Assembly: GCA_015272205.1 (NCBI GenBank)
Contig: JACYMB010000334.1
Span: forward strand, 1-35,300
Direction: 5' to 3'
Source: Synechococcales cyanobacterium T60_A2020_003
Lineage (GTDB): Bacteria; Cyanobacteriota; Cyanobacteriia; RECH01
Length of the DNA stretch: 35,300 bases
Shown: positions 1-35,300 of the stretch, piece by piece
How the letters are laid out: the number at the start of each line of letters is the position of its first letter
How positions within the stretch are numbered: the stretch's first letter is position 1
The notes under the pieces: generated by a model
Told to the model about the DNA's origin: nothing
What the model saw: only the letters and a program-made list of their open reading frames with translations
Databases searched by the model: none
Program-made: the position numbers and the translations under genes

Positions 1-447
1 GTGATGGTCGATGGTATTTCTCCGTCTTCAGATTCAGGCGATCGCCCCTCCATCTCCCCCGCTCAAATTGTGACCATTCGCCCCCAGGCCGAAACCATGA
101 CCCGCCAGAAACTTCCCTACTTTGTCGGAATTTCGGGTGCAACCGCAGGCACCCCGGGGCTATCCATGAATTTGGTGATCATTCCACCCAACGGCACGGC
201 TGCAGCGCACTATCACAAAGATTATGAAACCGCGATCTTCATCCTTAAAGGCAAAATTGAGACCCGCTACGGCAAAGGGTTAAAGCAGTCCATGATTAAT
301 ACAGCCGGAGACTTTCTATTCATTCCTCCGGGCGTTCCCCACCAGCCCACCAACCTCACGGACGAACCCGCCCAGGCGATCGTGGCGCGAAACGACCCCA
401 ACGAGCAGGAAAACGTGGTGATGTATGACCCTGCCCAAGACCTATAG
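1..447 (+). CDS. small cupin-domain protein, possibly 5' partial
   Basis: A 148-residue protein with a single cupin_2-type beta barrel at about residues 50-135. Cupin motif 1 is visible as AAHYHKDYETAIFILKG, with two His and a Glu that could bind a metal. Motif 2 is visible as GDFLFIPPGVPHQPTNL. Proteins of this type bind small molecules or act as minor dioxygenases or isomerases, and nothing here gives the substrate. The frame is open from base 1 with GTG at 1 and ATG at 4, so either could be the start or the gene could begin before the window. The first 25 residues are polar and not part of the cupin fold, which fits a nearly complete protein. It converges on ftsI, with only 14 bases between the two stop codons. 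Confidence 0.75.
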   Translation: MMVDGISPSSDSGDRPSISPAQIVTIRPQAETMTRQKLPYFVGISGATAGTPGLSMNLVIIPPNGTAAAHYHKDYETAIFILKGKIETRYGKGLKQSMINTAGDFLFIPPGVPHQPTNLTDEPAQAIVARNDPNEQENVVMYDPAQDL

Positions 448-461
448 GTTCTGGGAAAACG

Positions 462-2516
462 CTAATCAATAACGGGCAAAGCTGTATCCTCAGAGTTTGT
501 ATCCGCATCCTCTGAGTTTGCGTTCTCATCTCCGGGCGTCGTTGCTTCGGCCTCTGGAACGGGGCGCGGCCCTGGCGAAAATTCATCCATCTCACTGGGG
601 GGCAATTTTTCTAACGTAATTAACGTTTCGATCACAGCCCGAACAGCCGGAGCGGCCACCGTTGACCCAAACGCATCCGCACCCACTGGCTCATCGACGA
701 CCGCCAACACCACGTAACGAGGGTTTTCAACGGGGAACGTTGCCACAAAACTCGTAATCTTGACCCCATCTAAATAACCACCATTCGGCCCTGCTTTCTG
801 CGATGTTCCTGTTTTTCCTGCGACTCGATATCCTGGCACCTGGGCATTCTGACCCGTTCCATCGGTCACCACCGTTTCCATCATCTTCAGGACTTTCCGC
901 GTGACATCAGCATCAAAGATTTGTTTCGGGGCTGCCCGTTCCGGTTGCCATTGTACCTGCCCGGAGCTATCCACTAAGCCTTTGACTAAATGGGGAACAA
1001 CGAGTTTTCCTCCGTTGGCTAAAGCCGCATGGATTTGTAAAAGCTGAATAGGCGTTAGCGACAATCCTTGTCCAAACGCAGCAGTTGCAGGTTCAATCGC
1101 TGAATCGACAAATTGTTTCTTGTCCTTCAGATACCCCGCCCCTTCAAAGGGGAGATCAATACCCGTAAGCTCTCCAAGTCCAAGCTTTTGCAGCCATTTG
1201 TAGTACACAGATGGTTGCAGCTTTCGCATGATCCGCACCATGCCTACGTTGCTGGAGTTTTTCAGAACTTCAGTAATGCTAATACTGCCTCGACCACCCA
1301 CGTACTTGTAGTCAAAGTTTTCAATCGGCCATTCTCCGATTTGAATATGACCAGGATCATCTACGTAGTCATCGGGCTGAATGACACCTTCTTGGAGGGC
1401 GATCGCCACATTAATAGGCTTGAAGGTTGAACCGGGCTCATACACATCGCTAATCGCCCAGTTCTTAAACTGCTCAACATCGGCCTTGTAATACTGATTG
1501 GGATCGTAGGATGGATACCCAGCCATCGTGAGCAAAGAACCGTCCAACGCATCCATTACCAGCACGACGCCTCGCTTCGCTTTATAGGTTTCTACCTGTT
1601 TCTGAATCGCATCTTGGGCAACGCGCTGGAGATCGCTATCGAGAGTTGTTTGCAGTTGGAGCTGATCCGGAACAGAGGCCTGCTCCGGCAGATTCTCCGT
1701 GGGCAAAACAAAGCCGTCCCCTGTCCGCCGCAACTCTAGCCCATCCCCCGTCCGTTCAATGGCATCCGCCTGACTCATTTCGATACCCGCTTGGGCTTGG
1801 CGATCGACATCCACGTATCCCAACAACGGACCAAAGAGATCCTGCTGGGGATAGAAGCGCTGGTAGGTTTGTAGCAGTTCTAGGCCATCTAGACGGAGAT
1901 TCCGAATCCGGTTTGCCATATCCTCAGGAATGCCATCTAGAATCCGAATGCCGCTTTCCCCACTGGTTAGGGTTTGGAGTAGATCTGGTACTGGTTTTTC
2001 TAAGATGGGGGCAAGGCTAGCTGCAATCTCTTGCACATCCTTTTGAAACATAATCGGATGGGCATAGAGGGTATAAACGGGTTCATCGATGGCCATCACC
2101 GTGCCATTGCGATCTAGAATCGACCGGCGAGGTTGGGTGGCGCTCAGGACAAGCGTTTGTTGATCGGTCGCTCGCGCTTGCAGCATGCCCGCTTGGAACA
2201 CTTGAATACGCACTAGGTTTAAGGCCAATGCCCCCAATCCCAGCATCAACAAGCCCCACACGATCAGTAGGCGCGATCGCACCGAATTCAGCCCTGTGCG
2301 CTTCACAGGCATCTCTGATAGTCGCCGCCGCGCCGATCGACGGTTTGCAGGCGAGTAATTGGACAAGGCTGTTGAACGTAAGCGCGGACTCGAAGATCCC
2401 ATGCTACCGTACCGAGAAGTAGCGGGCACCGGACGCGATCGCCCCTGCGCCGAAGCGGATGGGGACACTAAACGGCGATTTCGACGTCTGCGGCGGGAGG
2501 ACGGGGGGAAAACCAT
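462..2516 (-). CDS. ftsI: peptidoglycan D,D-transpeptidase FtsI (class B PBP)
   Basis: Septal peptidoglycan transpeptidase of the divisome, 684 residues. A basic, Arg/Ser-rich cytoplasmic tail of about 80 residues precedes one membrane anchor (about 82-104). A PBP dimerisation domain follows, then the transpeptidase domain with all three active-site motifs: STFK with the nucleophile Ser at 363, SSN at 421-423 and KTG at 568-570 (GKTGTSQ). The last 45 residues are acidic, Pro/Glu/Asp-rich and probably disordered. The N-terminal extension is longer than in proteobacterial FtsI, as is common in cyanobacteria. The gene lies 25 bp downstream of an FtsL-like membrane coiled-coil gene on the same strand, the usual division-gene order. 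Family assignment is strong. Separating septal FtsI from elongation PBP2 rests mainly on this neighbour and the domain layout. Confidence 0.93.
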   Translation of the reverse strand: MVFPPSSRRRRRNRRLVSPSASAQGRSRPVPATSRYGSMGSSSPRLRSTALSNYSPANRRSARRRLSEMPVKRTGLNSVRSRLLIVWGLLMLGLGALALNLVRIQVFQAGMLQARATDQQTLVLSATQPRRSILDRNGTVMAIDEPVYTLYAHPIMFQKDVQEIAASLAPILEKPVPDLLQTLTSGESGIRILDGIPEDMANRIRNLRLDGLELLQTYQRFYPQQDLFGPLLGYVDVDRQAQAGIEMSQADAIERTGDGLELRRTGDGFVLPTENLPEQASVPDQLQLQTTLDSDLQRVAQDAIQKQVETYKAKRGVVLVMDALDGSLLTMAGYPSYDPNQYYKADVEQFKNWAISDVYEPGSTFKPINVAIALQEGVIQPDDYVDDPGHIQIGEWPIENFDYKYVGGRGSISITEVLKNSSNVGMVRIMRKLQPSVYYKWLQKLGLGELTGIDLPFEGAGYLKDKKQFVDSAIEPATAAFGQGLSLTPIQLLQIHAALANGGKLVVPHLVKGLVDSSGQVQWQPERAAPKQIFDADVTRKVLKMMETVVTDGTGQNAQVPGYRVAGKTGTSQKAGPNGGYLDGVKITSFVATFPVENPRYVVLAVVDEPVGADAFGSTVAAPAVRAVIETLITLEKLPPSEMDEFSPGPRPVPEAEATTPGDENANSEDADTNSEDTALPVID

Positions 2517-2541
2517 AGCCAGCGTATACCCTCAGCGAATC

Positions 2542-3102
2542 TCAGTAACCCAATGGCGCATTTTGAGAGGAACGGACATCAGGTTGGCGCGTCTCGATAA
2601 CCTGAGGTTCACGAACCGGAGCAGGATCGACGAATAACATTTGGCTGGGAGCGGGGAGCGCCATCCGAGCCGACGGATCTTCAGCCATTTTTGCAATTTG
2701 CTGCTTGAGGGCTTCGTTAGAGGTCGTTAACTGGCGCTCTTGCTGGAGTAAGCTTTGTAGTTTTTGGTAGTCCCGACCCCAGGAGTCTTGAATATGAACC
2801 GTCCAGCCATACACCGATAACATCGCCGCAACGGATGATACCATGAGAACAGTTGATCCCTTTTGGGCATAGATCAGCATTTGTAGCCAAAGCGGTTGGC
2901 TAAGGGGCTGAGGTAGGGATCGAACGGATGCTTGGGTCGCTCGTTTATTCGCTCGAACGGTTGACGGGCGCAGCTTTGGCTGAGCAGAGGACTGACGAGC
3001 TTGAGACGCATAATCTCGCTCGTGAAGCGGAATCACGTTATCCGCAGTTGATGAACGCCGCTGCGATTCTGCTTCAATCCTTAGAGCCGCTGTCATACTC
3101 AA
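2542..3102 (-). CDS. FtsL-like cell-division membrane protein
   Basis: A 186-residue bitopic protein. It has a basic, polar cytoplasmic region (1-90), one hydrophobic segment around 92-115 (KGSTVLMVSSVAAMLSVYGW), then a short heptad-rich stretch (SLLQQERQLTTSNEALKQQIAKM) and a Pro-rich tail. This topology, together with its place immediately upstream of ftsI, matches FtsL, the small divisome scaffold that partners FtsQ and FtsB. Sequence identity to named FtsL proteins cannot be judged by eye because the family diverges quickly. The ATG at 3102 is followed by a second ATG two codons later, and GAGG lies about 10 bases upstream. It is probably co-transcribed with ftsI. Confidence 0.72.
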   Translation of the reverse strand: MSMTAALRIEAESQRRSSTADNVIPLHERDYASQARQSSAQPKLRPSTVRANKRATQASVRSLPQPLSQPLWLQMLIYAQKGSTVLMVSSVAAMLSVYGWTVHIQDSWGRDYQKLQSLLQQERQLTTSNEALKQQIAKMAEDPSARMALPAPSQMLFVDPAPVREPQVIETRQPDVRSSQNAPLGY

Positions 3103-3415
3103 TCCTCACTTAAATCCGTTGCATCCTATCTGTTGCTATCTAACTGCTATCTAACGATGATCGATCACACTGGGCGCTATTCTTTAGAACGCCCCTTTGC
3201 GTTGAACTATACCACTTGCATCGTTAGCTGAGTTACAACGCTAAAAAAGGGGGTGCCTAATACGTCTGATCTGCTCTGGATATAGCGTACCCACAACAAT
3301 TCAAGGAATAGTCAACCCAGTATACGAGGTATTTGCGTAAAACTTCACTAGCAACAATGAAAAATACAAATTCTTTCTCAAACGGTTAGCGATCGCCCCA
3401 CCTAACCTGGATTAT
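3103..3415. other. intergenic region upstream of the FtsL-like/ftsI pair
   Basis: A 313-base stretch without a convincing gene. It contains the likely promoter and leader of the leftward division genes. It holds a perfect tandem 11-bp repeat at 3134-3155 and an inverted repeat GGGCG (3172-3176)/CGCCC (3190-3194). The left part is AT-rich. No remainder of the flippase fragment that ends at 3416 could be read here. Confidence 0.5.
3134..3155. repeat. perfect tandem 11-bp repeat upstream of the division genes
   Basis: Two adjacent identical copies of TGCTATCTAAC, at 3134-3144 and 3145-3155. They lie about 30 bases upstream of the ATG of the FtsL-like gene (on the minus strand, GTTAGATAGCA twice). 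The position suits an operator or a leader element, but no known binding site was recognised. Confidence 0.7.
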
Positions 3416-3958
3416 TCATTCCCATCTGTTTGATGGTGGATTCAACGGCACCGGAACCGCAAGCTTTAGTGGGGCATAGGCTAACACAATCCGATGTTTG
3501 GCACGGGCAAGCTCTCCCTGGAGTTTTGCCAAGGCTTGCAGGGGCATGGTGGCAATGCCGATCAGCAGGGCGGGTGCGATGGTCATTCGCTGAAACGCAG
3601 AGCCGACGCCTAACACTCCAAGACTGGCGATCGCCACGATACTGCTAAATCCCAGGGTATAGCGCCAACTGGTGCCGATAATGCCGCGTACCTGTGCCCA
3701 CTTTTGCTGTACGGTGTACTCCGGAATAAAGCGCAGTACCGCACTCGGTAAACCCAAGCTCGATAAAAAGGCTAAGAATCCACTAATGGCGATCGCATAC
3801 TCGTAGGCTCTAAAGGCATCCATAGTCATCCATCGTGCCAGCAAAATTTGAGTGCCGTAAGCAACGATCATCCCCAGAACTTGAACGCTCAGCGCTTGGC
3901 TGGCTCCCCGTGCTAACGATTTCTTTAAGCTCACGGATTGATCCCTTGGTATTTCCAT
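3416..3958 (-). pseudogene. N-terminal fragment of a polysaccharide flippase (Wzx/MATE-like)
   Basis: A 180-residue reading frame resembling the first third of the polysaccharide-biosynthesis flippases (MVF/PST superfamily, normally 400-500 residues). It has a cytoplasmic start and then several hydrophobic helices, including QVLGMIVAYGTQILLARWMT, YAIAISGFLAFLSSLGLPSA and TLGFSSIVAIASLGVLGVG. The family-typical RFIPEY segment follows the second helix. The frame ends after about five helices in an unrelated-looking Pro-rich tail (VPVPLNPPSNRWE). Only about 300 bases separate it from the next gene, so the missing two thirds are not present. I read it as a truncated remnant. A short functional membrane protein is less likely. 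Confidence 0.7.
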
Positions 3959-4097
3959 TGAAACTACTGATTAACCATTCTTGAACTTTTCGTTTGTGTG
4001 GAAACTATGGAAGGATAATTCAGTAATTACTGACTTTTGATATGACATAACCAGTGGTTACGATCAGGACTGAGCTAGGATATTTTTGTGGTCGCTT

Positions 4098-4454
4098 ATG
4101 TCCCAGGCAATTCACATATCTGTTTTCGGTAAAACGTATCCGGTAAAAGAACGTCTTAAGGACTTTGGCTTGAGATGGGTAAGTAAAGCTTGGATTGGAA
4201 CTTTTCCTTCAGAAGAGAAAGTAGAGTTATTACGGGAGTTTTGTCGTCGTCATAACCTACAGTACGTCATTGAAAAAGAGGGCGTGACTGAACGTCGCCT
4301 TTCAAGAGGTTCACGTCCAAAACCCAGATCTACCGCGGCTCTTTTCGTAGGAGAGGGACGTTTACAATGGGCGATCGAAGAAACATTAAACGTTGAGGGC
4401 ATTCGGAGTAGGCGTCAGATGTATAAGTCTAACAAGTCGAAGACGCGGAGTTAG
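4098..4454 (+). CDS. hypothetical basic protein of about 118 residues
   Basis: No family is recognised with confidence. The N-terminal 60 residues form a compact unit, with FGKTYPVKERLKDFGLRWVS followed by an amphipathic helix (SEEKVELLREFCRRHNL). The pattern recalls small domains in which a lysine/leucine-rich helix is followed by a G-x-R/K-W segment. The C-terminal half is strongly basic (RRLSRGSRPKPRS, then SRRQMYKSNKSKTRS) and may contact nucleic acid, which is an inference from charge only. The ATG at 4098 is preferred over the upstream TTG at 4086. The gene stands alone between the flippase remnant and fni, which suggests accessory DNA. Confidence 0.55.
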   Translation: MSQAIHISVFGKTYPVKERLKDFGLRWVSKAWIGTFPSEEKVELLREFCRRHNLQYVIEKEGVTERRLSRGSRPKPRSTAALFVGEGRLQWAIEETLNVEGIRSRRQMYKSNKSKTRS

Positions 4455-4601
4455 AAGACTAACCACCATTTATTACCGTGCTACAGGCTCCATCGTGAGA
4501 GATGTGTATCGCATTGTTGAAACCTGACCGGAATCGTTCCCCCATCGTGGCAGACTAGCATAGGCAACTGTAGTCAATACCCATCACGCCCAGGATTTTA
4601 A

Positions 4602-5732
4602 ATGCAGTTCTCTCAAAAGGATGCGCTTGAGTCGCCTATATCGAGTATAGAAACTCCCCCTTTCTCCCAGGAATCAGCGTTGCCCTCCCCGAACGGCAGC
4701 GACGCCCAAGCCACGCAGCAGCGGAAAGCCGATCACATCCGAATTTGTCTAGAAGACGATGTGCAGTGTCATCAAACCACTACCGGATTTGAACGGTATC
4801 GGTTTCAGCACTGTTGCCTGCCGGAACTCAGTTGGGATGACATTACCCTCCAAACCACGTTCCTCGGTAAATCTCTCAAGGCTCCGCTGCTAATCTCCTC
4901 CATGACCGGAGGCACTGAACAGGCCAAGATGATTAACCAACGCCTTGCCGCGATCGCCCAACACTATAGATTTGCGATGGGGGTTGGGTCGCAGCGGGTC
5001 GCCGTCGAAAATCCAGCCGTGAACTCCACCTTTGCGGTACGGGCGATCGCTCCAGACATTCCCCTGTTTGCCAATCTGGGTGCGGTGCAGTTGAATTATG
5101 CCTATGGCGTGGACGAATGCCTGCGCGTTGTCGATTGGCTGGAGGCCGATGCCCTGATTCTCCACATCAATCCCCTCCAGGAATGTGTGCAAACCCGGGG
5201 CGACACCAACTTTCGGGGACTGCTCGATAAGATTGCAACGGTGTGCGATCGCCTCCCTGTTCCTGTGATTGCTAAGGAAGTTGGTAATGGCATCTCGGCC
5301 TCGGTGGCCCAAAAACTGCTCGATGCCGGGGTGCGCGCTATTGATGTAGCGGGAGCGGGGGGCACATCTTGGGCACGGGTTGAAAGCGAACGCGCCACCG
5401 ATCCCAAACAGCGTCGGCTGGGAAATACCTTTGCCAACTGGGGCATTCCGACCGCGGATTGCATTACCGCGATTCGGGCGATCGCCCCTACTGTGCCCTT
5501 AATTGCATCGGGTGGGCTTCGCAATGGACTGGATGCCGCAACGGCGATCGCCCTGGGAGCCGATCTCGCTGGTCTAGCCTTTCCCTTCCTACAAGCGGCC
5601 TCGGAGTCGGAATCTGCCCTGCATGATTTGGCAGACGTCCTAGTTGCGGAGCTGACCACCGTTCTCTTCTGCACAGGCCATGCGTCTTTGGATGCGCTGA
5701 AACACAGTTCTTGCCTAGAACGAATACACTAA
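4602..5732 (+). CDS. fni: type 2 isopentenyl-diphosphate delta-isomerase
   Basis: FMN- and NADPH-dependent enzyme that interconverts isopentenyl and dimethylallyl diphosphate, supplying both C5 units for carotenoids, phytol and quinones. The 376-residue protein is a TIM barrel of the FMN-dependent dehydrogenase type. Visible family stretches are [15 protein letters not shown] (substrate-binding N-terminus), [20 protein letters not shown], the Gln in HINPLQE, the [12 protein letters not shown] flavin-site segment and [20 protein letters not shown]. The first 40 residues are a low-complexity extension not needed for the fold, and no better internal ATG stands at the domain edge. Cyanobacteria generally use this type 2 enzyme with the MEP pathway. 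The call is firm. Confidence 0.95.
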
Positions 5733-5986
5733 AGAGACCCTTCGCAGTCTGTGGACATTGACCGATTTCTCAAGGGACAGATCCAGATCCAATACTAGAA
5801 TTACCGACGGCTAAACGAATCCTTAACTCAACCCTGAAACCTCAAAACTCAAACGTGATAATACGTCAGTCTGAATGCAGACAGGCAAGGGATGGGTTGG
5901 GTAGCATAGGTGGGGAACCGTTCGTAGCCCGGAATTATTCACGGTCCTACGCTCTTCTCCCATCGTGTTACTGAGTACCTAGCGTC

Positions 5987-7813
5987 ATGCGCGACTTCCT
6001 GAAAACCGTTTTTGCTAGCTTTGTTGGCCTTTTGCTCTTTTCAACCCTCAGCCTAGGAGGACTCATTGCATTTCTGGCACTCATTGCCCTAGGTTCGCGG
6101 TCAGGCCCCATTATTGAAGACGACTCTGTATTAGTGCTAGATCTTTCCCTCGATATTACAGATGCTGGACCCTCCGCCGATCCGGGGGCATTGATCAATG
6201 ACGCGATCGCCGGACGCAGCACGCCCGAAGCCGTATCCCTACGAACGGTGCTAGAGGCGATTCACGCCGCCGAGAACGATGACCGAATCTCTGGATTGCT
6301 CATCCAAGGCAATATTGATCCTGCCGCCCAAGGATCGGGCTTTGCCACTCTCTACGAAGTCCGCAAAGCGCTAGAAGCTTTTAAAGAGAGTGGCAAACCG
6401 ATCTACGCCTACGAAACGGATTGGTCAGAGCGGGAATATTACCTCACCTCCCTGGCCGATACCGTGATTCTCAATGCCACGGGAGGGATGGAACTGAATG
6501 GGCTCAGTGCCGAAAATACGTTTTTTGCGGGCGCACTCGACAAATTTGGGATTGATGTCCAAGTGCTGCGAGCGGGCAATTTCAAATCTGCGGTGGAACC
6601 GTTTATTCGTAGCGATAATAGTCCCGAAAGTGAACAGCAGTTACAGGTATTACTCAACGACCTCTGGAACGAATTTCTGACGGCAACCTCAGCAAGCCGC
6701 GATTTGCAACCGAATCAGCTTCAACAAATTGCCAATACTAAAGGCTTTGTCCTGGCTGAAGATGCTCTCAGCGCTGGACTGGTGGATGAGGTTAGCTACG
6801 ACAGTGAGGTGATCGATCAACTCCGGGAGTTGACCGGAGAATCGACGGACAAAAACGCCAAAGATACCGCTACATTTCGCTATATTGATCTGCTGAGCTA
6901 TGCCCAGGCCACTGAAGCTACAAGTCGGCAGGCTGACAAAATAGCGGTCATCTATGCCGAGGGTGAAATTGTCAGCGGCGAAGGGGGCTTTGGCATGATC
7001 GGGGGGGATTCTCTGTCGCGCCTGCTCCGTGAAATTCGCGCGGATGAGTCGGTGAAAGCGGTGGTGCTGCGGGTCAATAGCCCAGGCGGAGGCGCTTCAC
7101 CCTCGGAAATGATCGCCCATGAGGTGAGGCTAACCAGCGAGGTTAAACCGGTGATCATTTCCATGGGCAATGTGGCGGCATCGGGTGGCTATATGATTTC
7201 GGCCTATGGCGATCGCATCTTTGCGTCACCGACGACCATTACCGGATCGATCGGCGTTTTCGGCCTCGTCGCCAATGTGAAAGAACTGGCCAATGAAAAC
7301 GGCGTGACTTGGGATGTGGTCAAAACCGCTCCCTTTGCAGATTCGGGAACCCTAGCCCATCCGCTGACGCCGCAGGAAATCGCGATTCAACAGCAAATTA
7401 TCGATCGCACCTATGATGACTTCCTCACGACCGTAGCCGAGGGGCGATCGCTCGATAAAGCAAAAGTTAATTCTGTGGCGCAAGGGCGAGTGTGGTCGGG
7501 CATCCAAGCCCAAAAAGTGGGATTGGTGGATGAACTGGGCGGGTTAGAAGCGGCGATCCAGGCAGCCGCCGATCAGGCAAAACTGGGAGACACTTGGAGT
7601 CTTCAGGACTATCCCGAACCGCGCACCTTCCCACAACAGCTTTTGGAAAGTTTGTTTGGCGTAACGTGGCGCGATCGCCTTGCCCGAACCCATTCCACCG
7701 ATCCGCTTACAGCAGAACTGTTACAGGTTCAGAGCCAGATGCAAATCTTTTCTCAACTGAATGATCCGCGTCAGGTGTACTCCGTCATGCCGTTCCTGCC
7801 AACTATTCAATAG
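5987..7813 (+). CDS. sppA: signal peptide peptidase SppA, 67K type
   Basis: Membrane-anchored serine protease that degrades signal-peptide remnants; in cyanobacteria SppA-type enzymes are also linked to thylakoid and light acclimation. The 608-residue protein has an N-terminal membrane segment (about 8-37) and two tandem ClpP/crotonase-like domains, the long E. coli-like form. The catalytic Lys is in RAGNFKSAVEPF (Lys200) and the catalytic Ser in NVAASGGYMISAYGD (Ser399), so the Ser-Lys dyad is complete and split between the two domains as expected. The segment VLRVNSPGGGASPSEMIAHE and the adjacent GSIGVFG loop are typical. The ATG at 5987 gives a well-formed signal anchor. It stands alone, with a 254-base leader region after fni. 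Confidence 0.95.
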   Translation: MRDFLKTVFASFVGLLLFSTLSLGGLIAFLALIALGSRSGPIIEDDSVLVLDLSLDITDAGPSADPGALINDAIAGRSTPEAVSLRTVLEAIHAAENDDRISGLLIQGNIDPAAQGSGFATLYEVRKALEAFKESGKPIYAYETDWSEREYYLTSLADTVILNATGGMELNGLSAENTFFAGALDKFGIDVQVLRAGNFKSAVEPFIRSDNSPESEQQLQVLLNDLWNEFLTATSASRDLQPNQLQQIANTKGFVLAEDALSAGLVDEVSYDSEVIDQLRELTGESTDKNAKDTATFRYIDLLSYAQATEATSRQADKIAVIYAEGEIVSGEGGFGMIGGDSLSRLLREIRADESVKAVVLRVNSPGGGASPSEMIAHEVRLTSEVKPVIISMGNVAASGGYMISAYGDRIFASPTTITGSIGVFGLVANVKELANENGVTWDVVKTAPFADSGTLAHPLTPQEIAIQQQIIDRTYDDFLTTVAEGRSLDKAKVNSVAQGRVWSGIQAQKVGLVDELGGLEAAIQAAADQAKLGDTWSLQDYPEPRTFPQQLLESLFGVTWRDRLARTHSTDPLTAELLQVQSQMQIFSQLNDPRQVYSVMPFLPTIQ

Positions 7814-7901
7814 TTAGGATGGCCGCGAGACAGGATGACAAAAGACTCCCAGATCGGAACGGATCACTCTGTTGCCCAACTTGTCCCAAGGTCGAGCCGG
7901 A

Positions 7902-8180
7902 TTACTCCTCATCCAAACTTTGATTTTCCGGCTTGGGGCGATCGCTGCTCCAAGCCCACCATGCGGTACCACAGCTACAATGGTAAAACTCTTGCCACTT
8001 GCGGCGATGATCTTCGGTATACACCGGAGCTCGACGATTGATCCAAACGGCCTGCGCCTCCATGCAGGATGCTTTGCAGGTCGGACAGCAAAAGGGATGG
8101 GCATGTTTTGCCGATTGTGCCCAATCCGGCGGTGCAGGCGAGAAAGCATCCATAAAGGCGTAGCAAGGCATCCTGTGCAA
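7902..8180 (-). CDS. small zinc-ribbon-like protein
   Basis: A 92-residue protein with CCPTCKASCMEA near the middle and YHCSCGTAWWAW near the end. The spaced CPxC and CxC pairs fit a four-ligand zinc ribbon. The N-terminal MPCYAFMDAFSPAPPDW and the tryptophan-rich finger look constrained. Three other open frames overlap here; this one is preferred because its cysteines pair and its composition is protein-like, whereas the 7814-8149 frame lacks such a pattern. It may start at the ATG at 8180 or three codons later at the second ATG. It converges with sppA (88 bases between stops). Function unknown; zinc binding is inferred from cysteine spacing. Confidence 0.62.
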   Translation of the reverse strand: MHRMPCYAFMDAFSPAPPDWAQSAKHAHPFCCPTCKASCMEAQAVWINRRAPVYTEDHRRKWQEFYHCSCGTAWWAWSSDRPKPENQSLDEE

Positions 8181-8454
8181 AGGTACGAACTTATCCTAGC
8201 GTCATTCTAGAAACTCAAACGCAGGGGACAAGTGCTTCCTTGGACACGGAATCGCTTAGCATAACTTTGCACGTTTCTGCGACCAACCCAGTGCCAAATC
8301 TAGCGTTTTCCGATACTGTTGAGATACAAAATGGATGCCCTGTGGGGTTCATAGTTAGTTTGGAAATTGAACGTTCAGAGGCAATTGCCCAGGTAACGTA
8401 AAACTAATCCCTAGGTTCACTCTCCCCGCATATCAGGATACGGAGATATATGGC

Positions 8455-9906
8455 ATGATTCTCAACGTGATTTCGTTCGTGGGCATCTTTTTTCTGTGCG
8501 CGATCGCCTGGATCTTTTCCGAGAATCGTTCAGCGAAGTATTTTCCCTGGCGTGTCGTCATTTGGGGCATTGTACTTCAGCTCATTTTGGGATTCCTCGT
8601 CTTCTGGTTCCCCCCTACCAAGTTTGCCCTCAATGCCTTTAGCCGACTTCTTGACAGCGTCTTCATCGCTGCCGATGCCGGGGCACGTTTTGTCTTTGGC
8701 CCTGCGTTAATCCCCCTTCCAGGAGAAGCCCCTCAACCTGGTATTGGCACCATTTTTGCCTTCCGGGTATTGCCCACGGTGATCTTCTTCGGTGGCTTAA
8801 TGGCGCTACTGTACAATATTGGTGTGATTCAACCTGTTGTGAACTTCTTTGCTCGCATCTTCTACCGCACCATGCGCCTGAGTGGAGCGGAGGCTCTGAG
8901 CGGAGCCGCTAACATCTTTGTGGGCATTGAATCAGCCATTGTAGTGCGTCCGTTTTTGGCAAGAATGACGCGCAGTGAGCTGTGTGCGATTTTAGCCTGT
9001 TGCTTTGGAACCGCAGCATCCTCGACCCTAGCGATCTACGTCCGAGCACTGGAAGATGTCTTCCCTAACATTTTGCTCCACCTGATTTCTGCGTCTATTA
9101 TTGCGATTCCGGCCTGTTTCCTACTGTCGAAAATCCTGGTTCCCGAAACCGAAGTTCCGGCAACTGCAGAAGGCATCGATCAGATGACGACCGATGCCGA
9201 TCAAGATGATAGCCTTCAGCAGATTGCGGGAGAGGCGATTGAAAATATGAGTCCTGTGGATGCGGCGATCTTGGGAGCGATCGACGGGATGAAAATGGCT
9301 GTCACGATCGCGGCGGTTCTGATCTTTATTGTGGGAATTGTTTCTCTCATTAACCAACTCTTTGCGGGTCTGGCGGCCTTAGCAGGTACCGGAATTCCGG
9401 TGCTAACCCAGATCGGTCAGGTGTTCAGCGTGGTCACTATCGAGAACATTTTAGGCGTTCTCTTCCTGCCACTAACGCTGCTGACGGGCGTTTCACTGGA
9501 CTGGAATGAAATTTGGATGTCTTCAGTCCTCATTGGAAGTCGCCTACTGCAAACCGCTATTCCCTCCTATCAAAAACTGGGACAGCTTGGTGCTGAAGGA
9601 GTACTGAGCGATCGCGCCATCTTGATCGTGAGTTATGCCCTCTCTGGGTTTGCCCATATTGCCTCCGTGGGCATCTTTGTCGGTGGATTAATTTCGCTGA
9701 TTCCGTCTCGCCGCAGAGATATTTCAGAACTGGGCTGGAAGGCTCTGTTCGTAGGAACCTTAGCCACCATCATGATTGCCTGCGTTTCTGGCGTGTTTGA
9801 TACGGGTGATCCCAGCATTTTGGGCGATCGCGCAACTCCTATCCCCGCCGTTGAAACCCCTGCACCTGCACCATCAACGCCATCTCCCGCCTCTCCTAGC
9901 CCATAG
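8455..9906 (+). CDS. concentrative nucleoside transporter (CNT/NupC family)
   Basis: Inner-membrane nucleoside symporter driven by a sodium or proton gradient, 483 residues, about the normal family length. The N-terminal helical domain begins at residue 1 and includes RVVIWGIVLQLILGFLVFW. The gate and transport core carry the CNT signature VGIESAIVVRPFLARMTRSEL at roughly 155-175, then a Gly/Ala/Ser-rich helix and the C-terminal domain (LGVLFLPLTLLTGVSLDWNE). Residues around 230-260 form an acidic cytoplasmic loop. The last 25 residues are a Pro/Ala/Ser-rich tail, unusual for NupC proteins. A GGAGA box lies about 8 bases before the ATG. It has no co-oriented close neighbours, so it is probably monocistronic. 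Confidence 0.92.
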   Translation: MILNVISFVGIFFLCAIAWIFSENRSAKYFPWRVVIWGIVLQLILGFLVFWFPPTKFALNAFSRLLDSVFIAADAGARFVFGPALIPLPGEAPQPGIGTIFAFRVLPTVIFFGGLMALLYNIGVIQPVVNFFARIFYRTMRLSGAEALSGAANIFVGIESAIVVRPFLARMTRSELCAILACCFGTAASSTLAIYVRALEDVFPNILLHLISASIIAIPACFLLSKILVPETEVPATAEGIDQMTTDADQDDSLQQIAGEAIENMSPVDAAILGAIDGMKMAVTIAAVLIFIVGIVSLINQLFAGLAALAGTGIPVLTQIGQVFSVVTIENILGVLFLPLTLLTGVSLDWNEIWMSSVLIGSRLLQTAIPSYQKLGQLGAEGVLSDRAILIVSYALSGFAHIASVGIFVGGLISLIPSRRRDISELGWKALFVGTLATIMIACVSGVFDTGDPSILGDRATPIPAVETPAPAPSTPSPASPSP

Positions 9907-9953
9907 CTGTATTGGCCCAGCCCCTCCACGTAAACCTATGGCGGAATAGAACG

Positions 9954-9983
9954 TTGATGTCCTTTGGGAAAGGGTGCTATAGT
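9954..9983 (+). promoter_or_regulatory. candidate sigma70-type promoter
   Basis: TTGATG at 9954-9959 and TATAGT at 9978-9983 are separated by 18 bases. They lie upstream of the perfect Shine-Dalgarno and small ORF at 10055. Both hexamers match the consensus at four or five positions. The assignment rests on sequence alone. Confidence 0.5.
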
Positions 9984-10039
9984 GACGTCAGTACTTCAGT
10001 AGTACTTGCTCCTTTTGAAATTGAGTCCGTTTAGGAATT

Positions 10040-10050
10040 AAGGAGGTGAT
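10040..10050 (+). promoter_or_regulatory. perfect extended Shine-Dalgarno
   Basis: AAGGAGGTGAT is complementary over its whole length to the 3' end of 16S rRNA. It ends four bases before an ATG (10055). Cyanobacterial genes rarely have so complete a site, so it marks the small ORF as deliberately and strongly translated, or as a regulated ribosome-loading site. Confidence 0.75.
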
Positions 10051-10054
10051 GCCC

Positions 10055-10126
10055 ATGCAAGATAGTAGTAAATGGATGGGTCATCAAGTTGAAGGAAGTC
10101 GGCTGTGCGCCGGAGCTGTTCTCTAG
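10055..10126 (+). CDS. 23-residue small ORF / possible leader peptide
   Basis: ATG at 10055 to TAG at 10124-10126 encodes 23 residues, beginning MQDSSKWMGHQVEG and ending in a short Ala/Val/Leu stretch. It has no membrane segment and no recognised homologue. The case for translation is the perfect Shine-Dalgarno four bases upstream, a promoter-like sequence further upstream and a strong terminator 112 bases downstream of the stop. The coding bases 10084-10093 are exactly complementary to 10216-10225, and part of them also to 10190-10196. Translation of the ORF could therefore choose between RNA structures. It could be a leader peptide, a small functional protein or the coding part of a dual-function RNA. 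No residue run (such as repeated aromatic or His codons) points to a classical amino-acid attenuator. Confidence 0.5.
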   Translation: MQDSSKWMGHQVEGSRLCAGAVL

Positions 10127-10291
10127 GGAATTGTCCTAGGTATTCAATATTTGGACGTTTCCAACATTTGGAGAGTATATCGGATGATTAACTTGAGTTC
10201 CTTCCGGCAGTTGATTTCAACTTGAAGACCCGCTAGACCGCTCCCACTTTTGGTAACTAAGGTTACTCCTAGTGGGAGCGGATAGTTTTTT
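10084..10291 (+). ncRNA. structured leader or small RNA segment ending in a terminator
   Basis: Bases 10084-10093 (TCAAGTTGAA) pair perfectly with 10216-10225 (TTCAACTTGA). The core TCAAGTT can instead pair with AACTTGA at 10190-10196. The downstream partner can also fold on itself (GTTGA/TCAAC, 10210-10221). These are mutually exclusive foldings placed before an intrinsic terminator and a pterin-enzyme gene. The unit could be an attenuator leader or an independent small RNA; no catalogued family was recognised. Confidence 0.4.
10238..10291 (+). terminator. strong rho-independent terminator before the pterin dehydratase
   Basis: A perfect 10-bp GC-rich stem, CCGCTCCCAC (10238-10247) with GTGGGAGCGG (10272-10281), encloses an inner GTAAC/GTTAC hairpin. 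Six T residues follow at 10286-10291. It ends 34 bases before the ATG of the dehydratase, so it either closes the small upstream unit or attenuates the downstream gene. Confidence 0.85.
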
Positions 10292-10325
10292 AAAGCAACC
10301 GTGTAAACCTCAGCTAGGTGCAACC

Positions 10326-10619
10326 ATGGCCCAACGACTATCAGACACCGCCATCCAAGAGCAAATTCGCACAGTACCCGATTGGAGTTTGGAAGGCTCC
10401 ACCCTAACGCAGTCGTTTAAGTTTAAAGACTTTTTGGAAGCGATCGCCTTTGTGAACCGCTTGGTTGAGCCCGCTGAGGCCGCAGGGCATCATCCCGACA
10501 TCTCAATCTCCTACAACACCGTGGCGATCGCCCTCACAACCCATGATGCGGGTGGCTTAACCCAGCTTGATTTCAACTTGGCGAGCGTCATCTCTCAGAT
10601 TGCCAAATCTCTATCCTGA
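10326..10619 (+). CDS. pterin-4a-carbinolamine dehydratase
   Basis: 4a-hydroxytetrahydrobiopterin dehydratase (PCD/DCoH family, EC 4.2.1.96), which dehydrates the carbinolamine formed when a tetrahydropterin cofactor is oxidised, or acts on related pterins. The 97-residue product is the standard length. It carries the complete signature EAAGHHPDISISYNTVAIAL followed by THDAGGLTQLD, with the His-His pair, the later His and the Asp of the active site. The ATG at 10326 is chosen because the family begins MAQxLSDxxI. An in-frame GTG at 10272 lies inside the terminator stem and would give a non-family extension. No phenylalanine hydroxylase gene is nearby, so the physiological partner is unknown; in many bacteria PCD is thought to support molybdopterin or folate chemistry. 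Confidence 0.93.
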   Translation: MAQRLSDTAIQEQIRTVPDWSLEGSTLTQSFKFKDFLEAIAFVNRLVEPAEAAGHHPDISISYNTVAIALTTHDAGGLTQLDFNLASVISQIAKSLS

Positions 10620-10816
10620 TCAATCCCATTTCAGCCGTAATTCTGGATAGAGGATGACTTTGGGCAACTTAAACTCAATGCCCTGTTCTATAAACTTCCC
10701 GCAAATTTTCTAACTTCTTGTTGAAGTACTAGGACTTTTTAGGAAGCTAATGCTATAACTAGCTATATAGAGCCTAAGTTGTTTAGATCTCTATTTCTAG
10801 GTGTGAGGAAAAAATA

Positions 10817-12460
10817 ATGACTAAGATTTTTTGGAAATCTTTGCTAGTAGCTCCAGCATTCTTAGGTGCAGCCATGCTTGCGTCCTCTGGCGCGATCGCC
10901 GCAGAAGCCCAAGATGCTGTTGAGTCTTCAGTAGAATTTGTTCCCGTTGAATTGTCTGACGTTACATCAGTAGACGCAATTGTAGACGCTGAAGCGACCG
11001 TTGATGTAGCTCAAGCTGCTCCTGTTGACTCTTCGTCTTTGAACCAGGTTGTTCAGTACGCAAACGAGAGCAACGTCAACGCGATGGGTCAGGTAACCTC
11101 CATCGATCAGCTTTCTGATGTTCGTCCGACCGACTGGGCGTACCAAGCGCTGCAATCCTTGGTTGAGCGCTATGGCTGTATCGCAGGTTATCCCGATGGA
11201 ACCTACCGCGGTCAGCAAGCGATGACTCGTTTTGAGTTTGCGGCTGGTTTGAACGCTTGCTTAGATCGAATCAACGAAATCATCGCGGCTGGTCTGGCAG
11301 ACGTTGTTACGAAGGAAGAGTTGGCTGCTATCCAGCGCTTGCAAGAAGAATTTGCGGCTGAATTGGCAACCCTGCGTGGTCGTGTAGATGCTCTGGAAGC
11401 TCGTACCGATGAGCTAGAGGCCAATCAGTTCTCCACTACCACCAAGCTAAGCGGTACGGTACTGTTCAACGTTGCAGCTGAGTTCGGTGATGTTGCTAGC
11501 GACCAAGCTACCTTTGGATATCGCGTTCGTCAAAACTTTGACTCCAGCTTTACGGGTGACGATCGCTTGCGCGTTCGTCTCCAGGCTCGTGACATTGAAG
11601 ACTTCGCTGGCGATCCGGAAGGATTCTCCTACTCGGGTGACAGCAATGGCGATGTTGTTCTAGACGATTTGTTCTACGACTTCCCGCTGAGCAGCAACAT
11701 CGATGTTCGCATTGGTGCAAACAAGCTGGCGGTTGATGACATGGTTGCAAGCACCATCAGCCCTCTGGATAGCTCTGACTACGGTTCGCTGTCGAACTTC
11801 GGCCTCCCGCAGCAGTATGAACTCCTGGCAACAGGTGACGCTGGTGCAGGCTTAATCTTCCAGTTCAGTGATGCATTGAGCTTGGATGTAGGTTACACCG
11901 CGGGTACTGCATCTGATCCTAACCCTGGCTTTGGTCTGTTCAACGGTAGCTACAGCGCTATCGGTCAGTTGACCTATCTGGGTTCCAACTGGCAGTCTGC
12001 CCTCACCTATATCCACACTTACCTTTCCTCTGCGGATTTGGGTGCAACGACCAGCGGTGTTGTAGGTAACACCTTCGGCTTCCAGACCAACTTCATCTTC
12101 GGTGATATTGAAGTGGGTGGTGGTATTGCTTACGCTGAAGCAATTGAGCTGGCTACTGGCGATGCTGATGTATGGAGCTACCAGGGTACTCTGGCAATCA
12201 ACGACCTAGGTGGCGAAGGCAACAAGCTAATGCTGCTCGGTGGTGTTCTGCCCTACACCCGCGATGCTGGTCTGTCCGCATTTGATGGCGACTTCTCAAT
12301 CGATCCAGGTGGTGATACCTCGGTTCTGGTTGAACTGTCTTACTTATTCAAGGTCAACGATCGCATTTCGATCACCCCTGGTATCATCTGGGTTGAGGAT
12401 GCCATTGACAGCGGTGATGATGCGTTCATCGGTGCATTGCGTACCACCTTCCAGTTCTAA
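10817..12460 (+). CDS. SLH-domain outer-membrane porin (OprB-type, iron-uptake porin family)
   Basis: Major cyanobacterial outer-membrane porin of 547 residues. A signal peptide (1-29, ending near SGAIAA) is followed by a short acidic linker and one S-layer-homology domain at about 90-155 (LSDVRPTDWAYQALQSLVERYG, then GYPDGTYRG). The SLH domain ties the protein to peptidoglycan-linked polymer. A coiled-coil segment (EEFAAELATLRGRVDALEART) leads into the OprB beta barrel, which begins at SGTVLFNVAAEFGD and ends with the aromatic C-terminal residue (TTFQF) required for BAM insertion. Codons favour a highly expressed gene (frequent GCT, GGT and CGT). Members of this family in cyanobacteria have been linked to inorganic-ion and iron permeation. 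Start is the ATG at 10817, with TGAGGA upstream. Confidence 0.93.
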   Translation: MTKIFWKSLLVAPAFLGAAMLASSGAIAAEAQDAVESSVEFVPVELSDVTSVDAIVDAEATVDVAQAAPVDSSSLNQVVQYANESNVNAMGQVTSIDQLSDVRPTDWAYQALQSLVERYGCIAGYPDGTYRGQQAMTRFEFAAGLNACLDRINEIIAAGLADVVTKEELAAIQRLQEEFAAELATLRGRVDALEARTDELEANQFSTTTKLSGTVLFNVAAEFGDVASDQATFGYRVRQNFDSSFTGDDRLRVRLQARDIEDFAGDPEGFSYSGDSNGDVVLDDLFYDFPLSSNIDVRIGANKLAVDDMVASTISPLDSSDYGSLSNFGLPQQYELLATGDAGAGLIFQFSDALSLDVGYTAGTASDPNPGFGLFNGSYSAIGQLTYLGSNWQSALTYIHTYLSSADLGATTSGVVGNTFGFQTNFIFGDIEVGGGIAYAEAIELATGDADVWSYQGTLAINDLGGEGNKLMLLGGVLPYTRDAGLSAFDGDFSIDPGGDTSVLVELSYLFKVNDRISITPGIIWVEDAIDSGDDAFIGALRTTFQF

Positions 12461-12493
12461 GATGGCTTAGATTGGCTAAGGTTTAGCTAAGTA

Positions 12494-12524
12494 AAAGGGT
12501 TTGTGGCATTGCTACAAGCCCTTT
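12494..12524 (+). terminator. terminator of the porin gene
   Basis: An 11-bp stem, AAAGGGTTTGT (12494-12504) with ACAAGCCCTTT (12514-12524), contains one G-T pair and a 9-base loop. Only a weak T-rich tail follows. It lies 34 bases after the porin stop and 89 bases before the next start. Confidence 0.65.
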
Positions 12525-12613
12525 ATCGTGTCTTTAAAGTTGGGATAGCGCCACTTGCCTTCAGTGGGTGATCGAGAATCCCGACGTTGACGAGTTTGAC
12601 GACGAGGTCAACT

Positions 12614-12976
12614 ATGGCAGAAAAGCGAAAATCTTCTCCGAAGGATGCTCAGGGAAATCGACTGGTCTATTCCGAGTTTGGCAATACCGACTATGCCCCA
12701 GCAACGGAACGTGCCCAGCCCAATTTGCCACCCCAACAACAAAACCTGCGTGTCCAAGTCTCTCGTAAGGGGCGCGGCGGCAAGACCGTAACCGTTATCA
12801 GTGGCTTTCAGTCGAGTCCTGAAACTCTTTCAGGGCTGCTGAAGAAACTCAAGGCTCACTGTGGCTCGGGTGGAACTGTAAAAGAGCAGACCCTGGAAAT
12901 TCAAGGTGATCATGCCCAAACGCTGCTTGATCTCCTGATAAAAGCAGGCTACAAAGCCAAGATTAGCGGCGGGTAA
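12614..12976 (+). CDS. SUI1/eIF1-family translation factor (YciH-like)
   Basis: A 120-residue protein with an SUI1 fold at about 45-118. Visible are VQVSRKGRGGKTVTVISGF, a helix (SPETLSGLLKKLKAHCGSGG) and the final strand (LEIQGDHAQTLLDLLIKAGYKAKISGG). The GRGGKxVTVI and KxxCGSGGTVK pattern is diagnostic of the bacterial YciH/SUI1 group, which influences initiation-site fidelity on the 30S subunit. The N-terminal 40 residues are polar and variable. The ATG at 12614 is preferred because MAEKRK matches the usual start, although an overlapping frame opens earlier. Its physiological role in cyanobacteria is not established. Confidence 0.93.
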   Translation: MAEKRKSSPKDAQGNRLVYSEFGNTDYAPATERAQPNLPPQQQNLRVQVSRKGRGGKTVTVISGFQSSPETLSGLLKKLKAHCGSGGTVKEQTLEIQGDHAQTLLDLLIKAGYKAKISGG

Positions 12977-12987
12977 GGATTCCCGGC

Positions 12988-13593
12988 CTAAGCCTTCAAA
13001 TAGCCTGCGGCGATCGCTCCTTCAATGTGTTGTTCTACCCAACTCCATAGCGCTGGAGCACCAACGGCGATCGCCTGCATCCGGCCTTCAACTTGACGCC
13101 GTGAAATACCGTGTAAACGCCAGGTGTGGCCGTTCGTCTGTAAATTGTTGAGAAACGGTTGGAGACAATCGAGCGCTTTGGCGAACTGGGCATTGGTTGT
13201 GATCTGTTCTTCGTATTCGTCCCAGTAGGCGCGAAACTCACAAGCTTGATCTGGCGGTAGGAGTCCAAAGAGCCGCTCCGCAGCACGCTGTTCTCGTTCC
13301 GGTTTGCTGTCGTTGCCGTGGTCATCGTAGCAGAAGGTATCCCCCGCATCGATTTCCACCAGATCGTGAACCAACAGCAGTTTTACAACATGAAGTAAAT
13401 CGACGGCCTCGGGTGCGTATTCCACAAAGGCGATCGCCATTAGGGCAATGTGCCATGAGTGTTCAGCGCTGTTTTCTCGCCGCGATCCATCGGTAATCAA
13501 CGTTTGTCTCAAAATCGTTTTAAGCTTGTCAATTTCCATAACAAACTGCAACTGTTGGGACAGACGGGATTCAACCGCGATTGTTGGATACAT
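12988..13593 (-). CDS. HD-domain phosphohydrolase (YfbR/HDDC2-like 5'-deoxynucleotidase)
   Basis: A 201-residue HD-superfamily protein. The metal ligands are visible in order: His in RRENSAEHSWHIALMA, the HD pair in LLLVHDLVEIDAGDTF, and a later Asp in FAKALDCLQPFL. The layout and the ENSAEHSW/HDLxEIxAGD pattern place it with the YfbR and HDDC2 group, which remove phosphate from deoxynucleoside 5'-monophosphates using a divalent metal. Substrate is inferred from the family. It converges with the SUI1 gene, with only 11 bases between the two stops. The ATG at 13593 is used; an internal ATG (MEIDKLKTILRQ) could be the true start and would remove a poorly conserved leader of 18 residues. Confidence 0.88.
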   Translation of the reverse strand: MYPTIAVESRLSQQLQFVMEIDKLKTILRQTLITDGSRRENSAEHSWHIALMAIAFVEYAPEAVDLLHVVKLLLVHDLVEIDAGDTFCYDDHGNDSKPEREQRAAERLFGLLPPDQACEFRAYWDEYEEQITTNAQFAKALDCLQPFLNNLQTNGHTWRLHGISRRQVEGRMQAIAVGAPALWSWVEQHIEGAIAAGYLKA

Positions 13594-13699
13594 AAGCTTC
13601 TAAGTTTGAGAAGGAATTGCTGAGAACTATACCTGGTCTACACGAACCATCGCAGGCACAACGCCATTTTTATCCGAATAGGTTTGCGGCGATCGCCCA

Positions 13700-14029
13700 T
13701 TAACCTTCGGAGTCCTCGCTGTTAGTGGATGATGATTGCGTAGACCGCGATCGCGCCATGCGTGGGTTGCGCGGCTTTCGCCCCATACAAGACTGAATTT
13801 GGCTCTTAAATTGCTGAAATTGCCGTTGAGTCGTTTGCCAGGGCGTTTCTGCCCCTTCTAGGCTACCCATCTGATTTTTGGCCAGCCACCGAGCTCTTAA
13901 CCATCCCATCGACAGTCCCCCAATCAAGCCCAAAATAAGGCTTAACCCCGGTGGGTACCCTGTTAGGGCAAAGCCCAGGAAAAAAATTAACCAAAACCGA
14001 AGCCCTGTACTAATGCCATCTGATCCCAT
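13700..14029 (-). CDS. small membrane protein of unknown function
   Basis: A 109-residue protein. It has one long or two closely spaced hydrophobic helices (FWLIFFLGFALTGYPPGLSLILGLIGGLSMGW, given here as two parts split at the YPP turn), then a basic and Ser-rich cytoplasmic tail (RKPRNPRMARSRSTQSSSTNS). The YPPG turn suggests a helical hairpin. I do not recognise a named family. Codon use and HIP1 sites match the neighbours, so it looks native rather than acquired. It lies between the HD phosphohydrolase and a DUF1499 gene on the same strand, with spacings of about 70-110 bases. Confidence 0.55.
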   Translation of the reverse strand: MGSDGISTGLRFWLIFFLGFALTGYPPGLSLILGLIGGLSMGWLRARWLAKNQMGSLEGAETPWQTTQRQFQQFKSQIQSCMGRKPRNPRMARSRSTQSSSTNSEDSEG

Positions 14030-14102
14030 CGCGTTTCGTACGTCTGAGTTTGCAATATATTCAGGTGCAGGGCTCGGTGTGTTGATTCAGAAGGAGCAAC
14101 CC

Positions 14103-14636
14103 TCAAGCCCGGAACTGTGCCCGAATGTCTTCGATCCGCTTGCGATTCACACCCAAATCCGACTGGCCGAGCCGGGACGCAGACCGTACCTGGATCACCT
14201 GTGCAGTTGGATCGACGAAGAATTCCACATCATCCACAAATCCCATGAGGGCGCTTGTGAATTCAGCATACAAGTAGTCCTCTGTCTCCGTAATGATAGC
14301 GGTGCGATCCATGCCTTGAACTATGGATTTAATCGCTGCAAGCGCTTGTTCCGGAGAGGTTGTGTAGGGGATGGGAGCAATTTTATGCTCGGCATCTCCA
14401 TCGGGCGCTTGGCTGCTGACACAGTTGGGTGAGCTAGGGCAGGCGGACAGTTTGCCATCCTGAACGCCAAGGGTGGTGGGACGTTTTCCTGAAAACTTGA
14501 ACACCGTTCCTCCAGAGGATGCTAAGTAAATGGCGGATGGAGGCTGTGGACTGGCGATCGCCGCTTGAACACCGCCAAAGCTAATCAAGATCAGGATACA
14601 AAACGATAGGCACAATGCTAAGCCAGCTTTGATCAT
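14103..14636 (-). CDS. DUF1499 family exported protein
   Basis: A 177-residue protein with a signal peptide (LALCLSFCILILISFGG, cleavage likely after AAIAS) and a DUF1499 domain. The domain is visible as CPSSPNCVSSQAPD, followed by ALAAIKSIVQGM, a strand with YLYAEFTSALMGFVDDVEFFVD, and the closing VIQVRSASRLGQSDLGVNRKRIEDIR. That last segment is the most typical part of the family. The ATG at 14636 is chosen because it opens directly on the signal sequence; a start at 14729 would add 31 residues that hide it. Biochemical function is unknown. The protein is probably periplasmic or thylakoid-lumenal. Confidence 0.88.
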   Translation of the reverse strand: MIKAGLALCLSFCILILISFGGVQAAIASPQPPSAIYLASSGGTVFKFSGKRPTTLGVQDGKLSACPSSPNCVSSQAPDGDAEHKIAPIPYTTSPEQALAAIKSIVQGMDRTAIITETEDYLYAEFTSALMGFVDDVEFFVDPTAQVIQVRSASRLGQSDLGVNRKRIEDIRAQFRA

Positions 14637-14808
14637 TCCGAATCTTCTAACCTCCGTTACTGCTGTTAATCTTATGAGACTATGGAACAAAACGGGAGAC
14701 AGTGATAGTCTGTCCTGTGCAAGGAGCACCTACTTTAGTCCGCAACTTTAGCGAGTGGTTTCAGCCAAGCGCTTGCATAACTCTTTCAAACTCCTACCGT
14801 ACTTAAGT

Positions 14809-15708
14809 ATGAATCACTTTCTTTGTGGATGGAATGCGAATCGACTGAACGCGATCGCCCCTTTCTCTGCGAGCGTTGTCGCGGCTCTCGTCACAGGGGC
14901 GATCGCCGCACATCCGGCCTCTGCTATCGAAGTCCAGGTTTCTCCGTCCGATCCAGAACTGGGCGATACATTATCTGTAGTGGTTGAGACTACAGGGACG
15001 GAAACCGAAGCCCCCGTCGTCCAGTTTCAGGATAAAAGCTACACCACCTATGAACTCCGAGACAACGTTTATCGCGTTCTTCTGCCCACGAGTCCCCTCG
15101 ACACTCCAGGAGAACACGCCTTGACGGTCACAGGCGAAGACGATCAGCGGAACCTAGCCGTTTGGCTGAAAAACCGGGAGTTTCCAACTCAAAGTATTTG
15201 GCTTCCCCCCGATCAAGAAACGGATATCAGCGATTACGAATACAACATTGTGGATGCGTTTAAAGCGCTCGTCACACCCGAGAAGTTTTGGAATGGGGCG
15301 TTTCTTCGTCCCACCAATGGAGATGTATCGACCATTTACGGCATTCGTCGCTACTACAATGGCGAATTTGCAGAAGATTACTACCATCGCGGCGTTGATT
15401 ATGCAGCATCGACCGGGACTCCCGTTGTGGCTCCCGCTGCCGGACGCATCGCATTAGTCGGATATGAGGCCGATGGTTTTGTGATTCATGGCAATGTTGT
15501 TGGAATTGATCACGGTCAGGGCGTGCTGAGTATCCTGATGCACCTGAATAGCATTAGTGTACAAGAAGGAGACATGGTGGAAGCTGGACAACAGATCGGC
15601 ACCGTCGGTGCAACGGGGATGTCCACAGGCCCTCACTTGCATTGGGGGCTATACGTGCAAGGAGTAGCCGTTGATCCAGTGCCTTGGCGCTACGAAGGGT
15701 TTGAATAG
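14809..15708 (+). CDS. M23-family (LytM-type) peptidoglycan endopeptidase
   Basis: Secreted metallopeptidase-like protein, about 299 residues. A signal peptide occupies the first 40 residues (VVAALVTGAIAAHPASA). A beta-rich domain follows (about 42-130). The LytM domain at about 180-290 has HRGVDYAASTGTPVVAPAAG (His and Asp zinc ligands) and the closing HLHW motif in STGPHLHWGLYVQG, plus the expected His in the LMHLNS strand. All zinc ligands of an active M23 enzyme are therefore present. Such enzymes cut peptide cross-links for wall growth or daughter separation. The ATG at 14809 gives a sensible signal peptide; an in-frame GTG at 14755 is possible. It diverges from the DUF1499 gene. Confidence 0.9.
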   Translation: MNHFLCGWNANRLNAIAPFSASVVAALVTGAIAAHPASAIEVQVSPSDPELGDTLSVVVETTGTETEAPVVQFQDKSYTTYELRDNVYRVLLPTSPLDTPGEHALTVTGEDDQRNLAVWLKNREFPTQSIWLPPDQETDISDYEYNIVDAFKALVTPEKFWNGAFLRPTNGDVSTIYGIRRYYNGEFAEDYYHRGVDYAASTGTPVVAPAAGRIALVGYEADGFVIHGNVVGIDHGQGVLSILMHLNSISVQEGDMVEAGQQIGTVGATGMSTGPHLHWGLYVQGVAVDPVPWRYEGFE

Positions 15709-15733
15709 CCCTGATGGTTCGGAACTTTGCGCG

Positions 15734-15776
15734 AAAAAAGGGCGACTTTTGGCGATCCCACCGATCCAAATCGCCC
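15734..15776 (-). terminator. terminator of the moaB gene
   Basis: Read on the minus strand, GGGCGA (from 15776) pairs with TCGCCC (to 15740) and is followed directly by six T (complement of A at 15734-15739). The enclosed segment contains a further ATCGCC/GGCGAT pairing. It lies 62 bases beyond the moaB stop. Confidence 0.55.
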
Positions 15777-15837
15777 AAACTTTCGGAGAATGGCGATCGC
15801 GCCTCGGCTGAGGTCACCCCAAACGCAATGCTTTTCC

Positions 15838-16359
15838 CTAGGTTGCAGTGCCCCGTTCCGGGTTAATTTGGCGTACCAGGTGAGCTAGTTCAGGAATGAT
15901 GAGCTTTTCCATGCCCAACTGCACCGCGTTGGTCGAACCCGGTAGGGAGAAAATGAGCCTCTGTTTATAGATGCCCGCGATCGCCCGTGACGCCATGGCT
16001 CGCGAGCCAACCTCTTGATAGCTCAACCAGCGAAATAGCTCGCCAAACCCCGGTAACGTTTTTTCGAGGAGTTGGGCGATCGCCTCATAGGTCGTGTCTC
16101 TTGGCGCAATCCCTGTGCCGCCGTTCAAGATAATGGCATCAATGGGCACCTGACCTGCCAGCTCAACAATCCGGGCACAAACCTCCTGGGGGTCATCTTT
16201 GAGAACCGTGTAACTCACCGGACGGTGGCCTGCCCCGGTTAACAATCGTTGAATCAGTTGACCACTGCGATCGCTTTCCGGGGTGCGAGTATCACTGACT
16301 GTAATCACAGCACAGGAGACCGACAGAGGTGTAGAGTCAGGATGCGGATAGTGCGCCAT
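15838..16359 (-). CDS. moaB: molybdopterin biosynthesis protein MoaB/MogA type
   Basis: A 173-residue MoCF-domain protein that adenylylates molybdopterin before metal insertion, or is its MoaB relative. The core motifs are visible: SCAVITVSDTRTPESDRSG near the start, ILNGGTGIAPRDTTYEAI in the middle (the GGTG substrate loop), and IFSLPGSTNAVQLGMEK near the end. The ATG at 16359 (MAHYPHPD) is chosen over the upstream frame start at 16443, because the extra 28 residues do not resemble the family. It lies downstream of psb28 on the same strand with a 137-base gap. No other molybdenum-cofactor genes are in the window. Confidence 0.9.
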   Translation of the reverse strand: MAHYPHPDSTPLSVSCAVITVSDTRTPESDRSGQLIQRLLTGAGHRPVSYTVLKDDPQEVCARIVELAGQVPIDAIILNGGTGIAPRDTTYEAIAQLLEKTLPGFGELFRWLSYQEVGSRAMASRAIAGIYKQRLIFSLPGSTNAVQLGMEKLIIPELAHLVRQINPERGTAT

Positions 16360-16496
16360 AGAAAACTTAGACTTCGCCACACACAAGTGATTTGATATGA
16401 ATTCCCAGGAGACGGACGGAGGTAAAAGTCTAGCAACAGGCACAGAGCAAGTGCGATCGGCGTGGAAACACCTGCTCCACCCCTATCCAGTGCGGC

Positions 16497-16832
16497 CTAA
16501 GCTTTTTGGAATCCAAGATCATTTTGCTCAGCATAGCGCTCCATAAAGCGCATAAACCGATCCCACTCCTCGGCACTTCGCATAATGTAGATTGCCTCGA
16601 TTGCCTCAGGTTGGCCGTTGACAAACTTTGCTTTCACCTCCCGTGATACCAACTCGCCTTCTTCATCCACGAGGTACATCCCGGTGACTTGAAGATTGCT
16701 CTCGCGGCTCAGCGCATCAGGATTTTGAAAATAGAAAAAGGCTTGCCCACTGCTGCCATCCCGGGCACGGGTAAGGCGGATATCAGGAATTACGGTTTCT
16801 GCCACGCCTTGGGCAAATTGAATTTCAGCCAT
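16497..16832 (-). CDS. psb28: photosystem II assembly factor Psb28
   Basis: A 111-residue cytosolic-side thylakoid protein that binds PSII assembly intermediates (RC47) at CP47 and near cytochrome b559 and supports chlorophyll-protein biogenesis. It matches Psb28 closely. Visible are the start [21 protein letters not shown], the [19 protein letters not shown] stretch, [10 protein letters not shown] and the [18 protein letters not shown]-terminal helix. Length is standard for Psb28-1. No membrane segment is expected and none is seen. The ATG at 16832 is unambiguous. Confidence 0.97.
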
Positions 16833-17104
16833 AACGATTGCTATTACACCTAATAAACAAATGCGTCACCTACAGTTTTTCCATCATCCCATCTCGCTAA
16901 CCCCTCGCGAAAGGCATTTCGGTGAAAAAGTTCGTGCACAGGGTAAGACCTCGGCGTGTCTTACCGCATCCTAGACGATGGTGAATTGCAGGTCTTACAT
17001 AGGGTTCGCCCCTCTTTTAGATTGGAATGCATGCTGAGCATTGTCGAGGATATTGTCCAAAAAGTCCCCTCCACCGGGATTTTGCCCTGTTCGGGAATGC
17101 GTTA

Positions 17105-17255
17105 AGATGTCGAGGCTAAACATCGCAGCTGTTTGGGAAAATCCGGTGATTGATAACGGCCTACCTTTAAGGATAGGTGGTGCTGTTGGCAAAGTCCGGT
17201 GCTGTGCCGCAACTGTGAGTGGAAGTCAATACGCTTTCACAAGCCAGAATGCCAA
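17105..17255 (+). promoter_or_regulatory. cobalamin (AdoCbl-type) riboswitch
   Basis: Core elements appear in order. There is GGGAAAATCCGGTG at 17135-17148 (the GGGAAnnnGGTG element). The segment GCTGTGCCGCAACTGTGAG, at about 17201-17219, is the receptor core. The B12 box AAGCCAGAATGCC follows at 17241-17253. The element sits upstream of the cobalt chelatase gene, whose ribosome-binding site is at 17291-17300. A pairing of the B12-responsive loop with downstream bases was not resolved by eye. Cobalamin is expected to repress the downstream gene. Confidence 0.9.
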
Positions 17256-17310
17256 ACAGTGTGCTGCTCATTACATGTCCTGCGTTGCACAGGATAAGGA
17301 GTTTCAGTTC

Positions 17311-18432
17311 ATGGTTATGCATCGGGAAAACAATTTGCATCGTTCGAGCGCGATCGCGCCAATTTTGCCCCCTACGCTCCAGAGCGATCGCCTCGCCTCT
17401 GAGGCCTTGGGGAACCTTGCACCCCTTCCCCTTCAGCGTCCCGTTTTGCTGGTGGGTCACGGGAGCCGAGATGCGGAGGGTCGGCAAAACTTGCTCGATT
17501 TTGCCCATGCCTATCAGCAGCTTGACCTCTCCCGTCCCGTTGTCCCCTGCTTTCTCGAACTGACAGAGCCTTCGATTCAGCAAGGTGTGGATGAATGTGT
17601 TGCCCAGGGCTATACCGACCTGTCCGTTTTACCGGTTCTACTTTTCGCTGCACGACACAATAAGTTCGACGTGACCAACGAACTCGATCGCGCCCGCCAG
17701 CGTCACCCGCAGCTTACCTTCCACTACGGTCGGCACTTTGGGATTACACCGGGCATTTTGGATCTATGGCGATCGCGCCTTGAGGAATTGGATCAGCCGG
17801 AATGGAACCCCCAGGGAATTTCCCGGGCGGATACCGTTCTCCTGTTTGTAGGACGGGGAGCTAGCGATCCCGATGCCAACGGGGATGTATACAAAATGGC
17901 GCGAATCCTCTGGGAAGGGAGTGGCTATAAAACCGTTGAAACCTGCTTCATTGGCATTACCCATCCCCGATTAGAAGAAGGGTTCAACCGCGCCCGCCTC
18001 TATCAGCCAAAGCGAATTATTGTCCTACCCTATTTTCTATTCACAGGCGTACTCGTCAAGAAAATCTACGACATTACCGCCCAACAGCAGGCTCAGTTCC
18101 CAGAAATCGTCATGCAGTGCTTGCCCGAAATGGGAGTGCATCCTCAGCTCTTTGCAGTGCTGCGCGATCGCGAACTGGAAACACAGTTAGGGCAAGTGCA
18201 GATGAACTGTGAGATGTGCAAGTTCCGGTTAGCAGCCTTAGAGAATTCCGGAAATGGTCACGCTCACGGGCACAGTCATGGGCACAGTCACCATCACGGA
18301 CATTCCCATCACCCCGATCATGGTCACGCCCATAGTCATAGTCATAGTCATGGTCACGGGCATGATCATCCGGCTGAGGATCCCTATGCAGAACCAGAGC
18401 AATATCACGATCGCATCTGGCAAGTGCCCTAG
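17311..18432 (+). CDS. cbiX: sirohydrochlorin cobaltochelatase CbiX with His-rich tail
   Basis: Inserts Co(II) into sirohydrochlorin, the committed metal step of anaerobic-type B12 synthesis. The 373-residue protein is the long form with two chelatase half-domains. The first has [16 protein letters not shown] (His50) and [11 protein letters not shown] (His142), the two metal-side histidines. The second begins near [21 protein letters not shown] cysteine pair precedes a tail at about 316-353 with roughly twenty His in alternation with Gly and Ser, a likely cobalt or nickel store. The start ATG at 17311 follows AGGATAAGGA at 17291-17300. The frame is open far upstream, but that part is the riboswitch. 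B12 control and the His tail both favour cobalt over iron as substrate. Confidence 0.93.
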
Positions 18433-18489
18433 GAACGTGATAAACCAGATTGAAGGTAGGCAATACGAGCAATTTCTGCGATTTCGACT

Positions 18490-18774
18490 ATGATTGATGC
18501 TTCCAATACATCGAGTGAGAGCTTAAAAGCAGGCGATCGCGTCCGTCTTTGTGAGCCTCCCCCTTACTTTAAAACTGCCGATCCCATGCCCATGCTGCGG
18601 CCACCGGGCGTCGTCGCTGTGGGCGAAGAAGGAACCCTGATGGATTATCGTCCGGGCGGAACGTGGAGTGTTCGCTTTACGAAAGGAACATTCCTTCTGG
18701 ATGCAAAATATTTAGAGACCATTTCTCCGGAACCCGATCAGGAGTCTCCGGATACTGAGGATAACCAGCCCTAA
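18490..18774 (+). CDS. sipA: regulatory protein SipA (DUF3148)
   Basis: A 94-residue beta-rich protein matching SipA, the small partner of the histidine kinase NblS in the light and nutrient stress pathway of cyanobacteria. The conserved block is complete: AGDRVRLCEPPPYFKTADPMPMLRPPGVV, given here in two overlapping parts as GDRVRLCEPPPYFKT and ADPMPMLRPPGVV. GEEGTLMDYRPGG and WSVRFTKGTFLLDAKYL follow. The C-terminal 17 residues are acidic and disordered. It starts 57 bases after cbiX on the same strand, with no sign of functional coupling. Start is the ATG at 18490. Confidence 0.93.
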   Translation: MIDASNTSSESLKAGDRVRLCEPPPYFKTADPMPMLRPPGVVAVGEEGTLMDYRPGGTWSVRFTKGTFLLDAKYLETISPEPDQESPDTEDNQP

Positions 18775-19090
18775 CAGCTAGAGCAGTTACATAGGGAGGC
18801 ATTGCTTCAGTATCGATAGCAAATGCCTCTCGTATGGTTCCATTTATCCGTCAAGCGTTTCTGAAGGGCGATCGCCAATCTGCAAACAAATAATCTAAAT
18901 CGGAATACAAACCTAAAGGCACAAAATTGCGTTATTATAGTTCATCTAGGATGATAGCTGTCGGGTCATGCCGATTAGCATTCGTTTATGTCACAAGACG
19001 GTAGGCAAGTGTTTGCCTGCCGCACTCCAGCGTCAGTTGTAAGTTTCATACACATATAGTTTGTTCACGGAAAAACCTTGTAGGAATAGC
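18775..19090. other. intergenic region between sipA and rps1
   Basis: A 316-base gap. It contains one long inverted repeat, GAGGCATT (18796-18803) with AATGCCTC (18822-18829), which probably ends the sipA transcript although it lacks a T run. One HIP1 site follows. The AT-rich segment at about 18900-18950 is probably the rps1 promoter, but no clear hexamer pair was assigned. Confidence 0.5.
18796..18829. terminator. hairpin after sipA
   Basis: A perfect 8-bp stem, GAGGCATT with AATGCCTC, encloses an 18-base loop and starts 22 bases beyond the sipA stop. There is no U tract, so termination efficiency is uncertain. Confidence 0.4.
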
Positions 19091-20092
19091 ATGGTCAATC
19101 AGGCAACACCCGACATCGGCTTTACACATGAGGATTTTGAAAGGCTCCTCGATCAGTACGACTATCACTTTAGTCCTGGCGATACGGTTGCTGGAACAGT
19201 TTTTAGCATCGAACCGAGGGGTGCTCTGATTGATATTGGCGCGAAGACGGCTGCCTACATTCCTATTCAGGAGATGTCGATCAACCGGATTGAAAGCCCA
19301 GATGAGGTGCTTCAACCCAACGAAACCCGTGAGTTTTTCATCCTAAGCGATGAAAACGAAGATGGTCAGCTTACCCTTTCGATTCGCCGCATTGAGTATA
19401 TGCGGGCATGGGAACGCGTGCGTCAGCTTCAAGCTGAGGATGCGACCGTTCGCTCTGCCGTGTTTGCGACGAACCGGGGTGGAGCGCTCGTTCGTATCGA
19501 AGGACTGCGCGGATTTATTCCTGGCTCTCACATCAGCACTCGCAAGCCGAAAGAAGATTTGGTTGCGGAAGAACTGCCCCTCAAGTTCTTGGAAGTTGAT
19601 GAGGATCGGAATCGCCTCGTGCTTAGCCACCGTCGTGCGTTGGTTGAGCGGAAGATGAATCGTCTCGAAGTTGGCGAGGTTGTTATTGGAACCGTTCGCG
19701 GCTTGAAACCCTACGGTGCCTTCATTGATATCGGTGGTGTCAGCGGATTGCTCCACATTTCCGAGATTTCCCACGACCACATCGATACACCCCATAGCGT
19801 CTTCAATGTAAATGACGAAGTGAAAGTCATGATTATTGATCTGGACGCAGAGCGGGGGCGGATCTCGCTATCCACCAAGCAGCTTGAACCCGAACCGGGT
19901 GACATGGTTAAGAATCCTCAGTTGGTGTACGACAAGGCTGAGGAGATGGCTGAGAAGTATCGTGAACGGATGCTTCAGCAGGCTCAAGGTGCTGATGAAT
20001 ATGCCGCAGAACCTGAGGCTGTGGTTGAGGACGAAATTCCTCCAGCGACAGATGATGTTGTAGAGGAAGAGCCCATCATGGCAGGTGAATAG
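19091..20092 (+). CDS. rpsA: 30S ribosomal protein S1
   Basis: mRNA-binding ribosomal protein, 333 residues, the short cyanobacterial and chloroplast form with three S1 (OB-fold) repeats instead of six. Repeat 1 is GDTVAGTVFSIEPRGALIDIG (about 29-95). Repeat 2 contains SAVFATNRGGALVRIEGLRGFIPGSH (about 120-185). Repeat 3 is GEVVIGTVRGLKPYGAFIDIG and then VSGLLHISEISHDHI (about 198-270). The C-terminal tail is acidic (AEPEAVVEDEIPP). The ATG at 19091 (MVNQATPDIGFTHEDF) is chosen as the usual start; an in-frame TTG at 19061 precedes it. A strong terminator follows at 20128-20156. Confidence 0.95.
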   Translation: MVNQATPDIGFTHEDFERLLDQYDYHFSPGDTVAGTVFSIEPRGALIDIGAKTAAYIPIQEMSINRIESPDEVLQPNETREFFILSDENEDGQLTLSIRRIEYMRAWERVRQLQAEDATVRSAVFATNRGGALVRIEGLRGFIPGSHISTRKPKEDLVAEELPLKFLEVDEDRNRLVLSHRRALVERKMNRLEVGEVVIGTVRGLKPYGAFIDIGGVSGLLHISEISHDHIDTPHSVFNVNDEVKVMIIDLDAERGRISLSTKQLEPEPGDMVKNPQLVYDKAEEMAEKYRERMLQQAQGADEYAAEPEAVVEDEIPPATDDVVEEEPIMAGE

Positions 20093-20127
20093 ACCATTTC
20101 GTCTATTCGTAAGTCCTTAAAATTTTA

Positions 20128-20156
20128 GAAGGGGGTGAATTTCACCCTCTTTTTTG
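20128..20156 (+). terminator. rho-independent terminator of rps1
   Basis: The stem GGGTG (20133-20137)/CACCC (20143-20147), extendable by AA/TT pairs at its top, sits in a GGGGGTGAA...TTCACCC context. Eight T in the next ten bases follow. It lies 36 bases after the S1 stop. Confidence 0.8.
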
Positions 20157-20198
20157 TTGGATTATTAAACGCTGAATTACCCCCTGAATATAAAAACT

Positions 20199-20939
20199 AT
20201 GGTTACCATCCGGTGTAAAAATGTTGTTTTCCACGATATCCAAGCCATCTTATTTGATAAAGACGGCACGTTAGCAGATGCAGATCAGTATCTACGACAA
20301 CTTGCCCAGCGGCGATTGCGCCTCATAGATGCCCAAATTCCAGGCACCCAAGATCCACTGCTAATGGCCTTTGGCGTCAATGGCGATCGCCTAGACCCGG
20401 CTGGTCTTATGGCTGTAGGAACCCGACATGAGAATGAAATTGCGGCAGCGGCCTACATTGCTGAAACTGGACGCGGCTGGCGAGAAGCAGTAGCCATTGC
20501 GCAATCGTGTTTCCGGGAGGCAGATCAATCCTTACCGAATAAGGCTGCTCACACCCCATTGTTTGACGGAGCACTAACCTTACTGCACATCCTCCACCGT
20601 GCAGACATCCGGTTGGGAATTATATCGGCAGACAGCCCAGACCATGTTGAAGAGTTTGCCGCGTTTTATCAGCTCACCCCACTACTCTCGGTTCAGATGG
20701 GCAGTACCGAATCCTTAGCGAAACCAAATTCCGCCATGATTATCCAAGCCTGTGCAGTTATGAATGTCCTGCCACGGCATACGCTAATCATTGGTGATGC
20801 TGACTCTGATATCGAGATGGCGATCGCGGCGTCCACAGCGGGTTGTATTGTAATTAATCGAGGCTCTGGACTAACCCCATCTCTAACCAATGCAAATGCC
20901 ATCATTCAAGACTTGAGCGAGATTCAAGTTCGATATTAG
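20199..20939 (+). CDS. HAD-superfamily hydrolase (phosphoglycolate-phosphatase-like)
   Basis: A 246-residue haloacid-dehalogenase phosphatase. Motif I is ILFDKDGTLAD (nucleophile Asp followed by Lys and the second Asp), motif II is LGIISADSPD, motif III contributes the Lys in ESLAKPNSAMI, and motif IV is LIIGDADSDIEMAIAA. The cap is an alpha-helical insertion between motifs I and II. The whole resembles Gph-type enzymes, but several substrates are possible and the first 14 residues (MVTIRCKNVVFHDI) are not typical of Gph. Start is the ATG at 20199, 107 bases after rps1 and downstream of its terminator. It is followed by metK on the same strand after 152 bases. Confidence 0.85.
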   Translation: MVTIRCKNVVFHDIQAILFDKDGTLADADQYLRQLAQRRLRLIDAQIPGTQDPLLMAFGVNGDRLDPAGLMAVGTRHENEIAAAAYIAETGRGWREAVAIAQSCFREADQSLPNKAAHTPLFDGALTLLHILHRADIRLGIISADSPDHVEEFAAFYQLTPLLSVQMGSTESLAKPNSAMIIQACAVMNVLPRHTLIIGDADSDIEMAIAASTAGCIVINRGSGLTPSLTNANAIIQDLSEIQVRY

Positions 20940-20978
20940 GAAAAAGTCTTGAGTTGTAAGGCGCGATCGCACCATGAG

Positions 20979-21028
20979 GTATAGCCAAGCGGGTAAACTA
21001 TACTACTATGAATGGATCGTTGTGATCC
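20979..21028 (+). promoter_or_regulatory. two tandem hairpins in the metK leader
   Basis: Hairpin 1 is GTATAG (20979-20984) with CTATAC (20998-21003). Hairpin 2 is GGATC (21014-21018) with GATCC (21024-21028). Both lie in the untranslated region before the metK Shine-Dalgarno (21075-21083). The region starts like a tRNA D-arm (TAGCCAAGCGGG) but does not complete a cloverleaf. No SAM-riboswitch class was recognised. Confidence 0.4.
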
Positions 21029-21091
21029 GTTTGCGGAGTTTATTCGTTTGATATTCCGTTTCTTTTGAAAAATCAAGGAGAGGATACGCTC

Positions 21092-22351
21092 TTGTCTCGT
21101 CGCTACCTCTTTACCTCAGAGTCGGTTACTGAAGGCCATCCCGATAAAATCTGTGATCAAATTTCGGATTCGATCCTGGATGCGCTACTGACCCACGATC
21201 CCCATAGCCGCGTCGCTGCAGAAGTGGTGGTGAACACAGGTCTTGTACTGGTTACAGGTGAAATTTCATCCAAAGCCCATCTCAATTACGTCGATCTTGT
21301 TCGTCAAAAGATTGCTGAAATTGGCTACGTTGATGCGAACAACGGCTTCTCCGCTGATAGCTGCTCTGTCATCTTATCGATTGATGAGCAATCACCGGAC
21401 ATTGCCCAAGGCGTTAATCAAGCTCAAGAAGCTCGCGAACTGTCCAGTGAAGAAGCGTTAGATGCCATTGGCGCAGGTGATCAAGGCTTGATGTTTGGCT
21501 TTGCCTGCAATGAAACACCAGAGTTGATGCCTTTACCTATCAGTCTGGCTCATCGTATTTCTCGACGCCTTGCATCAGTTCGTAAAACGGGGCAGCTTCC
21601 GTATCTGCGCCCGGATGGCAAGACTCAGGTTACGGTTGTTTATGAAGATGGCAAACCTGTTGGTGTCGATACAATCCTAATTTCGACTCAGCATACCCCT
21701 ACGATTGACGCCATCACGGACGAAGCGGCGGTGCAGGCCAAGATCAAGACTGACTTGTGGAGCCATGTCGTGGAGCCTGTTTTCACCGACATTACAGTCA
21801 AGCCGGATACGAGTACCCGCTTTTTTGTCAATCCAACTGGAAAGTTTGTGATCGGTGGCCCACAGGGAGATTCAGGGTTAACGGGTCGGAAAATTATTGT
21901 CGATACGTACGGTGGATATTCTCGCCACGGAGGTGGAGCATTCTCCGGTAAAGATCCCACCAAGGTGGATAGAAGTGCAGCCTACGCCTGTCGCTATGTG
22001 GCTAAAAATATTGTGGCTGCGGAACTCGCTGAAAAGTGCGAGGTACAGTTGAGCTACGCGATTGGAGTAGCTCGACCTGTCAGCATCATGGTGGACACGT
22101 TTGGTACAGGCACCATCTCAGATGATCACTTGCTAGCGCTGGTTCAAAAGCACTTTGAGCTAAGACCTGCCGGAATTATCCAACTGTTTAACCTCAGTGC
22201 ACTTCCGGGTGACCGGGGTGGACGCTTCTACCAGGACGTAGCCGCTTACGGCCATTTCGGACGTACTGACCTAGACTTACCTTGGGAAAAGACGGATAAG
22301 GCCGCAGTTCTGCAAGAGGAAGCGAAAGCGCTCCTCTCTGGTGTTTCTTAA
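21092..22351 (+). CDS. metK: S-adenosylmethionine synthase
   Basis: Makes S-adenosylmethionine from ATP and methionine, 419 residues, the normal length. Diagnostic motifs are [19 protein letters not shown] near the N-terminus (the ATP and Mg site), [21 protein letters not shown] at about 120-145, and the phosphate-binding loop [19 protein letters not shown] at about 280-300. The start is assigned to TTG at 21092, because the family begins [10 protein letters not shown] and a good Shine-Dalgarno (AAGGAGAGG, 21075-21083) lies eight bases before it. A TTG at 21065 would place the ribosome site inside the coding region. A perfect 13-bp inverted repeat ends the unit. Confidence 0.96.
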
Positions 22352-22372
22352 AGTCACGTCCAACGCAATGAC

Positions 22373-22413
22373 AAGGGCGGATGGTGTAGCAGTCCTGTGA
22401 ACCATCCGCCCTT
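22373..22413. terminator. bidirectional hairpin between metK and a convergent gene
   Basis: A perfect 13-bp stem, AAGGGCGGATGGT (22373-22385) with ACCATCCGCCCTT (22401-22413), and a 15-base loop. It lies between two convergent genes (stops at 22351 and 22431). It has no long T run on either side. Confidence 0.65.
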
Positions 22414-22430
22414 ACTGTTCTCAACCTGGA

Positions 22431-22910
22431 TTAGAATCCTAATGAGGTTTTAATCTTCTCCAACGCTACTTTCTCTTTGTCGCTCACTTTTTCTTTGCCC
22501 GTACCAAAGAGACCCGTTCCTGCCGCATTGGCGACGACTTCCGCACACTCGTACACAAACTGCTTGAATTCTGCGACCTCTTCAGCCGTTGCCTTCCCTT
22601 CCGTTAGGGCGATCGCCTCTTGAGTTGCGGCGATCGCCTTATCGACAGCCGTTCCGCTTTGCACATCTTCCGCCGTGATGTCCTCCTTATCGAGCTTAAT
22701 GGAGCCAGCTTTCATAGCCTCTTCCGAGAAAGCGGCTTGAATGATGGAATTATTGGGATACTTTTTGCCCGCGTTCAACACTTCTTTAGACAGAGCGGCG
22801 GCTTCTTTTGCCGTTGAGATAATACCCAAGTCAACGGCTGCCGCCGCCATGCCAATTTGCATGGGGGCATTGCCGATGGTGGCTAATTCTTGTTCAGTGT
22901 AGGTGCTCAT
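22431..22910 (-). CDS. conserved all-alpha protein of unknown function
   Basis: A 159-residue, probably wholly helical soluble protein rich in Ala, Glu and Lys. Visible blocks are IGNAPMQIGMAAAAVDLGII near the N-terminus, AAALSKEVLNAGKKYPNNSIIQAAF, and a C-terminal FKQFVYECAEVVANAAG helix ending VSDKEKVALEKIKTSLGF. Some features (paired helices with conserved Ser/Lys and acidic residues) are reminiscent of TerB-like proteins, but I cannot support that assignment from sequence alone. It has no signal peptide or membrane segment. The ATG at 22910 follows GGAAACCTCC (minus strand). It converges on metK. Confidence 0.75.
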   Translation of the reverse strand: MSTYTEQELATIGNAPMQIGMAAAAVDLGIISTAKEAAALSKEVLNAGKKYPNNSIIQAAFSEEAMKAGSIKLDKEDITAEDVQSGTAVDKAIAATQEAIALTEGKATAEEVAEFKQFVYECAEVVANAAGTGLFGTGKEKVSDKEKVALEKIKTSLGF

Positions 22911-23061
22911 GGAGGTTTCCTAAACGAGTTGGATTGATTCTAGGACAAAGTCCCAAGAGTATTATTAGGGCAAACCATAAGAATCCTATAAAGCGCTTTG
23001 GAAATTTAAGATTTATTCTTACCCACAACTGACAGACGCATAAACTTGGACGTTGGCCTCC

Positions 23062-23148
23062 TATCAATTTTGAGTTTTGAGTTGTCAGTGCGTTGCTAGG
23101 TCAGGGATTTCAGCCTTTCATCTGTAGCTAGAATTTTTGAAATTGGGA
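23062..23148. repeat. degenerate MITE copy (same family as at 27214-27314)
   Basis: An 87-bp sequence that aligns with the element at 27214-27314. Shared blocks include CAGCCTTTCATCTGTAGC or AGCCTTTCATCTGTAGC and GAATTTTTGAAATTGG. The ends are TATCAATT and AATTGGGA, imperfect inverted repeats. It lacks about 13 internal bases and has no target duplication. Confidence 0.7.
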
Positions 23149-23209
23149 TTAGCATCCCCCAACCGTAGAACAGCGCAGATTAGTGCATCCTGTGAAAAAA
23201 CAAGTATCC

Positions 23210-23232
23210 AAAAAACGCCCCGTACTGGGGCG
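23210..23232 (-). terminator. terminator of the phycobiliprotein-linker operon
   Basis: Read on the minus strand, CGCCCC (from 23232) pairs with GGGGCG (to 23216), loop AGTAC, followed directly by six T (complement of 23210-23215). It begins 40 bases after the linker stop. Confidence 0.85.
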
Positions 23233-23271
23233 CAATAGACAGAACCGTGAAATGGATTAGAGGCAGATTTC

Positions 23272-24012
23272 CTAACCTGGCCGCTTCTGTCCAGAGGCAA
23301 GAGAAGACACTAACGCCTTAGCTTCGTCTGCTCCGAGAGCATTCAAGATTTCGAGCAACTCATCCTGCAAGCGGGATGCATCAGGAGAGGTAGCGGTCGC
23401 GGGTGCTGACGACGCTAAGGATTGAGTCACAGAGAGCTCTTCGTCTTCGATGTAAATACAGACACCACCATCACAATTCAAACCAAGCTGATGCCAATAC
23501 AGCGTTGGGATGGCGCGCCCCCGCTGAGCATAGTATTCGTGGTTGAGTAAATCGGATTCTAAATAAGCCTTGGGCGACTCATAGTATCGAGGATGACGGG
23601 CATGGGGAACCGTGAAACATCCAAAAAACTTACGATACTCTTCTGAATCCAAAATTGCTGTGATCAGGTGATGAACGCCTTCTGTCAGCAAAACATTACA
23701 GTAATCATGGACTTCCTCAGAGTTGAAGGGGGCACGTCCAAGGAAATGCTTGAAGCACGATTCAATAAACTTGAGATTAGTCGAGGTGTGGTAGAAAGAG
23801 TTGAGATAAACTTCAGAGTGCCCTAATTCTTTAAGAAAGCGCCGAACACCAATTTTGTCAGACAAGAAGTCTTTTTCGGCTTTGGCGAGCGATCGCCGTT
23901 CGTATGCATACGGCTGGCGTTCTAAGATTTGTTGGTAGATTTGATACAGCGCAGCTTGGCGTTCGTCACGAGTAGACGTCCGACTTACAGTAATCGGGGT
24001 GAAGCTATCCAT
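23272..24012 (-). CDS. phycobilisome linker-domain protein (CpcG-like)
   Basis: A 246-residue protein with one PBS-linker domain (Pfam PF00427 type) at about residues 20-150. It is visible in FLSDKIGVRRFLKELGHSEVY, FIESCFKHFLGRAPFNSEEV and ILDSEEYRKFFGCFTVPHAR, the same order as in rod and rod-core linkers. The region after 150 is non-standard. It contains CDGGVCIYIEDEE and a Ser/Ala-rich linker, then a small acidic helix (DELLEILNALGADEAKAL). It is not a canonical CpcG rod-core linker, which has a longer hydrophobic or basic tail. It lies 68 bases downstream of a phycobiliprotein-like gene on the same strand and shares its terminator, so the pair is probably one operon. Confidence 0.85.
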   Translation of the reverse strand: MDSFTPITVSRTSTRDERQAALYQIYQQILERQPYAYERRSLAKAEKDFLSDKIGVRRFLKELGHSEVYLNSFYHTSTNLKFIESCFKHFLGRAPFNSEEVHDYCNVLLTEGVHHLITAILDSEEYRKFFGCFTVPHARHPRYYESPKAYLESDLLNHEYYAQRGRAIPTLYWHQLGLNCDGGVCIYIEDEELSVTQSLASSAPATATSPDASRLQDELLEILNALGADEAKALVSSLASGQKRPG

Positions 24013-24080
24013 ATGCCTTCCTCCAAGGGTTTAAGACTGAAAGGCTGGAGTCGCAATAAAGATGCAGGAAAGCGATGTAA

Positions 24081-24553
24081 TTAGGCGTGGGATTGGAGCA
24101 CTTCGATTACTTTTTCAATGTAGGGGCGAATCAGTTCACTCTCGGCGGGAGGTAGAGTAGCGTTTACAGCGTCTTGAAGGTGCCGATACGCTGTTGCACA
24201 GTGGGAGGTTCTCTTGTAGGCCAAGATAATGGTGTCTAGCCAAGACATCATTTCTTCCATAAAGAAGGTTTCGTCATCTCGGAGTAGCGATACTGCAATG
24301 TAGCGCAGTACTTCGGTCATGTCGTACTGACACCGCTTGCCGTGTTGCTTAATCAGTTCAGGGTACTCATGGGCAAGCTGCTGGAGTGCCTTCAGTACCA
24401 GCTTGGGGCTATGTTCTCTGAGCTGATGGTACGCATTCAGACGCACCTGATAGCTATTCAGATACTGTTCAAGCGGTCGTAGCCCGTGGGCATCGAGATA
24501 ACCGCCATCTACGGCAATGACATTTTTTCTAAGGTGTGGTTTAGGGCGTGCAT
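24081..24553 (-). pseudogene. allophycocyanin-like phycobiliprotein gene with a 5' frame break
   Basis: The long frame (24081-24553, interrupted) encodes a globin-fold phycobiliprotein of about 157 residues if one base is added. Phycobiliprotein features are visible: DGGYLDAHGLRPLEQYLNSY matches the first helices. GKRCQYDMTEVLRYIAVSLLRDD contains CxxDMxxxLRY, the position of the bilin-binding Cys84 in allophycocyanin. SHCATAYRHLQDAVNATLP matches the C-terminal helices. From the ATG at 24553 the frame reads MHALNHTLEK and then breaks in an A6 run (complement of 24523-24528). One extra A would continue as NVIAVDGGYL. Without it the only in-frame standard start is a GTG at 24446, inside helix B. 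Either the gene is broken, the base count is an error, or slippage rescues it. Confidence 0.7.
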
Positions 24554-24929
24554 AGTTGCGTTGAAGACTATTCAGCAGGACAAAATGCGGGGTAGATGAT
24601 CAGGCAGGCGTTGGGGAAGTGTCTAAACGTCAATGAACCAACGATCGCGCTGATGAATTGAATGCCACGATGGGAAAACTTGGGCTGGCACGTGACTCAA
24701 ACCAACCTGATTTGTATCGAACTCGGCCATAAATGAAGGGAATGATCCTTTCCCTGCTTAACGGATAACGTGAACGATGCAAGCGCTAGAGGCTGAGCGG
24801 GCGATCGCTCTCTTCGATCCGTCTATCGTCAGATTGCCCCAGCGATCGCCCTCATTCAACACCTCGATGCGTTTCTACATATCTCGATGTATTTCTTAAT
24901 ACATGGGTCGTGAAACACCTAAAATTCGT
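24554..24929. other. intergenic region upstream of the phycobiliprotein-like gene
   Basis: A 376-base gap with three HIP1 or HIP1-like sites. It contains an inverted repeat GGGAA/TTCCC (24738-24754), a possible terminator for the leftward FAD gene, and a direct repeat CTCGATG (about 24868 and 24887). No gene is supported. Confidence 0.45.
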
Positions 24930-26876
24930 TCACCATTCCAGGCGCAGTCCTTCATTTTTCATGTAGTTTTGTAAATCGACCATTTTGCCTTGCGGGACGA
25001 TTTCGGCTACTTCTAGGTCAGGATGTTGGGTGATCAGCCAGCCTGCAGTGACCCCAGCTGCGCCCCCAACCGCCCATTCCGCATGGTGGACACGGGTGAG
25101 GGCGTTCACAATATGGGTGACGGCGATCGCCTTGCCGCCAATCAAGACATTGTCAACGTCCTGGGGAATCAGGCTTTCGAGGGGAATCTGGACGGGACGC
25201 ACGTTGAATTCTCGCGAGGGTGCGCTGCTGGCTTCTCCGGAATCTTGCCCGTTGCGGTAGCGGCAGCCGTGGATATCGATGTCATAGTGGGCGATCGCCA
25301 CCACGGAGGAGGTGAAGTCCCGACCTCCGGGTAAGTCTAGCCGCAGATCGGCTTCGCGCATCGTGAATTCGTCTTGACCGTAGGCCGATCGTCCCAAAAT
25401 GCGCCGACCTTCGCGGATATAGGGAACCATGCTGAGGCCGTTCAGGGTTCCCATGGGCATCTCGGCTCCGTAGAGAAAAGTGAGGAGGGTGTCCGGTTGG
25501 CTGTAGGTTTCCAGCATCCACTCAGCAAAGAGTAGAGCGTGATCTTCCCCGTGACGAAGGGCGATCGCTGAAATTCCCCCCAGCCAGTTTTGTCGTTGTC
25601 CGTTGGCATCCAGTTCTGCATCAGTGAGAATCAGCGGTGGATCCATCCAACTCCAGTCGTTGCCCCGGTTCCAGTTCACCATCGTAATGTCGCCTGGGGC
25701 TGGGTGATCGACGAAGGGATCGTTGAGAACGGTACTGACTACTCGCCGATAGTTGAAAAAGCTGCGTCCCTCAAAGACGGGAAAGCCTTCCATATCAAAT
25801 TTGTGGCGATGCTCGTCACGGGAGTATTGGGGTGATATGTCTTTGAAGGCGGCTTTGCTGGCTCCCTGATCATCGTGCAAGCCCAACAGAAAGGGATAGG
25901 TAAATGCCTGGGTACATTGGGGATTGTCGCGATCGGCGGCGTTGAGTTCTCCGGTGGTGGCTTGGGATTCGGAGCCGATCCGGTGGGGAAAATTGGCCCA
26001 GCCGACGAGTTCGCCTGTATCCGTGGCGTCGATTACGATCATGCGCTTGCCCGGTGGGGGTTGGAGGCGCAGGGGCGTTTTGGTGAAGGTGTTATCTCCC
26101 GACCAGGAGTACCAGGAAGCTAGTTCTTGGGATAGACGACCTTGGGGCACGTAGGTTGAATCTTTGGGCGTTCTCGCTACGGCATAAATGGCTGTAATGC
26201 TCTCTCCGGATTCGTCAAATTCTGCGCCTTTGAAAGCGGTTGAGGTGCGCCATTGGCTGTTGGGTGCAGATGGTTGGGCGGCTTGTAAGAGTTGCTCTGA
26301 GGCGATCGCCCCTGCGATAGGTGGGAAACAAAGGTGTCCGACCCAGCAACTATTGATATCGGAGACTTTAGCGCTGTCCGAGATAGGAACCCAGTCGGGC
26401 AAATCGACGGGTTGTTGAGCAATCAAGGCTTTGAAATTTTGCCAGCTTGGGGAAAAGTTTTGCAGGTCGCGCATGGTCAGCGATTCGTCGATCGCCGCGA
26501 CGCCTTGGGAACTGATCTGTCCGCCGAGCCAGGGGGTTAGCTCGATGAGGCAGGTGGTGGCTCCGGTTTGCATGGCGTGGGAGGCCGCCGCCACACCACC
26601 GAGGGAACCCCCAATGACGACAACTTCGCACTCCCAAATTTCATCGGGGTCGGGCAGGGGGGTGAGGATGGGGCGACCGTTGGGGGAGGTTGCAGATGGG
26701 GCGATCGCTAAGTCGGTATCTTTGGCGCTTTCGGAAACGCTTCCATTAACGAATTCCAGGATTGCAGCCTCTTGCCAGCGATACCATGACCAGCATCCCC
26801 CAGCACTGAAGGCGAGAATTCCAACCACTGTGCCGAGTAAAGCTAGACGTTTTCTTTTTGCGGACTTCCTAACCAC
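24930..26876 (-). CDS. membrane-anchored FAD-dependent oxidoreductase
   Basis: A 648-residue flavoprotein of the FAD_oxidored (Pfam PF12831) type. One N-terminal membrane segment (LALLGTVVGILAFSAGGCWSW, about 11-31) contains a Cys that may be a lipobox remnant but does not fit the lipobox strictly. A linker follows, then the dinucleotide fold at about 85-115 (VVVIGGSLGGVAAASHAMQTG, given as a GxGxxG-like GGSLGG). The PWLGGQISSQG segment continues the FAD site. DATDTGELVG and NVLIGGKAIAVTHIV are further FAD contacts. The large central domain has many Trp and aromatic residues. The substrate is unknown. The Arg- and Lys-rich first residues suggest the catalytic part is on the periplasmic or lumenal side. 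No operon partner is evident. Confidence 0.85.
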   Translation of the reverse strand: MVRKSAKRKRLALLGTVVGILAFSAGGCWSWYRWQEAAILEFVNGSVSESAKDTDLAIAPSATSPNGRPILTPLPDPDEIWECEVVVIGGSLGGVAAASHAMQTGATTCLIELTPWLGGQISSQGVAAIDESLTMRDLQNFSPSWQNFKALIAQQPVDLPDWVPISDSAKVSDINSCWVGHLCFPPIAGAIASEQLLQAAQPSAPNSQWRTSTAFKGAEFDESGESITAIYAVARTPKDSTYVPQGRLSQELASWYSWSGDNTFTKTPLRLQPPPGKRMIVIDATDTGELVGWANFPHRIGSESQATTGELNAADRDNPQCTQAFTYPFLLGLHDDQGASKAAFKDISPQYSRDEHRHKFDMEGFPVFEGRSFFNYRRVVSTVLNDPFVDHPAPGDITMVNWNRGNDWSWMDPPLILTDAELDANGQRQNWLGGISAIALRHGEDHALLFAEWMLETYSQPDTLLTFLYGAEMPMGTLNGLSMVPYIREGRRILGRSAYGQDEFTMREADLRLDLPGGRDFTSSVVAIAHYDIDIHGCRYRNGQDSGEASSAPSREFNVRPVQIPLESLIPQDVDNVLIGGKAIAVTHIVNALTRVHHAEWAVGGAAGVTAGWLITQHPDLEVAEIVPQGKMVDLQNYMKNEGLRLEW

Positions 26877-27213
26877 CGCTATCGTTCCTCACCGAATCTG
26901 ACAACGTTGCCAATGACTTTCACTAAAACTTTTAGGGAACTCGTCAAAGCGGCCATTTAGCCACTATCTCTTAGCCTTTTACACCTCGCCTCCAAGTCCA
27001 TTCAAGATTTCCCTAAAGCTGTTTAAACCCGCCTCTAAGAGCTAATTTATAAAGTAAATCTTAAGCCGTCGTTAAACGTCGAAGCATCAAGCGCATTCGG
27101 GAGCCATAAATCATCGCTTCACTCACCTCTGAGTCCACCTCATAGTCTTTGCCTAGCCGTCGAAATCGATTCACCCCCCCCAACGTTCGCTCGACAATCC
27201 AGCGCTTCGGTAA

Positions 27214-27314
27214 TACCAATTCTGAGTGTTGAGTTCTCAGTTTTGAGTTATGAATGCATTGTTACGCCAGGGATATTAGCCTTTCATCTGTAGCCGGAAT
27301 TTTTGAAATTGGTA
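27214..27314. mobile_element. 101-bp MITE inserted in the IS5 transposase
   Basis: Non-coding element with perfect 8-bp terminal inverted repeats, TACCAATT (27214-27221) and AATTGGTA (27307-27314). A TAA target duplication stands at 27211-27213 and 27315-27317. A related degenerate copy lies at 23062-23148. The internal GAGTTCTCAGTTTTGAGTT-like segment is common in cyanobacterial intergenic repeats. It encodes no transposase and must be moved in trans. Confidence 0.85.
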
Positions 27315-27604
27315 TAACACCTCAAAGATCTCTGATTGCCGCTGAATCACTTCAACCCGCACGCCCTCACCACAAATCTGCTGTACTGCCGTCGCAAAGT
27401 TCTTACCGGAACAGCCCTGATCCACCCAAACCACCTCTAACAGAGCCAACTGATCCTGGGACTCCTCCAAAACCACGACTGCTCCTAATCGGTCTGAGGC
27501 ATTCGCTTCTGTCACGAGTACCCCAATCAGGAAACCTCTCGAATCTACGACGATATGCCGCTTACGCCCTTTAACCTTCTTGCCACCATCAAATCCGTAG
27601 ACCT

Positions 27605-27615
27605 CCCCCTTTTTT
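27605..27615 (-). other. candidate -1 frameshift site in the IS5 transposase
   Basis: On the minus strand the sequence reads GAA AAA AGG GGG in the first frame, an A6 run followed by G5. A -1 slip after AAA gives AAG GGG GAG GTC and continues the conserved transposase. Two-frame expression by -1 slippage is known for some IS5-family groups. A simple single-base loss is the alternative. Confidence 0.5.
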
Positions 27616-28246
27616 CCGTCATCTTGACGGATTGGGAATCAGCGATCGCTACAGTAGAATCCTCCTCTCGTCCTAACTGTGTCCGCAGGTTTGCTCGGAT
27701 CTGGTCGTGCATCTGTTGCCAGACTCCCTTGCGTTGCCATTTCCGAAAGTAGAAATACACGGTGCTGTACGGTGGTAGGTCGTGCGGTAGCATTTCCCAT
27801 TGGCACCCCTTCCGCTGCACGGAGAAGATACCGTTGAGAATTTCTCGGAAATCCACTTCAACGGGATGGCCAAATCCTTTGGGTTTCGGGATGAGCGGGC
27901 GTAACACCTCCCACTCAGAATCACTCAGGTCACTTGGATAGGACTTGCGGGTTGGGTTGGCAATGTCCGGAAGTTGAGTCATGGTTGGGGCGATATCTTG
28001 GATTTGCATCTAGCCTAAAACTGGTTTCAGTTCCCCCTAACCCTGCTTTGGTTCTTCTTTATAAATCAGTACTTACATCTGATGCCGCTAGCTTAGGTAA
28101 CATCATGACTCGCCATTGAATCTTGATCAGTGCGATCGATTGTTTCGTGCAGAAAGTCTAATATAGCTGTTGCCCGCTAGCTTAGGACATGGACATTTTA
28201 TGCAATCCCATCGCGCGTGTTTGCTTGTAGCTGTTGTAGTTTTCGC

Positions 28247-28276
28247 AAAAAAGCGCACCTCTCTAAGAAGTGCGCC
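28247..28276 (-). terminator. terminator of folE
   Basis: Read on the minus strand, GTGCGC-type halves (GCGCAC at 28253-28258 with GTGCGC at 28270-28275) form a 6-bp stem with an 11-base loop. Six T follow (complement of 28247-28252). It begins 42 bases after the folE stop. Confidence 0.8.
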
Positions 28277-28317
28277 CTAGCTAGTTTTGTGATCCTGTGT
28301 ATTAGTTTTAGGCTCGT

Positions 28318-29028
28318 CTAAAAGAAGGCAGGACGATGGCGAATCAGGCTGAGAAACTCTTCACGAGTTTTTTGGTCGTCTTGAAAGACACCAACCATCG
28401 CACTGGTGACCGTCCATGATCCGGGCTTCTGGACTCCGCGCATCACCATACACATGTGCGTAGCCTCCATCACAACGGCAACGCCGCGAGGATCCAAAAC
28501 TTCCTGAATCGCTTCCGCAACTTGGCGGGTGAGTCGTTCCTGCACTTGCAAGCGACGGGAATACATTTCCACAATTCGCGCCACTTTGCTTAGCCCTACC
28601 ACCTTTTGATTCGGGATATAGGCCACGTGCGCCTTGCCCATAAATGGCAGCATGTGGTGTTCGCAAAGGCTGAAAAAGTCAATATCTCTGACCAAAACCA
28701 TCTCATTATGACCTTCATCAAAGATGGCACCGTTCACCAGCTTCTCCAGCGATTGGTTGTAGCCAGAGGTCAAGAATTGCATGGCTTCAGCAACCCGCTT
28801 TGGCGTCTTCAACAACCCTTCCCGTTCTGGATCTTCACCCACGCCTAACAAGATGGAGCGAACGGCATCCATCATGTCCTCTTTCGCGGTTTCAGGCACA
28901 GGATGAGGTTGGGAAACCTGTCCATGGGAGGTGCTGCGATCAGGACGAGAAGTAACTTGAGACGGCTTTTCCTTAGAGTCTGTGGATAGGGACATCGTAC
29001 CGTTTGTACCGTTTGAAGCAATAGTCAT
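28318..29028 (-). CDS. folE: GTP cyclohydrolase I
   Basis: First enzyme of folate and pterin synthesis, converting GTP to dihydroneopterin triphosphate. From the ATG at 29028 the product has 236 residues. A polar, Ser/Thr-rich N-terminal extension of about 50 residues precedes the catalytic domain. The zinc and active-site residues are visible in [20 protein letters not shown] (Cys and His ligands), [20 protein letters not shown] (catalytic segment) and [16 protein letters not shown] (second Cys ligand). The family ends near FLSLIRH as here. An in-frame TTG at 29067 would add 13 residues; ATG is preferred. The gene lies 82 bases downstream of an SDR gene on the same strand and has its own terminator. 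Confidence 0.95.
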
Positions 29029-29110
29029 AGGTTGTACAGTGTTATTTCCTGTGATCGATTTGGACAAGGGGCGATCGTTCGCTCAGTTACGGAACCAAGC
29101 GGTGAGCAAG

Positions 29111-29836
29111 TTATAGTGCTCCTGCACTAGGCATTACAATCAACTCTTCGATGACAGCCTCTTCGGGCATGAGGACGGCTTGAAGAATAGTTTGAGCAAC
29201 GGTAGCGGGGGTCAGCATTTTGTCACGCCCAAAATCAGCGTGTACGGTGTCTGTATCCCAAATCGGCGTGTTGACCGCTCCGGGGCTGACAATCGTTACT
29301 CGAATTCCATTACTCCGCTCTTCTGCGGAGAGGGTTTTAGAGAGCGAAATCAAGGCGGCCTTGCTGACGTTATAGGCTCCCCACCCCGGAAACGCTTGAT
29401 ATCCTGCAATCGAGGCGACGTTAACGATGGTTCCCGATTGGCGATCGCGCATGGAGGGCAGCACGGCTTGAATACATTGAAAAACGCTGGTTAGGTTCAA
29501 GTCCAATACCCGCTGCCAATCCTCCAAGGGGATAGAGCGCAAATCCCCGGTATACCCAATTCCGGCGTTGTTCACCAGGATGTCAATCGGCTCGCCAGCG
29601 GTGGCGATCGCTTCCACCTTAGCCTTGACCTCATGCACCTGTGCCAGATCAACGGCGTAAACCTCAGCACTGACACCGAGTTGGCGCACGTGCTGAGCAA
29701 CTGGCTCTAGGCGATCAGTGGAGCGACTGACTAAAGCTAAATCAATACCAGCCTTTGCAAACGCGATCGCCGTCTCTTTGCCGATACCGCTACTGGCTCC
29801 GGTAATCAAAGCACGTCGCTTTTGGGATAAAACCAT
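29111..29836 (-). CDS. short-chain dehydrogenase/reductase (SDR)
   Basis: A 241-residue classical SDR. The cofactor site TGASSGIG is at about 13-20, NNAG at about 89-92, the catalytic Ser in IVNVASIAGYQ, and the YxxxK pair in YNVSK (about 155-159). The PG motif follows (IVSPGAVNTPIWDTD). Arg after the first strand (LVSRS) suggests preference for NADP(H). The substrate is not determined by sequence. Its position 82 bases upstream of folE on the same strand suggests co-transcription and so a possible link to pterin reduction, as in sepiapterin-reductase-like SDRs, but this is only context. The ATG at 29836 is clear. Confidence 0.88.
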   Translation of the reverse strand: MVLSQKRRALITGASSGIGKETAIAFAKAGIDLALVSRSTDRLEPVAQHVRQLGVSAEVYAVDLAQVHEVKAKVEAIATAGEPIDILVNNAGIGYTGDLRSIPLEDWQRVLDLNLTSVFQCIQAVLPSMRDRQSGTIVNVASIAGYQAFPGWGAYNVSKAALISLSKTLSAEERSNGIRVTIVSPGAVNTPIWDTDTVHADFGRDKMLTPATVAQTILQAVLMPEEAVIEELIVMPSAGAL

Positions 29837-30343
29837 GAAAAATCTCTAGTTGACACTGTTGAAACAATTGTTCTATCTACAGCGATACCTCCATCACGGC
29901 AGATCGCGAAAGAGAGGTGGACAGGAAAACCCCTAGCCCGCAGGCTGGATCATGTAGGAGCGGAGACAGATGCCAAAGAGCCGTAGAGCGATCGTTGGCA
30001 GCAAGAGTCGGCTAATCCTAAAGGTCATTAAGGCAAAGCACCTCTTTAATACTGGAAACTTTTGAAGGACGCACTAAGTAGCGCCCCATTCAGGGAGTGT
30101 GGTCAGGAAACGTCATCTAAATTTAGTGTAGGAACCTTAAATTCAGATGAACATCGTCACTTTACTCAAAAGCGACCTTTCGAAATTTTAGAATCGTAAC
30201 GCTTCGTTACAAATCCCATATTGAATTATAACACCGCGTTTCTTCATTCCATGATGGAATTCTGTGCGGTGATTACCGAACTTTCGTGATGTTTTAGTGC
30301 CATTAGGATTAGAACGCCCTAGGATATGCCAATTCAATAGGAC
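29837..30343. other. 507-base intergenic region between accA and the SDR gene
   Basis: No convincing gene. It contains two inverted repeats. The first, at 30115-30150, is CATCT and AATTTA pairing with TAAATT and AGATG, loop 12 bases, one internal mismatch. The second, at 30196-30210, is GTAACG/CGTTAC with loop CTT. Part should hold the SDR-folE promoter and part the 3' end of the accA transcript. Two reading frames overlapping it look like chance. Confidence 0.5.
30115..30150. repeat. long inverted repeat in the accA-SDR gap
   Basis: CATCT (30115-30119) and AATTTA (30121-30126) pair with TAAATT (30139-30144) and AGATG (30146-30150), with one A/C mismatch and a 12-base loop. There is no T run, so a terminator is not assured; a hairpin leader or a small mobile remnant is possible. 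Confidence 0.5.
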
Positions 30344-31330
30344 TTAAGCAGAGGCTTCAGTCGTAAACATACCAATGCGTCTAAATTTCTGGTAACGGAT
30401 CTCCCGGCGCTCTGCACTGCTCAAGTGACTGAGTTCCGCTAGGTTACGGACAAGAGCCTCCTTCAACGTTTCAGAGGTTTGTAGTGGATCCGAATGAGCA
30501 CCCCCGACAGGCTCCGGCAAAATTTCGTCTAAGATTCCCAGAGATTTCAAATCCGTTGCGGTGATTTTGAGGGCTTCTGCCGCCTGCGGAGCTTTCGCCG
30601 CGTCTTTCCATAAAATGGCCGCGCAGGCTTCGGGGCTAGCAACGGTATAGACAGAATGCTCAAACATCATGAGGCGATCGCCCACACCAATTCCCAAGGC
30701 CCCCCCCGATCCGCCTTCACCAATGACGGTGCAAATAATGGGTACATCGAGCCGAAACATTTCCCGCAAATTAAAAGCGATCGCCTCTCCTTGTCCCAGG
30801 CGCTCCCCTTCTACGCCAGGATACGCACCAGGGGTGTCAATGAACGTGAAAATGGGCATCCCAAAGCGGTTCGCATGATTCATCAGCCGCATCGCTTTGC
30901 GGTAGCCGCCCGGAGAGGCCATCCCAAAGTTGCGAACCACATTATCCTTAGTATCTCGGCCTTTTTGGTGCCCAATAATCACCACTGGACGCCCATCAAT
31001 GCGGGCAATCCCACCCACTAATGCCTTATCGTCTGTTCCCGTGCAGCGATCGCCATGCAATTCGATCCACTCATCGCTAATAGCTTGTACATAGTCCAGC
31101 GTGCTGGGTCGGCGAGGATGCCGCGCCACCTGCAATCGTTGAGCAGGAGAGAGGCCACTAAAGATCTCCTGCCGCAACTGCACCGCACGATTCTCAAGCT
31201 GACGAATCTGGTCAGACACGTCTACGTCATTTTCCTCAGCCAGTTCGCGAATCTGGGCAATGCGAGATTCGAGTTCGATCAACGGCTTCTCAAAATCAAG
31301 AAGAATGGGTCTGCGTTCGGGGGTAGGCAT
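30344..31330 (-). CDS. accA: acetyl-CoA carboxylase carboxyltransferase subunit alpha
   Basis: Alpha subunit of the bacterial-type carboxyltransferase, which moves the carboxyl from biotin to acetyl-CoA to make malonyl-CoA. The 328-residue protein has the normal length. The typical start [20 protein letters not shown] is followed by [20 protein letters not shown], the oxyanion-loop segments [15 protein letters not shown] and [20 protein letters not shown], and [21 protein letters not shown]. These crotonase-fold signatures are complete. Start is the ATG at 31330. The gene lies 115 bases downstream of aar on the same strand, the order seen in many cyanobacteria, which couples malonyl-CoA supply to acyl-ACP use. 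Confidence 0.97.
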
Positions 31331-31445
31331 AGCTATAAGATCTAGCGTTTGGCGTTTGAAGGGGGTGCGATCGCCCTTAAGGCGGTCTTTAAAGCTTGAT
31401 GACCTGGATCTGGATGAAGATTCAGAGTCACCCAGCGTAGACGAC

Positions 31446-32465
31446 TTAAATTAAGAGGGGTTGGAATCCGTGCTTGACCGAAACTTGGCCAATTAAATCC
31501 ATTTTCTCCAGCGTGATTTGATTTCGCCCCCACGAGAAATTAGTGTAGAGCTTTTCAAACTCCAGCAGCATAGACTCCGCAAAGCAAGCAAAAAGCTGGC
31601 GGCCAGGAACGTCCATATTCACAATACTCATGATCCGCCAGTCGATATCCAGCGAATGCTCAACAATCCCACCATTCAACACATGAATCCCAGGATACTG
31701 AAGCTTCATGCCAAGATTTTTAGGGTATCCACCGTCGATTAGGAGGCACGGTTGCTTCAGCGTCGTTGGGTTAATCTCAATGCCCTTTGGCATACTAGCG
31801 ACCCACACCACAATATCCGCTTGGGGTAGGGCTTCATCGAGGCTCATGATTTTACCTCGGCCTAGCTCCTCGTGCAGATTTTGCAACCGCTCTTGGTTGC
31901 GGGCAACAAGCAGCAGTTCTTTGACATCCATCCGGGCGTCGAGCCAGCGACAAACCGCGCTGCCAATATCACCTGTAGCGCCACAGACGGCAACCGTCGC
32001 ATCCGAAAGATTAATCCCCAGTTTGGGTGCGGACTGCTCGACCTGCCGACAAATAATGTAAGCAGTGTGGGTATTGCCAGTGGTGAACCGCTCAAACTCC
32101 AGCTTCACGTTGCGTACCTGGCGAATCTGCTGGAGGTTAAAGTTTTCAAAAATAATGGAGGAGAACCCACCTAACGCCGTGATATCAATGCCGTGCTTTT
32201 GGGCATGAGCCATAGCGTTCACAATTTTGCGGGTCGCCGCTTTGATCCGACGGTTGGCTAGCATTTCTGGCAGGAAGCAGGACTCCACGTAACGTCCCTC
32301 AATTTCTTGCCCGGTTAAACTTTTAACCTTAATGGTGTCCACAATCTGAGGGGGAGCGCTACACCAAAAGTCCAAGCCTTGGTCGGCGTACTCTGGGTAT
32401 CCTAAGTCTCGCGCAACTTCCTGGGCGTGCTCCAAACTTGTGAGGTGACCGATTAAACCAAACAT
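31446..32465 (-). CDS. aar: long-chain acyl-ACP reductase (alkane pathway)
   Basis: NADPH-dependent reductase that converts long-chain acyl-ACP or acyl-CoA to fatty aldehyde, the first step of cyanobacterial alkane synthesis. The 339-residue product begins [20 protein letters not shown] and continues with [20 protein letters not shown], both diagnostic. The cofactor fold is visible as [20 protein letters not shown] (about 160-180). The catalytic Cys is in [17 protein letters not shown], near residue 290. The C-terminus NFSWGRNQI is typical. The ATG at 32465 is chosen over a start at 32495, whose ten extra residues do not match. The usual upstream partner, aldehyde deformylating oxygenase, is absent: only about 280 bases separate aar from the ABC gene. 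Confidence 0.96.
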
Positions 32466-32744
32466 GAAGTTCTCTACAACCCTGCCGACTGGCAATCCTA
32501 GCTAAATGACGACGATACCACGAACATAACCACAGTCCATTAAAAATACTACACAACTTTTTTCCCCGACGACATCTCTTTAGATAGGGCATGGGAATGT
32601 TTGAGGAAAAACTGAGGCGTAGATGGGTTGAGGAGATTGGCTTTAATAGAAATTCTGGGGAGTGCAAAACCTGCTCGTAGGAATTGGGATGGGATTGGGA
32701 CGAGGTTAGAAGGAGCACTCGTTCTAAGGTTGTAAACGTTGAAT

Positions 32745-34466
32745 TTAGAGAGTTTGTAAGAGCGGAATAGCTGACAGGAGCACTTGGGTGTACGGGTGCT
32801 GTGGATGACTAAAAATGGAAGCTGTATCGCCAATTTCAACTATTTTTCCAGCATTCATGACGGCGATGCGATCGCACAGGTACCGCGCCACCCAGAGATC
32901 GTGGGTAATAAAGAGGTAGGTCAGGTCAAATTCGTCTTTGAGTTCCAGCATCAGTTCTAAAACTTGGGACTGAACGCTAGCATCCAGCATACTTACGGGT
33001 TCGTCACAGATGAGAAGTTTGGGATGGGTAATCAGGGCACGGGCGATCGCCACTCGCTGCTGCTGCCCACCGGATAAATCACCGGGATAGCGATTATAAA
33101 ATTCCGCCGCCGGAGTCAGCCCCACCCGCTCTAGCATCGCCACCACTGCCGTTTTTGCCCTGACCCGATCGGCAAGGCGATGAATTAGCAGCGGATCGGC
33201 AATACTTTGTCCCACGGTCATCAACGGATTCAGACAGGCACGCGGATCTTGAAAGACCATTTGCATTTGCCGCCGCTGCTGCTGCAGTGCTGCCCGGGGT
33301 AGGTGGGTGATATCCCGGCCTAAAAACTCTATCGTGCCGCTGGTGGGTCGCATAATTTGCAGGATGGTACGGGATAGGGTGCTTTTGCCACAACCCGACT
33401 CGCCCACCAAGCCCAGAATTTCACCAGGATACAGATCCAGGGATACGCCATCAACGGCGCGAATGGTGCGATCGCTTTTACCGTTTCCCGATTGCCCCGG
33501 CTTACTGAACAGTCGTGCGAGAAAACTTTCTTCTAGGGTGAAGTACTGTTTCAGATCCCGAATTCGCAGGAGAGGAATGGGTTCATTGGATTCCGCTATC
33601 GTTACTGTCGCTTGGGGAGTAAGGTTTGTGTCGGTGGAATCCGTTTGAATGTGGAGAGCGGATTGGAGGAGCGATCGCGTATACGGGTGCTGGGGATGGG
33701 TGAGGACGTCGCGCACCATTCCGGTTTCCACCATCTTGCCGCCATACATCACCGCAATGCGATCGCAGTATTCCGCCACCATTGCCAGGTCGTGGGAAAT
33801 CAGGATTAGCGCCATTTGCCGTTCCTGGCAAAGGCGGGTTAGTTCGTTCAGAATTTGGGTGGCAACGGTGACATCCAGGCTGGTAGTGGGTTCATCGGCC
33901 ACGATCAGCTTGGGATTTAGAAGTAGGGCAAGGGCGATCGCCACCCGTTGCCGCATACCGCCGCTAAATTCGTGGGGATATTGCCCCCAGCGCTCCGCCG
34001 GAATATTCACCGCCGCCAGGGTTTCCAGGGCTAGGGCTTTGGCGTCTGCGGTCGATAGGTCAGGACGGTGAGCTTGCAACGTTTCCAGGCAGTGGTCACC
34101 AATGGTCATCAGCGGGTCGAGGCGGGTCATGGGGTCTTGAAAAACCAGGGCAATGGATTCTCCCCGAAATATCCGCAGGTCTCGTGGGGACAGATCAAGC
34201 ACCGATCGCCCCTCAAACGACACTTGGCCTTGGATCTGGCTTTGGGCGGGCAAAAGCCGCATGATCGCGCGTCCCAGAGTAGATTTTCCGCACCCCGACT
34301 CGCCCACTAGTCCTAGCCGTTCTCCGGGTTTCAGCGTAAATGACACATCATCAACTGCCCATTGAGTGCGATCGCCCGCTTCGTCCGCTTCGGTCTGGGT
34401 TGTTTGACGAAACGAATAGGGATAGGCAACCCGCAGTTGGTCAACCTGGAGCAAAACGTCGTTCAT
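32745..34466 (-). CDS. dual-ATPase oligopeptide/dipeptide ABC transporter protein
   Basis: A 573-residue protein with two complete ABC ATPase domains, equivalent to DppD and DppF fused, as in GsiA or YejF. Domain 1 (about 6-265) has Walker A GLVGESGCGKSTLG, signature EFSGGMRQRVAIA and Walker B LIVADEPTTSLD. Domain 2 (about 300-570) has LGLVGESGCGKSTLS, DLSGGQQQRVAIA and LLICDEPVSMLD. Each ends with the extra module HPQHPYT typical of peptide importers. The LSGG and Q-loop (VFQDP) residues are intact in both halves, so both are probably active. The ATG at 34466 (MNDVLLQ) is preferred to a GTG two codons earlier. No permease or binding-protein gene lies in the window. Confidence 0.93.
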   Translation of the reverse strand: MNDVLLQVDQLRVAYPYSFRQTTQTEADEAGDRTQWAVDDVSFTLKPGERLGLVGESGCGKSTLGRAIMRLLPAQSQIQGQVSFEGRSVLDLSPRDLRIFRGESIALVFQDPMTRLDPLMTIGDHCLETLQAHRPDLSTADAKALALETLAAVNIPAERWGQYPHEFSGGMRQRVAIALALLLNPKLIVADEPTTSLDVTVATQILNELTRLCQERQMALILISHDLAMVAEYCDRIAVMYGGKMVETGMVRDVLTHPQHPYTRSLLQSALHIQTDSTDTNLTPQATVTIAESNEPIPLLRIRDLKQYFTLEESFLARLFSKPGQSGNGKSDRTIRAVDGVSLDLYPGEILGLVGESGCGKSTLSRTILQIMRPTSGTIEFLGRDITHLPRAALQQQRRQMQMVFQDPRACLNPLMTVGQSIADPLLIHRLADRVRAKTAVVAMLERVGLTPAAEFYNRYPGDLSGGQQQRVAIARALITHPKLLICDEPVSMLDASVQSQVLELMLELKDEFDLTYLFITHDLWVARYLCDRIAVMNAGKIVEIGDTASIFSHPQHPYTQVLLSAIPLLQTL

Positions 34467-34584
34467 GGGCACATCTCGACGGAACAGAAAGTATCTGGGC
34501 GATCGCTGTTCATTATGACAGAAGGGGCGATCTGTCGATCGCCCCTCCTCGCTACAAATCAGTTAAATCAGCGAATTGATGAAT

Positions 34585-35300
34585 CTACCCTTTGCGGATG
34601 GGGGTCCCGCAGGGATAGGTAGCTACAGGTTGACGAGATTCTTCCTCTAATTTAGGAAGGGCGATCGCAGGTTGTTCCTCAGCGGATTTCTGCTCCTCTA
34701 GGGCCACAAAGTAATCGCGGCGTAGTTGCTCTAGCAGTCCTTCCCGCTGATCGTACAAACGCTTCAGAGGACGAGCCGCGCATTGGTTCATGACGTAGGC
34801 TCCCATGACCGGGAGGGCGATCGTGCTGTCGGTGTAGCACACAACCGTATTCGGTAACTCATCGGGATCCACCTTGCCCCAGCTTACGGCTTCATTGGGC
34901 GTTGCTCCCGACAGTCCACCCGTATCAGGACGGGCATCCGTGATCTGCACGAAGTAATCATGCCCCCGCTCTTCCAGACCCAGAACCTCGTGAATTTGTG
35001 GCTGGGTTTGCAGCAGGAAGTTCTTCGGACTGCCCCCACCCAGAATCAAGGCTGCACTCTTGCCGTCTACGCCCGGAATACCCGAATGCCGAGCACCATA
35101 GGCGATCGCTGCGGTTTCGTTGACATCCTGCGAGGGATCAAGCACCAGCTTCGAGCCTTCCAGAGCCAAGGCAGCCACATTCATCCCAATGGAGCTATCG
35201 CCCGGAGAGGAGGTGTAGATAGGAACGCCGCACTCATAGGCTGTTGCCAACAGCGAGGAATGCTCTACGCCGATCTGTTGTTCAATGGCGTAAACGTACT
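34585..35300 (-). CDS. deoxyhypusine-synthase-like protein (5' end outside the window)
   Basis: C-terminal part, at least 238 residues, of a protein of the deoxyhypusine-synthase fold; cyanobacterial members are usually annotated as homospermidine-biosynthesis proteins. The frame is open through position 35300 without a start in the family position. Visible features are [20 protein letters not shown], a nucleotide-binding segment [17 protein letters not shown] and [19 protein letters not shown], all part of the NAD- and spermidine-binding core. A conserved Lys is in VSWGKVDPD, which lies where the DHS active-site lysine sits. A basic and Glu-rich tail follows. Bacteria lack eIF5A, so the natural reaction is likely polyamine transfer rather than hypusination. 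Confidence 0.88.

Follow-up and report, generated by a model that had tools for sequence, protein, structure and literature searches.

Is the short stretch of DNA directly upstream of a pterin-4a-carbinolamine dehydratase (PCD) gene a leader of that gene or a gene in its own right, and does it belong to a family that has already been described? The question arises at positions 9974-10291 of the window, by which is meant the whole stretch of 35,300 nucleotides that was analysed. Here a single unit on the + strand comprises an extended -10 promoter, which is conserved, a full-length Shine-Dalgarno (SD), a 23-codon ORF, a rod in which the ORF pairs with a 3' arm and a terminator. A preliminary description of this DNA had named the elements of the unit and the sequence agrees with it on the position of every one, down to the 34 bases that lie between the end of the terminator and the start of PCD at 10326. 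The answer argued for below, which is regarded as rather probable, is that the unit is a free-standing gene of the ncl0160 family with its own promoter and terminator, encoding a 23-residue peptide whose start codon would be released by formation of the rod.

The full RNA folds far better than its shuffles (z = -6.1) and the unit is present in a single copy in the 4.0 Mb genome from which the window comes, which rules out a repeat or mobile element. An origin in a virus was ruled out as well, as the pattern described below had no match in viral contigs. No Rfam 15 family matched the window at the gathering score, with only chance matches at E values up to 10, and a search for tRNA and tmRNA genes returned none.

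The extended -10 promoter (GTGCTATAGT, 9974-9983) includes a TATAGT hexamer at 9978-9983 and follows a consensus, TGTGYTAnnnT, derived from the upstream regions of homologues. The core TGTGYTA was found in 107 of 150 diverse upstream regions as against 3.1 in shuffles, mostly at -82 to -75 from the SD, and across 100 aligned promoters the last T of the -10 hexamer was invariant, although it had not been a criterion for selection. The sigma70-like promoter proposed earlier is upheld in its extended -10 element, whereas the -35-like TTGATG (9954-9959) is not conserved. Counting from the -10 hexamer, transcription would start at about 9990, where minimum-energy folds predict a small leader hairpin at the 5' end (9990-10006), and the transcript, running from its own extended -10 promoter to its own terminator, would be about 300 nt long. 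A motif resembling ACCGTTTAGG at 10027-10036, a few bases 5' of the SD, is kept in most homologues and has no evident partner.

Attempts to trace the unit in other genomes began from DNA similarity, which located it in 45 of 59 genomes, a count that includes the genome of the window. A scan of about 85,000 species with a sequence pattern added at least 116 further loci (L031-L146), cyanobacterial among the matches listed, which include heterocystous and non-heterocystous genera such as Nostoc, Microcoleus, Thermosynechococcus and Acaryochloris. A caveat that must be applied to these loci is that the pattern fixes the SD, the start codon and the first codons, so that these bases look conserved in L031-L146 partly by construction; for this reason the main claims on conservation of the ORF were drawn from loci retrieved through DNA similarity or a covariance model. 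That model (R1), itself trained mostly on pattern loci, found one copy each in 131 of 386 genomes of the phylum, a sample that includes marine and non-photosynthetic groups, and the 131 include a handful of weak-scoring marine Synechococcus-like genomes, a chance match of 50 bases and three genomes that belong to a different class. The 50-base match (L183) lies around the SD. Two of the matches in the other class (L184 and L185), confined to the surroundings of the SD and start codon, were also judged to be chance, as was the third (L186, 1058-1237), a near-perfect inverted repeat that is likely to be an IS or MITE.

The rod spans 10078-10231 and pairs the ORF with the 3' arm in four segments: GGGTC (10078-10082) with GACCC (10227-10231), TCAAGTTGAA (10084-10093) with its exact reverse complement TTCAACTTGA (10216-10225), GTCGGCT (10098-10104) with AGTTGAT (10209-10215) and GCCGGAG (10109-10115) with TTCCGGC (10202-10208). 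The apical region of the rod (10127-10201) is variable, 22 to 70 in length in alignment A1 and of low identity. Adjacent to the rod and compatible with it stands an intrinsic terminator at 10233-10291, CTAGACCGCTCCCACT ... AGTGGGAGCGGATAG-TTTTTT, with its stem at 10233-10285 and its T run at 10286-10291. In a loose alignment an automatic consensus fold was almost without structure, which was resolved by a cleaner, diverse alignment with a named structure. In the latter, 43 diverse sequences gave 42 pairs for rod and terminator together, with 94.5% of cells paired and changes on both sides in 20 of the 42 pairs (154 such cells); none of 500 shuffles reached these values and the signal collapsed when the structure was slid by one column. 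The exact pairing of 10084-10093 with 10216-10225 that the preliminary description had singled out is the best-supported part of the rod, with G-C, A-U, C-G and U-A alternatives and, in L029, GGGTTATTTGGTTGAC paired with GTCAATTGAATAATCC. In addition, an ORF arm tends to find a better partner in the 3' arm of its own species than in the arms of others (mean z -1.66, n = 72), the own arm being among the best 5% of partners in 36 of the 72. The terminator hairpin has a z of -5.8 against shuffles, with 99.1% of its cells paired and double changes in six pairs. Its base is nearly invariant (CTA/TAG and CCGC/GCGG), and the sequence itself, CTA[GC]ACCGC ... GCGGATAG, is held constant beyond the pairing, which exceeds the need of a plain terminator and may perhaps reflect contact with a protein or an RNA.

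The SD (AAGGAGGTGAT, 10040-10050) is kept in the loci found by DNA similarity, and the 4.0 Mb genome of the window contains no more than three instances of AGGAGGTGATN{1,9}ATG. Behind it the ORF (MQDSSKWMGHQVEGSRLCAGAVL) runs from ATG at 10055 to a TAG stop at 10126. Among the 67 loci that the pattern had not selected, 64 have exactly 23 codons and the remainder 24 to 27, in every case behind an SD. The persistence of ORF, SD and pairing in relatives is the opposite of the outcome, loss of all three, that had been named as counting against the unit.

Structure of this strength raises the possibility that the product is a trans-acting structured sRNA whose ORF has no role of its own; RNA or protein would then bind at the SD-like segment, the GAUAGUAGUAAA loop and the bulges. 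The covariation would fit such an RNA, as would the extreme nucleotide conservation of AGTAGTAAA, silent positions included, although this is partly a product of how the pattern was built. It is also the case that codon 8 is always NNG and codon 12 always NNT, so that several codons, these two among them, look constrained by the RNA rather than by the protein. The ORF, moreover, is cut to 17 codons in three lineages that retain the rod: Thermosynechococcus-like genomes, an S. elongatus-like genome and a marine group (L035, L083, L187, L188 and L177-L182), all without the last six residues. In L187 a TGA replaces the usual Cys codon 18, and AGTVL-stop can be read 3' of it.

The behaviour of the reading frame makes an incidental ORF unlikely. 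Codon 24 is a stop in 126 of 129 loci and all three stops are used (TAA in 72, TAG in 51, TGA in three). The in-frame coding score of loci not chosen by the pattern was reached by four of 400 column shuffles, a signal of moderate strength in a score that ignores relatedness among the loci, whereas frames +1 and +2 scored negatively, below their own shuffles; the larger set of loci behaved similarly. In codons 16-24 most of the variation falls on third positions, insertions and deletions in the loop comprise whole codons (L030, L038, L092 and L136) and one locus, L194, preserves S-S-G-A-I-L-stop despite numerous base changes. There is, then, a moderate case from sequence comparison that the ORF is under coding constraint. 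A 23-residue peptide would be made from it.

The marine loci (L177-L182) deserve separate mention. They carry AGGAGGAGGTG[TC]CC[AG]TG followed by the 17-codon ORF (for example MISSCLTQGLLIAENAG) and retain both GGGTC/GACCC (GGCCC in L179) and a hairpin that resembles a terminator. From G9 onwards their residues align with GLLI/GLLV of freshwater members. In L177 and L180 an SLH/OprB porin lies downstream, as it does in freshwater species. On these resemblances L177-L182 are taken as true, if divergent, homologues.

The position of the terminator immediately 5' of PCD (10326-10619; Pfam PF01329, E 3e-31) speaks for a leader, one that would control transcription into PCD, or into the SLH/OprB porin beyond it (10817-12460; Pfam PF04966 and PF00395), through the position of the ribosome on the ORF. 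Both neighbours lie outside the unit. The usual order is psbD, unit, PCD and porin, all co-directional, and PCD, the porin or both follow the unit in the same direction in many loci, the porin even in marine-type L177 and L180. Among 146 loci psbD was found upstream in at least 81, PCD downstream in at least 78 and the porin downstream in at least 83, which makes the porin the most widely kept downstream neighbour; these are minimum counts, as many contigs break off within psbD or have short flanks. Many of the draft contigs in L031-L146 stop a few hundred bases upstream of the unit, inside psbD, probably because multicopy psbD breaks assemblies. In the window a nucleoside transporter stands in place of psbD. 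Elsewhere in the window, on inspection of the sequence, an ORF at 28318-29067 resembles GTP cyclohydrolase I (folE), an enzyme of the pterin pathway, about 18 kb from PCD, and another at 27545-28009 resembles a fragment of an IS transposase.

Such a leader is nevertheless improbable. PCD begins anywhere from tens of bases to over 1 kb away (+1418 in L031), it is missing from many loci and in three of them (L012, L013 and L024) the terminator is succeeded by a convergent ORF, all of which argues that the unit is not a leader of PCD. No one co-directional gene is conserved downstream as an attenuator would have it, since both the identity and the distance of the neighbour vary, and the homologues yielded no conserved alternative pairing that could open the terminator. 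The preliminary description had suggested that ribosome position selects between foldings and readthrough into PCD, with AACTTGA at 10190-10196 competing for the partner of the ORF. That heptamer is present at its position, but it belongs to the variable apex of the rod and homologues do not conserve it, and the suggestion does not survive the comparison. Its fallback, an independent small-protein gene or a dual-function RNA, is consistent with the evidence. Comparison of loci supports a unit that would be transcribed independently rather than as a leader.

Within this free-standing gene the fold at the start codon appears to depend on how much of the RNA has been made. In the minimum-energy fold of the 5' part alone, GATGCCCAT (10048-10056), which covers the first two bases of the start codon, pairs with ATGGGTCATC (10076-10085) in a hairpin at 10048-10085; with the 3' arm included, the same GGG in codons 8-9 is predicted to pair downstream instead. 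In 72 diverse homologues the start hairpin was predicted in 60 of the truncated RNAs (P>0.5) and the rod in 61 of the complete ones, with both states in 53, and the mean predicted openness of the start codon rose from 0.18 (truncated) to 0.45 (complete). The CCC just 5' of the start codon is conserved, yet it lies outside both ORF and rod, and a partner for it is therefore to be expected. The start hairpin showed no covariation in alignment A1, as it is nearly invariant. It is weakened in L021, L195 and L196. In L026, however, CTC, GAG and GACTC replace CCC, GGG and GACCC, so that both pairings are preserved; this is the one clear three-way change behind the hairpin. A two-state switch at the start codon is plausible as a purely thermodynamic prediction.

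If the predicted folds are followed, GGG of codons 8-9 would pair in the nascent RNA with the CCC just 5' of the start codon and mask the start. Once the 3' arm had been made, the same GGG and the codons after it would join that arm in the long rod, freeing the SD, the start codon and the first eight codons for the ribosome, which would then have to unzip the rod to arrive at the stop codon. Translation would in this way wait for the complete transcript and could be tuned by whatever opens or cleaves the rod, and masking of the start codon would be a regulatory step. The broadest version of the proposal, that of a phylum-wide mRNA switch in which a very short ORF regulates itself, its GGG first masking and then opening the start so that only finished transcripts yield a peptide dating from the common ancestor of marine and freshwater cyanobacteria, is possible but doubtful and is offered only tentatively.

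A fold that closes over a start codon is also known from type I toxins of the Hok and AapA kind, whose mRNAs are kept silent by folding until they are processed. By analogy, the unit might be an mRNA for a toxin-like peptide, and the small ORF, the stable long-range pairing of 5' and 3' regions and the hairpin over the start codon at the nascent stage would all suit it. The full-length fold, however, is predicted to open the start codon instead of closing it, the peptide is no obvious membrane-spanning toxin, there is one copy per genome with conservation throughout the phylum, and no antisense RNA is known, all of which makes a toxin very improbable. The small-protein gene with a rod-released start codon remains the preferred reading; of its parts, the conserved unit, the rod, a moderate coding signal, the promoter and the terminator are established by comparison of sequences.

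Few small RNAs of cyanobacteria are conserved as widely as this one, yet it has no match in Rfam. With a structure backed by covariation, a covariance model, a promoter and a psbD/PCD/porin neighbourhood in hand, a function of the peptide can be tested directly against a function of the RNA. Were the switch true, it would show in compact form how a coding sequence can also determine when it is translated.

Several known systems invite comparison. Ribosome-mediated leader-peptide attenuators of the TnaC and Trp type are built from the same parts, an SD, a short ORF, alternative pairings and a terminator, but no single downstream gene goes with the unit described here, which lacks a conserved antiterminator. 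Yfr1 and Yfr2 share its conservation across the phylum, but these functional RNAs of cyanobacteria have been described as regulatory sRNAs that encode no peptide; the RNA of the window differs in having an ORF and matches no Rfam family. NsiR6, HliR1, Norf1 and Norf4, some of them from former sRNAs, are cyanobacterial transcripts for small proteins confirmed by tagging, but their peptides are different and longer, and the part of that account drawn on here describes no rod between ORF and 3' arm (PMC5126843).

The closest likeness is to ncl0160, although the preliminary description had known of no described family with this layout. This sRNA was first seen in Synechocystis 6803 (Mitschke 2011, cited in Brenes-Alvarez 2016, PMC4734099). 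It is intergenic, with 83 homologues among 89 non-marine genomes in a survey that excluded the marine lineage, and carries behind an RBS a strongly conserved ORF of 23-25 aa that its authors considered likely to be translated; the main text of that paper gives neither a covariation analysis nor a function for it (PMC4734099). An ORF of 23-25 codons behind an RBS compares with one of mostly 23 codons behind an SD, stop usage of 47 TAA, 34 TAG and 2 TGA (PMC4734099) with 72, 51 and 3 in the present loci, and both families span heterocystous and non-heterocystous cyanobacteria. As size, RBS, stop usage and breadth match so closely, the element of the window was filed under ncl0160, to which, compared by description and not by the sequence of ncl0160, it almost certainly belongs; the literature searched held no other name for this RNA and mentioned ncl0160 in PMC4734099 only. 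The family itself is known, and what is new is the covariation of the rod, the coding signal, the promoter, the synteny, the 17-codon marine form and the predicted two-state fold.
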